Positions 1 through 64,000 of a stretch of DNA of 64,000 nucleotides are shown in pieces. Within the stretch, counting starts at the first letter, position 1, and each line of letters starts with the position of its first letter. This DNA is from Acinetobacter lwoffii (GTDB lineage: Bacteria; Pseudomonadota; Gammaproteobacteria; Pseudomonadales; Moraxellaceae). A program made the position numbers and the translations under genes. The stretch is taken from the NCBI RefSeq assembly GCF_019048525.1, contig NZ_CP077369.1, positions 3,162,001 through 3,226,000 on the forward strand. Reading direction: 5' to 3'. The notes beneath the pieces were generated by a model. It was not told the DNA's origin, searched no databases, and saw nothing but the letters and a program-made list of their open reading frames with translations.

Positions 1-27
1 CGGATAAATCACACGAGTTTTAGACAT
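1..27 (-). CDS. RatA-like START-domain protein, first 9 codons (partial)
   Basis: Reading leftwards from an ATG at 25-27 the strand encodes MSKTRVIYP and then runs off the window. This resembles the start of the RatA / coenzyme-Q-binding START family, which often lies head-to-head with smpB in Acinetobacter. Nine residues are too few for proof, and the upstream ribosome binding site is weak. Confidence 0.45.
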
Positions 28-112
28 CCATTTGTACTCTGTTTGTTATGTAGAATCTTATTTTAGCAAAAACTTGTTTTTTTGGTGAATAATCCTCATT
101 AATTTAAAAAAC

Positions 113-140
113 TTCACCTTATTTCTAGTTGCGGTACAAT
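113..140 (+). promoter_or_regulatory. Putative sigma-70 promoter of smpB
   Basis: A TTCACC hexamer at 113-118 and TACAAT at 135-140 are 16 bp apart and resemble -35 and -10 boxes. They lie about 27 bases upstream of the smpB ATG. This is a by-eye match only. Confidence 0.4.
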
Positions 141-166
141 AGCAGCACGTTTGGAAGTATCAGATT

Positions 167-646
167 ATGGCGAAAGCATCTATTGTAGTAAAAAAAAATA
201 ATGGCGGTACCATTGCACTGAATAAACGTGCCCGCCACGATTATTTTATTGAAGAGAAATTTGAAGCGGGGCTTTCATTAAAAGGCTGGGAAGTCAAATC
301 AATGCGCGCTGGTCGCATGACCATTGTAGAAAGTTATATTACCTTTAAAAATGGTGAAGCGTTCTTGTTTGGTGCACAGGTTCAGCCCTTGTTAAGTGCT
401 TCGACCCATGTGGTGCCTGAAGCAACCCGTACCCGCAAACTGTTGCTGAATCGCCGTGAAATTGAAAAGTTGATGGGTGCGATTAACCAGAAAGGTTATT
501 CCTGCGTTCCACTGGCCTGCTACTGGAAAGGTCCACATGCCAAGCTGGAAATTGCTCTGGTCAAAGGTAAGCAGCTCCATGACAAACGTGCCACCGAAAA
601 AGACCGTGACTGGCAACGTGATAAAGCACGAATTTTCCATAAATAA
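167..646 (+). CDS. smpB: SsrA-binding protein SmpB
   Basis: SmpB binds the tRNA-like end of tmRNA and brings it to stalled ribosomes for trans-translation. The 159-residue length is normal for the family. The typical N-terminal stretch [12 protein letters not shown] (about residues 19-30), the central [11 protein letters not shown] segment and the very basic tail ending in KARIFHK, which inserts into the mRNA channel, are all present. A GGAAG ribosome binding site at 153-157 supports the ATG at 167. The gene is divergent from the RatA-like gene and ends just before a bidirectional terminator shared with the converging flavodoxin-like gene. tmRNA itself (ssrA) is not in the window. Confidence 0.97.
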
Positions 647-666
647 TGGATTAAAAATTGAATATA

Positions 667-695
667 AAAAAACCTCCGCATTTGGAGGTTTTTTT
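667..695. terminator. Bidirectional terminator, smpB / flavodoxin-fold gene
   Basis: AACCTCC and GGAGGTT form a stem around a GCATTT loop, with an A-run before and a T-run after. It can therefore terminate smpB on the plus strand and the converging gene on the minus strand. Confidence 0.85.
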
Positions 696-701
696 ATAAC
701 T

Positions 702-1262
702 TTAAGCTTTGCCGCCCAGTCTTGCCAGAGTCAGGGCAATATATTCCCCAAACCAGAGCCCGGTTTTTAAATCGCCCTCAGGTGGAGTGACTTCTACCGG
801 CGCATTATCTGACTGGGTCATAAGCCCCAAGAAGCTCGACATCCGATTCAGATCCGTCACTGCACGACCTGTCGGCATCAATGGCAATCCACTCCATAGC
901 ATACCGTGCTGCATGGCAAACAGATTGATTTGCTGCAAGACCGCCAGCTTGTCGCCACTGAGTCCACCACCATTGGTAAAGGCTGCTGCCAGCTTACCCT
1001 GCCAGCTACGTGCCAGCCAGCGCTTGGAAGACTGTTCCATAAACAGCTTCATGGCAGAGGTCAGGCTACCCATATAGGTCGGACAACCAAAGATAATTGC
1101 ATCGGCGGCGTCTAGTACATCCCAGTCTATATGTTCGACATTCATCATATGCACCTGAACACCAGTTTCTCGCGCACCATCGGCAATAAAATTTGCCACT
1201 TTAGCCGTGTGTCCATAAGGACTGTGATAAACAATCGCAACAGATTTGGAAGATAGGGACAT
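702..1262 (-). CDS. Flavodoxin-fold (WrbA-like) NAD(P)H-dependent oxidoreductase
   Basis: A cytosolic flavodoxin-fold protein of about 186 residues. The N-terminal strand and FMN phosphate loop (VAIVYHSPYGHTAKVA) are followed by the second flavin-contact region FGCPTYMGSLTSAMK and the TNGGG segment. This order is typical of WrbA / NADPH-dependent FMN reductase relatives, so quinone or flavin reduction is likely but the substrate is unknown. The frame extends to a TTG at 1271, but the ATG at 1262 is the more likely start. The gene stands alone between smpB and pgeF. Confidence 0.8.
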   Translation of the reverse strand: MSLSSKSVAIVYHSPYGHTAKVANFIADGARETGVQVHMMNVEHIDWDVLDAADAIIFGCPTYMGSLTSAMKLFMEQSSKRWLARSWQGKLAAAFTNGGGLSGDKLAVLQQINLFAMQHGMLWSGLPLMPTGRAVTDLNRMSSFLGLMTQSDNAPVEVTPPEGDLKTGLWFGEYIALTLARLGGKA

Positions 1263-1302
1263 AACGCTCAAAAGCCAAAAAATTCAGTTAAGTTTAACAT
1301 TT

Positions 1303-2043
1303 TCATGCCATAAACACGAATGTCGCCATACGCCCTGTTTTAGCTTCGCGGCGATAAGAGAAATATTCCTCTGCTTGACGATAAGAACACTGATCCCCAC
1401 CCAATACGGTATTTATGCCGTGTTGCTGCAAGATATAACGTGCAATTGCATACAGGTCGGCATAATATTTAGCTGCCTGTTCACCGACCTGAAATGCACT
1501 GTCCAGTTCAGGATATTTACCGCAAAAAGCTGCTTTTACTTCAGCACCAATTTCAAAACACGGCTGGCTAATTGCTGCCCCGAGCCAGGCCCAGGTCGGC
1601 GGAGTCTGCATAGCGGCAATGGTGTTTTCGACAATCCCACCCGCCAGACCACGCCAACCAGCATGCAAATTGGCAACTTCCGTACCTTTCGCATTCCCCA
1701 TTACTACAGGTAAACAGTCTGCAGTCATCATCATCAAGGCATGCACCTTGCGCTGCGTCACCAGACCATCTCCGACCAGTGCGGTAAATGGCATCTGCTC
1801 ATTAATGCTATGACAAATGGTGCTATGCGTCTGGGTCATCCAGGTAATCTTATCTACGCCAAAGGCAGCGAAATCCTGCAATAAAGCCATACGATGCTGT
1901 TGTACCCGTAGCGCATTATCCTGCACATGCAAGGCCAAGTTAAAACCTGCAAGCTCAGGCTGTGCGGATGGCTGTACTTTCGCATGGTGAACGCGAGTCT
2001 GGCCGACATACACACCTTGTGGAAGTCCTGGTACAAATTGCAT
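1303..2043 (-). CDS. pgeF: Purine nucleoside phosphorylase / multicopper-oxidase-fold PgeF (YfiH)
   Basis: A 246-residue member of the YfiH/PgeF family (DUF152, laccase domain). Relatives edit peptidoglycan precursors or act as purine nucleoside phosphorylases with a metal site. The conserved TADCLPV segment and HAGWRGLAGGI segment, which carry metal-ligand Cys and His residues, are intact, as is the C-terminal FSYRREAKTGR motif. It follows rluD by 37 bp on the same strand, so the two are probably co-transcribed. This rluD-pgeF order is widespread in gammaproteobacteria. Confidence 0.92.
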   Translation of the reverse strand: MQFVPGLPQGVYVGQTRVHHAKVQPSAQPELAGFNLALHVQDNALRVQQHRMALLQDFAAFGVDKITWMTQTHSTICHSINEQMPFTALVGDGLVTQRKVHALMMMTADCLPVVMGNAKGTEVANLHAGWRGLAGGIVENTIAAMQTPPTWAWLGAAISQPCFEIGAEVKAAFCGKYPELDSAFQVGEQAAKYYADLYAIARYILQQHGINTVLGGDQCSYRQAEEYFSYRREAKTGRMATFVFMA

Positions 2044-2080
2044 CTCGATTCCTTGCTTTGACGCGAGCTAAATAAAAAGA

Positions 2081-3133
2081 TTAATAGGCTTTGTTTTCGG
2101 TACGCAGCACTTCAACCAGATTGGCAAAGTCTTCCGGCCACGGTGCTTCAAAGGTCATTTCTTCTTTGGTACGCGGATGGGTCAGACCGAGTTGTACAGC
2201 ATGCAAAGCCTGACGCTTGAAGCCACGCAAAGTATCATCTAATAATTGCGATGCACCTGCAGGCATACGGACACGTGGCATATACACCTGATCGCCCACC
2301 AAGCCAAAGCCGATATAGCTAAAATGCACACGGATCTGATGGGTACGTCCAGTTTCCAGACGGGCTTGAACACGGGTAAAATGCTGGAAACGCTCTTTGA
2401 CATTGTAATGCGTCACCGCGTCTTTACCACCTGGAAGTACGGTCATTTTCACACGATCCACCGGATGGCGTTTGATTGGTTCATCAATGGTACCGCCAGC
2501 AATAATATTGCCGTAAACCACCAGGTCATACAGGCGATATACTGATTTTTTCTCAAGCTGTTTGCTTAAGGCAAACTGTGCTTCCAGATTTTTGGCAACC
2601 ACCAACAGACCACTGGTGTCTTTATCGATACGATGTACCAGACCTGCACGCGCCAGTTCAGCTGATTTCGGATAGTGATGCAATAAAGCATTCACCAAGG
2701 TGCCAGAACTATTGCCAGCGCCCGGATGCACTACCATGCCTACAGGTTTATTGATGACAATAATGTCATCATCTTCATAGATGATATCCAGTGGAATATC
2801 TTCCGGCAGACTGCGCGTTTGCGCTTCAAGCTCAACATTTAAAGTCAGGGTTTCAAAACCATCACTTTTAAATTTCGGCTTAACCGGTTGACCATTCACC
2901 AATAAATTGCCATCTTTAATCCATTGCTTTAATTTTTCTCGAGAAAAATCGCTCCAGACCATTGCGGCAATCTGGTCGATCCGTTGCCCGATATAAGTTT
3001 CATCCAGTTGAAATTGCAACGATAAACGTGTTGCAGTTGCTTCTGAAGTATGGTTATCTGCATCCTCAGAATCTTCAAGTAAATTGAAATCAGTATCAGG
3101 GATATTAGAATTGGAAGATTGTGCTTGACTCAT
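2081..3133 (-). CDS. rluD: 23S rRNA pseudouridine(1911/1915/1917) synthase RluD
   Basis: RluD makes pseudouridines in helix 69 of 23S rRNA. The 350-residue protein has an acidic, poorly conserved N-terminal extension of about 35 residues and an S4 RNA-binding domain at about 45-110. The RluA-type catalytic domain follows, with the signature HRIDKDTSGLLVVAKN carrying the catalytic Asp, and RTHQIRVHFSYIG further on. It is divergent from bamD with only a 71-bp gap, so both promoters must lie there. pgeF follows downstream. Confidence 0.95.
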   Translation of the reverse strand: MSQAQSSNSNIPDTDFNLLEDSEDADNHTSEATATRLSLQFQLDETYIGQRIDQIAAMVWSDFSREKLKQWIKDGNLLVNGQPVKPKFKSDGFETLTLNVELEAQTRSLPEDIPLDIIYEDDDIIVINKPVGMVVHPGAGNSSGTLVNALLHHYPKSAELARAGLVHRIDKDTSGLLVVAKNLEAQFALSKQLEKKSVYRLYDLVVYGNIIAGGTIDEPIKRHPVDRVKMTVLPGGKDAVTHYNVKERFQHFTRVQARLETGRTHQIRVHFSYIGFGLVGDQVYMPRVRMPAGASQLLDDTLRGFKRQALHAVQLGLTHPRTKEEMTFEAPWPEDFANLVEVLRTENKAY

Positions 3134-3204
3134 TTGCTCATTCAGACAAAAGTGGTTTAATAGTGCAATTGTAGCTCATTGCCCGTATTAACAGAGGAAT
3201 TTTT

Positions 3205-4170
3205 ATGTCGCTACCACATTATAAAATGACAATGCTTGCTGTGACATTAGGCATTGCATCGGCAATGGTAGGCTGTAGCAGTAATCCAAAAAAAGAAGTC
3301 GTGGATAAAGGTCCGGAATCTAGCGAACAGGTTTATATTCAAAAAGCACAGAAAGCGCTAGATCGTAATCAATATACCGATGCAGCAAAACAGTTGGAAG
3401 CGCTGGAAACTTATTTCCCGACCAGTCAGTATGCCCCGCAAGCGCAACTGGAACTGTTGTATGTGAAATTCCAGCAAAAAGATTATGAAGGTGCGGTCGC
3501 ACTGGCAGAGCGTTTTATCCGTCTGAACCCGCAACATCCAAATGTCGACTATGCCTACTATGTACGCGGTGTCTCAAATATGGAACAGAACTATAACGGC
3601 CTGCTGCGTTATACCTCGCTGAAACAGTCGCATCGTGATGTCAGCTACCTGAAAGTGGCTTACCAGAATTTTGTTGATTTCATTCGCCGCTATCCATCTA
3701 GCACTTATGCAGTGGATGCAGCACAGCGTATGCAGTTTATCGGTCAGGAACTGGCTGAGCATGAAATGAACGCAGCACGTTTCAACATCAAGCGTAAGGC
3801 TTATCTGGCAGCAGTTGAACGTGGCTTGTGGGTGATTGAACATTATCCTCAAACTCCGCAGATTCCAGAAGCACTGGCAACGGTTGCTTATGGCTATGCT
3901 CAGCTAGGTGATAAAGCGACTTCTCAGCAATATGTGGATGTATTAAAGCTGAATTATCCGAATCTGGTGAAATCAGATGGGACGGTGAATCTGCGTGCAG
4001 CGCGTAGTGAAGGCAGCTTCTTTAACCGCGCGACACTGGGTATTTTTGGTAAAGAAGCCAAGACTGTAACCGACATCGATGCACAGTCTGATGCGCCAGA
4101 AAATGAAAAGCGCAGCATCACCAATCGCATTTCATTTGGTTTGCTGGATCGTCCTAAAACGGCTGAATAA
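3205..4170 (+). CDS. bamD: Outer membrane protein assembly lipoprotein BamD
   Basis: BamD (ComL) is the essential lipoprotein of the BAM complex that folds beta-barrel proteins into the outer membrane. A signal peptide ends in a lipobox with the acylated Cys at residue 24 (AMVGC). TPR-like helical repeats follow, including QKALDRNQYTDAAKQLE at about 47-63 and the conserved YYVRGV segment. At 321 residues it is longer than the E. coli protein (about 245); the extra part is a polar C-terminal extension. GAGGAAT at 3194-3200 is a fitting ribosome binding site. Confidence 0.95.
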   Translation: MSLPHYKMTMLAVTLGIASAMVGCSSNPKKEVVDKGPESSEQVYIQKAQKALDRNQYTDAAKQLEALETYFPTSQYAPQAQLELLYVKFQQKDYEGAVALAERFIRLNPQHPNVDYAYYVRGVSNMEQNYNGLLRYTSLKQSHRDVSYLKVAYQNFVDFIRRYPSSTYAVDAAQRMQFIGQELAEHEMNAARFNIKRKAYLAAVERGLWVIEHYPQTPQIPEALATVAYGYAQLGDKATSQQYVDVLKLNYPNLVKSDGTVNLRAARSEGSFFNRATLGIFGKEAKTVTDIDAQSDAPENEKRSITNRISFGLLDRPKTAE

Positions 4171-4230
4171 AGCTAAAGAAGGCCGGCAGCATCAGCAAAT
4201 AAGACAGCGCTTTACAGGTGCATTTTCCTC

Positions 4231-4259
4231 AAGGGCAAGGTATCATACTTGCCCTTTTG
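4231..4259 (+). terminator. Rho-independent terminator after bamD
   Basis: AAGGGCAAG at 4231-4239 pairs perfectly with CTTGCCCTT at 4248-4256 across an 8-nt loop, followed by a short T-run. It separates bamD from dnaG. Confidence 0.75.
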
Positions 4260-4395
4260 CGTTGTCTTGCCCAGGCTTGAACAAAACGTGCAAAAGGTAT
4301 ACAAAGGAACTTGAAATATTCAATGTCCAACTAGACTATTTTCATTTTTTCAGTGATTTAGACCTTAGATTCCAGCACGAGAAGCTCAGCAGACC

Positions 4396-6318
4396 ATGGC
4401 CATTCCTCAACATACGATTGATCAGATTCTCGATCGCACCGATATTGTCGATGTGATTGGTCAATTCGTAAAACTGAAAAAAACAGGCCGTACCTATTCA
4501 GGCTGCTGCCCTTTTCATCAGGAAAAATCACCGTCTTTCCACGTCTATCGTGACAAACAGTATTTTCACTGTTTTGGCTGTCAGGCCAACGGTAATGCCA
4601 TCCGTTTTTTAATGGACATTGGCAGCCGTAATTTTGTCGAAGTGATGAAAGACCTGTCCAGCCAGACGGGCATCGAACTGCCTAAAGACAATACTGATTC
4701 CAATAAATTAAAATATAAACGTGAAGCAGCCAAACCCAAAATCGTGCCTGCTCAAACTGCACCACAAACTCAGCCGCAACAGAATAACGCTCCAACAGAA
4801 AATAATAATGCTGCATCTACGGCGAGTTTCGATCCATTTGCAGAGTTTCAGACAGTCGAACAGGATTTTTATGGTGACCCTTTTGCTTCTTTTGAACACC
4901 TACCGATGGCGGAAGTTCAGCAAGACGGTAACCTCTACGACCTGCTAGAAAATATCGCGCAGTTCTATGAGCGCCAACTCCCAAATAGCCCGAGTGCCCA
5001 GCAATACTTCAAGCAGCGTGGTCTGACTGCAGAGACCATTGCCTATTGGCGCTTAGGCTATGCGCCTGAAGACTGGCAACATCTGGAAAAAGCCTTTCCT
5101 CAGGATATTGAGGGCTTAAAACTTTTAGGTCTGATTCGCACCAGCGACAGTGGCCGTGATTTTGACCTGCTGCGTGAACGAGTCATTTTCCCGATCCGTG
5201 ATACCAAGGGCCGTGTGGTCGGCTTTGGCGGCCGTGCCCTGAATGACGAGATCAAGCCGAAATACATCAACTCGCCAGATTCTGAAGTCTTCCATAAAAA
5301 CCAGTTGCTGTACGGCCTCTATGAGGGCCGCAAACAGAAAGCCCAAGAATGGCTGATGGTCGAAGGCTATATGGATGTGATTGCGCTTCAGCAATATGGC
5401 ATTCATGGCGCAGTGGCGACTTTAGGCACAGCGAGTAATACCGACCACCTGAATATTCTGTTCAAGCAGAGCAACCGGCTGACCATTGCCTTTGATGGGG
5501 ATGCTGCCGGTCAAAAAGCAGCGCGCCGTACCTTGGACATTGCCCTGCCCCTGCTGAATGATGGCCGAGAGCTGAAGTTCTTTGTTTTGCCCGCTGACCA
5601 TGACCCAGATTCATTGATCCGCCGTGAAGGGATAGAAAACTTCAGACGCTTGCTGGATCAGGCACCGTTGATGTCGGACTTCGTGTTTGCCCATCTGACC
5701 CAAAATCAGGATATCACCACCCCAGAAGGCAAGAGTCAGGTTATGGGTGAACTAAAAAATCTGACCGAATTACTGCCCAAACACGGCTCCTTCCGTTATC
5801 TGCTGCAGCAATTTTTCCGCGAAAAACTGGGCTTTAATCGTAAATGGCAACCTAAGGTCAATACAGATGCATCTTTAAGCTTTAGTACCAAAATTGATGC
5901 TGAAGAATATGTGATTGCGATCTTGATGAATCATCCTTATCTGTATATTCATTTTGAACCACTGCGCGCGCTAGTAGCGGAAGATCAGTTGCTGTTTAAG
6001 ATTTTGAATATTCTGAATGTGATTTTTGATGACTTACCGGATGATCCTGAACTGTCGATCTATTATGTGCTCGGTGCCTGCGCAGCCCATCATCATGAAC
6101 TGCAGCATATTCTGCAGCATGCCAATGTCAGCGATTACACCTCATCGCCGGAACAGGCCGATAAGCTCGCGGCTGATTTTTCAACCAAGCTGCAATATCA
6201 GTGTTTAAAAAACAAGATTAAATCCAAGAAATTTAACAGTATTGCAGAAATGAAAAACCTGAAAATGCAGATTTATGAGATTGACCGCAAACGCTCAATG
6301 ACCCTGTTAGAAGATTAA
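4396..6318 (+). CDS. dnaG: DNA primase DnaG
   Basis: DnaG makes RNA primers for replication at the fork. The 640-residue protein has the CHC2 zinc ribbon (C38, H41, C59, C62). A Gln/Asn-rich linker at about 115-140 is longer than in E. coli. The catalytic core follows with the TOPRIM acidic motifs VEGYMDV and AFDGDAAGQKA, and then a C-terminal helicase-interaction region. The ribosome binding site is poor. The gene is not linked here to rpsU or rpoD as in many enterics; rpoD is about 17 kb away and rpsU is not in the window. Confidence 0.97.
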   Translation: MAIPQHTIDQILDRTDIVDVIGQFVKLKKTGRTYSGCCPFHQEKSPSFHVYRDKQYFHCFGCQANGNAIRFLMDIGSRNFVEVMKDLSSQTGIELPKDNTDSNKLKYKREAAKPKIVPAQTAPQTQPQQNNAPTENNNAASTASFDPFAEFQTVEQDFYGDPFASFEHLPMAEVQQDGNLYDLLENIAQFYERQLPNSPSAQQYFKQRGLTAETIAYWRLGYAPEDWQHLEKAFPQDIEGLKLLGLIRTSDSGRDFDLLRERVIFPIRDTKGRVVGFGGRALNDEIKPKYINSPDSEVFHKNQLLYGLYEGRKQKAQEWLMVEGYMDVIALQQYGIHGAVATLGTASNTDHLNILFKQSNRLTIAFDGDAAGQKAARRTLDIALPLLNDGRELKFFVLPADHDPDSLIRREGIENFRRLLDQAPLMSDFVFAHLTQNQDITTPEGKSQVMGELKNLTELLPKHGSFRYLLQQFFREKLGFNRKWQPKVNTDASLSFSTKIDAEEYVIAILMNHPYLYIHFEPLRALVAEDQLLFKILNILNVIFDDLPDDPELSIYYVLGACAAHHHELQHILQHANVSDYTSSPEQADKLAADFSTKLQYQCLKNKIKSKKFNSIAEMKNLKMQIYEIDRKRSMTLLED

Positions 6319-6457
6319 TTTTTCAAATTATTGATTCTTTTGAATCCAATGAAGTCACTGCTAGCTCACATTATTATTTATAATTTTCTCAAATAATCAG
6401 GCTGGGTTTTATGTTGAAGTACAAATCAGCAAAGAACCAAGCTTCTCATCATGCTGA

Positions 6458-7747
6458 TTAAAACGAATGCCTGGATTTACGACGCTTCGCGACTACATTG
6501 CCCAGTTCTTCCTGTAACAGCTCAAAATAGGTAGGATCTTCCGCTTTGGCCGCCTCACGCAGCACAATAGAAGTTGGATGCAACAGTTTTTGGGTTAAAC
6601 GATGTGAAAACTCGGCCAGTACCGTTTCCGCCTTTTCGCCCTTGGCAATACGCTGCATTGCCAGTGACAATTCTTCCTGACGTAATGTTTCCCCGTGGTC
6701 ACGATAGGCATGAATGGTCGCCCCGGCCTGTTTGACCTTTTGCTGGGTCATCAGTTCTGTAGCCAGCTGATTGACCATGATCTCAGCCTCAACAGCCGCT
6801 TGACGGCGCTGTGCCAGATTTTCCTCAATCACGCTTTGCAGGTCATCGACCCCATACAGATAAACCCCGTCCAGGCTTTCTACTTTGGCATCAATATCGC
6901 GTGGCACTGCCAGATCGACCAGCAGCATCTGCTGGTAACGGCGTTTCTTTAATGCTGCCTTGATATCAGGATAGTGAATCACCTGATGCAAACTGCCGGT
7001 ACAACTGGAAATGACATCGGCACGATGCAGATTTTCTGCAAGCTGATCAAAATCTATAATTTCGACTTCAACTCGATGTGCAATTTCCTGTGCCAGAATA
7101 TCCGCACGCTCGCGGGTACGGTTACAGATGATGATCTTGCCCACACCCATTTCTGCAAGATGCTTAGCCACCAGACTGTTCATCTCTCCAGCTGCCACCA
7201 CCATAATGGTCAGCTTGTCCGGGTGACTAAACACTTGCAAGGCCAGTTGTGCTACCGCATAGCCCATCGAGACCGCATGACTACCGACAGCCGTTTCCGA
7301 ACGCACACGTTTAGCGGCATAAAAAGCATATTCAAAAATGCGGTTCAGGTTTTGCGAAACGGTATGAGAGTCTTTGGCCAGAGAAAGTGCGGTTTTGACC
7401 TGCCCCAGAATTTGTGGTTCACCTAGCATCAGTGAATCCAGACCACTGGCAACACGCATCAGATGCGTCACCGCTTGAGCATTTTCATAACGATAGACAT
7501 GATGTTGCAGTTGTTTGACATCCACCCCATTTTTCTGGGCGAGCCAGTTCAGCACCATGTCAGCATTGTCAGACATGGCGTAAACTTCGGTCCGGTTACA
7601 TGTAGACACCACCACCATGTCGTTCAGTTGAGGGTGTTGGCTTTGCTCGGCAAGAATGGCACTTAACTTTTCAGGGTTAAACGCCACTTGTTCGCGCAGT
7701 TCTACAGAGGCAGTTTGATGGTTGACACCCAATGCAAAGAAAGACAT
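6458..7747 (-). CDS. hemA: Glutamyl-tRNA reductase HemA
   Basis: HemA reduces glutamyl-tRNA(Glu) to glutamate-1-semialdehyde, the first step of C5-pathway tetrapyrrole synthesis. The 429-residue protein has the catalytic Cys at residue 50 in [10 protein letters not shown] and the signature [16 protein letters not shown]. An NADPH-binding Rossmann domain and a C-terminal dimerisation helix domain follow. The start lies only 25 bp from that of the divergent TPR gene, so the promoters of the two genes must overlap or lie inside the opposing coding sequence. It converges on dnaG. Confidence 0.97.
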
Positions 7748-7772
7748 ATCAGGTCATCATTTCACTAAATTT

Positions 7773-9539
7773 ATGCTATTGTGCAACATCGGTGTCATAA
7801 AAAGCATTACTTGGATCAATAAAAAATTGCGTCAAACAATTAGCCGTATCAACGGCCCTACAATTAAGCAATATTCTACCACATTCCTACTGGTGGGTAG
7901 CATGGCTTCGACTGCGCATCTTTATGCAGCGGAAGCAGTTTACCATGCAAATCAAAATTATGATGCGATAAAACAAAGTATGATGGCTGAGTTTGCCATC
8001 GCTGCACATGACATTCCGACTGCTTTGCACAACTATACGGTGCTGGCGATCAAGAGCAATTCCACTTCAGTCAAGCAGCGTGCACTGAATGTCGCGCTGG
8101 AACATGATGACCTACAGGCAGCACTAGATATCTCCACGCACTGGGTGGTACAAGAGCCACAAGACGTCCCTGCTTTATTTTATTTATCACATATTGCCCT
8201 TAAAGCGCATGAATATGAGCTGGCTGCTGAGACCTTAGAAAAAATCCTGCAAATTGATGACAGTGCCGATCTGGAAGAAATTCTCGCCGGAATTTCACCG
8301 GAAGGCACAGAGGATCGTACTTATCTGATTCAGGCCTTAAGCACCACTAAAGCCAAGGACAATCCATCTATTCTGGTGCTGGTAGCCGGTCTGGAAGCAC
8401 AAAATGGTCAGCTCGAACAGGCTCTAAATACAGTTAACCGCGCCTTAAAAAAACGTCCGAATGCGACCGGCTATATTTTGATGAAAGCCAATCTGCTCAA
8501 TGCACTCGGCGATACTCAGGCGACACTGCAATGGTATGAAAAATCCAGCCGTAAACACCGCAATAATCTGGATGTACGTCTGGCGGAAGTCAAATATCTG
8601 GTCAAGCTGAACGAAGCGACTTTGGCGCTGAAAAAACTGCAAGACATTCTAAAAAAATGGCCGACTGCCGAAGAAGCCCTGTTTATTGCCGGACTGACCA
8701 GTATTGACTTAGAAGAATACGAGAAGGCCGAAAAATATCTGGTTGAACTGCGTTATTCTGCACAATATCAGAACGAAGCCTATTATTATCTGGCGGTCAA
8801 TGCAGAACGCAAACAGCACTATGAAACAGCCAAAGCCTATTATCGTCTGGTCGATGGCAGTCTGTACACGGTCTCGCGCCGTAACATGATTTCGATTTTT
8901 GCCCAGCAGGATAAACTGCATGATGCACTGCGTTTCCTGACTCAGGAACGGGTCAATTATCCACAACATGCCAGCTTCCTCTATCTAGCCCAAGCGGATA
9001 TTTTGACGCGCATGCAGAATAAAAAAGCTGCGATTCGCCTGTTGGAAGAAGCCAGCAAAAACCTGCCGGATGACCCTGAACTGGTCTATTCGCAAGTTCT
9101 GTTGCTGGATCCCCATCAGGATCGCGTCAAGCTGGATGAACTACTCAGCACTTTACTTAAAATTGAACCGAACAGTCCGACCTATCTGAATGCCTATGCC
9201 TATACCCTGGCGATGCAAAACCGTCGCCTCGAAGAAGCACGCCGCTATGTCGAACAGGCACTAGAATATGCACCAGAACAGGCGTCCATTCTGGATACCT
9301 ATGGTTATATCTGTTATTTACAGAATGACTTCGCCACAGCTGCGGACGTATTATACAAAGCCTATCAATTGAATCCGAATGTGAAGATTGGGGTGCGTTA
9401 TGCCCGGTCGTTGTACATGAAAGGTGATCTACAACACTTCCACCAAGTGTTACAACAATTACAACAAAACCATCCAAATGCCCCAGAATTGAAACAACTT
9501 AATTCGCTATTGTTAGCACCACAAACCAAAACGAGTTAA
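7773..9539 (+). CDS. Secreted TPR-repeat protein upstream of lolB
   Basis: A protein of about 588 residues made almost wholly of tetratricopeptide repeats, for example the ALNTVNRALKKRPNATGYILM helix pair and the C-terminal repeat EEARRYVEQALEYAPEQASI. A hydrophobic stretch ending in AHLYAAE suggests an N-terminal signal peptide, so the protein is probably periplasmic or membrane-tethered. The frame extends to 7722, inside hemA, but the ATG at 7773 removes that overlap. It lies 7 bp before lolB, and a TPR protein beside lolB is common in this order. No catalytic domain is seen. Confidence 0.8.
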   Translation: MLLCNIGVIKSITWINKKLRQTISRINGPTIKQYSTTFLLVGSMASTAHLYAAEAVYHANQNYDAIKQSMMAEFAIAAHDIPTALHNYTVLAIKSNSTSVKQRALNVALEHDDLQAALDISTHWVVQEPQDVPALFYLSHIALKAHEYELAAETLEKILQIDDSADLEEILAGISPEGTEDRTYLIQALSTTKAKDNPSILVLVAGLEAQNGQLEQALNTVNRALKKRPNATGYILMKANLLNALGDTQATLQWYEKSSRKHRNNLDVRLAEVKYLVKLNEATLALKKLQDILKKWPTAEEALFIAGLTSIDLEEYEKAEKYLVELRYSAQYQNEAYYYLAVNAERKQHYETAKAYYRLVDGSLYTVSRRNMISIFAQQDKLHDALRFLTQERVNYPQHASFLYLAQADILTRMQNKKAAIRLLEEASKNLPDDPELVYSQVLLLDPHQDRVKLDELLSTLLKIEPNSPTYLNAYAYTLAMQNRRLEEARRYVEQALEYAPEQASILDTYGYICYLQNDFATAADVLYKAYQLNPNVKIGVRYARSLYMKGDLQHFHQVLQQLQQNHPNAPELKQLNSLLLAPQTKTS

Positions 9540-9546
9540 TTAATTT

Positions 9547-10125
9547 ATGCGCAATTTGAGCCAATTGGGCTGCTGTGCCTTTGCAGCCACTGCTTTATTT
9601 TTAACTGGCTGTCAGCAGATGATCAAGCCACAAGCGCCTGCCACCCCGTCTGTACAGGCAGACAATCAATTTCAGCTGCAAGGTAAAATTGGCGTTCGCA
9701 CCCCTCAACAGACTGGCAGCGCATTCTTTACCTGGGTACAACAGCAGGAAGAATTCGATATTGAACTCAGCGGTATCTTAGGCGTCGGTAAAACCCAGAT
9801 TTCTGGCACGCCGGGACAAGTGACCTTAAACAGCGCAAAAACAGGTGTGATTCAGGCAGCCAGTGCCGAAGAATTATTGCAACGCGCAACCGGCTGGCAA
9901 GCACCGATCAGTTATTTAGTGGACTGGGTACAAGCCCGCCCTGCGACCAACTCTGCCAAATTACAAAAAGACGATACGCAGCGGATTAACCAGATTATTG
10001 AACAGGGCTGGACAGTCGATCTCAATTATAATGCGCAGGCCAAAATGCCAAACCGCTTGATTTTAAAACAGTCACTTGGAAATGGTGCAGAAAACCGTAT
10101 TACAATGATCATTGAAAACCGTTAA
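9547..10125 (+). CDS. lolB: Outer membrane lipoprotein receptor LolB
   Basis: LolB accepts lipoproteins from periplasmic LolA and inserts them in the outer membrane. It has 192 residues with a lipobox Cys at residue 22 (LFLTGC). The LolB beta-sheet pattern follows, including QLQGKIGVRTPQQTGSAFF and the region SYLVDWVQARPA. It sits between the TPR gene and ispE, an arrangement (lolB-ispE-tRNA/prs) shared with many gammaproteobacteria. The cognate carrier lolA is also in this window, at 36139. Confidence 0.93.
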   Translation: MRNLSQLGCCAFAATALFLTGCQQMIKPQAPATPSVQADNQFQLQGKIGVRTPQQTGSAFFTWVQQQEEFDIELSGILGVGKTQISGTPGQVTLNSAKTGVIQAASAEELLQRATGWQAPISYLVDWVQARPATNSAKLQKDDTQRINQIIEQGWTVDLNYNAQAKMPNRLILKQSLGNGAENRITMIIENR

Positions 10126-10143
10126 TTGACCTGATTCCAGCCC

Positions 10144-10974
10144 ATGATGATTCGTGTTCCCTCGCCTGCTAAACTGAATTTGTTTTTACATATCACCGGT
10201 CGCCGTGAAAATGGCTATCATGAGCTGCAAAGTATTTTTCAGCTGATTGACCTATATGACTGGCTGGAGTTTGAACAAAGCGCTGATGATGCGATTCAGA
10301 TAGAAGGTCTGGCCTCAGTGGATCTGCAACAGAATTTAATCTATCGGGCGATACAGTTGTTGAAGCCCTATGCTAAGACGCTCTCTGGACTAAAAATTCG
10401 TCTGGAAAAAAATATCCCGATGGGTGCAGGTCTCGGTGGCGGCTCTTCCAATGCAGCGACGACCCTGATTGTGCTAAACCAGCTCTGGCAGTGCGGTTTA
10501 AATGTTGAACAACTGGCAGAGCTTGGGGTCAAGCTAGGCGCAGATGTGCCAATATTTGTGCATGGCAAAAATGCCTGGGCGGAAGGTATTGGCGAACACT
10601 TAACATTCATAGACTTAGATCAAAAAAAATTCATTGTGTTAAAACCTGATTGTTTTATCAGCACTCAACTGCTTTTTTCGCAAAAAGCATTGACAAGAGA
10701 CACGAAGAGCTCTAAATTTTGCGCCTATCAGGAAACGCCATCTGATTTTGGAAATAACTTTGAGCCACTGGCAAGAAGCTTATATCTCGAAGTCGATGAA
10801 GCAATGCAATATCTCGACCAGTTCGGAAAAGCAAAGCTTACAGGTACAGGTGCTTGTGTGTTTATTGAAGTCACTGACAATCTGAATATCGAAGATATTC
10901 TTGCAAATGCACCATGTAAAGCTTACCTGGTCAACAGTTTACAAGAATCACCTTTAGTTCGGTTTAAAGTGTAG
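10144..10974 (+). CDS. ispE: 4-diphosphocytidyl-2-C-methyl-D-erythritol kinase IspE
   Basis: IspE phosphorylates CDP-methylerythritol in the MEP isoprenoid pathway. The 276-residue GHMP kinase has the N-terminal SPAKLNLFLHITGRR motif, the ATP-binding glycine loop PMGAGLGGGSSNAAT at about 93-107, and the C-terminal LTGTGACVFIE segment. Two ATG codons in a row (10144 and 10147) are possible starts. It is co-oriented with lolB at an 18-bp gap and ends 2 bp before the first tRNA-Gln, so the tRNAs may be partly read from this operon. Confidence 0.95.
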   Translation: MMIRVPSPAKLNLFLHITGRRENGYHELQSIFQLIDLYDWLEFEQSADDAIQIEGLASVDLQQNLIYRAIQLLKPYAKTLSGLKIRLEKNIPMGAGLGGGSSNAATTLIVLNQLWQCGLNVEQLAELGVKLGADVPIFVHGKNAWAEGIGEHLTFIDLDQKKFIVLKPDCFISTQLLFSQKALTRDTKSSKFCAYQETPSDFGNNFEPLARSLYLEVDEAMQYLDQFGKAKLTGTGACVFIEVTDNLNIEDILANAPCKAYLVNSLQESPLVRFKV

Positions 10975-10976
10975 AT

Positions 10977-11051
10977 AGGGGTATCGCCAAGTGGTAAGGC
11001 ACCGGGTTTTGATCTCGGCATCCGTTGGTTCGAATCCAGCTACCCCTGCCA
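10977..11051 (+). tRNA. tRNA-Gln(UUG), copy 1
   Basis: A 75-nt cloverleaf with encoded CCA. The acceptor stem AGGGGTA pairs with TACCCCT, the D arm is GCC/GGC, the anticodon loop TTTTGAT carries TTG, and the T loop is TTCGAAT. It starts 2 nt after the ispE stop codon. Confidence 0.96.
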
Positions 11052-11077
11052 TTTTTCACCTGTAGATGTACTGTATT

Positions 11078-11152
11078 AGGGGTATCGCCAAGTGGTAAGG
11101 CACCGGGTTTTGATCTCGGCATCCGTTGGTTCGAATCCAGCTACCCCTGCCA
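11078..11152 (+). tRNA. tRNA-Gln(UUG), copy 2
   Basis: Identical over 75 nt to copy 1, with the same TTG anticodon and encoded CCA. It lies 26 nt downstream. Confidence 0.96.
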
Positions 11153-11170
11153 TCTTACAGTCATCAAATT

Positions 11171-11245
11171 AGGGGCGTCGCCAAGTGGTAAGGCACCGGG
11201 TTTTGATCTCGGCATCCGTTGGTTCGAATCCAGCCGCCCCTGCCA
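11171..11245 (+). tRNA. tRNA-Gln(UUG), copy 3 (variant acceptor stem)
   Basis: Same as the other copies except in the acceptor stem. AGGGGCG pairs with CGCCCCT, so base pairs 6 and 7 are changed on both sides and pairing is kept. The anticodon is TTG and CCA is encoded. Confidence 0.96.
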
Positions 11246-11337
11246 TTTTCTCGAAAAAAGACAGAACACTCATTTGCTGTAAGACTGTTAATTTACCTTG
11301 ACACTTTACCGCAAAAATATTAAAGTTCTGCCGCATT

Positions 11338-11412
11338 AGGGGTATCGCCAAGTGGTAAGGCACCGGGTTTTGATCTCGGCATCCGTTGGTTCGAATCCAG
11401 CTACCCCTGCCA
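11338..11412 (+). tRNA. tRNA-Gln(UUG), copy 4
   Basis: Identical to copies 1 and 2. It lies 92 nt after copy 3 and 36 nt before the prs start codon. Confidence 0.96.
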
Positions 11413-11448
11413 TCTATTCCCATATATCCCAACCGCCAAGGGTGCTTC

Positions 11449-12402
11449 ATGCCCAATCTTGTCGTTTTTAGTGGATCTGCGCATCCACAATTCGCTCAAA
11501 AAGTCGTAAGTCACTTACACATTCCTCTAGGCGCTGCCTCTGTAGGTCAGTTCTCTGACGGTGAAATTGCTGTCGAGATTACTGAGAACGTTCGTGGTAA
11601 AGACGTATTTATCGTACAACCTACTTGTGCCCCAACTAATGATAACCTGATGGAAATCTTGGTGATGGCTGATGCTTTGCGTCGTGCAAGTGCGGGTCGT
11701 ATTACTGCCGTGATTCCTTATTTTGGTTATGCTCGTCAAGACCGTCGTCCACGTTCAGCACGTGTTCCAATCACTGCAAAAGTTGTAGCAGACATGCTCA
11801 CTACTGTAGGCGTTGACCGTGTGGTGATGATCGACTTGCATGCTGACCAGATCCAAGGCTTCTTCGATATCCCTGTAGACAACATCTACGGTACACCAGC
11901 GCTACTTGCTGACTTGCGTCAACAATCGCATCACAATCTGATGGTGGTTTCACCTGACGTAGGTGGTGTAGTGCGTGCACGTGCTGTTGCGAAACAAATG
12001 GGCGATATCGATCTTGCAATCATCGATAAGCGTCGTCAAAAAGCGAATGAATCACAAGTGATGCATTTGATTGGCGATGTAAAAGATCGTGATTGTGTCA
12101 TTGTTGATGACATGGTAGATACTGCTGGTACGCTATGCAAAGCTGCTGATGCATTGAAAACTTTCGGTGCTCGCAAGGTTGTTGCGTATGCAACGCATCC
12201 AGTACTTTCTGGTAAAGCGATTGAAAACTTAAAGAATTCTGTGATTGATGAACTGGTTGTGACTGATACCATTCCTCTTTCTGATGAAGCTTTAGCACTG
12301 GGCAAGATTCGCCAGGTTTCAGTAGCCAGTATGGTTGCCGAAACGATTCGTCGTATTAACAACGAAGAATCTATTAGCGCAATGTTCGATTCTTATCTAT
12401 AA
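11449..12402 (+). CDS. prs: Ribose-phosphate pyrophosphokinase Prs
   Basis: Prs makes PRPP from ribose-5-phosphate and ATP for nucleotide, His and Trp synthesis. The 317-residue protein shows the [11 protein letters not shown] region, the metal/ATP-binding segment [15 protein letters not shown] and the PRPP-binding loop [12 protein letters not shown]. An upstream in-frame ATG at 11386 lies within tRNA-Gln copy 4 and is rejected; the ATG at 11449 gives the conserved N-terminus MPNLVVFSG. rplY and pth follow beyond a terminator. Confidence 0.97.
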
Positions 12403-12419
12403 TAGAGCGCTGAATTTTC

Positions 12420-12448
12420 AAAGCCCTGCCATTTGGTAGGGCTTTTAC
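12420..12448 (+). terminator. Rho-independent terminator after prs
   Basis: AAAGCCCTGCC and GGTAGGGCTTT form an 11-bp stem with one G-U pair and an ATTT loop, followed by Ts. Confidence 0.85.
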
Positions 12449-12500
12449 TCACCAGACTGGTCGCAAGTCTGGTTCATTTAACTTAAATAGGATGTCTATC

Positions 12501-12797
12501 ATGGCAAACTTCGTATTAAACGCAGCAGCACGTGAAGAAGCAGTTCAAGGGAAAGGTGCGAGCCGCCGCCTTCGTCTTCAAGCTAAAGTTCCTGCAATCA
12601 TCTACGGTGGTGAAGCTGCTCCTGTAGCAATTACTGTTGAGCTTCGTCAGCTTGTTAAATTCTTAGAAAACAATTCATTCTTTGAAGAAGTTATCGAAAT
12701 TGATGTAGACGGTAAAGTTGAAAGCGTTAAAATCCAAGCGTTACAACGTCACCCAGCTAAAAACACACCTATGCACGCTGACTTCAAACGCGCATAA
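12501..12797 (+). CDS. rplY: 50S ribosomal protein L25
   Basis: L25 binds 5S rRNA. The 98-residue protein is the short single-domain form without the CTC extension. It shows the family pattern GKGASRRLRLQAKVPAIIYGG and the end RHPAKNTPMHADFKRA. An ATG exists at 12492, but AGGA at 12489-12492 is correctly spaced only for the ATG at 12501. It lies between prs and pth, the usual order. Confidence 0.95.
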   Translation: MANFVLNAAAREEAVQGKGASRRLRLQAKVPAIIYGGEAAPVAITVELRQLVKFLENNSFFEEVIEIDVDGKVESVKIQALQRHPAKNTPMHADFKRA

Positions 12798-12815
12798 GTG
12801 TTAATGGTGTAATTA

Positions 12816-13397
12816 GTGTCAAATATTTCACTGATTGTTGGTTTGGGTAACCCAGGTTCTGAGTATGCCCAAACCCGCCATAATGCAGGCTTCTGGTTCG
12901 TAGAACGCCTTGCAGAGCAATATGGCATTACCCTCAAAAAAGACCCAAAATTCAACGGATTTAGCGGTCGTGGCAATATCGAAGGTCAAGACGTCCGTCT
13001 TCTTCTACCGACAACCTTTATGAACCTTTCCGGTAAAAGTGTTGTTCCTTTCGCCAAATTTTACAATATCGCACCTGAATCGATCCTGATTGCCCATGAT
13101 GAACTGGACATGAATCCTGGTGTCATTCGCCTGAAAACTGGCGGTGGTCACGGTGGTCATAATGGTCTACGCGATATCGTTCCGCATATTGGTTCAAACT
13201 TCCATCGCCTGCGTATTGGAATTGGTCATCCTGGTGCCAAAGACCGTGTTTCCGGTCATGTACTCAGTAAAGCACCAAGCAGCGAACAGAATTTAATGGA
13301 TGATGCAATTTCTCATGCCCTCGCCCGCACAAAAATGCTGGTGAATGGTGAAGTACAGCAAGCCATGAATCAAATCAACGCATATAAGCCGAACTAA
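12816..13397 (+). CDS. pth: Peptidyl-tRNA hydrolase
   Basis: Pth releases peptides from peptidyl-tRNA that has dropped off the ribosome. The 193-residue protein carries LIVGLGNPG, the catalytic His at residue 22 in TRHNAGFW, and the GGGHGGHNGLRDI loop. Translation starts at a GTG, 18 bp after rplY, and the two are probably one transcript. Confidence 0.95.
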   Translation: MSNISLIVGLGNPGSEYAQTRHNAGFWFVERLAEQYGITLKKDPKFNGFSGRGNIEGQDVRLLLPTTFMNLSGKSVVPFAKFYNIAPESILIAHDELDMNPGVIRLKTGGGHGGHNGLRDIVPHIGSNFHRLRIGIGHPGAKDRVSGHVLSKAPSSEQNLMDDAISHALARTKMLVNGEVQQAMNQINAYKPN

Positions 13398-13541
13398 ACA
13401 TTCAAAAATTGCTGGACAATTCCGCTTGCCAGAAAGTTTATTTAAGCGCAAAATGCGTTTGCTCGATTGTTCACCATACAGCAAGCAAGATTGATTTAAC
13501 CAAATGATCAAACTCTTAGGTCAACTCAGGGGACGCTAGCC

Positions 13542-13922
13542 ATGCTATCTCGTTTATTAAAATGCAAAATTCACCGCGCTCACGTTACACATGCAGAACT
13601 ACACTATGAAGGTTCATGTGCAATTGATGGCGTTTTGATGGATTTGGCTGGCATTCGTGAATACGAAGAAATTCATGTGTGGAACGTGACCAATGGTAAA
13701 CGTTTTGCAACTTATGCAATTCGTGGCGAAGACAATTCAGGTATCATCTCAGTCAATGGTGGCGCTGCGCATCAGGCCGATGTAGGCGATATCGTGATTA
13801 TTGCAACCTTTGGCGATTTCACTGAAGCTGAAGCGAATGCCCATCAGCCTCGCTTGGTTTATGCTACCCCAAACAATACAGTCAGCCACACTGCCAACTG
13901 TATTCCGGTACAAGTCGCATAA
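13542..13922 (+). CDS. panD: Aspartate 1-decarboxylase PanD
   Basis: PanD makes beta-alanine for pantothenate from L-aspartate. The 126-residue proenzyme has the self-cleavage site Gly24-Ser25 in YEGSCAID, which yields the pyruvoyl group. Other conserved segments are [13 protein letters not shown] and YAIRGE. A GGGGA ribosome binding site lies upstream of the ATG. It is a single gene ended by a good terminator. Confidence 0.96.
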
Positions 13923-13942
13923 GCTGATCAGACCAGATACCC

Positions 13943-13970
13943 AAAAGCTCGCACATTGCGGGCTTTTTTA
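13943..13970 (+). terminator. Rho-independent terminator after panD
   Basis: AAAAGCTCGC and GCGGGCTTTT pair with one G-T wobble around an ACATT loop, followed by Ts. Confidence 0.8.
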
Positions 13971-13990
13971 ATACCCGAATATTGACCTAT

Positions 13991-14560
13991 TTAACTGCCC
14001 TCTCGCCAGCTTTTAGAGCTTTCACAGTTTAAGGGTTTTAATTGTTGATCCAGCAAATCAAATAACAAGGCCTTGCCATTTTCCTTCACTTTCAGCTCTG
14101 CAAATTTGGCGTTACGATAACAAGGCTCCAGACCCTCGGGGAACATGAAACTGTTAGCAGCAGGATACAAAGCCTCAAAAGTATTGCGTGGGTTTTTCAG
14201 CATTAATCGGGCTACACGTTCCGATTGATTGAGTGCACTTCGATCAAAACTGGTTTTAATAACTCTGCGCTGCTGATCCAGCTGCACATAACTCATTACA
14301 TGTGATTGATTTTTAAAATCTTCAATCTTTATGTCAGAAACAGGCTGTTCGGAACCATTCCCCGCTGCCACTGCGCTAAAATGCAGATCATAGTTCAGTA
14401 CCATATAATCCCCTTGCAGGATCGAACGCGGATCGACTGGTGCCAACTCGACAAAGATACTGTCGCTTTTGGCCAGATGCCATTCATGCTGGACAATTAA
14501 ACCTACGAATAAAGCAATACTAAAAATACTAAGATGCAGTGCCATAAACTTTTTCATCAT
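13991..14560 (-). CDS. GDYXXLXY-domain membrane-anchored protein
   Basis: A 189-residue protein with one N-terminal membrane segment (about residues 7-25) and the family signature GDYMVLNYDL at about 50-59. The function of this family is unknown; members are nearly always next to a DUF2157/DUF4401 polytopic protein. Here the ATG overlaps the stop of that gene by 4 nt (ATGA), which points to translational coupling and a shared complex. Confidence 0.8.
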   Translation of the reverse strand: MMKKFMALHLSIFSIALFVGLIVQHEWHLAKSDSIFVELAPVDPRSILQGDYMVLNYDLHFSAVAAGNGSEQPVSDIKIEDFKNQSHVMSYVQLDQQRRVIKTSFDRSALNQSERVARLMLKNPRNTFEALYPAANSFMFPEGLEPCYRNAKFAELKVKENGKALLFDLLDQQLKPLNCESSKSWREGS

Positions 14561-16362
14561 GAGACCACTCCTGCTTTCAGCTGGAACTTCGGTGAACTCA
14601 ACACATAAGCCAAAAGCAACACCAGCACACCTGAGGCAAAAATACTGACACTTTTAAATAAAAAACTTAGTCCCAGATTGTAATACAGCAGCCATAACCA
14701 GAAGATCAGTAGCAAAATGGTCAAGGCTTGCATCAATCGTTGTTGATTCACCATGGCCCAAGCCATAAACACTAAAATGATAAAAATTTCAAAGTAACCC
14801 AATGCAATCAGCAGAATTCCCGCAGCAGGAATGAGCCAGAGTTGAATTCGTGAAAATTGCTTGAGATGAATCCCGACAAAACTCAATAGCCAGAAAGCTG
14901 GCAAAATATAGAAAATAATGGCTTCATCTATACCGCGTGGCTGCAATTGCTGAGCCACACCAAATTGCAGTAAACATTGAAAAATAGCCGTCACCACCAA
15001 AATACTAATCATCCATAAATTCATGCTTTTGGCATAAGCTGAAGCGAGCCAGTATCTCGCAGTAAGCAAAGCTCCTGTCAGAATGCTGTAATTCAGCAGC
15101 ATGATCCACGTCAGCAGGCGCTGATCCTGAAAAAATGCATGTTGGTCGACCAGAACTGCAATTCCCAGTATATGTGCAAGTAACAACTGCAACAGCACCA
15201 CCAGCCAATGCATACGACTCATGATAGTCAGCAGCGTAATGCCGACTTGTATCAGCCAGATTAGCAATAGACTCTCTGTGAGTAATTGAGTATGAATCAA
15301 TACCGCGGCCTGACCGCAAACCCATAAACAATAAGCCAATTGCCGCAGAAAAACTGAGGGCTTGCTACGAATCAACCACCAGGCGACTGCGATAAAAATG
15401 ATTCCCATCAGAATCGAAAAACTTTTCCAATAGGTCAGCAACAGCATGGCCAAGATCACACCAGCAATCCACGCGCCCAGAGCCAATGGAATGACCGAAA
15501 ACCGGCTCTTGGGCAACAGCTTGATCAGCAGACCTGTAATAGCTGCGAACCAGCTGAATATCAGCAAAGCTAGTATCAATAAGCCAGCGGCAGAATCATG
15601 TAAATATTGCTGAGTGAGATCAAAAATGAGAACACTAAAACTCAGGGCCAGTCCTGCAACAAGCAAACTGGTTTCAAGCTGTTGCTTTCGGGTATAGAAA
15701 TAAACACTGAATAAAATAGGCAGAACCAGCAACGAAGCCAAATACCAGATCGAATCCGAGTCGATAAACCGGAACATACTTACTACTGAAATAAGCACCA
15801 CGACAGCGATAAACAGATAGCGCAAAACCGGATAATAACGTAAGGCATAGATCATACTTAGCCCGGTCAACAGATTCAGACCGAGCAGATAAAGAGTTTC
15901 AGCACGCACCAGCCAAAAGCTTTGTTTAAAATAAAAATAGAGTGCTAACTGGCTGACCACACAAAATAATGCAAAGATCCCAATATTCGGCCGATACAGC
16001 CAAGGCAGCAACAGCAAAGCCCAAAGCAGAAATAACTGATAACTGTCAGCACCAGTCTGATAAATCTGTCCAATCACGGCCAGACTTAAGCCCAGCATTA
16101 GACCCGATACAGTATCCAGACTTTGTCTTAACTTTTCCCGCGCAGTGAAACGCACACTCAGCAATGCTGAACCCAGCAATAAAATTTGAGGAATAAACAG
16201 CTGGACAAATTTGGGCAACATCCACCAGTTTGCTGCCAGCAGATACACGATACTGACAGCGATCAGCGCCAGCCCAATGATTTGAAGAATTTGAATCACA
16301 GCAGGTTGAATAAATAACAGCGGGGAAAATGGACGATCTGGCGATGGTACTGTTCTGGACAT
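14557..16362 (-). CDS. DUF2157/DUF4401 polytopic membrane protein
   Basis: A 601-residue, extremely hydrophobic protein with many predicted membrane segments, probably 16 or more. The N-terminal part has the DUF2157-like segment LSLAVIGQIYQTGADSYQLF, and the second half looks like DUF4401, so this is the joined form of two families often encoded separately. No catalytic motif is visible and the function is unknown. It is the first gene of a two-gene operon with the GDYXXLXY protein. Confidence 0.78.
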   Translation of the reverse strand: MSRTVPSPDRPFSPLLFIQPAVIQILQIIGLALIAVSIVYLLAANWWMLPKFVQLFIPQILLLGSALLSVRFTAREKLRQSLDTVSGLMLGLSLAVIGQIYQTGADSYQLFLLWALLLLPWLYRPNIGIFALFCVVSQLALYFYFKQSFWLVRAETLYLLGLNLLTGLSMIYALRYYPVLRYLFIAVVVLISVVSMFRFIDSDSIWYLASLLVLPILFSVYFYTRKQQLETSLLVAGLALSFSVLIFDLTQQYLHDSAAGLLILALLIFSWFAAITGLLIKLLPKSRFSVIPLALGAWIAGVILAMLLLTYWKSFSILMGIIFIAVAWWLIRSKPSVFLRQLAYCLWVCGQAAVLIHTQLLTESLLLIWLIQVGITLLTIMSRMHWLVVLLQLLLAHILGIAVLVDQHAFFQDQRLLTWIMLLNYSILTGALLTARYWLASAYAKSMNLWMISILVVTAIFQCLLQFGVAQQLQPRGIDEAIIFYILPAFWLLSFVGIHLKQFSRIQLWLIPAAGILLIALGYFEIFIILVFMAWAMVNQQRLMQALTILLLIFWLWLLYYNLGLSFLFKSVSIFASGVLVLLLAYVLSSPKFQLKAGVVS

Positions 16363-16452
16363 ACTGATCTGTTCAATTTTTATTTGATTTCACCTTAGCA
16401 TGATTTTTGCAGGATATGCCAGGCAGGAACAGTTCAAGTATGCTGTACATTT

Positions 16453-17064
16453 TTAAATCAGGATTTGATAAATTCCGTACCCTGCAATCATGAGCAGAAT
16501 CATGCCGCACAATGCCAGCAAATGTGGATAGAGTCGAGAATGGGATAAGTGGTTGAAACCCAAATACACCACAGACAAAGTCAGAAAATCCAGGAGAATC
16601 CAGCTCAAAGTCAAAATAATTAAACTTAAATCAAGATCAGGAGTAATCCCGATAAACTGCGGGAAAAAAGCCGCAAAGAAAATAATGTCCTTCGGATTAG
16701 AAATACCAACCAAAAAACCTTGTCGAAAACCACCATGCACAGGAACTAGATTCTCCTGAGCTTTCTCCTGCTGCTTAAAAATAACTTCACGGAAAATCTG
16801 CCAGCCCAGATAGCCAATATATAAACAGCCCAGCAGCTTGATCGCATCCAGCCATTGCGCATTAATGACCAACAAACCTTTTAGACTCAATACCGATAAG
16901 GCAATTAACACCAGAGAGGCGAAATTGGTACCAAAAATGGTTCTTAAAGCCGCCGCATAACCACCTTTTAAACCGGCACTGGCCACCAGCAACATCACTG
17001 GGCCAGGTGTAGCGATCATCACCACAACAGCCAGACAATATAAAAAATATTCACTAATATTCAT
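16453..17064 (-). CDS. LysE/RhtB-family amino-acid exporter
   Basis: A 203-residue inner membrane protein with about six membrane segments. The RhtB signature lies at the N-terminus (MIATPGPVMLLVASAGLKGG), and the conserved region GFLVGISNPKDIIFFAAFFP follows near residue 120. Family members export amino acids such as homoserine, threonine or lysine; the substrate cannot be told. A good GGGG ribosome binding site precedes the ATG. It is a lone gene. Confidence 0.88.
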   Translation of the reverse strand: MNISEYFLYCLAVVVMIATPGPVMLLVASAGLKGGYAAALRTIFGTNFASLVLIALSVLSLKGLLVINAQWLDAIKLLGCLYIGYLGWQIFREVIFKQQEKAQENLVPVHGGFRQGFLVGISNPKDIIFFAAFFPQFIGITPDLDLSLIILTLSWILLDFLTLSVVYLGFNHLSHSRLYPHLLALCGMILLMIAGYGIYQILI

Positions 17065-17096
17065 GCCACCCCTCAGCTATTGTTATTTTTATGCAT

Positions 17097-17118
17097 AAAA
17101 AAAGAGGACTTAGTCCTC
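17097..17118 (-). terminator. Terminator overlapping the stop codon of the DUF1289 gene
   Basis: On the minus strand GAGGAC-TAA-GTCCTC is followed by seven Ts. The three-base loop is the TAA stop codon of the gene at 17110, so termination begins inside the coding sequence. Confidence 0.75.
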
Positions 17119-17595
17119 CTCTTGTATATGAATCAGATGCTGACTGATACCGTCTGCCCGCAGAAAAGCCAGATCATAACTGGCAGTAGCCAAGGCCAAG
17201 ATCCGGCGCTCAAACTCATCCCACAACGGACGCACCTGCTTATAATGGATGGCCAAACCACTATCGTCGGTAAAATGCCGATTTTTTTCACACAGCTTTA
17301 AAGCATGATACAGCTTGCGCCCTTTGGAAGCATCATCACGCAAGCGCACCCGTTTCGACAGCACAAAGGCCTGCACTTTGACAAGATCGGCATGCGGTAA
17401 CAATGGCACCAGAATCTGATCCAGCTGTGCATCCAGTCGCTGCCACACAGCTCCATGCTGCTCAGCACTATACGTATTCCAGTGAATCACTTCATGATTA
17501 AAACGGCGACAACCACGACATACCGCATCACCAAATACGGTCGAGCAACGCCCTGCACATGGGGTTAAAGACGCAATACGACGATCTGAACTCAA
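17110..17595 (-). CDS. DUF1289 cysteine-motif protein with C-terminal extension
   Basis: The N-terminal part has the DUF1289 pattern PCAGRCSTVFGDAVCRGCRR, four Cys residues that may bind metal, followed by FNHEVIHWNTY. About 110 further helical residues follow that I do not recognise. The frame is open to an ATG at 17661, but a GGAG six bases before a TTG at 17593-17595 gives a start right before the domain (SSDRRIAS), as in other members. The function is unknown. The stop codon sits in a terminator loop. Confidence 0.7.
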   Translation of the reverse strand: MSSDRRIASLTPCAGRCSTVFGDAVCRGCRRFNHEVIHWNTYSAEQHGAVWQRLDAQLDQILVPLLPHADLVKVQAFVLSKRVRLRDDASKGRKLYHALKLCEKNRHFTDDSGLAIHYKQVRPLWDEFERRILALATASYDLAFLRADGISQHLIHIQEED

Positions 17596-17784
17596 AACAC
17601 ACTCCAAAGATACTGCAACTTTCAGTATCTGCATCACTGCACAAAATCCTGGGCCGGGCATGACTATACACGCTCTCTCCCATGAATTGAAGCCTGTTAA
17701 AAGACTTGCGTTTTACTCGCTTATTCACTCGAATCAAGCTAAAATATGCGCCTTTCAAATTATCATGCTACGTTGGAGTATTCC

Positions 17785-18717
17785 ATGAACGCTACTGTAG
17801 AACAGCTTGCACCTGTAGAACAGCAAGCGACGACTGGTTGGGTTGTTGCCGCACTTTATCAATTCAAAGAAGTTCAAGATCCTGCCGATCTTCAGCAACG
17901 TCTTCTGGACCTGGTAAAATCCATCAACCTTTGCGGTACTCTAATTGTGGCAGGTGAAGGCATTAACGGTACGGTTGCAGGCGACCGTGCATCGATTGAT
18001 CAAATTCACCAGTTCCTTCTGAATGAAGGTTTTAACGAAATGGAATACAAAGAATCTGACAGTTCTGAAAAACCATTCCGTAAAATGAAAATTAAATTAA
18101 AAAAAGAAATCGTGACTTTAGGCGTGGAAGTGAAACCGCGTGATTTAGTCGGTCACTATCTTGATCCAAAAGAATGGAACGAACTGATTGCACGTGATGA
18201 CGTGATTCTGGTTGATACCCGTAACGATTACGAATACAAAGCAGGTACGTTCAAAGGCGCGATTGATCCGAAAACTGAAAGCTTCCGCGAATTCCCTGAA
18301 TACGTGAAAAATAATCTGGAACAGCACAAAGACAAGAAAATTGCCATGTTCTGTACTGGCGGTATTCGTTGTGAAAAATCCACTTCACTTCTTCTACAAG
18401 AAGGTTTTACCGAAGTGTATCACCTGAAAGGCGGCATTCTAAAATACCTGGAAGAAACCCCGGCTGAAGAAAGCATGTGGGAAGGTGAATGCTTCGTGTT
18501 TGATGGTCGTACTGCCGTAACGCACGGTGTTGAAGAAGGCCAAAATACCAAGTGTCATGCGTGTGGCTGGCCTTTACTTCCAGAAGAAGTTGCCCTCCCA
18601 AGTTATGAACATGGTGTCTCTTGTGTGTACTGTATTGACAAAACCACCGAGAAACAAAAAGAAGGTTTCCGTATGCGTCAATCACAAATTTTAGCAGCAA
18701 AACGCAAACGCCTCTAA
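17785..18717 (+). CDS. trhO: tRNA uridine(34) hydroxylase TrhO
   Basis: TrhO (YceA family) is the O2-dependent enzyme that hydroxylates U34 of some tRNAs on the way to cmo5U/mo5U. The 310-residue protein has an N-terminal ferredoxin-like domain, a rhodanese domain with the active-site Cys at about residue 190 in FCTGGIRCEKS, and a C-terminal Cys-rich part (CHACGW...CVYC). The frame begins at 17746, but GGAG at 17774 fits the ATG at 17785. Its terminator has been split by the adjacent IS element. Confidence 0.93.
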   Translation: MNATVEQLAPVEQQATTGWVVAALYQFKEVQDPADLQQRLLDLVKSINLCGTLIVAGEGINGTVAGDRASIDQIHQFLLNEGFNEMEYKESDSSEKPFRKMKIKLKKEIVTLGVEVKPRDLVGHYLDPKEWNELIARDDVILVDTRNDYEYKAGTFKGAIDPKTESFREFPEYVKNNLEQHKDKKIAMFCTGGIRCEKSTSLLLQEGFTEVYHLKGGILKYLEETPAEESMWEGECFVFDGRTAVTHGVEEGQNTKCHACGWPLLPEEVALPSYEHGVSCVYCIDKTTEKQKEGFRMRQSQILAAKRKRL

Positions 18718-18749
18718 TTTGGCCTTTTGTAATGAAATATATAAAAACC

Positions 18750-18759
18750 CTCCTCGGAG
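18750..18759. repeat. 10-bp target-site duplication, left copy
   Basis: CTCCTCGGAG directly flanks the IS4-family element and is repeated at 20152-20161. Joining the flanks restores a perfect terminator hairpin, CCCTCC-TC-GGAGGG with a T-run. Confidence 0.85.
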
Positions 18760-20151
18760 TAATGCCAGTCAGTTAAGAAATTGACTGGCATTTTCTTGGG
18801 TATTTCTGCGGTTTTCCTTTCACAACTCGTGGGCAACTTCTAACCCTTCTCTCAGGCAAAACATACCTCCTCGATTTCTCCAGTAAACTTTCTAGATGTT
18901 TAGGTAAATTCCCTGCGGAGTCTAAAGAATCAAATCTTAATATATTCAGGATGCTGATAGAGGCAATATGAAAGCTGATTCTCAAAGGACTGACTTTTGC
19001 ACGTTGAGCCATATGTTTCATTTGTCTTCTTAGAATATTATAGGCAATGAAGACCCCCCATAATTCTTGATAAATTAAATCAGGTTGCTTGCTCCTCAAA
19101 TGCTTACCTTCCTGTAAATCACTTTTGATTTCTCGGTAACACATTTCTATTTCCCAGCGCTGGGCATAAAGCTTCGCCAAGCCTATCAGTGGATATGCCT
19201 TTGAATCCATTAATGAAGTGATATAACGTCTAATTTTCCCTGCCTGCTCAACTTCAATCAAACGCGCTTCCCAATATTCTCCTAATGATGGATTTAGCTT
19301 CCTGGCTCTAGCTGAAAGAGGCATTTTGATTTGAAAGTCATGCGGGGAATTACGTTTAATGATCTCATAGCGTAAATTATCTTTTGCTCTCATTAACCAA
19401 TGACTGGCTTCTACTCGTGTTTGCCAGTCAATCAAGAAATCAGCAGAGAAATAGGCTCGATCAAACAAGGTAATACTATGCGATGGAGGACATAATCGAT
19501 TTGCCAGTGTAAGTTCACCCTGATCCATGCTACCTATTTGGGCATCAATGATTTCATGGGTGCTGGTATTTACCAGGCAGGTTGCTCTCACTTGTGGATA
19601 AGGGGCTGCAGCGGTTTTACCCTTAGATGAGCCAAAGTGTTCAAAATTCTCGTCTGTATAAGGCATAGACCAAACCACCCCGTCAACAGCACATACACTA
19701 AGGCCATGAAAGTTTGAGTATTGCTGTTGGGATTCTTCAAACCAGGCTTGGCTGAGTAGAGAAAACAAGGTATTCAAGGGCTCTCGTCCTAAACGTTGTC
19801 GTGCTTGCACTGCTGCACTGGGGACACAATATTCTGTTGTACCAAACACAAGTTTTAGTTGCTCTACGACATACCCGATCGGTTGATCTCGAAATAGGGC
19901 AAGCCCAATTACCAGCCATACCACATGTTCGGCAGGTAATTTTCTTCTCCTGATAGAAGCCTTACCTGTTTGATGTAGGCTTTCTTTAATCCAGTTTAAA
20001 TCAATGAGTTCACTGAAATGGCTGAGTGAAGGCAAAGAATGTTGAAGGGTGCAATCTAAATTTTCAGATAAAGTCATAAAAAAAATGAGCGTATTGGCAT
20101 ACACTCATTTTTACTACATTTTTCTAATGTCTGCTTAACTGACTGGCATTA
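18760..20151 (-). mobile_element. IS4-family insertion sequence, complete, 1392 bp
   Basis: Perfect 18-bp terminal inverted repeats TAATGCCAGTCAGTTAAG bound a single transposase gene and are flanked by a 10-bp direct repeat. Intact ends, intact transposase and an exact duplication suggest a recent, possibly active insertion. I cannot give the ISfinder name without a search. Confidence 0.92.
18773..20104 (-). CDS. IS4-family DDE transposase
   Basis: A 443-residue transposase. The IS4 family C-terminal signature Y-x2-R-x3-E-x6-K is exact in YAQRWEIEMCYREIK and contains the catalytic Glu. The first catalytic Asp lies in the VDGVVWSMP region and the second in TLFDRAYFSADF. A start at the ATG at 20077 (protein beginning MTLSENLD) is equally possible, since neither start has a clear ribosome binding site. 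It fills nearly the whole element. Confidence 0.93.
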   Translation of the reverse strand: MYANTLIFFMTLSENLDCTLQHSLPSLSHFSELIDLNWIKESLHQTGKASIRRRKLPAEHVVWLVIGLALFRDQPIGYVVEQLKLVFGTTEYCVPSAAVQARQRLGREPLNTLFSLLSQAWFEESQQQYSNFHGLSVCAVDGVVWSMPYTDENFEHFGSSKGKTAAAPYPQVRATCLVNTSTHEIIDAQIGSMDQGELTLANRLCPPSHSITLFDRAYFSADFLIDWQTRVEASHWLMRAKDNLRYEIIKRNSPHDFQIKMPLSARARKLNPSLGEYWEARLIEVEQAGKIRRYITSLMDSKAYPLIGLAKLYAQRWEIEMCYREIKSDLQEGKHLRSKQPDLIYQELWGVFIAYNILRRQMKHMAQRAKVSPLRISFHIASISILNILRFDSLDSAGNLPKHLESLLEKSRRYVLPERRVRSCPRVVKGKPQKYPRKCQSIS

Positions 20152-20161
20152 CTCCTCGGAG
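20152..20161. repeat. 10-bp target-site duplication, right copy
   Basis: CTCCTCGGAG, identical to 18750-18759, followed by the second half and T-run of the original trhO terminator. Confidence 0.85.
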
Positions 20162-20325
20162 GGTTTTTTGTTTACATAAAAATCACAACAGCAATAAAAC
20201 TCTTACCAATTACTTACCAAGAACCTCATTTTTTTTCAAACAAGATTGTTAGTCTAATGATACGGTGATTTATAAGCTAAGTCTTTCATTATTAACTGAA
20301 ATTTTTAAGTGAAAAGGAATATAAA

Positions 20326-20604
20326 ATGGCAGGCTCACTTGCTCGAGATTCAGACAACCTGGTTCAATTTCAACCTAAAGAAAATATAAAATTGCAACGG
20401 CTTCATCAAATTTCTGAAGAGCTTGAACAGCAGTCACATCTGTTCGTCGTTATCTTGGGAACCGTCATTGGGGCCATTTTGGCACTGTTCATTGGTTACC
20501 ATATCAATACCAGCATCATGCATTTTATCCTGCTGAGTATTTTGCCGATCTGCTTGGCCTATTTCTTACGTAAAGTTTATATTTATACCCTGACGCATAG
20601 CTGA
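20326..20604 (+). CDS. Small two-TM membrane protein, unknown
   Basis: A 92-residue protein with a polar N-terminal 40 residues and two adjacent membrane segments (about 46-64 and 68-84). AAAAGGAA at 20313-20320 is a good ribosome binding site for this ATG. I do not recognise the family. The coding pattern and start signal support a real gene. It lies between the IS element and the DedA gene. Confidence 0.6.
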   Translation: MAGSLARDSDNLVQFQPKENIKLQRLHQISEELEQQSHLFVVILGTVIGAILALFIGYHINTSIMHFILLSILPICLAYFLRKVYIYTLTHS

Positions 20605-20691
20605 TTCTGCCTGATCATTTATATTCCAAGACTTTACCGCACAAAAAATACTGCTTAGGATACAGGCAGTATTTTTTATTTTGCCAATCAT

Positions 20692-21309
20692 ATGAATCTG
20701 ACCGAATGGATTATTTCCGTCATGGAGCAACTGGGCTACTGGGGCATTGCCCTGCTCATGTTCCTGGATAATGTCTTCCCGCCAATCCCTTCCGAAATTA
20801 TTATGCCTTCCGCGGGCTATTCAGCCTCTCAGGGCGAGTTAATACTCGTCGGGGTGATCATGTCCGGTTGTATCGGCTCCCTGCTGGCAGCCGCCTTACT
20901 GTACTGGATTGGCTATAAATTTAACCATGATTCTATTTTTAAATTTGTCGATCGTTATGGTAAATATTTATTTATTAAATCAGAGGATGTGAAAAAATCA
21001 CTGAGCTGGTTTGAGCATTATGGTCACCGCATTGTGTTCTTTGGTCGCATGATTCCTGCGGTTCGCTCGCTGATCAGCATTCCTGCCGGCATGAGTCATA
21101 TGCCCTTCTGGAAATTTATGTTCTATAGCACACTTGGAACCATCATCTGGACTACGTTTCTGGCTTGTGTCGGATTTTATTTTGGCGAAAACCAGCAGTT
21201 GATGCAGCAAATTTTTAGTAAAGTCAGTTATGTGATTATTGCCATTGTTGCGGTAATTATTATCTGGATTTTCTACCGTAGACAGCAGCGTAAAAATCGT
21301 CCATCCTGA
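20692..21309 (+). CDS. DedA-family membrane protein
   Basis: A 205-residue DedA/SNARE-associated family protein. DedA proteins are inner-membrane transporters or scramblases, some of which recycle undecaprenyl phosphate, and support envelope homeostasis. Visible signatures are the re-entrant FLDNVFPPIPSEIIMPSAGY region at about 23-42 and the FGRMIPAVRSLISIPAGMS motif at about 115-133 with its conserved Arg and Gly. It lies 27 bp before the next gene and is probably co-transcribed with it. Confidence 0.92.
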   Translation: MNLTEWIISVMEQLGYWGIALLMFLDNVFPPIPSEIIMPSAGYSASQGELILVGVIMSGCIGSLLAAALLYWIGYKFNHDSIFKFVDRYGKYLFIKSEDVKKSLSWFEHYGHRIVFFGRMIPAVRSLISIPAGMSHMPFWKFMFYSTLGTIIWTTFLACVGFYFGENQQLMQQIFSKVSYVIIAIVAVIIIWIFYRRQQRKNRPS

Positions 21310-21336
21310 GGAAGATCCCTTAAGGAGATTAAAACG

Positions 21337-21762
21337 ATGTCGCATTATCTTAAATATTTTGCCACCGTTTATCTGACCTTGGTTCTATTGGTAGGCATAC
21401 TCATCTATGTATTCAATCTGGGTGCCATTCTGCTGATTCCTGCCCTGATTGCTTCCGCCTTTCTCAGTGCCCGATACTTTGTTAAGAAAGAACTTCGTTT
21501 GCCGACTCAGGAAGAGAAAAGCAAACTGGTCTGGGGCTCCACCATCATTGCCATGACATTCGGGTTTATCTTTTTAGTTGTGGTCATCTGGATGAACCCG
21601 CAGACAGATGAAATTTATAGAACCATCACCTATACAGGAAGAGGAACAAATTCATTTCTGGTGGCTGCCAGCATTGCCTTACATGCTTTGCTGTTCCATA
21701 TCGCCTACAATGCTTATGCGCGCTACAGTCTGGCGAAGCGTACAGGCATGGAAAGAAAATAG
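21337..21762 (+). CDS. Small membrane protein, ABZJ_00895-like family
   Basis: A 141-residue protein with about four membrane segments (roughly residues 8-28, 29-45, 66-86 and 108-126). It looks like a small integral membrane family that I associate with Acinetobacter (ABZJ_00895 family), but that link is from memory and unverified. AAGGAG at 21320-21325 is a good ribosome binding site. The function is unknown; placement after DedA hints at an envelope role. Confidence 0.65.
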   Translation: MSHYLKYFATVYLTLVLLVGILIYVFNLGAILLIPALIASAFLSARYFVKKELRLPTQEEKSKLVWGSTIIAMTFGFIFLVVVIWMNPQTDEIYRTITYTGRGTNSFLVAASIALHALLFHIAYNAYARYSLAKRTGMERK

Positions 21763-21800
21763 GATCGAGTAAATCTCAAAGATGCAAAAAGGCCAAAGCT

Positions 21801-21828
21801 AAAAAAAGCACCCTGCGGTGCTTTTTTT
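21801..21828. terminator. Bidirectional terminator between 21762 and the UPF0149 gene
   Basis: AAAAAAAGCACC and GGTGCTTTTTTT pair perfectly around a CTGC loop. The A-run and T-run let it serve both converging genes. Confidence 0.88.
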
Positions 21829-21833
21829 ATGAA

Positions 21834-22358
21834 TTATTCTGGAGTGTGATACATCAGATACAATTCATTTAAGTTTTCTGGAATTTCTTCTGCAAGCTCG
21901 TCCATTAACTGACCATTGCGACGGAAAGTTTCCATTTGTGGATCTTCATCATCGATGCCACTGAAGACCATGATTGGCAGGGTTAAATCCACCAGTTGTT
22001 CTTCAAATTCTTCAGTAAACCAAGCGTCTTCGTTCAGGAACATGGCATCTACAAAGCCCACACTCCAGTCACCCAGGCTTGATTCAGTATCTGCTTCTTC
22101 AATTTCAAACGGGAACGTAATCCCTTCTTCATTGGCTAAGCTTTGACGAATAGACTCTAACCATGCTTGCACCTGAGTGATGATTTCTGCAGGCACTTTC
22201 TTTTGATTACTATCAAAAAGTTCGTCTAACCATTTGTCGAATTTTGGGCCTACTGCAATAGCACATAAGAAACCATGGGTTGCCGCGAAATCTAGACCAT
22301 GTTCATTTTGGTCACCATCTAGATATTCACTCAACAGGTCTAAATCTAAAGCACTCAT
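21834..22358 (-). CDS. UPF0149 (YecA/YgfB-like) protein
   Basis: A 174-residue acidic cytosolic protein with the family pattern LLSEYLDG...HGFLCAIAVGP at the start and WSVGFVDAMFLNEDAWF in the middle. It lacks the C-terminal SEC-C zinc motif seen in some YecA proteins. The molecular function is not established. It lies just upstream of the acidic small protein at 22430 in genome order, on the same strand. Confidence 0.85.
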   Translation of the reverse strand: MSALDLDLLSEYLDGDQNEHGLDFAATHGFLCAIAVGPKFDKWLDELFDSNQKKVPAEIITQVQAWLESIRQSLANEEGITFPFEIEEADTESSLGDWSVGFVDAMFLNEDAWFTEEFEEQLVDLTLPIMVFSGIDDEDPQMETFRRNGQLMDELAEEIPENLNELYLMYHTPE

Positions 22359-22429
22359 CTAACATCCAAACTTAGAAAACCGAAAGGTTTAGCATAGCAT
22401 TTATTCAGACTATGCTAAATCCGAATTCG

Positions 22430-22636
22430 TTAATCTTCGTCATCAAAATCGTCGTCATCGTCGAAGTCATAGTCAAAATCTTTGAGTTCGCGCTCTAAAC
22501 GACGTTGGGTCAGTAGATCATCGATCAGACGACGTTTTTCCAACGACTCTTTAGCACTGAGCTTGCTAGAAGCCTCATCGAAATTAACATCATCTTCACC
22601 GAAGTTATCATCTAGTTCAAAATCTGTAGAAGACAC
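22430..22636 (-). CDS. Small acidic protein, PA3496-like
   Basis: A 68-residue protein with a central basic segment (KRRLIDDLLTQRRLERELKD) and an Asp-rich tail with almost uninterrupted Asp/Glu/Phe. The central pattern resembles the PA3496 family of putative envelope-integrity proteins; this is tentative. AGGAAG precedes the ATG. It precedes the UPF0149 gene on the same strand and is divergent from rpoD. Confidence 0.6.
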   Translation of the reverse strand: MSSTDFELDDNFGEDDVNFDEASSKLSAKESLEKRRLIDDLLTQRRLERELKDFDYDFDDDDDFDDED

Positions 22637-23035
22637 TAAAACTTCCTCATGAGTGAAAAATGTAAAAGGATTTAAGCGCTATTTATCGTGCCTAAAATAA
22701 CAAGTCAAGTTTTATTTGGATTTTCGTATTTTTAATTTGTAATTAGGGGTTTTTTCTGTCTCAATTGTGTGCCATGATATAATCCACCCTGCGTCCTTAT
22801 GTTTTTTGATTCTCCTTTTTTGAGTCATAAACAGACACGCATGGGATGAACTTGAAAACAACAAATTCACCCCCATCTTAAATTACTGAATTTCATTTTA
22901 AATATTTTATCAGACAGCTTTCATGCTGAATTCTCTGATGAAATATGTAGGCTATTCACTAAATTTAACGAGCTTAAATCGTGCAGCATTGTACGGTTTT
23001 TTACTGCCACAGATTCAACGAAGAGTAAGCAAAAG
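22637..23035. other. Intergenic region upstream of rpoD (399 bp)
   Basis: It holds a likely extended -10 promoter at 22775-22783 and an AT-rich leader of about 250 nt before rpoD. The only open frames are a dozen codons or shorter. No riboswitch or clear terminator is seen. Confidence 0.6.
22754..22783 (+). promoter_or_regulatory. Putative extended -10 promoter of rpoD
   Basis: TGATATAAT at 22775-22783 is a perfect TGn plus TATAAT extended -10. A weak TTCTGT about 18 bp upstream may be the -35. It would give a 5-prime leader of about 245 nt. Confidence 0.5.
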
Positions 23036-24922
23036 ATGAGCGATATGACTTCCCCTACTTCTCAAGTAGCGGCTCTGATTAGCCGAGGCAAAGAACAAGG
23101 TTATTTAACCTTCGCTGAGGTTAACGATCATCTGCCGGACTCCATCACAGAAAGCGAGCAGATTGAAGACATCATTCAGATGCTGAATGACGTTGGTATT
23201 CCGGTACATGATCGCGCGCCTGAATCTGATGATACGATGTTCGAAGATACTGCAGAAGCGGCGGATGAAGTTGCAGAAGAAGAAGCTGCAGCCGTACTTG
23301 CCTCGGTAGAAAACGAGCCAGGTCGTACCACTGACCCTGTACGTATGTATATGCGTGAGATGGGTACAGTAGAACTTCTGACTCGTGAAGGCGAAATCAG
23401 CATCGCAAAACGCATCGAAGAAGGTATTCGTGATGTTTTGCACTCGATTGCTTACTGGCCGAATGCGGTAGAAGTGGTACTGCAAGAATACAAAGATTAT
23501 GAAGCGGGTGAACGCCGTCTTGCTGACCTTTTATCAGGTTATTTAGATCCTGAATCAGATGAAGAAATTCCTGAAGTTCTAGAAGAAGAAGCGGTTCTTG
23601 CTGAAGATGAGACTGACTCGAAAAAATCGACCAAAGATGTAAAACTGGACGATGATGAAGAGGAAGAAGAAGCAGATTCTGATGATGAATCAGAAGCAGA
23701 TTCTGGTCCAGATCCTGAAATTGCTAAAGCGCGTTTTACTGAACTGGAAAATGCGTGGCTGAATACCAAAGCAACTATTGAAAAACATGGTCGTGACAGC
23801 AAACAGGCTGAAGAAGCTTTGCAGGCACTTGCAACTGTATTCATGATGTTCAAATTTACCCCGCGTCTATTTGATATCATTTCTGAAATGATTCGTGGTA
23901 CCCATGATCAAATTCGTGGTGCAGAACGTGAAGTGATGCGTTATGCAGTACGTCGTGGCCGTATGGATCGCACCCAGTTCCGTACCAGCTTCCCGGGCCA
24001 GGAATCGAATCCAGCCTGGTTAGACGAGCAGATTGCGAAAACACCTGCAGACCAGAAAGCTTATCTGGAAAAAGTACGTCCAGACGTATTGGCCTTCCAG
24101 CAAAAAATTGCCGATATCGAGAAAGAGCTTGGCCTTGATGTAAAAGGCATTAAAGACATTGCCAAACGTATGGCCGTCGGTGAAGCCAAAGCACGTCGTG
24201 CCAAGAAAGAAATGGTTGAAGCGAACTTGCGTCTGGTAATTTCGATTGCGAAGAAATATACCAACCGTGGCTTGCAATTCCTGGATCTGATTCAGGAAGG
24301 TAACATCGGTCTGATGAAAGCCGTAGACAAGTTTGAATACCGTCGTGGTTATAAATTCTCGACTTATGCGACTTGGTGGATTCGTCAGGCAATCACACGT
24401 TCGATTGCGGATCAGGCACGTACCATTCGTATTCCGGTACACATGATTGAAACGATCAACAAGATAAACCGTGTATCTCGTCAGCTTCTACAGGAAATGG
24501 GGCGTGAACCGACGCCTGAAGAACTGGGCGAACGTCTGGAAATGGACGAAGTTAAAGTACGTAAAGTACTGAAAATCGCCAAAGAACCAATTTCGATGGA
24601 AACACCGATCGGTGATGATGAAGATTCACATCTGGGTGACTTCATTGAAGACAGCAACATCACTTCACCAATTGATGCGGCAACGTCTGAAGGCCTGAAA
24701 GAAGCGACACGTGAAGTTCTGGAAAACCTGACTGAACGTGAAGCCAAAGTCCTAAAAATGCGTTTTGGTATCGATATGCCGACCGACCATACTTTGGAAG
24801 AGGTGGGCAAACAGTTTGACGTAACACGTGAACGTATTCGTCAGATTGAAGCGAAAGCGCTGCGTAAACTTCGCCATCCATCGCGTTCAGAACACTTACG
24901 TTCATTCCTTGAGAATGATTAA
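23036..24922 (+). CDS. rpoD: RNA polymerase primary sigma factor RpoD (sigma-70)
   Basis: The housekeeping sigma factor, 628 residues. Region 1.1 is followed by the [21 protein letters not shown] segment (region 1.2) at about 98. A long non-conserved insert holds an Asp/Glu-rich run at about 203-225. Region 2 with [19 protein letters not shown] is followed by region 3 and region 4.2 with [20 protein letters not shown]. It is transcribed alone here, not with rpsU-dnaG as in E. coli. Confidence 0.98.
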
Positions 24923-24991
24923 GATTTGATGCTTATTCTGGAGACTTGAAATTTGATCATCAGTCTCCATTTAAGTAGCCAAGACAAACCC

Positions 24992-25019
24992 AAACGCCTG
25001 CATGATTGCAGGCGTTTCA
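24992..25019 (+). terminator. Terminator-like hairpin after rpoD
   Basis: AAACGCCTGC and GCAGGCGTTT form a perfect 10-bp stem with an ATGATT loop. The T-tail is short, so termination may be partial. It ends 17 bp before the DUF493 gene. Confidence 0.65.
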
Positions 25020-25035
25020 AATCAGGGGGACTACC

Positions 25036-25323
25036 ATGTTAGACCGTACACCATCTCGTGAACTTCAAGAACATCTTTGGGTTTTCCCTATGGATTATCC
25101 GATTAAACTGATTGGCCTTGCGGGCGATGAATTGCGTCATGCTGTCATCGACATTTTTCTGAAACATTTTCCAGATTTTGAAGGTGATAGCGTCAGTATT
25201 ACGCCATCACGTACTGGAAAATACCATTCCATTACCGCACAACTGCGCTTTTTGGAACTGGAACAGGTTCATGCAGTATATGCAGATTTGGCCGCTTGCC
25301 CGCTAATTAAAACAGCACTCTAA
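25036..25323 (+). CDS. DUF493 / YbeD-like small regulatory protein
   Basis: A 95-residue alpha/beta protein of the YbeD (UPF0250, DUF493) family. The pattern FPMDYPIKLIG at the start and SRTGKYHSITAQLRF in the middle is typical. YbeD homologues lie next to lipB in many proteobacteria, as here, and resemble ACT-like regulatory folds; the function is not established. AGGGGGA at 25024-25030 supports the ATG at 25036 over the earlier one at 25006. Confidence 0.88.
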   Translation: MLDRTPSRELQEHLWVFPMDYPIKLIGLAGDELRHAVIDIFLKHFPDFEGDSVSITPSRTGKYHSITAQLRFLELEQVHAVYADLAACPLIKTAL

Positions 25324-25338
25324 TCGAAAATACAAAAG

Positions 25339-25363
25339 ACACGCTTCCGGGCGTGTTTTTTTT
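25339..25363 (+). terminator. Terminator after the DUF493 gene
   Basis: ACACGC and GCGTGT pair across TTCCGG and are followed by eight or more Ts. Confidence 0.75.
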
Positions 25364-25475
25364 ATGCCTGTACAATGACTGAGCTAGCGCTTAAATATTG
25401 CAGATCTCGCCCCTATTTCATGCCGAAGCCATTATAATTATGATCAGTTTTTTATAATTACTAAGGACACTCCCT

Positions 25476-26135
25476 GTGACTGATGTGCTGCAAAAGCCCG
25501 AGCTGATCATTCGTCAATATCACGACCTCACACCTTATGAAGATCGTTTTCTGGAAATGAAAACATTTACGGAAACCCGTGATGAACATAGCCCGGATCA
25601 ATTGTGGATTTTGCAACATCAGGATGTACTCACTCAAGGTCAGGCAGGAAAACCGGAACATATTCTAATACCGAGCAATATCCCGGTGATTCAGACCGAT
25701 CGTGGTGGTCAGGTGACCTGGCATGGTCCCGGTCAATTGGTGGCTTACTTCATGTTTGACCTGAATCGTCTGGGCTGGAATGTGCGCACGCTGGTGTCTT
25801 ATGCTGAAAACCTGATGATTGACTTGCTGAAAAAATATGGCATTGATGCCTATGCCAAACCGGATGCACCCGGGGTATATGTGTCTGAGCGAAAAATTGG
25901 CTCACTCGGTTTTAAAATTCGTAAAGGCCGTAGCTACCATGGTCTGTCCTTAAACCTGGATTGTGACCTGAGCGGATTCAACACCATCAATCCTTGTGGC
26001 TATGCAGGACTGGAAATGGTACGCATGAGTGACCTGCTCGAACAACCACCCCAGTTTAGCCAGTTGTGCACTGAAATTATTGAAACTTTGCGCCACAGCG
26101 GGTACTTTAAGCAAATAACTGTCGAGCAAAGATAA
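25476..26135 (+). CDS. lipB: Octanoyltransferase LipB
   Basis: LipB moves octanoate from acyl-carrier protein to lipoyl domains of 2-oxoacid dehydrogenases and GcvH. The 219-residue protein has the [17 protein letters not shown] motif, the [17 protein letters not shown] region with the catalytic Lys, and the catalytic Cys in [10 protein letters not shown]. The start is a GTG with AAGGA upstream. A terminator separates it from the DUF493 gene, so it has its own promoter, probably within 25380-25470. Confidence 0.95.
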
Positions 26136-26162
26136 AGCCTTTGCATTTCAACCCCAAATAAA

Positions 26163-26180
26163 TTAGAGTATTTACTCTAA
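26163..26180. promoter_or_regulatory. Perfect 18-bp palindrome upstream of the SCP2/alcohol dehydrogenase genes
   Basis: TTAGAGTA-TT-TACTCTAA, two perfect 8-bp arms, lies about 30 bp before the GTG at 26210. There is no T-run, so it looks like a dimeric-repressor operator and not a terminator. The regulator is not identified; no regulator gene is adjacent. Confidence 0.5.
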
Positions 26181-26209
26181 ACTAATAATATTGAGATAGG
26201 GATCATCAC

Positions 26210-26743
26210 GTGATTGCGACTAAATCCGTAAAACCCGCTTTGCAGCTTGCCTATGTCAAACTCATGATGGATGTGATTGGCCGAGGTCTGGTCATGGCAA
26301 GTCAGGTGGATAAAGAAATCAAACAGGAAGTGGCCCATTTTCCAGAAAATTTTACTCTTTCCATGAAAGTCTTTCCGCATGGCCCGGCCTTTGTAGCGCG
26401 GGTCACTGAGGACAAACAACTGGAACTGGTTAAAAATCTGGAAAAAGCACCTGATTTGATCATTACCTTTAAACATCTGCACCATGCCTTTTTGGTGTTT
26501 TCTTTTCAGGAAAGTACCTCACAGGCTTTTGCCCATGACCGTATGATTGCTGATGGCGATATTTCCAATGCCATTCGCCTCGTTCGCTGCCTGAATAAAA
26601 TGGAAGCACTGATTTTGCCGAAAATGGTGGCACAACTGGCAGTGAAAGAATATCCAAGCAATCTAAGCCTAAAAGAAAAACTAAGCGAAGCGAGCAGTAT
26701 TTATCTGAAAATCGCTCAATCCTATTTGAAACGGAGTGTATAA
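26210..26743 (+). CDS. SCP2-like sterol/lipid-binding domain protein
   Basis: A 177-residue cytosolic protein. The region FTLSMKVFPHGPAFVARV ... KAPDLIITFKHL has the beta pattern and pseudo-conserved DLIITF of SCP2-like domains, which bind acyl chains or lipids. The start is a GTG with a GATAGGGA ribosome binding site. It ends 1 bp before the iron-type alcohol dehydrogenase, so the two form a tight operon and perhaps act on the same long-chain alcohol or aldehyde. The family call is moderate. Confidence 0.55.
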   Translation: MIATKSVKPALQLAYVKLMMDVIGRGLVMASQVDKEIKQEVAHFPENFTLSMKVFPHGPAFVARVTEDKQLELVKNLEKAPDLIITFKHLHHAFLVFSFQESTSQAFAHDRMIADGDISNAIRLVRCLNKMEALILPKMVAQLAVKEYPSNLSLKEKLSEASSIYLKIAQSYLKRSV

Positions 26744-26744
26744 C

Positions 26745-27929
26745 ATGGCTAAACCTTATTATGAATTTTTCTGTCCGGTCAAAGTGATTGCCGGTCATGC
26801 CGCGTTAGAACATATTCCGTTTGAACTTGCGACTTTAGGGGCCAAACGTCCGCTGATCATTACCGACAAAGGCGTCCGTGCCAACAATTTGTTGGCACCA
26901 ATTGAAGCTGCATTTGAAATGGCAGATGCTGCAATTGTAGCGATTTTTGATGATGTACCACCCGACTCTAGCTTGGGTACAGTGCGCAGTGCGGCAAAGC
27001 TGTATCGCGAAAATCATTGCGACGCGATCATTGCTGTGGGCGGAGGTTCAGTCATTGATACCTCTAAGGCAACCAATATTCTGGTATCGGAAGGCGGTGA
27101 TGACCTGCTGAAATATTCGGGTGCACATAACTTGCCTAAACCGCTGAAACCGTTCTTTGTGATTCCAACCACATCTGGTACAGGTTCAGAAGTGACCATG
27201 GTCGCTGTCGTGTCGGACACTGAAAAGAACGTCAAAATGCCGTTCGCCTCTTATTATCTGATGCCGCATGCTGCGATTCTGGATCCCCGCATGACCCAGA
27301 CCTTGCCGCCACATTTAACCGCCATGACCGCAATGGATGCTATGACCCATGCGGTCGAAGCTTATACCTGCATGGCAGCCAATCCGATTTCGGATGCTTA
27401 TGCCACCGCCGCAGTCAAAAAGATCAGTACCCACCTATTTAATGTGCTGGATAACCCTTCCGATGCACAAGGCCGTCTGGAGCTGGCACAGGCATCGACC
27501 ATGGCGGGAATTGCATTTTCCAACTCGATGGTTGGCATTGTGCATTCACTGGGGCACTCATTGGGTGCAGTGGTACACCTGCCGCATGGTTTATGCATGA
27601 ACTTATTCCTGCCTTATGTGCTGGAATACAACAAAGAGGTCAATGGCGATAAAATCGCAGATCTGCTCCTGCCTTTGGCGGGTGCCGATATTTATGCACA
27701 AACGCCGGCGCATCTACGTGCTGACAAAACTATTGCAACGATTCTAACCATGCGTGACCGGATTTACAGTCTCACCAAATTACCGCGCACATTACGTGAA
27801 ACCGGTAAGATTTCTGAAGCCCAGCTCGATGAAGTGGCAGAGAAAGCCCTGAATGATGGTTCCATCATTTATAACCCGAAAGAAGCTACCCTGGAAGATT
27901 TAAAATCTATCTTAAAAAAGGCTTGGTAA
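26745..27929 (+). CDS. Iron-containing (group III) alcohol dehydrogenase
   Basis: A 394-residue NAD(P)-dependent dehydrogenase. The nucleotide-binding AVGGGSVIDTSKA motif, the PTTSGTGSEVT segment, and the metal-ligand stretches DAMTHAVEAYT and VHSLGHSLGAVVHLPHG are intact. GGAG at 26733-26736 supports the ATG at 26745. The substrate is unknown; pairing with an SCP2-like protein suggests a lipophilic alcohol. A perfect palindrome upstream may regulate both genes. A strong terminator follows. Confidence 0.9.
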   Translation: MAKPYYEFFCPVKVIAGHAALEHIPFELATLGAKRPLIITDKGVRANNLLAPIEAAFEMADAAIVAIFDDVPPDSSLGTVRSAAKLYRENHCDAIIAVGGGSVIDTSKATNILVSEGGDDLLKYSGAHNLPKPLKPFFVIPTTSGTGSEVTMVAVVSDTEKNVKMPFASYYLMPHAAILDPRMTQTLPPHLTAMTAMDAMTHAVEAYTCMAANPISDAYATAAVKKISTHLFNVLDNPSDAQGRLELAQASTMAGIAFSNSMVGIVHSLGHSLGAVVHLPHGLCMNLFLPYVLEYNKEVNGDKIADLLLPLAGADIYAQTPAHLRADKTIATILTMRDRIYSLTKLPRTLRETGKISEAQLDEVAEKALNDGSIIYNPKEATLEDLKSILKKAW

Positions 27930-27963
27930 TTACTGAAAAATAAGCCAATATAGCCGAAATTCT

Positions 27964-27994
27964 AGCCTGATGTTTTTTTAAACATCAGGCTTTT
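27964..27994 (+). terminator. Terminator after the alcohol dehydrogenase
   Basis: GCCTGATGTTT and AAACATCAGGC form an 11-bp perfect stem with a TTTT loop, followed by Ts. Confidence 0.88.
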
Positions 27995-28125
27995 ATCTTG
28001 CATAAGAAAAAATTCGATTTCTATTTTTGAATGGCACATTTTATGCAGGACAAAAGTCAAAAAATAGCTAGCAAAAGCCGTTCTTTTCAAGTAGATTGGC
28101 GGACTTTTATAGAAAACTGTAGGGG

Positions 28126-28148
28126 GGATCGTTCGTCTCAAACGATCC
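28126..28148 (+). promoter_or_regulatory. Leader hairpin upstream of the PuuP-like permease
   Basis: GGATCGTT and AACGATCC form a perfect 8-bp stem with a CGTCTCA loop, about 48 bp before the permease start. There is no strong T-run. It may be an operator or an mRNA structure; it matches no riboswitch I know. Confidence 0.35.
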
Positions 28149-28195
28149 TTATAAATATGACTGATCCTTGATCAACGATTAAGAGGATAACGCCG

Positions 28196-29587
28196 TTGAC
28201 TAATATCTCTGGGACTCAATCGGCAGCTAAACTGCAAAAAACGCTGGGACTCTGGCACATCATTATTATTGGTTTAGCTTATATTCAACCCATGACCTTG
28301 TTTGATACATTTGGTCTGGTATCTGAAGAAAGTAACTTCCACGTTCCCACCTCTTACATTTTTGCACTGATTGCAATTTTGTTAACCTCCTTGAGCTATG
28401 GTCATATGATTCGTCGCTACCCTTCTTCGGGTTCGGCCTATACCTATGCGCAAAAATCCATCCACCCGAACGTAGGTTTCATGGTGGGTTGGTCATCCTT
28501 GCTGGATTACCTGTTATCGCCAATGGTCAATATCATTCTGGCGGTGATTTATCTGGAAGCACTTTTCCCAGACATGAACCATTGGGTTTGGGTCATTGGT
28601 TTAACCGCCTTTATGACCGCGATTAACCTTCGTGGTGCGAGATTTGTTGCCAACTTCAACAGTATGATTGTATTCGTACAATTGGGCGTCATTGCATACT
28701 TCACCTGGATGGTTTACCAACTTCTGGAAGGTGGTGTAAATGCAGACGGCACACTGGTCAATGCAAAGTATCAATTGTGGAGTTTAGAGCCATTCTGGAA
28801 TGAGTTTACGTCTGTTGCTGCCCTGATTACCGGTGCAACCTTACTGTGTTTCTCATTCACAGGTTTTGACTCCTTAAGTTCTCTTGCTGAAGAAACCAAA
28901 GATACTGAGAAAACCTTACCTAAAGCGATTTTCTTGACTGCATTATTGGCAGGTATCATCTTCATCATCAGTACTTACTTTATGCAGATCTTCTTCCCGA
29001 ATGATCCAAAAACTTACTTTGAAGATATCGCTGCAACACAGCCGGATATTTTACAAGCTGTAGGTGGCGTGGCGTTTAAGACAGTCGTACTTTACTTCGC
29101 AATTGTGACAGTCATGGCTTCTGGTATTTCAGCACATGCGGGTGTATCACGTCTGATGTATGTAATGGGTCGTGATGGCGTAATCAACAAGAAGATCTTC
29201 GGTCATATTAGCCCGAAAAACTATACACCTTCATACAACATCTTAATCGCTGGTGCAGTGGCTTTAACTGCTGGCTTTATGGATCTTGATTTTGTGGTGT
29301 CGTTGATCAGCTTTGGTGCCTTAACTGCATTCAGTTTCGTCAACTTGTCGGTGATTTCACGTTATGCATTACGTGACGGTCGTACCAAGAGTGCTAAAGA
29401 GATCATGAACTTTGTCGTGGTTCCTTTACTTGGCTTCATTTCAGTCTTTGCTCTGTGGCTAGAAGTCGATGAAGCTTCGCTTAAATATGGTCTGATCTGG
29501 GCATTTGGCGGTATCTTGTACTTAGGTTATAAAACCAAAGGCTTCAAGCACCCTGCTCCTCAGCACAATGAATTTGACGATAAATAA
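28196..29587 (+). CDS. PuuP-like APC-family putrescine/amine importer
   Basis: A 463-residue APC-family transporter with about 12 membrane segments. It is closely similar in pattern to E. coli PuuP: GLAYIQPMTLFDTFGLVS near residue 24, then SGSAYTYAQKSIHPNVGFMV and GWSSLLDYLLSPM. PuuP imports putrescine by proton symport; putrescine or a related amine is therefore the best guess. The start is a TTG with AGAGGA upstream. No puu catabolic genes are adjacent. An 8-bp leader hairpin and a terminator bracket it. Confidence 0.85.
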   Translation: MTNISGTQSAAKLQKTLGLWHIIIIGLAYIQPMTLFDTFGLVSEESNFHVPTSYIFALIAILLTSLSYGHMIRRYPSSGSAYTYAQKSIHPNVGFMVGWSSLLDYLLSPMVNIILAVIYLEALFPDMNHWVWVIGLTAFMTAINLRGARFVANFNSMIVFVQLGVIAYFTWMVYQLLEGGVNADGTLVNAKYQLWSLEPFWNEFTSVAALITGATLLCFSFTGFDSLSSLAEETKDTEKTLPKAIFLTALLAGIIFIISTYFMQIFFPNDPKTYFEDIAATQPDILQAVGGVAFKTVVLYFAIVTVMASGISAHAGVSRLMYVMGRDGVINKKIFGHISPKNYTPSYNILIAGAVALTAGFMDLDFVVSLISFGALTAFSFVNLSVISRYALRDGRTKSAKEIMNFVVVPLLGFISVFALWLEVDEASLKYGLIWAFGGILYLGYKTKGFKHPAPQHNEFDDK

Positions 29588-29605
29588 TATCGTTTTGCTT
29601 CAAAT

Positions 29606-29632
29606 AAAAAAGGCGCTTCATGCGCCTTTTTT
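29606..29632. terminator. Bidirectional terminator after the permease
   Basis: AAAAAAGGCGC and GCGCCTTTTTT form a perfect stem around TTCAT, usable by the permease and the converging gene. Confidence 0.88.
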
Positions 29633-29655
29633 ATGTCTGTCATGTTTTGATTTTA

Positions 29656-30138
29656 CTAATGCAGATAGCAATCAAAACCCATCTGGGTATTGACCCGATT
29701 ATTTTCATAACCCAGTTTCTCAATAAACAGACTGCGATTAGACAATAACTTTTGCTCTTCCGGACCTAAACGGGCTTTATTCTTGACGGCCAGTTGATAC
29801 ATTTCATCCACGACATCCTGAAAAATATCACAGACTTCCTCACGCTTGGCGGGCTTTAATTTACGCCCTCGCCAGGTCCATTGAAAATCATCTGCATCCA
29901 AGCTCTTCCCCCATTTTTCAATACGCGTATCTAAGCGTTTCTGCATGTTGAGCAAACCCTGCTGTATTTCTGCCTGAGTAATGGACTGAACTTCCTTTGT
30001 TGCCGATGTGGCGGCACTGCCCTCTTCCGCACTCACGGAAGCCGCAATAGATCCAAGGCAACATGCGATGATAAGTTTTAATAGAGGCTTCAAGGCTGCA
30101 CCTTTTGTTATATTTGATAAAGTTATAAATTCAAGCAT
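29656..30138 (-). CDS. Secreted protein of unknown function
   Basis: Up to 160 residues with a signal peptide (KPLLKLIIACCLGSIAASVSA) followed by a charged helical domain. Two Cys residues, in EEVCDIFQD and the C-terminal GFDCYLH, could form a disulfide. The ATG at 30138 gives a long pre-sequence; a TTG at 30093 with AAGGTG upstream would start right at the signal peptide and may be the real start. I do not recognise the family. An IS element lies 78 bp upstream. Confidence 0.6.
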   Translation of the reverse strand: MLEFITLSNITKGAALKPLLKLIIACCLGSIAASVSAEEGSAATSATKEVQSITQAEIQQGLLNMQKRLDTRIEKWGKSLDADDFQWTWRGRKLKPAKREEVCDIFQDVVDEMYQLAVKNKARLGPEEQKLLSNRSLFIEKLGYENNRVNTQMGFDCYLH

Positions 30139-30216
30139 ACAACGAAGTGAAAAGCAGTTTATCTATTCGTTACACAAAATAAAAAAGCCACCCAAAGGCA
30201 GCTTTTAGAATCATCA

Positions 30217-30219
30217 CAA
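30217..30219. repeat. 3-bp target-site duplication (CAA), left
   Basis: CAA precedes the IS3-family left end and also follows the right end at 31531-31533. Three-base duplications are normal for IS3 elements. Confidence 0.6.
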
Positions 30220-30262
30220 TGTCCCGTCCTGAAATAAGTTTACACCTTAAGAGACTTATTTT

Positions 30263-30652
30263 ATGGAACATAAACGAGAACAACGAGTTAAACGTACACA
30301 ACGTGACTATAGCTTTGCCTTTAAAATGATGGTGGTACATGAAGTAGAAAAAGGGCAAATTACTTATAAGCAAGCTCAGGCAAAATATGGTATTCAAGGA
30401 AGATCAACTGTGCTGGTATGGTTACGCAAGCACGGACAACAGGACTGGACTTCGAATATGCCGACTTCTTCTAAACGCCAATTGACACCCCAACAACGAA
30501 TCCGCCAATTAGAAAAGCAGTTAGCCGCAGAAAAGCTTAAAACTGAATTTATTCAGGATGTGATTTATCACATTGATAAAGAATGTGGGACTGATCTTGG
30601 AAAAAAGTATACCGAGCACGTTTCAAAGATTGGCAAAGCCAAAGAAGACTAA
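30263..30652 (+). CDS. IS3-family OrfA (helix-turn-helix protein)
   Basis: A 129-residue DNA-binding OrfA. The helix-turn-helix spans about residues 13-55 (ITYKQAQAKYGIQGRSTVLVWLRK) and a leucine-zipper-like coiled coil follows (IRQLEKQLAAEKLKTEFIQDV). A slippery A AAA AAG lies at 30601-30607 in the right frame. Ribosomes slipping back one base there enter the orfB frame, giving the OrfAB transposase. Confidence 0.92.
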   Translation: MEHKREQRVKRTQRDYSFAFKMMVVHEVEKGQITYKQAQAKYGIQGRSTVLVWLRKHGQQDWTSNMPTSSKRQLTPQQRIRQLEKQLAAEKLKTEFIQDVIYHIDKECGTDLGKKYTEHVSKIGKAKED

Positions 30653-30675
30653 GCGTTTCACGTTATTGTCAGTGG

Positions 30676-31485
30676 TTGGGAATCACCCGACAAGCTTATT
30701 ATCAAGCAGAAAAACGTGCTCAAATGACTGCACAAGCAACTGAACAAATACTTGAGTTGGTTATGGAATATCGCTGTCTCATGCCAAGTATCGGAACACG
30801 TAAGCTGTATTGGCTTATTAAAGGCAAATTGTTGCAACGTGGTTTAAAGTGTGGACGGGATCAGTTATTTAAAATATTGAAAGAAAATAACTTATTGATT
30901 CGCCCTAAGCGTCGCTATACAAAAACTACGGATAGCAAGCATTGGATGAAGAAGCATCCAAATTTATTAAAGGATTATTCAGCGGTGCAAGCCAATGAAG
31001 TCTTTGTTAGTGATATTACCTATGTTGAGAGTGCTGAAGGTGTGCATTATTTATCCTTGGTGACAGATGCTTATACCCGACAGATTAAAGGTTATAAGTT
31101 ATCGAATGATATGCGTGCAGAGAATGTTGTGCAGGCACTACATATGGCGATGCAGCATGTGACAGATCGGGCAGCCAGGATGATTCACCATTCAGACAGA
31201 GGCTCTCAGTATTGCTCTGAGCTATATCAATCGGCATTGCGCCATTATGGGATATGTCCTTCCATGACAGATGGCAAGGACTGTTATCAGAATGCATTAG
31301 CAGAGCGAATTAATGGAATATTAAAGCAGGAGTTTTTAACCACGCGATGTCAAACCATGAAGGAGTTAGATCACTTAATTGCGGAATCTATCATGATTTA
31401 CAATTGTTATAGACCGCATTTAAGTTTAAATATGAACACCCCGAATCAGATGTATGAGCAAACAAAAACCGAGCTAATTGCTTAA
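30676..31485 (+). CDS. IS3-family OrfB (DDE transposase domain)
   Basis: The catalytic half, 269 residues from a TTG at 30676; in practice it is probably made mainly as the OrfAB fusion, because the frame is open back to the slippery site at 30601. The retroviral-integrase-like core shows VSDITYVESAEGVHYLS (first Asp), HSDRGSQYCSELY (second Asp) and NALAERINGILKQEFL (Glu). All three acidic residues are present, so the enzyme looks functional. Confidence 0.92.
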   Translation: MGITRQAYYQAEKRAQMTAQATEQILELVMEYRCLMPSIGTRKLYWLIKGKLLQRGLKCGRDQLFKILKENNLLIRPKRRYTKTTDSKHWMKKHPNLLKDYSAVQANEVFVSDITYVESAEGVHYLSLVTDAYTRQIKGYKLSNDMRAENVVQALHMAMQHVTDRAARMIHHSDRGSQYCSELYQSALRHYGICPSMTDGKDCYQNALAERINGILKQEFLTTRCQTMKELDHLIAESIMIYNCYRPHLSLNMNTPNQMYEQTKTELIA

Positions 31486-31541
31486 CTCGGTTTGAAGTGG
31501 AATACTGTCAATCTATTTCAGGACAAGACACAAATTTCAGC

Positions 31542-32018
31542 TTAAAGCGTTTTAAAACCTTGCTGACGCCAAGCTTCGTAGACAATTACTGCAGTGGCAT
31601 TCGACAAGTTCAAACTTCGGGAGTTTTCTGCCATCGGTAAACGAATCCAGTGCTTTTGCGGAAACATCATACGAACATGTTCAGGCAGACCACGAGTTTC
31701 CGGACCCATTAACAAGGCCACAGGACGGTTTAAATCCGAAGTATGCGGTGTTTCAGAACCTTTGGTGGTCAATGGATAGATTGCATCCAGCCCAATGCCT
31801 TTGCTTGCCAAATCGGCCAGACAGTCTTCGATGTTTTCCCAAATCTGCATATTGGCATATTCGTGATAATCCAGACCGGCACGTTTCAGCTTTTTGTCAT
31901 CCAACTCAAAACCCAGCGGCTTGACCAGATGTAACTGTGCTCCTGTATTGGCACACAGACGAATAATATTGCCTGTATTTGCAGGAATTTCAGGCTCATA
32001 TAAAACAACGTGGATCAC
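31542..32018 (-). CDS. trmL: tRNA (cytidine(34)-2'-O)-methyltransferase TrmL
   Basis: TrmL methylates the 2'-OH of nucleotide 34 in tRNA-Leu isoacceptors. The 158-residue SPOUT enzyme has the knot motifs [14 protein letters not shown] and [25 protein letters not shown] and the start [20 protein letters not shown]. The start is a GTG. The upstream region, from 25 bp before the start, is a 58-bp tandem repeat array that separates it from cysG on the same strand. An IS3 element lies 12 bp past its stop. Confidence 0.95.
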
Positions 32019-32042
32019 AGCTTACTCACTCAATATATTTAA

Positions 32043-32387
32043 TTCAGACACAACATTCGCCTTGCGCTCGGGCAAAGCAGTGCTTTGCTTATCCTCTTAC
32101 TTCAGGCCTAGCCTTCGCCTTGCGCTCGGGCAAAGCAGTGCTTTGCTTATCCTCTTACTTCAGGCCTAGCCTTCGTCTTGCGCTCGGGGCAAAGCAGTGC
32201 TTTGCTTATCCTCTTACTTCAGGCACAGCCTTCGTCTTGCGCTCGGACAAAGCAGTGCTTTGCTTATCCTCTTACTTCAGGCACAGCCTTCGTCTTGCGC
32301 TCGGACAAAGCAGTGCTTTGCTTATCCTCTTACTTCAGGCACAGCCTTCGTCTTGCGCTCGGACAAAGCAGTGCTTTGCTTATCCTC
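32043..32387. repeat. Tandem array of about six 58-bp repeats between cysG and trmL
   Basis: Repeat units start at 32056, 32114, 32172, 32231, 32289 and 32347 (TTCGYCTTGCG...). Spacing is 58, 58, 59, 58 and 58 bp; the 59 comes from one extra G in unit 3. A degenerate partial unit precedes at 32043. Each unit holds the dyad CAAAGC-AGT-GCTTTG. Units 4-6 are identical where comparable, while units 1-3 differ at a few bases. The cysG stop codon (32380-32382) lies inside the last unit. All three plus-strand frames are largely stop-free, which creates spurious reading frames. Confidence 0.95.
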
Positions 32388-33762
32388 GCTCATGCCATTG
32401 CAATTGTTCACGTAAGCGTACAACTTCACCAATAATGGTCAAAGTCGGGGCTTGAATCTGATGTTCGGACACTTTGGATGCAATATCAGCAAGCGTTCCT
32501 ACTACAACTTTCTGTTCAGGCGTCGTACCTTTAGAAACCAAGGCCACTGGCATGTCGGCTCGCTGACCATGAGCGATTAATTCTGCACAGATTTTCTCCA
32601 GTCCCACCAACCCCATATAAAGCACTAAGGTCTGGTTTTCATAGACCAACTCACTCCAAGGCAATTCTGGCGAACCTTCTTTTAAGTGACCGGTCAGGAA
32701 ACGCACACTTTGCGCATAATCACGATGGGTTAATGGAATACCGGCATAGGCTGAACATCCTGAAGCTGCGGTAATCCCTGGAACCACCTGGAAAGTAATC
32801 CCAGCAGCGAATAGCTCTTCAATCTCTTCGCCGCCACGCCCGAATATAAATGGATCACCACCTTTCAGACGGCAAACCCGCTTTCCTTCACTGGCATATT
32901 TGACCAATAAAGCATTAATCCCATCTTGCGGAACCGCATGATTGGAACGCGCCTTACCCACATAGATCTTTTCCGCATCGCGGCGGCACAGCTCCATAAT
33001 TGGCGCTGAGACCAGTCGGTCGTAAATCACCACATCGGCTTGCTGCATCAAACGTAAGGCTTTTAAGGTCAACAATTCTGGATCACCCGGACCCGCACCG
33101 ACCAAGTAGACTTCACCTTTTGGCTTTTGCCACTCTTGTAATGCTTGCTCGATCAGGCGATCTGCTTCCGCGATATTGTCGTTGAACACCTGTTCTTTTA
33201 GCGGACCGGCATATAAATCTTCCCAGAAAATACGGCGTTCATCCGGATTGACAATTTTAGCCTTAACCGTACTGCGCCATTTTCCTGAAAATTCAGCCAG
33301 CTTGCCCATACCATGCGGAATAGCGGCTTCTAACTGAGTACGGATCTGCCGTGATAACACGGGCGACGTACCATTCGATGCGACCGAAATGACCAATGGC
33401 GAACGGTCAATAATCGCAGGCACCATAAATCGGCAATGCGGCGGATCATCAACGCTATTGACCAGGACATTTTCCGCTTCACACAGTTCAAAGACCTGAC
33501 GATTGGTCTCTGCATCGTCAGTTGCCGCAATTACCAGTCGATATGGACGTAATGCAACTTCAGGATGAAAAGCTGCCTGCACATAGTGTCCTTGGCTATT
33601 TTGCACAATTCGCAGCAGACTCTCTTCAATTTCAGGCGCAATCACATGAATGATCGCACCTGCTTTTTGTAGGAGAAGTGCTTTACGGTATGCAATATGT
33701 CCACCACCGACAATCAGACAAGTTTGCTGTTGCAACTTTAACGAGATTGGAAAAATATCCAC
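32380..33762 (-). CDS. cysG: Siroheme synthase CysG (trifunctional)
   Basis: CysG converts uroporphyrinogen III to siroheme, the cofactor of sulfite and nitrite reductases. The 460-residue protein has an N-terminal dehydrogenase/ferrochelatase half (GGGHIAYRKALLLQKAG near residue 18, VASNGTSPVLSRQIR near 130). The C-terminal uroporphyrinogen methyltransferase follows, with VGAGPGDPELLTLKALR and RLKGGDPFIFGRGGEE. The start is a GTG with GAGG upstream. The last codons (GAGGATAA) are part of the repeat unit that follows. It lies 73 bp after serS on the same strand. Confidence 0.95.
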   Translation of the reverse strand: MDIFPISLKLQQQTCLIVGGGHIAYRKALLLQKAGAIIHVIAPEIEESLLRIVQNSQGHYVQAAFHPEVALRPYRLVIAATDDAETNRQVFELCEAENVLVNSVDDPPHCRFMVPAIIDRSPLVISVASNGTSPVLSRQIRTQLEAAIPHGMGKLAEFSGKWRSTVKAKIVNPDERRIFWEDLYAGPLKEQVFNDNIAEADRLIEQALQEWQKPKGEVYLVGAGPGDPELLTLKALRLMQQADVVIYDRLVSAPIMELCRRDAEKIYVGKARSNHAVPQDGINALLVKYASEGKRVCRLKGGDPFIFGRGGEEIEELFAAGITFQVVPGITAASGCSAYAGIPLTHRDYAQSVRFLTGHLKEGSPELPWSELVYENQTLVLYMGLVGLEKICAELIAHGQRADMPVALVSKGTTPEQKVVVGTLADIASKVSEHQIQAPTLTIIGEVVRLREQLQWHERG

Positions 33763-33835
33763 GAACTACCTCAAAATTTTAAATCTGACTGTCTATGCAA
33801 TTTTCATGCACATTTAGGGATGCTGAGATCGACAA

Positions 33836-35969
<2,134 letters not shown>

Positions 35970-36090
35970 TTTGAGCTCCCAAAATTTTGCAATTTCATTG
36001 ACTCGACTTTTATTTATTCTAAGATGCTCTCGTGTTTAGATATAGCTGAACCTTGTAGCCTGTCCAAAACAATCCTGATGATCGGCAATA

Positions 36091-36118
36091 AAAAAGCAAC
36101 CTCGAAAAGTTGCTTTTT
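36091..36118 (-). terminator. Terminator of lolA
   Basis: AAAAAGCAAC and GTTGCTTTTT pair around an 8-nt loop. On the minus strand it follows the lolA stop and ends in Ts. Confidence 0.8.
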
Positions 36119-36138
36119 TAGTTGGTTCATATTGATGC

Positions 36139-36834
36139 TTATTGATCAATGATGTCCGTACCTTTTGGTGGAGTAAAGTTAAAGGTAGAGGCTGGAATAC
36201 TGCTATTTACTTTTACATTGCTAAATTTGATATTGGTGGTTTGTCCCAATGAATCCTGCAAGATCATCAAGCTTGGTGCTTTGTTCGCGCCAAAGCTAAT
36301 GGTCAGGCTTTCAAACACACCATCGGTATTTTTAGGATACAGCGTGTAATAGGTTTTGCCTTTATTTGGCTGAGTCACCCGGTAAGACTGCATAATCTGG
36401 CTGGTGTTTCCTGACAGCAATAACGCCGGCGTATTGGCAACCTGTTCATCTAAGCTTTGACGAACGGCTTGCTGCAAGTCCGGATCATAAATCCATACGG
36501 TTTTACCCGTGGTTGCAATGACTTGCTTCGACGGTGCGGTCGTTTCCCAATAGAATTTACCCGGACGCGCGACTTTCATCACCCCTTTAAAGGTTTGATT
36601 CATATGTTGTGCGGTCAAACCTTTTTTCTGGGTCGCTCTTGGATTGGTTACCTTGGTACTTTGTTCGAAATTTGCTGTCATGCTACGCACATGATTGAGC
36701 TGTTTGACCAGACTGGCTGTTGCCTGTTGCTCCGAAGCTGCCACAGGTGCAGCAAACACGGTTGTACTCATCACCGGTGCTAAAGTCACTGCACCCAGAG
36801 CCATAGCACAGACGGTTTTACGAAGCATATTCAT
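36139..36834 (-). CDS. lolA: Outer membrane lipoprotein carrier LolA
   Basis: LolA carries lipoproteins across the periplasm from LolCDE to LolB. From the ATG at 36834 it has 231 residues with a signal peptide ending near STTVFAAP. The family pattern MTANFEQSTKVTN is followed by GVMKVARPGKFYWETTAPSKQ, and FTPPKGTDIID lies at the end. AAGGGTG lies 6 bp before this ATG; another ATG 6 bp on is also possible. The frame reaches 36882. Its receptor lolB lies about 26 kb upstream in the window. Confidence 0.93.
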   Translation of the reverse strand: MNMLRKTVCAMALGAVTLAPVMSTTVFAAPVAASEQQATASLVKQLNHVRSMTANFEQSTKVTNPRATQKKGLTAQHMNQTFKGVMKVARPGKFYWETTAPSKQVIATTGKTVWIYDPDLQQAVRQSLDEQVANTPALLLSGNTSQIMQSYRVTQPNKGKTYYTLYPKNTDGVFESLTISFGANKAPSLMILQDSLGQTTNIKFSNVKVNSSIPASTFNFTPPKGTDIIDQ

Positions 36835-37036
36835 AATTTCACCCTTATATTTTGCTTGATCGCAATTTATTTGATAGCTCATCTTAAACGAAAATTAAAA
36901 GCTAAAATGATAGAAAATAAGAACTTTTGTATTGTTATTAATTCGAAACTGGTTTTTTTGTTCATCATCATGAAGATTTCAGGACAATTTTTACATTATG
37001 GAATGTCGCTTAATCTGAACATTAATTTTCAGGCAT

Positions 37037-37068
37037 AAAAAAACCCACAATAACTGTGGGCTTTTTTT
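37037..37068 (-). terminator. Terminator of rplU-rpmA
   Basis: CCCACA and TGTGGG pair around a 5-nt loop with A- and T-runs on both sides. It lies just past the rpmA stop on the minus strand and may also work for plus-strand transcription. Confidence 0.85.
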
Positions 37069-37081
37069 CTATCTCAGCGGA

Positions 37082-37336
37082 TTACGCGTCAACAGATACG
37101 TAGCGACGGCCAAATTGACCTTTCACTTCGAATTTTACTACGCCATCAGCAGTAGCAAATAATGTATGGTCACGACCCATACCAACGTTTTGACCAGCGT
37201 GGAATTCAGTACCACGTTGACGAACGATGATGTTACCTGCAGTTACAGTTTGACCACCGTAAACTTTAACACCTAACATCTTAGGATTCGAATCACGACC
37301 GTTCTTAGTCGAACCACCGGCTTTTTTAGTTGCCAT
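37082..37336 (-). CDS. rpmA: 50S ribosomal protein L27
   Basis: L27 reaches the peptidyl-transferase centre with its N-terminus. The 84-residue protein starts [19 protein letters not shown], without the cleavable extension found in Firmicutes. [21 protein letters not shown] is conserved. It lies 19 bp after rplU in the usual rplU-rpmA operon. Confidence 0.97.
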
Positions 37337-37355
37337 GTCTATTTACTCCTCGTAA

Positions 37356-37667
37356 TTAGCCTGAAATAGCTGTAATTTTCAACTCAGTGAACCATTGACG
37401 GTGACCTTGTTGTTTACGGTAGTGTTTACGACGACGCATTTTGATGATGCGGATTTTGTCGTGACGACCATGGCTAACTACTTCAGCAGTTACAGTAGCA
37501 CCAGCAACAACTGGAGCACCGATTTGAATGCTTTCACCGTTAACAAGCATCAATACGTCATCAAACGTAATAGTCGCGCCAGTTTCAGCTTTCAATAATT
37601 CTACTTTAAGGGTTTCACCCTCAACTACACGGTGCTGTTTACCACCGCTTTGGATTACTGCGTACAT
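37356..37667 (-). CDS. rplU: 50S ribosomal protein L21
   Basis: L21 binds 23S rRNA. The 103-residue protein starts [18 protein letters not shown] at the ATG at 37667 and holds the C-terminal signature [20 protein letters not shown]. An upstream ATG in frame at 37793 gives a non-conserved extension and is rejected. The gene is divergent from ispB; the rplU-rpmA / ispB arrangement is common in gammaproteobacteria. Confidence 0.97.
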
Positions 37668-38113
37668 AATGTACTCCAAACAAGCCCGTGTCGTCGTGCC
37701 GATAAAGGAATATATCGAACTTAAGACGTACGCCACTGGGGGGATATCTAAGGGCGAGGATTTTAAGGGATATTCAAAAAAACAACAAGCCATTTTACTG
37801 AAATAATAATGAGCAGGATGCGCTAATTATTTAACTATTAAATAATTTCTATCAAATCAAATACTCAAGATATATTCAGCAACAAAATAATACAGCAGAA
37901 ATCCGGCCAGTTTGATTAATATACTCAGCCTGACGAATAGGGCCACGCCCCCTGACCTTTCCTGATTTTTATGGCTCGAAATATGGATCGAATCTACATA
38001 AGATCTATAAAAAGCTGATTTTTAGTGGAGTTTATGCATTTCTTAGGTTTCACTCATGTTATAAATTGTTAAACTACGCCCAGCGATTTACCAGACTAGA
38101 GGTTTTCTTTCAC
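37668..38113. other. Intergenic region between divergent rplU and ispB (446 bp)
   Basis: It must hold both divergent promoters. A TGTTATAAA at 38057-38065 looks like an extended -10 for ispB. One possible 29-codon minus-strand reading frame (37857-37946) is listed separately. No terminator or tRNA is seen. Confidence 0.6.
37857..37946 (-). CDS. Possible 29-residue hydrophobic small protein
   Basis: From a GTG at 37946 the frame encodes a basic start (MALFVRLS), a hydrophobic stretch with LAGFLLYYFVAEYIL and a stop at 37857. It could be a single-span membrane peptide. AAAGG lies at a fitting distance upstream, though the frame is also open further upstream without an ATG. Without conservation data it may be chance. 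Confidence 0.2.
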   Translation of the reverse strand: MALFVRLSILIKLAGFLLYYFVAEYILSI

Positions 38114-39091
38114 ATGACCATCGACTTTAAGCAAGATATTCTCGCTCCTGTTGCTAACGACTTTGCTGCGATGGACACATTCATTAATGAAGGAATTACC
38201 TCAAAAGTTGCATTAGTGATGGCCGTCAGCAAACATGTGGTAGAAGCGGGTGGCAAACGTATGCGCCCGATTATGTGCCTTTTGGCCGCCAAGGCGTGTG
38301 GTGCTGAAAATTTAGAACCGCACCGTAAACTGGCTGCAATTATTGAAATGCTGCATACCGCAACACTGGTGCATGATGATGTGGTAGATGAATCCGGTCT
38401 GCGTCGCGGCCGCCCGACGGCCAATGCTACCTGGAATAACCAGACTGCGGTTTTGGTGGGTGACTTTCTGATTTCACGTGCTTTTGATTTGCTGGTCGAT
38501 CTGAACAACATGGTGTTGCTCAAAGATTTTTCGACCGGTACCTGTGAAATTGCTGAAGGTGAAGTGCTGCAACTACAATCCCAGCATCAGCCGGAAACCA
38601 CTGAAGCGACTTATTTGAATATTATTCATGGCAAGACCTCGCGCCTGTTTGAACTGGCAACAGAAGGTGCTGCCATTTTGTCGGACAAAAACGAATTCCG
38701 TCAGCCTTTAAAAACCTTTGCCGGACATTTCGGCAATGCTTTCCAGATTATTGATGACATTTTAGATTACACTTCCGATGCGGACACGCTCGGCAAAAAT
38801 ATTGGTGATGATCTCATGGAAGGTAAACCGACCCTGCCATTGATTGCGGCACTGAAAAACACCACCGGTGAGCAACATGAAATCATCCGTCGCAGTATTG
38901 CGACTGGCGGTACGGAACATCTGGAACAGGTCATTCAAATTGTCAATGAATCTGGTGCGCTGGATTATTGCCGTCAACGTGCTACAGAAGAAACTGAAAT
39001 TGCAATTGATGCCTTACAGGCATTACCTGACTCCGAATATCGTCAGGCCCTGATTAATCTGGCCAAACTGGCCCTACACCGAATTCAGTAA
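38114..39091 (+). CDS. ispB: Octaprenyl diphosphate synthase IspB
   Basis: IspB makes the polyprenyl side chain of ubiquinone. From the ATG at 38114 it has 325 residues (the frame starts at 38066). Both Asp-rich motifs are present: LVHDDVVDESGLRRGRPT (first, near residue 84) and IIDDILDYTSD (second, near 212). It is divergent from rplU and followed after 15 bp by the COG4389 gene. Confidence 0.94.
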   Translation: MTIDFKQDILAPVANDFAAMDTFINEGITSKVALVMAVSKHVVEAGGKRMRPIMCLLAAKACGAENLEPHRKLAAIIEMLHTATLVHDDVVDESGLRRGRPTANATWNNQTAVLVGDFLISRAFDLLVDLNNMVLLKDFSTGTCEIAEGEVLQLQSQHQPETTEATYLNIIHGKTSRLFELATEGAAILSDKNEFRQPLKTFAGHFGNAFQIIDDILDYTSDADTLGKNIGDDLMEGKPTLPLIAALKNTTGEQHEIIRRSIATGGTEHLEQVIQIVNESGALDYCRQRATEETEIAIDALQALPDSEYRQALINLAKLALHRIQ

Positions 39092-39106
39092 CTTTTAAAC
39101 TCGCCT

Positions 39107-41155
39107 ATGCATATCAATTTTCTAGATCTTTTTCAAAACATGCAACACCAGCTTGAACAACCTCGGGCGGTGCTGGATGAAAATCTTCTGATTGAACTGG
39201 TTGAAAGAATCAGACCAGAAGACAGCAGAAATACCGAAGAGATCGAAGCGAAATTCAATGCATTTATCCGGGCTTTATTACTCACCCCGAATGCGGTTGC
39301 CACGCTTCAAACCTTTACCCTGCGGATCATTAACCGCTATAAACAAACCGGTCTGTTTTCCGATACCGGTATTTTGTCTCTGGATGGGTTCTGGAACCAG
39401 CTGAATCAGCGCCTTGGCGCGCATGTCTTACCGCTGATTCCCGACCATCAGCAACTCCAGGAATTATTCCGCAAGGTTTTTTATCAGCGTACCGATAAAT
39501 ACTGGCTGGATTATTTTGATGAAGATGACTGGCAACGTTTATTTTCAGTCCTGAATCAGGGACATTCCAATCAGCCTGAAAAAACCCGAATTAAAGACCA
39601 ACTGATCAAGGCATTGACCATTTTGTCTTACCGGATCAGTGGTATTGGTCTGCACCCTGAATTTATTAATGCCCAGCCTGAACTGATGGAATATGAATCT
39701 CCTTTTCTGGTACAGAATCGTGAGATTAACGAGTTTATTCAGGAATATAAAAAACGTTACAACACAGTCACCCTAGTCGATTCGATTACCCCACCGGATG
39801 CCTCACAAGCACTGGTGATGCTGGAACAATGTCATGATGTCGTGGCCAAGATTCGCCGTTCTACCAAGCGGACTGGCGTCAGTGTCAGTCTGACCTATAT
39901 GCTGGCACTGCTAGAACAGTGTCTGGAACGCGTTGAAATCCTGCTCAATATGGTCATGGATGACGATGATCTGCGTTATCAATCCATTGGCCTGTTTATG
40001 GCGGACATTACTGAAGCAATTTATAGCGAACGCAGTGTGCGGGCTCTGCTGGCCACCAATAGCGAACTTTTGGCTTTACAGGTAACTGAAAATGCCAGCA
40101 AGACCGGTGAACATTATGTGAGTACCGACAAGAAAGGCTTTCTGGCCATGTACAAATCGGCTGCAGGTGCTGGTGCCATCATCGCGACGATGGCCACCTT
40201 AAAAATTCTGATGACACGCCTCACCATGGCCCCTTTGATGCAGGCCTTTAGCTATAGCATGAACTATTCGCTGGGCTTTATGCTGATTCATGTCCTGCAT
40301 TTTACCGTAGCGACCAAACAACCGGCGATGACTGCCGCTGCACTAGCGGCTACCGTACAGCAGCGTAAAGGCTCGAAAATGGCTCAGATTGCCGAGCTGG
40401 CCGCGCTGATTGTAAATATCATCCGTACCCAGTTTGTCGCCATTCTGGGGAATATTTCGATTGCAATTCCAGTAGCAGCATTAATTACCCTGTTGTGGGA
40501 TTTCGCGCTGCATGAACCTTTAATGAATCATGCCAAGGCTGCAAAAACCTTGCATGACCTGAATCCGTTTACTTCGTTGGCAATTCCGCATGCAGCGATT
40601 GCCGGGGTATGTCTGTTCCTGTCCGGATTATTGGCCGGTTATTTTGACAATATGGCCGTTTATCGCAAAGTCGGCCCGCGACTGAAAGCCCATGTGCGTT
40701 TATCGCAGCTGATGGGACAAGAACGTCTTTACCGTTTTGCTGACTATATTGAACGTAATCTGGGTGCACTGGCGGGTAATTTTATTTTCGGGATCATGCT
40801 TGGCAGTATGGGCACCATTGGTTTTATTCTCGGTCTGCCGCTGGATATTCGCCATATCGCCTTTGCCTCTGCCAACTTTATTCAGGGCCTGATTACCATC
40901 AATGGTCCCGATATCGGCTTGATCGTGGTGTCTTTTCTGGGTGTGTTACTGATTGGCCTGACCAACTTGTTTGTCAGTTTCACTTTGACGATTATTGTAG
41001 CCTTACGCGCGCGCCGGGTGCGTTTTGAACAGTGGAAACCTTTGGCAAAACTGGTCATGACGCACTTCCTGACCCGACCTAGTGATTTCTTCTGGCCACC
41101 CAAGCAAAGCATTGAAATTGACGAAAATCATACATCGACAAAAACTCAAAACTGA
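39107..41155 (+). CDS. COG4389 'site-specific recombinase' family membrane protein
   Basis: A 682-residue protein matching in length and layout the family named SpecificRecomb (COG4389, Neisseria gcr). The first 330 residues are soluble and helical. The rest has about six to eight membrane segments, for example around 345-365, 380-400, 445-470 and 545-640. No tyrosine- or serine-recombinase active site is visible, so the family name is probably wrong and an envelope role is more likely. It lies 15 bp after ispB, probably co-transcribed. Confidence 0.75.
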   Translation: MHINFLDLFQNMQHQLEQPRAVLDENLLIELVERIRPEDSRNTEEIEAKFNAFIRALLLTPNAVATLQTFTLRIINRYKQTGLFSDTGILSLDGFWNQLNQRLGAHVLPLIPDHQQLQELFRKVFYQRTDKYWLDYFDEDDWQRLFSVLNQGHSNQPEKTRIKDQLIKALTILSYRISGIGLHPEFINAQPELMEYESPFLVQNREINEFIQEYKKRYNTVTLVDSITPPDASQALVMLEQCHDVVAKIRRSTKRTGVSVSLTYMLALLEQCLERVEILLNMVMDDDDLRYQSIGLFMADITEAIYSERSVRALLATNSELLALQVTENASKTGEHYVSTDKKGFLAMYKSAAGAGAIIATMATLKILMTRLTMAPLMQAFSYSMNYSLGFMLIHVLHFTVATKQPAMTAAALAATVQQRKGSKMAQIAELAALIVNIIRTQFVAILGNISIAIPVAALITLLWDFALHEPLMNHAKAAKTLHDLNPFTSLAIPHAAIAGVCLFLSGLLAGYFDNMAVYRKVGPRLKAHVRLSQLMGQERLYRFADYIERNLGALAGNFIFGIMLGSMGTIGFILGLPLDIRHIAFASANFIQGLITINGPDIGLIVVSFLGVLLIGLTNLFVSFTLTIIVALRARRVRFEQWKPLAKLVMTHFLTRPSDFFWPPKQSIEIDENHTSTKTQN

Positions 41156-41307
41156 GATAATTACACTATATTTAGCAACAAATTCCTTACGAAAAAAATG
41201 GAATTCGCATAAAATACGCACACTTGAAAAAAAGTGTACTGACAAGTACACTTTGCTTCAGACAATTGGCCGATCTGCGAACGGTTAAAAGAACAAGGAT
41301 TTTTGGC

Positions 41308-41910
41308 ATGCATTACTTGTTACTTTTTGTCGGTATTTTATTTTTAATTTTCAGTGTGTTCATCCTGAATATTCCCGCTTTAAGCAAGCTCGACTTGCAG
41401 GCTGTGGAATGGATGAGTCTGTATCGCACCGAGTTTTGGAATCAAATTACTCAGTCCTTATCCCTAATAGGTGGCATGCCATTTGTATTATTTTTATCCA
41501 CACTATGGTGTATTGCATTGCTGTGGTATAAAAAGTATACAAACGCAATTTTTATATGTATCGGAATTATCGGAGGAATTCTCCTAGCTTGGCTGTTGAA
41601 ATTTACGATTGCCCGACCCCGACCACCAGAATCCTTGCATCTGGTTGAAAGCTTTGGAAGTTCCTTTCCAAGTGCCCATAGTCTCTATGCGGCCTGTCTG
41701 GCGTGTCTGGCAATTTACATCCATCGGCAACATTCCCGTTATACCCTCACTGTGATTGGTGCAGTGGTATGGATGTTGATGATGGGGATCTCAAGAGTTT
41801 ATCTGGGTGTACATTTTCCTTCAGATGTCATATCCGGCTGGAGTATCAGTTTTATTTGGATTTCGTTGTGGTATATGGTCTGGATCAGATATTGCGCGGC
41901 TCACAAATAA
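41308..41910 (+). CDS. PAP2-family membrane phosphatase
   Basis: A 200-residue membrane protein with the three-part PAP2 signature: KFTIARPRPPES near residue 100, FPSAHSLYA near 122 and SRVYLGVHFPSDVISG near 165. This covers all catalytic His, Arg and Ser/His positions. Family members dephosphorylate lipid phosphates such as undecaprenyl pyrophosphate or phosphatidylglycerophosphate. The frame starts at 41224, but AAGGA upstream of 41308 fits this ATG. It lies 36 bp before adeI, as in A. baumannii. Confidence 0.9.
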   Translation: MHYLLLFVGILFLIFSVFILNIPALSKLDLQAVEWMSLYRTEFWNQITQSLSLIGGMPFVLFLSTLWCIALLWYKKYTNAIFICIGIIGGILLAWLLKFTIARPRPPESLHLVESFGSSFPSAHSLYAACLACLAIYIHRQHSRYTLTVIGAVVWMLMMGISRVYLGVHFPSDVISGWSISFIWISLWYMVWIRYCAAHK

Positions 41911-41946
41911 GAAAATTTAGATATAAATCTAATTAGAGGTGGAATA

Positions 41947-43215
41947 ATGATGTCTGCAAAGCTTTGGGCACCTGCCCTGACTGCTTGCGCAATGGCAACA
42001 AGTCTTGCACTTGTTGGTTGTAGCAAAGATCCTAAAGAGGGCCAGCAAGCTGGTGCTCAACAACAAATGCCACCGACTGAAGTCGGTGTTCTTGTTGCAC
42101 AACCGCAAAGTGTAGAGCAGTCTGTAGAGCTCTCAGGTCGTACAACAGCATTTGAAATTTCAGACGTACGTCCACAAGCCAGTGGCGTGGTGCTTAAACG
42201 CTTGTTCACGGAAGGCAGCTATGTGCGTGAAGGTCAGGCCTTGTATGAAATCGATTCAAGCACCAACCGCACTACAGTGGACAATGCTCGTGCAGCGATT
42301 GCCCGTGCTGAAGCCAATCTGGGCGTATTGCGTGTGAAGGAAGGCCGTTACCGTCAACTGGTCGGTACCAATGCCATTTCCAAACAGGAATATGATGACA
42401 TCGCGGCACAGGTCAAACTGGCTGAAGCTGATTTGAATGCCAATCGCGCAACTTTGCGTAATGCAGAAATCAACTTGGGCTATTCGACTGTACGCGCGCC
42501 GATTTCAGGCCAGACCAACCGTTCGTCTGTGACGGCGGGTGCTTTGGTAACAGCGAATCAGCCAGAGCCATTGGTAACGATTCAGCGTCTAGATCCCATC
42601 TATGTAGATATCAACCAGTCAAGTGCCGAGCTTTTACGTTTACGTCAACAGCTTAATCAAGGCAGCTTGAACAGCTCTAACAATACCAAAGTCAAGTTAA
42701 AGCTTGAAGATGGCAGTATCTACCCGGTTGAAGGCCGTCTTGCATTCTCTGATGCTAGCGTGAACCCGGAAACAGGTACCGTGACTTTACGTGCGGTATT
42801 CCCGAACAAAAATCATCTGCTTCTTCCAGGTATGTTTGCCACTGCGCAAATCGTACAGGGTGAAGTACCGAATGCTTTCCTGATTCCGCAAGCAGCTTTG
42901 ACTCGTACCCCAACAGGTCAGGCAATGGCGATGCTGGTCGGTGCTGACAATAAAGTGACGCCACGTCCAGTGACTACCGTTGGTTCTCAAGGCAGCAACT
43001 GGATTGTGACTGAAGGTCTGAATCCAGGCGATAAAGTGATTGTAGATGGTATTGCGAAAGTAAAACCGGAACAACAGGTCGTGGCTAAACCTTACCAGCC
43101 TCAAGCTGCTGCACCACAGGGTGCTGCACAACCTGCTGCCCAACAACCAGGTGCAGCGCAAAAAGCGGATGATGCAAAAGAACAATCTGAACAAAAACCT
43201 GCTGCTAAAGCATAA
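41947..43215 (+). CDS. adeI: RND efflux periplasmic adaptor AdeI
   Basis: AdeI links the pump AdeJ to the outer membrane channel AdeK. The 422-residue lipoprotein has a signal peptide and lipobox (ALVGC, Cys near 25). A barrel-sandwich/lipoyl domain with a coiled-coil hairpin follows (ARAAIARAEANLGVLRVKEG ... AEADLNANRATLRNAEINL), and it ends in an Ala/Gln/Pro-rich tail. Pattern and operon match AdeI of A. baumannii. It is first in the adeIJK operon. Two ATGs (41947, 41950) are possible. Confidence 0.95.
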   Translation: MMSAKLWAPALTACAMATSLALVGCSKDPKEGQQAGAQQQMPPTEVGVLVAQPQSVEQSVELSGRTTAFEISDVRPQASGVVLKRLFTEGSYVREGQALYEIDSSTNRTTVDNARAAIARAEANLGVLRVKEGRYRQLVGTNAISKQEYDDIAAQVKLAEADLNANRATLRNAEINLGYSTVRAPISGQTNRSSVTAGALVTANQPEPLVTIQRLDPIYVDINQSSAELLRLRQQLNQGSLNSSNNTKVKLKLEDGSIYPVEGRLAFSDASVNPETGTVTLRAVFPNKNHLLLPGMFATAQIVQGEVPNAFLIPQAALTRTPTGQAMAMLVGADNKVTPRPVTTVGSQGSNWIVTEGLNPGDKVIVDGIAKVKPEQQVVAKPYQPQAAAPQGAAQPAAQQPGAAQKADDAKEQSEQKPAAKA

Positions 43216-43227
43216 GGAGTAAGGTTT

Positions 43228-46200
43228 ATGGCTCAATTCTTTATTCATCGTCCTATCTTTGCCTGGGTGATTGCACTGGTCATCATGCTGGCAGGTATTT
43301 TGACCCTGACCAAAATGCCGATTGCCCAGTATCCAACCATTGCACCGCCTACAGTCACGATTTCTGCGACTTATCCAGGTGCATCTGCTGAAACGGTCGA
43401 AAATACTGTAACCCAGATCATCGAGCAGCAAATGAATGGTCTGGATGGACTGCGTTATATCTCATCTAACAGTGCGGGTAACGGTTCTTCGTCTATTTCC
43501 TTGAACTTTGAACAAGGTGTCGATCCTGATATCGCACAGGTTCAGGTCCAGAACAAATTACAGTCTGCGACTGCACTTCTTCCTGAAGATGTACAGCGTC
43601 AGGGTGTGCGTGTTACCAAATCAGGCGCCAGCTTCCTGCAGGTATTGGCTTTCTATTCACCTGATGGCAGCATGACCGCCGATGATATCAAAGACTATGT
43701 AAATTCGAACATTTCTGAACCTTTAAGCCGTGTGGCTGGGGTGGGTGAAGTTCAGGTCTTTGGTGGTTCTTATGCTATGCGAATCTGGCTTGATCCAGCC
43801 AAAATGGCGAGCCTGCAAGTCACGCCAAGTGATATTGCGACTGCCATCCGTACCCAGAATGCTCAGGTCGCTGTGGGTCAACTCGGTGGTGCACCCGCTG
43901 TTGAAGGACAAGTCCTGAATGCGACTGTCACTGCACAAAGCCTGCTGCAAACTCCAGAACAGTTCAGCAATATCTTCCTGAAAAACACCACTTCGGGCGC
44001 GCAAGTCCGTCTGGGTGATGTTGCACGGGTTGAACTTGGTGCAGATAATTATCAGTTTGATTCGAAGTTTAACGGTAAACCAGCTGGTGGTGTGGCAATT
44101 AAACTTGCCACTGGTGCTAATGCGCTTGATACAGCCCAAGCAGTAGAAGAACGCTTAGAGCAGTTACGTCCGAACTATCCGCAAGGCATGGTCGACCAAC
44201 TGGCTTTTGACACCACGCCATTTATTGAACTGTCAATCAAGAGTGTAGTTAAAACGCTAATCGAAGCAATTATTCTAGTGTTCCTGGTCATGTTCCTGTT
44301 CCTGCAGAACTGGCGTGCTACCATTATTCCAACCATGGCAGTTCCAGTCGTGGTATTGGGTACCTTTGCCGTGATTAATGTCTTCGGCTTCTCGATTAAT
44401 ACCCTAACCATGTTTGCCATGGTACTGGCGATTGGTCTTCTGGTCGATGACGCGATTGTTGTGGTCGAGAACGTCGAACGGGTCATGGTGGAAGAGCATC
44501 TGGATCCGGTTTCTGCAACTGAAAAGTCGATGAAACAGATTTCTGGTGCACTGATTGGTATTACCTCGGTGCTATCGGCAGTATTCGTTCCAATGGCTTT
44601 CTTCGGTGGAACCACCGGGGTTATTTATCGTCAGTTCTCGATTACGCTGGTCACAGCAATGGTCTTGTCGCTGATAGTGGCATTAACCTTTACCCCTGCC
44701 CTATGTGCGACCCTGCTGAAACAGCATGATCCGAACAAGCCGCAAAGTAATGGTATATTTGCGCGTTTCTTCCGCTGGTTTAATAGCAGTTTTGACAAGG
44801 TTTCTGTGAAATATCAGGGCGGCGTCAACCGTATGACTCATAGCAAGATTTTCTCAGGCGTGGTGTATGCCGTGGTACTGGGTATTATTGTGCTGTTATT
44901 CCAGAAACTGCCTTCTTCGTTCTTACCGGATGAAGACCAGGGCGTGGTCATGACGCTGGTTCAGTTACCGCCAAATGCAACCTTGGAACGTACCGACAAA
45001 GTGGTCAGCACCATGACCAACTATTTCTTGGAAAACGAGAAAGAGCATGTCGAGTCCGTGTTTAGTGTGGCAGGTTTCTCCTTCACGGGTGTGGGACAAA
45101 ACGCAGGTCTGGCTTTCATTAAGTTGAAAGACTGGTCAGAGCGTCACAGTCCGGAATCTCAAGTCGGTGCCATTATTCAACGTGGTATGGCGCTGAACAT
45201 GATTGTTAAAGATGCGTCTTACATCATGCCGCTACAATTACCTGCAATGCCTGAACTGGGTGTGTCGGCTGGCTTTAACTTACAGCTCAAAGCTGCAAGT
45301 GGTCAAAGTCATGACCAGCTCCTGGCAGCACGTAATACGATCCTCGGTCTAGCAGCACAAGACTCGCGTCTGGCTGGTGTGCGTCCGAATGGTCAGGAAG
45401 ATACTCCACAGTACCGTGTCATTGTCGATCATGCACAAGCCGGTGCATTGGGCGTGAGTGTTGCTGAAATTAACAGTACCATGGGTATAGCTTGGGGCGG
45501 TTCGTATATCAATGACTTCATTGATCGCGGTCGTGTCAAGAAAGTCTATGTTCAGGGTGAAGCTGGCTCGCGGATGATGCCGGAAGATCTGGACCAATGG
45601 TATGTACGTAATAACCGCGGTGAAATGGTGCCATTCTCGGCGTTTGCTACAGGCGAATGGACCTACGGTTCACCACGTCTTGAGCGTTATAACGGCGTAT
45701 CGTCCATGAACATTCAGGGTACACCTGCTCCGGGTATCAGCTCAGGTGATGCGATGGTGGCCATGGAAGAAATCGTGGCGAAGTTACCAGAAATGGGCTT
45801 GCAAGGTTTCGACTTCGAATGGACAGGTCTGTCTTTGGAAGAGCGTGAATCTGGTGCACAGGCGCCGTTCCTGTATGCCTTGTCACTACTGATCGTCTTC
45901 CTGTGTCTGGCAGCCCTGTATGAAAGCTGGTCGATTCCGTTCTCGGTTCTAATGGTGGTGCCATTGGGTATTGTTGGTGCATTATTACTTACCTTTGGTG
46001 GAATGGTATTGCTGCAAAACCCGAACCTGTCGAATAACATTTACTTCCAGGTGGCGATTATTGCCGTGATTGGTCTTTCTGCGAAAAACGCGATCTTGAT
46101 TGTCGAGTTTGCGAAAGAATTGCAGGAACAAGGTGAAGAATTATTTGAAGCGACCTTGCATGCGGCAAAAATGCGTTTACGTCCAATTATCATGACCACA

Positions 46201-46404
46201 TTGGCCTTTGGTTTTGGTGTATTACCGCTTGCTCTGGCTTCAGGTGCGGGTGCAGGTAGCCAGCACTCAGTCGGTTATGGCGTACTCGGCGGCGTGATCA
46301 GCTCGACCTTGTTAGGTATCTTCTTTATCCCGGTATTCTACGTGTGGATTCGAAGTGTCTTTAAATACAAACCAAAACAACAAAATCAGGAGTATAAGTC
46401 GTAA
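43228..46404 (+). CDS. adeJ: RND multidrug efflux pump AdeJ
   Basis: The inner-membrane proton-driven drug exporter, 1058 residues as in A. baumannii AdeJ. It has the AcrB-like 12-span plan with two large periplasmic loops. It starts [20 protein letters not shown], and [18 protein letters not shown] in TM4 carries the Asp-Asp proton-relay pair. The conserved second-half segment [18 protein letters not shown] holds the relay Lys. It starts 12 bp after adeI and its stop shares one base with the adeK ATG (TAATG). Confidence 0.97.
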
Positions 46405-47870
46405 TGCAAAATGTATGGTCTATTACAGGTCGTAGCATTGCGGTATCTGCCCTTGCGCTTGCTTTGACGGCTTGTCAAAGCATGCGCAGTCCAGAGCCGG
46501 TTGCGCAGGCAGATATCCCGAGCAGCTATACCAATGCGTCTGGTACTTCTGTAGCAGAACAAGGTTATAAAAACTTTTTTGCCGATCAGCGCCTGTTACA
46601 GGTGCTGGACCTGGCATTAAACAATAACCGTGATTTGCGTATTGCTGCCCTCAATATTCAACGAGCTCAGCAACAATATCAGATTACTGAAAACAACCAG
46701 TTACCCACGATTGGTGCCAGTGGTAGCGTATTGCGCCAGGACACCATGAATTCCCAGAATCGTGGTGCAGTGACGACTTATAATGTCGGACTGGGTGTAA
46801 CTGCGTATGAACTGGATTTCTGGGGGCGTGTCCGCAGCTTGCGTGACAATGCGCTGGATAGTTTCCTGGCGACCCAAAGTGCGCGAGATGCGACGCAAAT
46901 TGCCTTGATTGGTCAGGTGTCTCAGGCTTGGCTCAGCTACTCGTTTGCCAATGCCAATCTGGCTTTGGCTGAACAAACGCTGAAAGCCCAGCTTGAATCT
47001 TTCAATCTGAACAAGAAACGTTTTGATGTCGGGATCGACAGCGAGCTTCCAGTACGTCAGGCACAGATCTCGGTTGAAACTGCACGTAATGATGTTGCGA
47101 ATTACCGCACTCAGGTAGCACAGGCACAAAACCTGTTAAACCTGCTGGTCGGTCAGCAAGTGCCTGCGAATTTATTACCAGCACAACGCGTAACCCGCAT
47201 CACCTCAAATACTGCATTGGGTTCAGGCTTGCCAAGTGATCTACTGATTAATCGTCCAGATGTTCGTGCAGCAGAATACCGCCTGTCTGCGGCAGGTGCC
47301 AATATTGCGGCAGCACGTGCACGTCTGTTCCCGACAATTAGTTTGACCGGTTCAGCAGGTTATGCCTCTACTGATTTAGGCGACCTGTTTAAATCAGGTA
47401 GTTTTGCCTGGTCATTTGGTCCGAGTCTGGATATTCCAATTTTTGATTGGGGTACCCGTCAGGCCAATATCCGTATTTCTGAAACCGATCAGCAAATTGC
47501 CTTGTCAGATTACGAAAAGTCGATTCAGACTGCTTTCCGTGAAGTAAATGATGCCTTGGCAGTACGTCAGAATATTGGTGATCGTCTGGCAGCTCAGCGC
47601 CGTCTGGTCGAAGCAACCAACACCACCTATCGCTTGTCTCAGGCACGTTTCCGCGCCGGAATTGACAGCTATCTGACGGTACTGGATGCACAGCGTGCGT
47701 CTTATGCAGCAGAACAAGGTTTGTTATTGCTTGAACAGGCCAATCTGAACAATCAGGTTGAAGTCTACAAAACCCTGGGGGGCGGCTTGAAAGTCAACAC
47801 GACGGATACCTTGCCGAATACCCCGTCTGTGTCTGAACAGCGCCGTGCGGCAGAACAGCCAGCGCAATAA
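46404..47870 (+). CDS. adeK: Outer membrane efflux channel AdeK
   Basis: The TolC/OprM-type channel of the AdeIJK pump, 488 residues. A lipobox (ALTACQSM, Cys near 24) is followed by two OEP repeats with the motif NRDLRIAALNIQRAQQQYQI and, in the second half, RPDVRAAEYRLSAAGANIAAARA. The start overlaps the adeJ stop by one base, which couples translation. A UUCG-loop terminator ends the operon. No AdeN-type TetR regulator is adjacent. Confidence 0.96.
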   Translation: MQNVWSITGRSIAVSALALALTACQSMRSPEPVAQADIPSSYTNASGTSVAEQGYKNFFADQRLLQVLDLALNNNRDLRIAALNIQRAQQQYQITENNQLPTIGASGSVLRQDTMNSQNRGAVTTYNVGLGVTAYELDFWGRVRSLRDNALDSFLATQSARDATQIALIGQVSQAWLSYSFANANLALAEQTLKAQLESFNLNKKRFDVGIDSELPVRQAQISVETARNDVANYRTQVAQAQNLLNLLVGQQVPANLLPAQRVTRITSNTALGSGLPSDLLINRPDVRAAEYRLSAAGANIAAARARLFPTISLTGSAGYASTDLGDLFKSGSFAWSFGPSLDIPIFDWGTRQANIRISETDQQIALSDYEKSIQTAFREVNDALAVRQNIGDRLAAQRRLVEATNTTYRLSQARFRAGIDSYLTVLDAQRASYAAEQGLLLLEQANLNNQVEVYKTLGGGLKVNTTDTLPNTPSVSEQRRAAEQPAQ

Positions 47871-47887
47871 ATTCTAGACAGATCAAG

Positions 47888-47914
47888 AAAAGCTCACTTC
47901 GGTGGGCTTTTTTT
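47888..47914 (+). terminator. Terminator of adeIJK
   Basis: AAAAGCTCAC and GTGGGCTTTT pair across a TTCG tetraloop, followed by a long T-run. Confidence 0.9.
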
Positions 47915-47972
47915 TATTGCATTTTCAAGGCAGTTTTCCTATTGTCATAGACCAGCAATTTATTTAGAAAAC

Positions 47973-48335
47973 ATGCACATGTTACTTAGCAATCTGGAAT
48001 CTGTACCGGGTCATACCATTCGCCAGCAAATTGATGTGGTGTATGGCAGTACCGTACGCAGCAAACATGTCGGACGTGACTTACTGGCCGGCCTGAAAAA
48101 TATTGTCGGTGGTGAGCTTACCGCCTATACCGAACTGCTGGAAGAATCCCGTCAGGAAGCCATGAACCGCATGATTGAAAAAGCCCGTAGTAGGGGTGCC
48201 AATGCGATTGTCGGCATTCGTTTCTCGACCTCTAATATCGCCCAAGGTGCTTCTGAACTCTTTGTTTATGGGACAGCCGTAGTCGTTGATCCGATCATGC
48301 CGAAATTGCCCGACCCTTTTCCGCAGGCAGATTAA
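47973..48335 (+). CDS. YbjQ / DUF74 family protein, first paralogue
   Basis: A 120-residue soluble protein of the YbjQ (heavy-metal-binding, DUF74) family. SVPGHTIRQQIDVVYGSTVRS is at the start, GGELTAYTELLEESRQEAMNRM in the middle and ANAIVGIRFSTS near residue 75. Metal binding is a name-based guess for the family. It lies 3 bp before a second member. The ATG at 47979 is an alternative start. Confidence 0.85.
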   Translation: MHMLLSNLESVPGHTIRQQIDVVYGSTVRSKHVGRDLLAGLKNIVGGELTAYTELLEESRQEAMNRMIEKARSRGANAIVGIRFSTSNIAQGASELFVYGTAVVVDPIMPKLPDPFPQAD

Positions 48336-48338
48336 AGC

Positions 48339-48788
48339 ATGGATGGTTTAATTCTCCAGATCATCATTTTTGCCATTCTGTTTAGTGTTGGTTTCGGTTT
48401 TGGACGTTATAACGAAGGTAAACATTTTCGTTATCTGGATGAACAGGAACAACGTCTGGCCTATATCCGGGTGAACAATAGCCGCTTCGTTGTGTCTGAA
48501 TATTCCGGACATATGATCAGTAGCAATGTGGTCATTTCGCATGATTATTTTAAATATGCGATTGCCAATGTACAGAATATGCTGGGTGGCCGTCTGACCA
48601 GCTATGAAAGTGTAGTAGAACGCGCACGACGTGAAGCAATTGTACGTTTAAAATTGGAAGCCGAAAAAATCGGAGCGACTCAGATTATGGGCATTCGGCT
48701 CAGCACGACTGAACTCGGTATGCAAGGTGGCATGGTGGAAGTCTTTGCTTATGGCACTGCAATCCAACAACCGGCTCAATCCGTCTAA
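48339..48788 (+). CDS. YbjQ / DUF74 family protein, membrane-anchored paralogue
   Basis: A 149-residue paralogue of the previous gene, with GGRLTSYESVVERARREAIVRL and TQIMGIRLSTTE aligning to its core. An added N-terminal membrane segment (about residues 4-20, IIIFAILFSVGFGFGRY) places it in a membrane. Tandem soluble and anchored copies suggest a mixed ring complex. Confidence 0.8.
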   Translation: MDGLILQIIIFAILFSVGFGFGRYNEGKHFRYLDEQEQRLAYIRVNNSRFVVSEYSGHMISSNVVISHDYFKYAIANVQNMLGGRLTSYESVVERARREAIVRLKLEAEKIGATQIMGIRLSTTELGMQGGMVEVFAYGTAIQQPAQSV

Positions 48789-48825
48789 AAGCCAGTCCAG
48801 AAAAAAATTTATTGAGATGATCACG

Positions 48826-48953
48826 CCTGCTGCGCGATCCGCGCAGTCAAATGACTCAATTCGAATCAGTTCGACACCTTTAGGATGAAATGTCGTAGAG
48901 GAAATGACTGAGGCTGATACTCAGGCCGTTGCAATCTGCTTTATTGCAAACGG
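48826..48953 (+). ncRNA. Candidate structured leader or small RNA upstream of the DUF1345 gene
   Basis: Several hairpins lie in tandem: CTGCGCG-ATC-CGCGCAG (48830-48846), CGACA...TGTCG (48872-48895), CTGAG...CTCAG (48908-48924), and CCGTTGCAAT...ATTGCAAACGG (48926-48953, one bulged base). No reading frame fills the space, and the last hairpin ends about 46 nt before the DUF1345 start. It fits a cis-regulatory leader or sRNA but matches no class I can name. Confidence 0.4.
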
Positions 48954-48999
48954 TTCTGTGCTAGGATCTTGAGAAGTCAGTAAAACAAATATAAATGGC

Positions 49000-49674
49000 A
49001 TGATGCAGTTTCTTCAGTCTATAAAAACGGCGCTTCAATCCCGTCTGTATTTCTTTATTATTTTCCCAGCCATCATTGGATTTTATCTGGTTTTACAAAC
49101 AGTCACCCCTTTGAGCTGGTCAAGCTGCCTGTTGATCAGCTGGAATATCGCGATTTATGCTTATTTATTATTGACCATAAAAAAACTCTGGCGCATTGAT
49201 CATGCACATATTCTGCAACGCGCCATGCAACAGGATGCCAGCAAATGGATTATTCTGTTTCTGGTGATCATCACCCTGATCATGTGTTTTATTGCGATTA
49301 TTATTGAAATTAATCATTTACCCCAAGATACCACCATCCGAACCGGTCATTTAATCTTGTCAGTTCTGACCATTATTTCAGCTTGGTTCTTGATGCATAC
49401 GATTTTTGCAATTCATTATGCGCATGACTTTTATTTGGCGCTCGACAAACAGCAACAAGGTGGACTGGATTTTCCCAATACCACTAGACCGACTTACCCG
49501 GACTTTCTATATTTCAGTTATGTCATCGGGACTTCTGCGCAAACTGCAGATGTATCCATTACTTGCCAATCCATGCGGGTTCTCAATACCCTACATTTGC
49601 TTTTGGCCTACGGATTCAATACCACCATTCTGGCCATCAGCATTAACGTGACGGCAAACTTTATCAGTACTTAA
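49000..49674 (+). CDS. DUF1345 membrane protein
   Basis: A 224-residue protein with about five membrane segments. The C-terminal part matches the DUF1345 pattern (DFLYFSYVIGTSAQTADVSI, then LHLLLAYGFNTTILAISINV). The function is unknown. Two ATGs (49000, 49003) are possible. A hairpin-rich 210-bp leader lies upstream and a long stem-loop downstream. Confidence 0.82.
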   Translation: MMQFLQSIKTALQSRLYFFIIFPAIIGFYLVLQTVTPLSWSSCLLISWNIAIYAYLLLTIKKLWRIDHAHILQRAMQQDASKWIILFLVIITLIMCFIAIIIEINHLPQDTTIRTGHLILSVLTIISAWFLMHTIFAIHYAHDFYLALDKQQQGGLDFPNTTRPTYPDFLYFSYVIGTSAQTADVSITCQSMRVLNTLHLLLAYGFNTTILAISINVTANFIST

Positions 49675-49685
49675 AAAAGTTTTTT

Positions 49686-49742
49686 GGATAGTGGCAGTAC
49701 CTTGAAAATAGCGATCTACTGCCCAATCAGCTACCACTATCC
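49686..49742. other. 57-nt nested stem-loop between convergent genes
   Basis: GGATAGTGG (49686-49694) pairs with CCACTATCC (49734-49742). Inside, GGCAGTA (49693-49699) can pair with TACTGCC (49717-49723). It has no T-run on either side like a classic terminator. Confidence 0.5.
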
Positions 49743-49795
49743 TGCGTCTAACCTGAGCAGTTTTTAAATTAAGTCAATCACACTTTTTGATTGCT

Positions 49796-50293
49796 TCAAG
49801 CGGTGAGACCTTTACGCAATTCATCTTCGACGATGCTGAGTTCAATTTCACTAAATTTACGAATCTCACCTTCAGCATGCTTTTCTAGCATGCCACCCAG
49901 CAAAGGCACTTTGACTTTGACTGTCCAGTTTAACTGGAACTGGATCTGGTCTTCATCTCCAGTGACTGCACGCTGACAGATGGCCTCGATCGGCAAGTTC
50001 GCACCGAGTTGTACCGTCGAAGTCATTTCATTCAGATCACTGACATCGGTACGCTGCAAACGGAATGCATCTTTGAGTAATTTTTTTGCGATATCAGGAA
50101 TATTAACATCCAGATTATAAGCGCGTTTCAGGGTATACATATGCCCCTGCTTTTCCGAAACCAGGATTTCCAAGTTTTGCGCAGGAATTCGATGGCAAAC
50201 TGCCTCATGCAAACGAATATCATTGGCCAAACGCTTAAATTCATCAATAGACACGCCATTGATAATTGCTTTCACGGTGAACTGATGTGCCAT
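49796..50293 (-). CDS. DUF2505 family protein
   Basis: A 165-residue cytosolic protein with the DUF2505 layout, a START-like fold. It begins FTVKAIINGVSIDEFKRL and later has FQLNWTVKVKVPLLGGMLEKHAEGEI. Members are related to lipid- or ligand-binding folds, but no ligand is known. It converges on the DUF1345 gene. Confidence 0.75.
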   Translation of the reverse strand: MAHQFTVKAIINGVSIDEFKRLANDIRLHEAVCHRIPAQNLEILVSEKQGHMYTLKRAYNLDVNIPDIAKKLLKDAFRLQRTDVSDLNEMTSTVQLGANLPIEAICQRAVTGDEDQIQFQLNWTVKVKVPLLGGMLEKHAEGEIRKFSEIELSIVEDELRKGLTA

Positions 50294-50442
50294 GCTATTT
50301 TTTCCTTATTTTTATTACGATATTCGCCTATGCCACTCTCGGCTGATGCGAATAAAAATCAGATACAGAGATGACTCTGCAATTTATATCAACTTTATAG
50401 CGGATGTCATTATTCTTTTATCGGGAAATACCGGCAATCCGG

Positions 50443-50718
50443 TCAATGTTTGCAACATAGTTTTACTGAAAGCTGTGCTTGTCCACAGCTGATCTGTAGC
50501 TGTGCTTCACCATAATAAATCACGGCATGAAACTCATCGGCACCATCGTCCAGACCGGAAATATAGTATTCTGTACCAACCGGAAAATCCTGCAACCAGT
50601 CAGTCTTATAAAAATCCGAGACCGAATCAAACTGCAAATACAGTTCAGGCTCAGCTTCGATCTTCATCGCGAGTGCAATAAACTTCTGTAATTGTGCTTG
50701 ATGAAAACCAATGATCAT
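50443..50718 (-). CDS. Small hypothetical protein (91 aa)
   Basis: A 91-residue soluble acidic protein without recognisable motifs; four aromatic-rich strands (PELYLQFDSVSDFY, EYYISGLDDGADEFHAVIYY) suggest an alpha/beta fold. The frame and ATG are clean (AGGAGCG upstream), so it is probably real. Confidence 0.5.
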   Translation of the reverse strand: MIIGFHQAQLQKFIALAMKIEAEPELYLQFDSVSDFYKTDWLQDFPVGTEYYISGLDDGADEFHAVIYYGEAQLQISCGQAQLSVKLCCKH

Positions 50719-50851
50719 AGCGCTCCTGCCTTTTTAGTCCGGATCATTGTTCGCCAGACTTCGTACATTTTAAATGACTATTTCAAGAATAGGATTCACG
50801 AGTCTTGAGGTTTTTCTAGCGCAAGATTATGGCTTGAAGGAGATAAATTAT

Positions 50852-50887
50852 ATGGGCTATTTCCGCCAAGCGGCAGAAAAAATCTGA
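50852..50887 (+). CDS. Possible 11-residue leader or micro-ORF
   Basis: An ideal AAGGAG at 50837-50842 lies 9 nt before an ATG that opens the frame MGYFRQAAEKI and stops at 50885. The region is otherwise empty. It could be a leader peptide, the remnant of a lost gene, or chance. Confidence 0.2.
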   Translation: MGYFRQAAEKI

Positions 50888-50977
50888 GCTAAGGCATGAG
50901 ATACCTTTTCTGAATTGCAATGGCTTAAGTACGTAGTCTGAGATCTTCAATCGTAGAAAATGACTGAAAGTGGTGTT

Positions 50978-51478
50978 CTAAGCACAGTCAGAATGCAAAA
51001 GTTCCCTACGAATTTCATGCCGGTGCTCTTCTCCAAAACGGTCGACATGTGCATAGAATACGCCATAGCGACCGACATAATATTCCAGTGACTGATCATA
51101 AAAATTCCAGAAAATAGACCATTCGCCTAAATCCATCTGACGAATCTGGGTACCACTGTGCATCGGCATTTTTTGTAATAGTTCTTGCTGTAACTGTTCG
51201 GCCTGTGCCCGATTCTCAATATGCACCTGCCGTTGAAAGAATAGCTGTGCCACATCGTCAAACAGTTCCAGTTCATAAGCATCCACCAGATGTACTTGCT
51301 GCTCTTGCTCGATGACCTCTTGCTCTGTCATGCTAGAAATCTGTGCCGGTTTTTCTGGACGCTGACACACCAGATGGCGCTGAGCTTTATAGATCTTTCT
51401 GCCGACGATCCAGGCAGCATTCAACATGAATAAAACACATAACAACAGCAGTAATTTCAGCATGGTGGATGATCTCAT
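50978..51478 (-). CDS. Membrane-anchored protein of unknown function
   Basis: A 166-residue protein with one N-terminal membrane segment (about 7-25) followed by a Gln/Glu-rich helical region (EQEVIEQEQQVH) and an aromatic C-terminal part (WSIFWNFYDQSLEYYVGRYG). It is probably periplasmic and anchored. I do not recognise the family. The frame is clean and unopposed. Confidence 0.55.
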   Translation of the reverse strand: MRSSTMLKLLLLLCVLFMLNAAWIVGRKIYKAQRHLVCQRPEKPAQISSMTEQEVIEQEQQVHLVDAYELELFDDVAQLFFQRQVHIENRAQAEQLQQELLQKMPMHSGTQIRQMDLGEWSIFWNFYDQSLEYYVGRYGVFYAHVDRFGEEHRHEIRRELLHSDCA

Positions 51479-51834
51479 GTGACTAATTTTATTTTTATGG
51501 TTATAGGATCAAGATTCATTTGAATAGTCCCTTTTGACTCAGCATACGTCTATTTTTTATACAGTGCAAACTTGAGGCTTATTTTTACTATTTATCTTCT
51601 CTGCTTGCTCATTTGTGCCCAGATTCGAACTTCGATTTATTTAAAAATGGATTTACTTTGATTTTTTATTTTTAACGCTGTAATGAGATTTAAGAACTTA
51701 AGATAAACAAACAGGACAAATCAGCAACAGAACCAATCTTCACATTGATAAATCACAGCAAAGATGCTCAAAAAACTACAATATTGTTCTGTTTTTTACC
51801 CTCTTCTTTTTTATCAAATAAACCTTCCCTATAA
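51479..51834. other. AT-rich intergenic region (356 bp)
   Basis: Very AT-rich, between a divergent unknown gene and the broken GNAT gene. I see no reading frame with a start signal, no hairpin with a T-run and no RNA gene. It probably holds two promoters. Confidence 0.5.
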
Positions 51835-52302
51835 ATGTTCGAGAAAATGAATAATATTATGATTCGTGAAGGGAGGGTCGAAGATATACCTCAAATTATT
51901 CAGGTCATTCATGACAGCATTCAGTCCTGTGTACTGGATCATCAGCGTGAAGAAAGCAAAATTCAAACCTGGCTAGAAAAGTTTGATCATGCCAGCCTGA
52001 TTGTCGATATGCTGTATAACGATTGCTGGGTTTATCTCATCTATGACAAGGTCGTCGGGTTCTTATTGGTCAGTGATGCTGGAGAAATCCGGATGCATTA
52101 TGTGGCCCAACACTGCCAAAGGCTGGGGTTTGGCACCGAGTTATTTCATCAAATGCATCACGCTTTATTAAAGAAAAAAATTCATCAGATTGAAATATAG
52201 TCTACTCAAACTGCCTTAAGTTATTATCAACACTGCGGCTTTCATCCACATTCTGCCGAGTCAGAAGATGAATCGCGTTATCTGTATAAATATGTTTTTT
52301 AA
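51835..52302 (+). pseudogene. GNAT N-acetyltransferase broken by an in-frame amber codon
   Basis: The first 121 codons encode a GNAT domain (IREGRVEDIPQIIQVIHDS, then the CoA-binding QHCQRLGFGTELFHQMH) and stop at TAG (52198-52200). The same frame continues at once as STQTALSYYQHCGFHPHSAE... to a TAA at 52300-52302. That is the expected GNAT end (substrate strand, then ALSYYQxCGF). One base change therefore truncates the enzyme by 33 residues. The start may be the ATG at 51835, 51847 or 51859. Confidence 0.8.
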
Positions 52303-54167
52303 TCGGCCTCTTTTTCAATTTTCAACTGATCACGTCCTGCCTGTTTGGCGGCGTAGAGCTGCACATCTGCCGCTTTCATCAATTCATGAATATCTGCATA
52401 GCCATGTTTTTGTTCAACCCAGGCCGCGCCCATACTAACCGTAACATAATCTTTTGCATCTGGCCGATTCAGATGTTGCATACGCTGTTCCCGAATCTGG
52501 TTTAACACATTTTCCAGATTTTTAAGGGCAGTTTGAACCGGCATTCCAGTGAGCAGAATCGCAAACTCTTCACCACCATAACGTGCCAGATAGCCAGACG
52601 GTGGCAAAGTGCCTTGAATAATCCTGACCAGATTTTTCAGGATTTCATCGCCTTTTAAGTGGCCATAGTAGTCATTATAATTTTTAAAAAAATCGACATC
52701 GAGCATGGCAAAAATTAAGGTATGTTGCGGCTGTTGTTGGGTCTGTATAAACTGCTGCTGGATTTCATGATTTAAGGCACGCCGGTTAAAAGCTCCGGTC
52801 AGTGCATCAATATTCATCTGCTGTTCCAGTTTGGCATTCACTTCACGCAGCTGCTGGGTACGCTCTTTGACTTTTTGATCGAGCGAATTATTGAGTGCGA
52901 TCAGGTTCAGGTTTAGCTGTTCAGTCTCATAAGTTTGATGTGCATAATGTCTGGACTGCTGAAACATGATTAATAAGGCATAGATACTGGTTGAGATAAA
53001 GAACAGATGCGTGGTTTTAATTACATTGATCAGCAACAGATAATCATTCAAAAAAGTGACACAGAGGAAAATAATCGCAATCAGATTTAGACGTGAATAA
53101 TGCTCTTTATAACGTAAGGTCTGATAAAAGCCGTAAATAAAATTACCGATGATGACCAGGGCGAAAATCGCACTAAATAGGGCCAGTCGTTCAAATATCT
53201 CAGGAGGTGAAAATAGGGTAAAAATAATGTTAAAGACCAGTAAGGCCACCGCGATATAATAAATCACCGGATTTAAATAGCGCCGATTAAACAGATGCAT
53301 ATAACTGAGAAAAAAGAAGGCAGCAACAAAAGTAAACAGATACTCTAAGCGGGTTGCCCACAGCCAGTTAATATTGGTAAATACCGAATAGGCATAGGGT
53401 GCAGAAAACAGGTTATGCAGGGCCAAAAAGACAATAAACCAGCCAAAAACAAAGATACTTTTACTGTTACGTTCTCGTGATCCTCTGAAGACCGAAAACA
53501 GAATAGTAAACATCCCCACCCCAAGTACCGCGCCGCACACCATGGCAATACTCATCATGAGCTGCTGGAATTGGCGATTGATGGTACCTGCAACGCCGAT
53601 CTGCATCGGTCGTTCGAGACCACCATGCAAGTGGGTATAATTGGAAGCCTGAATGCTTAAAGTAATATATTCAGTTTCTGGAACAAAATAGCCAATACGC
53701 GGTGCTTTTTCAGTCACCTGCTTTTCAGGTGTAGTACTGATTTCCCCGAGCCGAACAATAAACTGTCCATTGACATATACCCGATAGGCACCGTATTGGG
53801 TCGGAATCCGAATCGCGATGCGTCGCCCGATAAATTCTTTCGGAATTTTAAAATAGCCAATAAAGGTGCCGTAGCCAGAATTTGAACCCGCCAGAGTTTT
53901 AAAAGAGGCTGGTAATTTAACTGTTTTTGACTGCAGTACAGGACTGGGCTGAATAATAAACTGGCTCGGATAAAACAGCCATTTTCCCTGCAAAGGACTC
54001 GTACTATGTTCGGTAAAATGGACTTCAGCAATATGGTCGTGAGATTGCTGCTGAAATGACGGCGACGGGAGTTCATCCTGAGCGATTGCTGAACTTGTGA
54101 TGCAAGTCATCCAGCTAAAGGCACAGACAAATACGAAAAAACAGACATTCCTTATCAAGTTATGCAA
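52299..54167 (-). CDS. 7TMR-DISM diguanylate cyclase (GGDEF)
   Basis: A 622-residue inner-membrane sensor that makes c-di-GMP. A signal peptide (ending SAIAQ) is followed by a periplasmic ligand-binding domain of the DISM type at about 30-195, then about seven membrane segments at 200-400, a coiled coil and a GGDEF domain. The catalytic loop is YGGEEF, the active GG[D/E]EF form. An RxxD inhibitory site is not visible five residues upstream, so product inhibition may be absent. Its stop overlaps the broken GNAT gene by 3 nt. Confidence 0.88.
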   Translation of the reverse strand: MHNLIRNVCFFVFVCAFSWMTCITSSAIAQDELPSPSFQQQSHDHIAEVHFTEHSTSPLQGKWLFYPSQFIIQPSPVLQSKTVKLPASFKTLAGSNSGYGTFIGYFKIPKEFIGRRIAIRIPTQYGAYRVYVNGQFIVRLGEISTTPEKQVTEKAPRIGYFVPETEYITLSIQASNYTHLHGGLERPMQIGVAGTINRQFQQLMMSIAMVCGAVLGVGMFTILFSVFRGSRERNSKSIFVFGWFIVFLALHNLFSAPYAYSVFTNINWLWATRLEYLFTFVAAFFFLSYMHLFNRRYLNPVIYYIAVALLVFNIIFTLFSPPEIFERLALFSAIFALVIIGNFIYGFYQTLRYKEHYSRLNLIAIIFLCVTFLNDYLLLINVIKTTHLFFISTSIYALLIMFQQSRHYAHQTYETEQLNLNLIALNNSLDQKVKERTQQLREVNAKLEQQMNIDALTGAFNRRALNHEIQQQFIQTQQQPQHTLIFAMLDVDFFKNYNDYYGHLKGDEILKNLVRIIQGTLPPSGYLARYGGEEFAILLTGMPVQTALKNLENVLNQIREQRMQHLNRPDAKDYVTVSMGAAWVEQKHGYADIHELMKAADVQLYAAKQAGRDQLKIEKEAD

Positions 54168-54350
54168 ATACGTTCTATCTCAAGATAATTCTTTATTATT
54201 CTTATAATTTACAAGGAATATTTTTGATTTCAAATCTTTTTAGATGTTTTTGTAGCTTCTCCGGCACAGCCTATTTTGAAGCGACTGCACCGGAATCACC
54301 GTACATATTTTAATAAAAAATATAACTTATATTCAGAAAGTTAAATCATT

Positions 54351-54689
54351 TTAATCACGTGTTTTTACATCAAACAGTTCAATTTCAAAAATCAGGTTAG
54401 AATTGGCTGGAATGACTTTACCCATTTTACGTTCGCCATAGGCCAAATGTGCAGGCACCATCAGTTTACGCTTACCGCCAACTTTCATTCCCAGAATCCC
54501 CTGATCCCAGCCTTTGATTACACGACCTGTGCCAATGACGGTTTCAAAATAATTACCACGGTCAATAGAAGAATCAAACTTGGTTCCATCTTCCAGCCAG
54601 CCAGTATAGTGCGTGGTAATTAAGGCACCTTTCACCGCTTCTTTACCTTCACCTACTTTTAAATCAATAATTTCAAGTTCGTTGATCAT
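54351..54689 (-). CDS. FKBP-type peptidyl-prolyl cis-trans isomerase
   Basis: A 112-residue single-domain FKBP without a signal peptide, so cytosolic. The pattern LITTHYTGWLEDGTKFDSS is followed by VIKGWDQGILGMKVGGKRKL and AYGERKMGKVIPANSNLIFEIEL, which matches the FKBP fold, including the active-site aromatic and Asp positions. It is a lone gene. Confidence 0.93.
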   Translation of the reverse strand: MINELEIIDLKVGEGKEAVKGALITTHYTGWLEDGTKFDSSIDRGNYFETVIGTGRVIKGWDQGILGMKVGGKRKLMVPAHLAYGERKMGKVIPANSNLIFEIELFDVKTRD

Positions 54690-54775
54690 GGTTATTTACC
54701 TGAGAGGAGCATAAAATTTCAAAGCTCAGTATAAACCGGATTGCTCTGTTTTTTTAAGTCTGGGTCATTGATGGG

Positions 54776-55399
54776 TTAAAAGCTGAGTTCCTGAATATTC
54801 TTATCATTGAGTAAATACTGGGTTAATTCTTGATGATTCTTGGCCGATCCCATCAGGATCCAGCGTCCGACAATCTGTTGATCGACTTTTTTTTGTGAGG
54901 AATGCACCACTTTTAGCTTGTAACGCTTAAATAGCATTTCGTAGTGATTGGAATCATTTTCATCAAATGGACAGACAATTTCATAATTGCGTTCCTGATT
55001 CAGAGATTCGATGCCGCGCTGTACATACATCAATAGAACCAGCACCACCATGACAATAAAAGTAGCCCAAATACTTAAGAGTTCATAGCCTGCACCGACC
55101 GCCATGCCGAGTGCGGCTGTCATCCAGATGGTGGTCGCGGTGGTAATTCCAGAAATACGGTTATCATCTTTCAGGATAACACCAGCACCTAGAAAACCTA
55201 GTCCAGTCAAGACATTGGCGGCCAGCCGGTCAGGATTGGCCACGCCTATTTTCAGGGAAATAATGGTAAATAAACAGGAACTCAGACTGACCATAATCAT
55301 GGTACGCAGTCCGGCAGATTTACTGTGATACTCACGCTCTGCACCAATAATTGCGCCGATCGCGACAGCTAGCAGTAAATCATAAAGTTCATGGTACAT
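54776..55399 (-). CDS. MgtC/SapB-family membrane protein
   Basis: A 207-residue protein with an N-terminal MgtC membrane domain: AIGAIIGAEREYHSKSAGLR near residue 14, then GFLGAGVILKDDNRISGITT near 69. A soluble C-terminal domain follows. MgtC supports growth in low Mg2+ and inside macrophages by modulating the F-ATPase in Salmonella; this one may be a related housekeeping version. No mgtA is adjacent. Confidence 0.88.
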   Translation of the reverse strand: MYHELYDLLLAVAIGAIIGAEREYHSKSAGLRTMIMVSLSSCLFTIISLKIGVANPDRLAANVLTGLGFLGAGVILKDDNRISGITTATTIWMTAALGMAVGAGYELLSIWATFIVMVVLVLLMYVQRGIESLNQERNYEIVCPFDENDSNHYEMLFKRYKLKVVHSSQKKVDQQIVGRWILMGSAKNHQELTQYLLNDKNIQELSF

Positions 55400-55484
55400 G
55401 GTGCAACCCTGCGTATTCTTATTCCTCAGATATACGCAATTTGAGCTACAGGATACAAGTCCAGACTTGCATCCTTATTTGGCC

Positions 55485-56015
55485 TTATTGTAACTGTTCC
55501 CACTCCACCAGCACCTGGCCCTGATCGCCAATCAAGGTCCATTCACCATCCATCACATTGAGCTGTAACTGCATGGTGCGTTCGCATAACTGTGGCAATG
55601 CGTCGGTGGTTGCGGTAGATAACTTCCACACTTCCACATTTTTTAAGATTTTTAATTTGCTGCTGCGCTTATACCATTCATCCACCGCAGAACCATAGGT
55701 GACGACTGCGACCTGCTTGCAACGCGCACTGGCCTTTTTGACTTTATCTTCGTCCGGGCTACCGACTTCAATCCATTTGACCAGTTGCCCGGTCAGATCC
55801 TTTTCCCAGAGTGCCGGTTCATCGGTTTCAAACAGATCCTTGGTAAATTCCAGTGCTTCATCGGCATAGCGTGCATAGGCCAGAATACGCACCATCAAGC
55901 GTTCAATGGTTTCTGAAGGATGCAGCGCCATCGTCAGCTGATAATCCTCATAACGATGCGTATCCATATCCGCAATATTCAAATCAACCTTATAAATCGT
56001 CGCTTTTAACGCCAT
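55485..56015 (-). CDS. YaeQ family protein
   Basis: From the ATG at 56015 the protein is about 176 residues, starting MALKATIYKVDLNIADMDTHRY, the typical YaeQ N-terminus; GQLVKWIEVGSPDEDKVKKAS is also conserved. YaeQ has a PD-(D/E)XK nuclease-like fold and its role is unclear. A GAGG ribosome binding site fits this ATG, while the frame reaches 56093. It lies after the CobW GTPase on the same strand. Confidence 0.9.
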   Translation of the reverse strand: MALKATIYKVDLNIADMDTHRYEDYQLTMALHPSETIERLMVRILAYARYADEALEFTKDLFETDEPALWEKDLTGQLVKWIEVGSPDEDKVKKASARCKQVAVVTYGSAVDEWYKRSSKLKILKNVEVWKLSTATTDALPQLCERTMQLQLNVMDGEWTLIGDQGQVLVEWEQLQ

Positions 56016-56116
56016 CACATAATCCTCAAATTTGGCGCCTAGCATATAAGATTTAGCGCTATTTTGCTGAACAGATTTAGGCCAATAATTCATTCAGCGC
56101 ACTAGAAACAGTACCA

Positions 56117-57124
56117 TTATTTCTCTGGATCCATACGACATTGCATCAGGGCAGTTTCAAAGGCCAGCCAATCCCGTGACTGTTGATAAATCACTTCTAC
56201 CCGGTTATCAATGCCTTCATCTGCCGACTGATAATTAAACTGCTCAGGATTAAAATTAAAGCTTTTCCAGCCTTGATCCGTATTAAAAATTCCCTTGATT
56301 CTGAGCCAGTCTTTTTGTTCACAGAGCAGATCCAGCAGATCATAAAAATTGAATTGCCAGCGTTTTGGCAATTTCCAGCCCGCAACCTGATAACCCTGCG
56401 CGCTTTCTACATAATGATAAGGCATTTGCTGAATCACTAAGGGCGTATCTGCTGAACGGGTGGTCTGTTGCTGTTTTAACAAAGGCTGAATCTGACGGGC
56501 GGAACCCCGATAGTCCTGCTTGATCAGTTCGATATCGAGTTGTCCATGCTCGGTGAACAACCACTGTTGGGCATAAGGTTGATATTCTGTCTGAAGTTGC
56601 GTGAGTGCTGCGTGGTCTGCGGTTGTCATCAAGTCAGTATGTGAAATCACCACAATATGCGCTGCCTTGAGTTGGTCTGCGTACAGGTTTTGCTGAGTCC
56701 AGTCTCGATCATGCAAACGTGAACCATCTACCACTGTGACCAATGCCTGCATGTTTAAATGACTCTGCCAGTGCGGTTCGGTCAGCTGTTCCAGTAATTG
56801 GCCAGGATGCCCCAGTCCGGTAGGTTCGATAAACAGACGATCCGGTTTCACTTCTGACAGCAGGCGTGACAAGGCAATCTGCATCGGTAACTGGCTACTG
56901 CAACATAGACAACCACCCAACAGCTCTTTGACCGCATAACCCTGATCTTGCGGCAATAACTGCTGGTCTACCCCAATCTGGCCGAATTCATTCATTAGCA
57001 CAGCCCAGATTTCCTGTTCCGGTTTTTGCTGTAATAAATGTTTGAGTAGTGTGGTTTTACCTGCACCCAAAAATCCGGAAATGATATGGACAGGAATAGC
57101 CTGCGACGCTGACAGAATTTTCAA
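56117..57124 (-). CDS. CobW/G3E-family GTPase (zinc metallochaperone-like)
   Basis: A 335-residue G3E GTPase. The Walker A motif GFLGAGKTTLL at about 18-28, the metal-binding CxCC motif GGCLCCS near 71 and the ISHTDL guanine-specificity segment are present, followed by the CobW C-terminal domain. It resembles the ZNG1/ZigA/YeiR group of zinc chaperones induced by Zn starvation. No Zur box could be seen upstream, so the metal is inferred. The start is a TTG. YaeQ follows. Confidence 0.85.
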   Translation of the reverse strand: MKILSASQAIPVHIISGFLGAGKTTLLKHLLQQKPEQEIWAVLMNEFGQIGVDQQLLPQDQGYAVKELLGGCLCCSSQLPMQIALSRLLSEVKPDRLFIEPTGLGHPGQLLEQLTEPHWQSHLNMQALVTVVDGSRLHDRDWTQQNLYADQLKAAHIVVISHTDLMTTADHAALTQLQTEYQPYAQQWLFTEHGQLDIELIKQDYRGSARQIQPLLKQQQTTRSADTPLVIQQMPYHYVESAQGYQVAGWKLPKRWQFNFYDLLDLLCEQKDWLRIKGIFNTDQGWKSFNFNPEQFNYQSADEGIDNRVEVIYQQSRDWLAFETALMQCRMDPEK

Positions 57125-57515
57125 AATCGACTCTCAAGAGATTGAATAGAAATAGCAATACTCTGCATTATAAAGCACAGTGTGACTTTAAAATGCGTGT
57201 TCTTCGCAAACACGATGTGAAAATCACAGAGATAAAAATTAATGGAATGATCCAAAATTATCAATTTTCTATGTTAACTTTTATTTCAAATTTGATTTTT
57301 GAAATATTCATACACACTTTCATTAAATAAAACTCTGCATAATTAACAGAAATAAAACAACTTTCTCAGTTTTGTATCTGCTCAGTTATTCCCTGCGTGT
57401 CGCTTTTGTTAATTGATTTGCTCAGTAAAATTCCTGTGCTTAGGATGGGCATCTGTCGAATTGATGTGATGGTCAGTTCAGCAGATTACATGACATGAAT
57501 AAAAGGATGCCAAAA
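57125..57515. other. AT-rich intergenic region (391 bp)
   Basis: Between the divergent CobW gene and the small secreted gene. A TATAAT on the minus strand at about 57167-57172 could be the CobW promoter. A short 62-codon plus-strand frame (57142-57330) has no ribosome binding site and low-complexity composition and is not called. Confidence 0.5.
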
Positions 57516-57749
57516 ATGAAATATGCACAAATCTTACTTGCCACTACGCTTACTGCTGCTGCAGCCACCAGTTTTGCTGACAGCAAAACCACAGATGCGA
57601 AAACCACCACTGCAGAAGAAAAAGTGATTGTGACTACTCAGGAATTACCTGAATCAAATGCTCCAGTTGCAGGCGCATCTGCAGAGCAGCCTGCTGCCTC
57701 TGAAGCTGCTGCGGAAAGCACGCCCCCTGCAAAACCTGCTGTACGTTAA
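57516..57749 (+). CDS. Small secreted Ala/Thr/Glu-rich protein
   Basis: A 77-residue protein with a clean signal peptide (MKYAQILLATTLTAAAATSFA) followed by a low-complexity region rich in Ala, Thr, Glu and Pro. It has no Cys. AAAGGA at 57502-57507 supports the ATG at 57516 over the earlier one at 57495. The function is unknown; it is probably periplasmic and disordered. Confidence 0.65.
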   Translation: MKYAQILLATTLTAAAATSFADSKTTDAKTTTAEEKVIVTTQELPESNAPVAGASAEQPAASEAAAESTPPAKPAVR

Positions 57750-58101
57750 GTGATTGAACGACTCGTTTAATCCTTCAATGAAGATATCAGGGACAGTAAT
57801 TCTCCAGTAGGCTTTGTCCTATACTGCCCCGATCTTATTCGATGCTGAATCATGCTTGATGCTGGTTCAGCATTTTTATTGCGCAAAATCCATTTATCAC
57901 CATAGTCAAAACTGATCATAGAATTAATACTGGCTATTAAGCTTTTATTATTTTTATATTTAAAATCAATTTCTTATTTAAAAAACACCCATTTCAATCC
58001 AATATTATCCATATACTTCAGCTACTATCGCCTAACTTGTTTCTGGCTTCTCACTGTCCCTTAATAGCATCAAATGCAAGTCGATTGAATGGACATTCGC
58101 T
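57750..58101. other. Intergenic region upstream of the monooxygenase (352 bp)
   Basis: It contains a terminator at 57842-57878 and then an AT-rich stretch with the monooxygenase promoter somewhere after 57900. No reading frame of interest. Confidence 0.55.
57842..57878 (+). terminator. Terminator after the small secreted gene
   Basis: ATGCTGAA (57842-57849) pairs perfectly with TTCAGCAT (57866-57873), loop of 16 nt, followed by TTTTATT. Confidence 0.65.
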
Positions 58102-59706
58102 ATGAGCAATACTAATTACACTACTGAAGTGGCAATTCTCGGCGCCGGCCCTGTCGGCTTAACCATTGCCAACTATCTGAGCAAGCAAGGCGTAGCTGTC
58201 ACGATTGTCGAGCAACTGGATAGTTTGATTGATTATCCACGTGCGATTGGAATCGATGATGAATCCTTGCGTACCATTCAATCTTTGGGTTTAGTCGATC
58301 AAGTCTTACCGCATACCACCCCGAATCATGCGATGCGCTTCTTAACGCCTAAAGGTCGCTGTTTTGCTGATATTCAACCTTTAACACGTGAGTTTGGTTT
58401 CTCGCGCCGTAATGCCTTTATTCAGCCACAAGTCGATAACGTTCTGCTGCAAGGCTTAAAGCAATATAAAAACACCCAAGTGCTGTTTTCTCGTCAATTG
58501 ACCCAGTTTAGTCAAGATGCTGACGGCGTAACACTTAACCTGCAAAATAAAGAGGGCGATGCAGAAACCATCCGCGCTCAATACCTGATTGCTTGTGATG
58601 GCGGTAATTCTTATGTGCGCCGCAACCTGGGCATTGCCTTTGAAGGTGAAACCGCACCGAATCAATGGATCGTGATCGACCTTGAGAATGACCCGCTGGC
58701 TACACCGCATATTTACTTATGTTGTGATCCTGTACGTCCTTATGTATCAGCCGCATTGCCACATGGTATTCGCCGGTTTGAATTTATGGTTATGCCGGGT
58801 GAAACGCAGGAAGAACTGAGCAAACCGGAAAATATTGCCAAACTTCTGTCCAAGGTGTTACCAAGCACGGATGGTATTGAAGTGATCCGTCAGCGTGTCT
58901 ATACTCATAATGCCCGTATTGCGGACAAGTTCCGTGTCGACCGTATTTTGCTTGCCGGTGATGCTGCGCACATTATGCCGGTATGGCAAGGTCAGGGCTA
59001 TAACAGCGGTATGCGTGATGCCTTTAACTTGGCCTGGAAAATGGCGCTGGTTGTTCAAGGCAAAGCTGGCCCAGCACTTTTAGATTCGTATCAGATCGAA
59101 CGTAAAGACCATGCCAAGGCGATGATTGACCTGTCGGTGATGGCAGGTCACGTACTGGCACCACCGAAAAAATGGCAAGGATTTGTTCGTGACAGCAATG
59201 CCTATGCCCTGAACTATATCAAGCCGATCAAACAATATCTGCTGGAAATGCGCTTTAAACCGATGCCGAAATATCATGACGGCGCACTTTTGAGTAACGG
59301 AGCCAAGAACTCTCCGGTCGGTAAGATGTTTATCCAGCCTCAGGTTCAGCTGGCTTCGGGTGAAACCGTATTACTGGATGAAGTGATCGGCAATGATTTT
59401 GTGATTATTGCTTGGGGTGTCGATCCGAAATGGGGTCTGAGCCCAGATACGTTGCAACAGTGGAAAATGCTCGGCGTGAAATTTATTCAGGTAATTCCGG
59501 CGGTGCAATTGCAAAATAGCCAACGCAAAGAGTATCAGGATGTCATCACCATTGGTGATATCGGCACAGATATCCGCTCCTGGTTTGGTAACACGTCTGA
59601 ATCCGTCGTGATCTTACGTCCTGACCGTTTCGTGGCTGCGCTGGCCATTCCTCAATCGATGGAAAGCACCAGCCAGCAACTGTTTAAAAAGCTTTATCTG
59701 AAATAA
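58102..59706 (+). CDS. FAD-dependent aromatic-ring monooxygenase (MhpA-like)
   Basis: A 534-residue group A flavoprotein. The dinucleotide-binding [17 protein letters not shown] (about 12-28), the DG motif [14 protein letters not shown] near 167 and the GD motif [19 protein letters not shown] near 280 are intact. Length and layout match 3-(3-hydroxyphenyl)propionate hydroxylase MhpA and relatives. No ring-cleavage genes are nearby, so the substrate is unknown. It ends with a UUCG-loop terminator and converges on the GST gene. Confidence 0.85.
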
Positions 59707-59723
59707 TATTAGAGTCACTTTTC

Positions 59724-59748
59724 ACCACGCTTCGGCGTGGTTTTTTTT
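59724..59748 (+). terminator. Terminator of the monooxygenase gene
   Basis: ACCACGC and GCGTGGT pair across a TTCG tetraloop and are followed by eight Ts. Confidence 0.9.
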
Positions 59749-59788
59749 ATTATTTTTATATATTCCGGACAATATATAGACTGGGGAA

Positions 59789-60406
59789 TTAGACTCGGTA
59801 TTCCTGAAACCAGGGAATATCTTTCAGGGAATCACGACGAGCCATCTGCTGCAAAAAAGGTTTGAACTCGTCAAATGGCGGTAAAATTTTCGCAGAGATT
59901 GCAAAGATCAAACAGTAAGCCACATAGAGATCCGCCGCCGAGACTTTTTCACCCAACAGATAAGGATTGGCCTGCCCGATGCCCTGTTTCAGAAAATCAA
60001 ATACGGCTACTTCATTCCCAAAACTTAAACTTCTCCGGTTCTTTTCAATATTTTCTGGCGACACCTGTAAATTTTTTATATCGATATATTCGGTAAAGGG
60101 TCCATGACAGAAAAACATCCATTTCAAATACGCCCCACGCTTCGGATCATCCAAAGCAGGCGCTAAGCCTTTGTCACGATATTTATCTGCCAGATAGATA
60201 AAAATGGCGGCCATTTCTGAAATAATGACGCCTTGATCCACCAGACAGGGAACTTTTCCCATCGGATTGATCCGTGTATACGCCTGCTGATGCATATGCT
60301 CATAGGCAACTTCCACCTGCTCAATCTGATCTTCAATCTGCAATTCTTTCAGCAAAGGCAACAAGGTCAAGCCACGTGATTGTGGGTTGTTATAGAGCTT
60401 CATCAT
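59789..60406 (-). CDS. Glutathione S-transferase
   Basis: A 205-residue GST. The N-terminal thioredoxin-like domain (MKLYNNPQSRGLTLLPLLKE, then NPMGKVPCLVDQGVIISEM with the glutathione-binding cis-Pro) is followed by the helical domain with LLGEKVSAADLYVAYCL. A Ser in NNPQSRG may activate the thiol. The partner substrate is unknown; it converges with an aromatic monooxygenase. Confidence 0.88.
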   Translation of the reverse strand: MMKLYNNPQSRGLTLLPLLKELQIEDQIEQVEVAYEHMHQQAYTRINPMGKVPCLVDQGVIISEMAAIFIYLADKYRDKGLAPALDDPKRGAYLKWMFFCHGPFTEYIDIKNLQVSPENIEKNRRSLSFGNEVAVFDFLKQGIGQANPYLLGEKVSAADLYVAYCLIFAISAKILPPFDEFKPFLQQMARRDSLKDIPWFQEYRV

Positions 60407-60534
60407 CCTGCTTCAACCGGTTTTTATTGTTAGAGGTTCAGTATAAAGTGATTTGCAGTCCCGATTTAAAAGAATGTGCTACAGATCATTTCTGTCGCAC
60501 GGCTTTTTAGATGGGCAGATTGAAGGTTTAAATA

Positions 60535-61427
60535 TTAAAAAAGATCCACACAAAACTTTTCTTTTAATACTTTCAAAATCAGATCAATCACCACATGTTT
60601 TTGATCCTTGCGATAATTGGCATAGAGCCCAATCATCGGCAACGGTTCCAGCGTCTTTTTCACCACAATATTATCGCCGAGCAATGGAATCACATAGGCC
60701 GGCACCAGACTCCAGCCCACCCCATCCCTACCAAATTGACATTGAGCAGGATATTGGTGGAATACTGCACCACATTCACTTTTAATTTAGACTGTTTAAA
60801 AAAATCCCGAATCAGCTTATGCAGTTGCGGTGAGGACTGCTCATCACTAATTACAAAGTCCTGATTTTCAAAACTCTTGATACTGACATAGGGCAAGGCC
60901 GCAGCCGGGGAATCTTTGGGCACAATCAAGGTTAAAGGCTCATCAAAAATGCGGATCGAATCAAACTCACTTAACTGCCCCGGATAACGGGTAAAGGCAA
61001 TGTCGATCTGTCCATTTCTTAAGGCACTAAACTGCTCTGCATCGGTCAGACTATGAAACTGTGCTTTCAGTTCAGGAAAATGCGCGCGGATATTCGGCAT
61101 GATATAAGGAAAGACTTTCATTTCCGCGACCGGCACGAATCCGATATTCAGCTGATCCTGCTGTGCATTCGCAATCTGTCTGGCAGACTGAATGGCGCGC
61201 TCTGCATGCTCAAGACTCAGCAAAGCTTCTTTTAAAAACGCCTGTCCAGCTTCAGTGAGCCCGACCTTACGGTTATTCCGCTCCAGCAACTGTACGCCAA
61301 CCTCACGTTCCAAATCCTTGATTTGTTGGCTCAGTGATGGCTGTACTGTATTTAATTTTTCCGCGGCACGGGTAAAGTTCAGTTCCTGCGCCACTGTAAC
61401 GAAATAACGTAAATGTCTTAATTCCAT
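60535..61427 (-). pseudogene. LysR-family regulator, frameshifted near its end
   Basis: A LysR regulator with an N-terminal winged HTH (MELRHLRYFVTVAQELNFTR) and an effector domain. The frame runs into GMGWAGVWCRPM and stops at 60690. The -1 shifted frame from about 60720 restores the expected end: GWSLVPAYVIPLLGDN ... to 60535. One missing G in a GGGG run at about 60721-60724 explains both. It starts 1 bp after the MFS gene stop and is probably co-transcribed with it. It could be a sequencing error. Confidence 0.8.
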
Positions 61428-61428
61428 T

Positions 61429-62628
61429 TTATAACTCCAAACTTGCCGGGCGCTTATTTTGCTTTTTGGCAACATACTGACGATAAACCAATATCGTCAC
61501 AATAACGAGTACAGCACTCAAAACATAGGTAGTTTCAAAGCCCCAATAGGCAATCAATACTCCCATGGCCACGGAACCGATGGCTAAACCCAGATCAAAC
61601 AGGGTAAAGAAGGTTGAAATCGCATGTCCCATACGCTGCTTGTCGACCGACTGAATGGCCAAGGTCTGCAAACATGGGAATAGTGAACCATAACCGATGC
61701 CAATAAACACTGCCGACAACCATAATATCCATTGATTGGAAATCAGACTGACAATCACCAGACCAATGGCAAAGAAAATAAATGAAGGATAAATCACCGC
61801 ACTTGGCCCCTTGCGGTCATAAATCTTTCCGACCCAAGGTCTGACCAGCAACATGGACGCTGCAAATACAATAAAGAATACGCTGGTATAGCCCAAAAGC
61901 TGCTTGGTTTCACTAAATGCGGTAATAAAACTCATGATGCCCGAGTAGGCAAAAGCGGTTAGCAACGCCACGAAACTTACCGCCAGAACTTTGACTTCCA
62001 GAATATCCTGCAAGCTCAAACTGGTTTTCTCTGTGCTTATGGCTTCAGGTTTTGGTAACTCTGTGATTTTGAGCATCCAGCAGAAGATTAATCCCAAAGA
62101 AATAATAACGGCAAGAATTCCAAATAAGACATTAAAACTGGTGAACTGAATCACGGTCAATGCCAGCAAGGGCCCAAACACCACACCCAGATTGGTCGAC
62201 ATGACAAAATAACCCATGCCCTCACCTTTGCGCTGTTCAGGAATAAATTCATTGGCGACGGGTACTGCCACCGTGGTCAGAATACTGAACCAGATGCCAT
62301 GTAAAAAACGCACCAGCAACAGCGACCCCATGCTATCCACCAGCAAATAACTAAAGGCAAATAAGGCAAAAATCACGCCGGCACCGCGCATCGAGATTTT
62401 CTTGCCGAGCTTTTCGATGATCATGCCGGAAAATGGCCGGATCGCAATCGAAGAGGCCAAAAATAGCGTCAGCACCAGACCCGCTTCTTTTACCGAACCG
62501 CCCAGATCTTTCATGATATAAATCGGCAAGATGGTCAATAAAGCAAAATAATAAACAAACAGGAAAAAATTATTGAATAAGCACAAGATAAATGAGCGAT
62601 TCCATAACCGCTCAGCGCTAACTGACAT
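61429..62628 (-). CDS. MFS transporter
   Basis: A 399-residue major facilitator with about 12 membrane segments. MFS loop motifs are visible: RPFSGMIIEKLGKKISMRGAG (motif A after TM2), FLHGIWFSILTTVAVPVANEF and, in the second half, RPWVGKIYDRKG. The substrate is unknown; a drug or metabolite exporter is likely by its layout. The ATG at 62628 is preferred to the TTG at 62637. It lies between a TetR gene upstream and the LysR pseudogene downstream, both on the same strand. Confidence 0.85.
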   Translation of the reverse strand: MSVSAERLWNRSFILCLFNNFFLFVYYFALLTILPIYIMKDLGGSVKEAGLVLTLFLASSIAIRPFSGMIIEKLGKKISMRGAGVIFALFAFSYLLVDSMGSLLLVRFLHGIWFSILTTVAVPVANEFIPEQRKGEGMGYFVMSTNLGVVFGPLLALTVIQFTSFNVLFGILAVIISLGLIFCWMLKITELPKPEAISTEKTSLSLQDILEVKVLAVSFVALLTAFAYSGIMSFITAFSETKQLLGYTSVFFIVFAASMLLVRPWVGKIYDRKGPSAVIYPSFIFFAIGLVIVSLISNQWILWLSAVFIGIGYGSLFPCLQTLAIQSVDKQRMGHAISTFFTLFDLGLAIGSVAMGVLIAYWGFETTYVLSAVLVIVTILVYRQYVAKKQNKRPASLEL

Positions 62629-62668
62629 AATCACCAACTCTTAAAATTTGTAGGGAAATAGCACAAAC

Positions 62669-63232
62669 TCAGGCTTGAACAGTGACCGGATGCAAGGCCA
62701 ACTCGACCAGATTCTGGATATAGTGTTCATCTGGAATCCGGTTGAAAAAAATGATCTGGTAATGAATCGGGCCGTATAAGGTATCCAGCATCAAATCAAA
62801 AGGATAATCAGCGCGGATTTCTCCCCGTTCAATCGCTTGCTGAATCAGTTGATGGGTCTGTTGCCGACGTGGCAAGAGATATTGCTGAAAGAACTCACCT
62901 GCCAGTTCGCGGTGATTGGCAATCACTACCAGCAAAGCCCGACCGACCGGATGATTCAGCGCTTGAGATAAAGAACCGAGTTGTTGAATGAGATTGCTTT
63001 TCAGGCTTTTAGAGGTATCCAGCTCAAATACCGAAGCTGTATGCTGTTTGAAAGTGTCCAGCACCAGTTCCGATTTATGTTTCCACCATCGATAAATCGT
63101 GGACTTGCCAACACCGGCACGTGCCGCTACATCTTCAATCGTCAGCTGATGATATTCACATTCTGCCAGCGCATCTGCGACCGCCTGTAAAATGCACTGC
63201 TGTCGTCGGGAACTTTTTTCGTCACTGCTCAT
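62669..63232 (-). CDS. TetR-family transcriptional regulator
   Basis: A 187-residue repressor. The N-terminal HTH is clear (YHQLTIEDVAARAGVGKSTIYRWWKHKSELV). The C-terminal ligand domain ends in a TetR_C-like part (LDTLYGPIHYQIIFFNRIPD). A perfect 18-bp palindrome lies 35 bp upstream of the start, so it is probably autoregulated. The downstream MFS gene, 40 bp away on the same strand, is the probable target. Confidence 0.9.
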   Translation of the reverse strand: MSSDEKSSRRQQCILQAVADALAECEYHQLTIEDVAARAGVGKSTIYRWWKHKSELVLDTFKQHTASVFELDTSKSLKSNLIQQLGSLSQALNHPVGRALLVVIANHRELAGEFFQQYLLPRRQQTHQLIQQAIERGEIRADYPFDLMLDTLYGPIHYQIIFFNRIPDEHYIQNLVELALHPVTVQA

Positions 63233-63266
63233 ATTTTTCTACTTAACTTTTAAGATCTAAAAATCG

Positions 63267-63284
63267 AAACGATACGTATCGTTT
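63267..63284. promoter_or_regulatory. Perfect 18-bp palindrome, putative TetR operator
   Basis: AAACGATACGTATCGTTT is fully symmetric and lies upstream of the TetR gene and between it and the thioesterase. TetR regulators commonly bind such sites near their own promoter. Confidence 0.65.
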
Positions 63285-63339
63285 TATATTAAGGTAAAAA
63301 ATAACAAAGCTCCAGTGAAAAACTGAAATTGATGCAAAA

Positions 63340-63365
63340 AAAAGACCTTCATATGAAGGTCTTTT
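63340..63365 (-). terminator. Terminator of the thioesterase gene
   Basis: AAAAGACCTTC and GAAGGTCTTTT form a perfect stem around ATAT. On the minus strand it is followed by a T-run and lies just past the stop at 63383. Confidence 0.88.
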
Positions 63366-63382
63366 CTCAATCACGATTTAAC

Positions 63383-63904
63383 TTAACTCTGTGCAGTCTT
63401 TTTATAAATGCTGCATGAAGGATGATGATTTTCTTGCAAACGCGCGACTTTACGCTGTTCCGCTGCTTCAAAACGGCAACGTTTCCAGTCATTGTCCAGA
63501 TTCAAAGCTGGAATCTGTTTTGGTTTACCATTTTCATCCACCGCGACCATGGTGAAATAACAGCTATTGGTATGACGTACCGTTCTCTTTTGAATATTCT
63601 GAGCTTCTACACGAATCCCGATTTCCATCGAGGTACGGCCAACATGATTCACACTGGCCAGAAATGTAACCAATTCACCGACGTGAATTGGCTCTTTAAA
63701 ATTCACCTTGTCTACAGATAAGGTCACGACATAACTACCCGAATAGCGACTTGCACATGCATACGCCACCTGATCCAATAATTTCAGAATGGTTCCACCA
63801 TGAACATTTCCTGAAAAATTTGCCATATCTGGCGTCATGAGAACTGACATCGTTAACTCTGACTGGTCATCCGACACTGCTGCAATTTGATCTAAAGGGG
63901 CCAT
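63383..63904 (-). CDS. Acyl-CoA thioesterase (hotdog fold, YciA-like)
   Basis: A 173-residue hotdog-fold thioesterase. The catalytic region GNVHGGTILKLLDQVAYACA near residue 32, with its conserved Asp, and the strands VTLSVDKVNFKEPIHVGELV and GRTSMEIGIRVEAQ are typical of the YciA/BACH group that hydrolyses medium- and long-chain acyl-CoA. It is a lone gene. Confidence 0.9.
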   Translation of the reverse strand: MAPLDQIAAVSDDQSELTMSVLMTPDMANFSGNVHGGTILKLLDQVAYACASRYSGSYVVTLSVDKVNFKEPIHVGELVTFLASVNHVGRTSMEIGIRVEAQNIQKRTVRHTNSCYFTMVAVDENGKPKQIPALNLDNDWKRCRFEAAEQRKVARLQENHHPSCSIYKKTAQS

Positions 63905-63963
63905 CGTTTTCTTTGAACTCTTTGAATGACAAGGTTATCGTTTATTATTATAGCGTTTTTAGC

Positions 63964-64000
63964 ATGAATAAAATGTTCAATTCGGCAAATGAAGCATCAC
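63964..64000 (+). CDS. Possible start of a gene running off the window
   Basis: An ATG at 63964 opens the frame MNKMFNSANEAS to the window end. There is no clear ribosome binding site, and another ATG lies at 63973. It is listed only because no stop interrupts it. Confidence 0.25.
   Translation, partial: MNKMFNSANEAS

Follow-up and report, generated by a model that had tools for sequence, protein, structure and literature searches.

The gap between cysG and trmL in Acinetobacter of the lwoffii group contains a head-to-tail array of 58-bp units on the minus strand, and the stop codon of cysG lies within it. The locus raises the question of what the repeated unit is and why it overlaps the end of cysG. 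The window (the whole stretch of DNA that was analysed) consists of 64,000 nucleotides from Acinetobacter lwoffii, and the array occupies 32039..32387 of it as six contiguous units. The features of the locus are as follows.

32039..32387, minus strand: whole array, six 58/59-bp units (Tandem Repeats Finder)
32330..32387, minus strand: unit 1 (58 bp), adjoins cysG and holds the cysG stop codon
32272..32329, minus strand: unit 2 (58 bp), same sequence as unit 1
32214..32271, minus strand: unit 3 (58 bp), same sequence as unit 1
32155..32213, minus strand: unit 4 (59 bp), extra C; CCCC variant common to genomes G055, G054, and G139
32097..32154, minus strand: unit 5 (58 bp)
32039..32096, minus strand: unit 6 (58 bp), trmL-proximal, hairpin 2 part diverged
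32332..32392, minus strand: first full 61-nt element copy (covariance model R1), from the TGAG inside cysG to the end of hairpin 2
32354..32392, minus strand: hairpin 1 of the first copy, outer stem with tandem G.A, 5' bulge ATAA, inner stem-loop GCAAAGCACTGCTTTGT
32332..32351, minus strand: hairpin 2 of the first copy, AC-GA-AGGC-TGT-GCCT-GAA-GT (from folding)
32380..32382, minus strand: cysG stop codon TAA, element positions 11-13, 5' bulge of hairpin 1
32380..33762, minus strand: cysG (siroheme synthase), C-terminus ..LQWHERG*; NCBIfam NF007922, E 1e-191, above cutoff
31542..32018, minus strand: trmL (tRNA 2'-O-methyltransferase), best NCBIfam match TIGR00185, E 2.2e-53
32019..32038, minus strand: spacer between the array and the start of trmL, near-constant across the lwoffii group at any unit number

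Tandem Repeats Finder reported 32039-32387 with a period of 58, 6.0 copies, 95% matches, and a score of 598. Splitting of the sequence gave unit lengths of 58, 58, 58, 59, 58, and 58 bp in order from cysG, in agreement with a sequence-only reading of the window that had counted about six 58-bp units with one of 59. That reading had also placed the cysG stop codon inside the unit nearest cysG, where TAA is found at 32380-32382, and had described the units near cysG as identical and the far ones as diverged. Units 1-3 are indeed identical and the trmL-proximal unit is the most diverged, and unit 6 has the lowest covariance-model score among the six units (47.6 bits). The first full copy, at 3194332-3194392 of the contig, matches model R1 with 81.3 bits (E 2.6e-16), and its minimum free energy (MFE) fold agrees with the structure of hairpin 1 in the outer stem and nearly so in the inner stem. 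The identity of TrmL is given with a score of 180.2 bits against TIGR00185, a little under the curated cutoff of 190.6.

The dyad CAAAGCAGTGCTTTGC with up to three mismatches has 12 matches in the window, which correspond to six places on both strands and are all inside the array, and 100 dinucleotide shuffles gave 1.27 matches (sd 1.20, largest 5). The dyad that had been noticed in every unit is thus present in six places; the outer stem and the second hairpin had been missed. No CRISPR spacers are present in the array, whose units are contiguous and alike over their whole length, and a CRISPR array, which has unique spacers between constant repeats, was rejected as the earlier reading had done. 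Folding of the whole array as one RNA was uninformative (z-score -0.75).

Other observations concern the surroundings. An IS3-family insertion sequence with separate orfA and orfB ORFs lies at 30263-31485, directly downstream of trmL on the opposite strand. The cysG-trmL gap at two other Acinetobacter loci (L160 and L169) is about 0.7 kb longer than most and of near-equal length, and perhaps holds a small extra gene. Elsewhere in the window, at 10977-11412, there are four tandem tRNA-Gln(TTG) genes, three of them inside a repeat array of 93-101 bp.

Each unit of the array is a copy of a dispersed repeat of about 61 nt with two hairpins, and the family is distributed across the genus. The copies that were read begin with TGAG, followed by an outer stem, a 5' bulge (often ATAA, GTAA, or ATTA), an inner stem-loop, and the other arm of the outer stem. 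GCAAG and the second hairpin follow, and many copies end with GAGT or GAAGT. The 5' bulge is absent in a few copies, L036, L038, and L054 among them, in which the outer and inner stems are continuous. The inner dyad was found in 89 of 175 Acinetobacter genomes and the reversed control pattern in one of 175. The search for single units that the sequence-only reading had proposed found the inner dyad elsewhere in the window's own genome as well.

Model R1 was built from 21 copies and matches 160 of the 175 genomes at E<=0.01. The number of matches per positive genome runs from at least 1 to at least 28, as lower bounds obtained by scoring the best 31 candidates of each genome. Two scans of the window's own genome gave at least 14 and at least 16 matches at E<=0.01, and 23 matches at E<=1 were obtained when 150 candidates were scored. 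The sample of 194 genomes of the order has 11 with matches, the window's own genome among them. Four of these belong to another genus of the same family (g3) and have strong matches (best E 7e-8 or better); the remaining six have weak matches (E 1.9e-5 or worse). Three copies in one genome of genus g3 (G349) have identical R1 scores. Rfam covariance models gave no match at E<=1 across 31400-33000, and no description of the two-hairpin family was found in the titles and opening abstract lines of the open-licence PMC papers listed, from which we do not claim that it is absent from print.

Tandem arrays are also present at four other loci with periods of 57-62 bp, and another was identified in G120 with a spacing of 60-62 bp. 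Downstream of a gene of 90-100 aa, which we take to be minE, the copy or array at L308 (of G120), L223, and L220 comes after GGCAAAATATGAG. Farther on, past the copy, L308 and L007 have a matching CTCATATTTT(T)GCC, an arrangement that would fit insertion of the element into the loop of an earlier hairpin.

Compensatory changes maintain both hairpins. The inner stem of the cysG units is GCAAAGC/GCTTTG[CT] in the lwoffii group, GCAACGAT/ATCGTTGC in A. sichuanensis, GAAAAAC/GTTTTTC in A. stercoris, GCAGCGAT/ATCGCTGC in A. gyllenbergii, and GCAGAAC/GTTCTGC in A. ihumii. Covariation was scored in three alignments, and all three scores lie above every shuffle and every slid control. Alignment A1 consists of 13 first cysG units (the window, G052, and 11 others) and five later units. 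It leaves out further near-identical first units of the lwoffii group and the degenerate later units of G074, A. amyesii, A. kookii, and A. stercoris, which are included in the comparison of first and later units below. It scored 0.274 against 0.137 when shuffled (0 of 500 as high), with two-sided change in 7 of 16 pairs; further pair types in A1 were not beyond the shuffles (83 of 500). Alignment A2, the cysG units with 12 paralogues, scored 0.331 against 0.138 (0 of 500) with two-sided change in 17 of 23 pairs, where the pairing of the paralogues is biased upward because they were taken from a list already filtered for hairpins. Alignment A3, with 113 distinct model-found copies fitted to the covariance model, scored 0.381 against 0.143 (0 of 500), with two-sided change in 21 of 23 pairs.

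The mismatches also differ between strands. The model-found copies have 53 G.U against 25 A.C cells and 192 G.A against 19 U.C cells, with cells that are not independent; the cysG set alone shows no excess of G.U (8 G.U against 7 A.C). The excess of G.A and G.U over their opposite-strand equivalents favours folding of the upstream gene's own strand, and the hairpins that had been proposed for the cysG-trmL coding strand are supported. The first unit of the window alone does not fold into a more stable structure than its shuffles (z -1.18; 29 of 200 as stable), and five other copies folded alone are more stable than theirs (0-3 of 200 as stable). Two-sided changes can also stem from templated correction of imperfect palindromes in DNA.

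The element was found at cysG-trmL in 12 of the 30 nearest genomes and in 9 of the 55 readable loci among 56 named records, with one locus (L130) common to both sets. Comparable arrays are present in other genomes with variable copy number, which a count in other strains had been proposed to examine. Eight close genomes of the lwoffii group have 6, 5, 5, 4, 3, 1, 1, and 1 units, and in the ninth (G053) the contig breaks inside the array. The window's genome (G000) and G055 have coding flanks identical over 1390 bp and carry six and five units, respectively; unit number thus varies between near-identical genomes, as in a VNTR. Apart from one base, the two arrays are distinguished by a single identical unit next to cysG, which supports the growth from the cysG end that had been suggested. 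G139 has one unit, yet it groups with G000 and G055 (support 100/98) and has the CCCC of the 59-bp variant, so its array has probably contracted.

The first, stop-bearing unit keeps its hairpin in all 19 genomes that were read. The MFE of the inner hairpin has a mean of -8.5 kcal/mol in the 19 first units and of -3.7 in 17 later units outside the lwoffii group (Mann-Whitney p 3.6e-5, with rows that are not independent). Among the seven diverged arrays, the first unit folds better than the later ones in G074, G156, A. kookii, and A. amyesii, the two are equal in A. ihumii, and the later units are better on average in G039 and A. stercoris. The 18 later units of the lwoffii group are undecayed (mean -8.1 kcal/mol). 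We regard the array, on balance, as a VNTR that probably grew from one copy of the dispersed two-hairpin element, as part of the whole explanation given below.

The position of the stop codon was surveyed in 93 distinct copies from 89 fetched loci, which come mostly from the top of the score list and are not a random sample. An upstream ORF (>=60 aa) ends inside the element in 44 of the 93 copies, which belong to nine gene families: cysG, argS, a peroxiredoxin, a DUF454-like gene, trmD, the gene of an oxidative damage protection protein (presumably yggX), a type III sulfide:quinone reductase-like gene, ruvB, and an SDR-like gene. For the DUF454, reductase, and SDR assignments, the score falls short of the curated cutoff of the best-matching family. 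All 44 copies are in one frame, NNT-GAG-..., in which the T of TGAG is the third codon base and GAG is the next codon. In 38 of these copies the stop codon occupies element positions 11-13, mostly as TAA, with TGA in three trmD copies. Among the peroxiredoxin and yggX groups, four copies have the stop at +7 or +10, and in two SDR copies the reading frame continues to +64; none of the six departs from the common frame. The stop usually lies in the 5' bulge of hairpin 1 in eight of the nine families. The chance that nine families agree under three equal frames is about 1.5e-4. A stop codon within the unit is thus not peculiar to cysG, a point that the earlier reading had missed: at other loci, copies of the element overlap the ends of unrelated genes, again in this frame.

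The other 49 copies have no ORF of at least 60 aa ending inside them, so the position of the stop codon inside the element is not universal. An ORF ends upstream of 31 of these copies, 18 of which lie 43-44 nt after an ORF of 90-100 aa that we again assume to be minE; the remaining 18 of the 49 have none nearby either. Five of six distinct copies in genus g3 are in the same frame of the upstream ORF, and the sixth has no such ORF. The g3 copies at L353, L354, L363, L364, and L369 are at the end of, or inside, ORFs, and the three ORFs tested (L353, L364, and L369) are IS3-type orfA (HTH_Tnp_1) or orfB (rve).

The element begins at, or uses, native TGAG codons, and either could be the cause. Of 30 ruvB ends that were read, 25 have Pro-Pro-Glu codons (CCTGAG or synonyms) followed by various short tails, and the five best-matching ruvB genomes have QR* or PR* after these codons and then an intact or degenerate copy. 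Of 15 genomes without any R1 match, 11 had a readable argS end, and these ends are P-x-x-M-stop, so at argS the 5' arm and the stop are native codons that the 3' arm complements.

The ends of cysG without the element were also folded, as 55 unique ends that leave out L115 and L184 (wrongly flagged as element carriers). The mean energy of the fold with the stop open is -8.05 with the true 3' flank against -6.07 when flanks were swapped among species (sd 0.30, lowest -6.93; 0 of 200 swaps as low). The pairs enclosing the stop number 7.69, within the controls (swaps 7.01, largest 8.22; shuffled flank 6.48, largest 7.85). Examples that enclose the stop are AAGTGGTCG-TAAA-CGACCACTT and CAAGGC-TAAG-GCTTTG. 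A hairpin around the cysG stop thus recurs via different sequences, and species that lack the repeat often have one. The 62 ORFs of the window exhibit a smaller tendency, with a stop-enclosing energy of -4.67 against -3.99 in swaps (sd 0.25, lowest -4.65), which is below all 200 swaps, so the stop-enclosing fold is not special to cysG. Despite this tendency, we do not claim a general rule of hairpin-enclosed stop codons. The minus-strand ORFs 18773-20104 and 17110-17661 have strong stop-enclosing hairpins at their ends 18773 and 17110 (-18.8 and -14.1 kcal/mol, respectively), and the hairpin of the latter is followed by a T-run.

The explanation that we favour, with modest confidence, is that the unit is a REP-like RNA element of the 3' end, of which the first copy is retained and the tandem ones are by-products of slippage. 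The first unit would act in cis as a 3'-end structure of the mRNA that is met by the terminating ribosome. The ribosome that ends cysG translation would unwind hairpin 1, and hairpin 2 would stay folded. The element may slow the release of the ribosome, shield the 3' end of the upstream message from exonucleases, or both, and may partly insulate trmL. The extra units would add hairpins and would mostly be by-products of slippage or unequal recombination. A bolder version is tentative and rather doubtful: in Acinetobacter and its relatives, a dedicated stop-codon element would hold the stops of unrelated housekeeping genes in a conserved bulge of a two-hairpin RNA in one frame, where the terminating ribosome, or else a dedicated protein, would read the codon and so set the fate of the message. 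Such an element would spread via TGAG codons, and argS may be its founder.

The same copies could belong to a selfish palindromic repeat with no host function, whose in-frame stop limits damage at gene ends and whose stems are complementary via quasi-palindrome correction or because the folded single strand is a substrate for transposition. The dispersal of copies over many loci, the arrays with periods of 57-62 bp at other loci, and the copies within IS3-family orfA and orfB frames in genus g3 fit this explanation, as does the ruvB copy, whose start at a native TGAG/CCTGAG codon pair resembles a fixed target for insertion. However, no Y1/RAYT transposase was found in the window's genome, Y1 is present in 35 of the 175 genus genomes, and 30 Y1 loci scanned gave no element match. 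The stop-bearing unit also keeps its hairpin while its neighbours often decay, which a purely mutational process does not predict. We consider the selfish repeat possible, with a probability well short of even. Termination or attenuation of transcription between cysG and trmL, whether Rho-dependent or weakly intrinsic, with stronger termination due to the array, is unlikely. The hairpins come directly after the stop, and the coding strand of unit 6 has one terminator-like site (32079-32058), whose tail is poor. However, no U-run follows the hairpins of unit 1, and the sites in 31400-34000 are not clearly beyond shuffles (5 against 2.7, sd 1.8). A plain intrinsic terminator, which consists of a GC hairpin and a U-run, was rejected.

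The sequence-only reading had named a protein-binding array among its options, here a DNA array bound by a protein specific for the dyad CAAAGCA-N-TGCTTTG. This 15-bp palindrome is present in 89 of the 175 genomes, yet its letters vary between species with the pairing kept, the later units of several arrays lose it, and the G.A mismatches are strand-asymmetric, so this explanation is very improbable. It is least probable of all that the unit number is an artefact of assembly, as the contig break inside the array of the related G053 might suggest, given the ordered differences among the units and the presence of the same unit types in G055, G054, and G139.

Should the constant frame and the retention of the first unit be functional, the family would link translation termination to the fate of the mRNA 3' end. 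Important pathogens belong to Acinetobacter, which also includes A. baylyi, a convenient model. The family offers natural experiments, as the same gene is found with no, one, or six units and the stems are swapped by compensatory change. The C-terminal residues PERG, PEQG, and HERG lie within the repeat, and the family calls for caution in annotation and in repeat-based typing.

Several known repeat systems resemble this family in part. The A. baumannii VNTR/MLVA minisatellites have tandem units of similar period and variable number, and the units of Abaum_3530 and Abaum_3002 are 60 and 57 bp (PMC3440325). Abaum_3530 was rejected as the same family: its primer matched one of 175 genomes (G006, one mismatch), and the locus there is an unrelated, coding-looking 60-bp repeat. 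The C4-like multi-copy sRNAs of A. baumannii were set apart by description only, being other structures as described in PMC5320573. The enterobacterial RU-1 (ERIC) and YPAL/RU-2 are also mobile repeat units, and in one reported case the fusion of an RU-1 to a gene's 3' end eliminated the normal stop codon (PMC2759123). They differ in being MITE-like and 103-168 bp long, and the available portion of the same paper describes neither a frame shared by many genes nor tandem arrays.

The CGTC-tagged REPs and the Rickettsia palindromic elements are likewise palindromic repeats, and REPs inside genes and CGTC REPs without a dedicated transposase have been reported (PMC3733652). The element differs from CGTC REPs in sequence and tag, and its copies are at C-termini with their own stop. 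The main text of that paper contains no occurrence of Acinetobacter or Psychrobacter.

There is also a likeness to the REP/BIME of enterobacteria and pseudomonads (GTAG tag, RAYT), which are short dispersed palindromes, some of them just after stops; the dispersed copies bear out the REP-like character that had been suggested for the array. REPs of the REP/RAYT system have a GTAG or CGTC tetranucleotide at one end of the palindrome (PMC3733652), whereas the copies read here begin with TGAG and have two unlike hairpins. No RAYT was found with the element: PF01797 is absent from the window's genome and no Y1 locus of the 30 scanned has an element match, so mobilisation by RAYT/IS200 was rejected. 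REPs exceed 100 copies per genome (PMC2817692); the counts for the element are at least 1 to at least 28 with the best 31 candidates scored. Its stop is often inside in a fixed frame. The element may thus work like REP-type 3' elements, yet it departs from the two REP/RAYT criteria tested, tag and transposase. Stalling of ribosomes is reported for E. coli REPs that lie no more than 15 nt from a stop codon (cited in PMC12306157), and the element is likewise this close in 44 of 93 copies, from nine gene families, in which the stop codon is inside the element itself.
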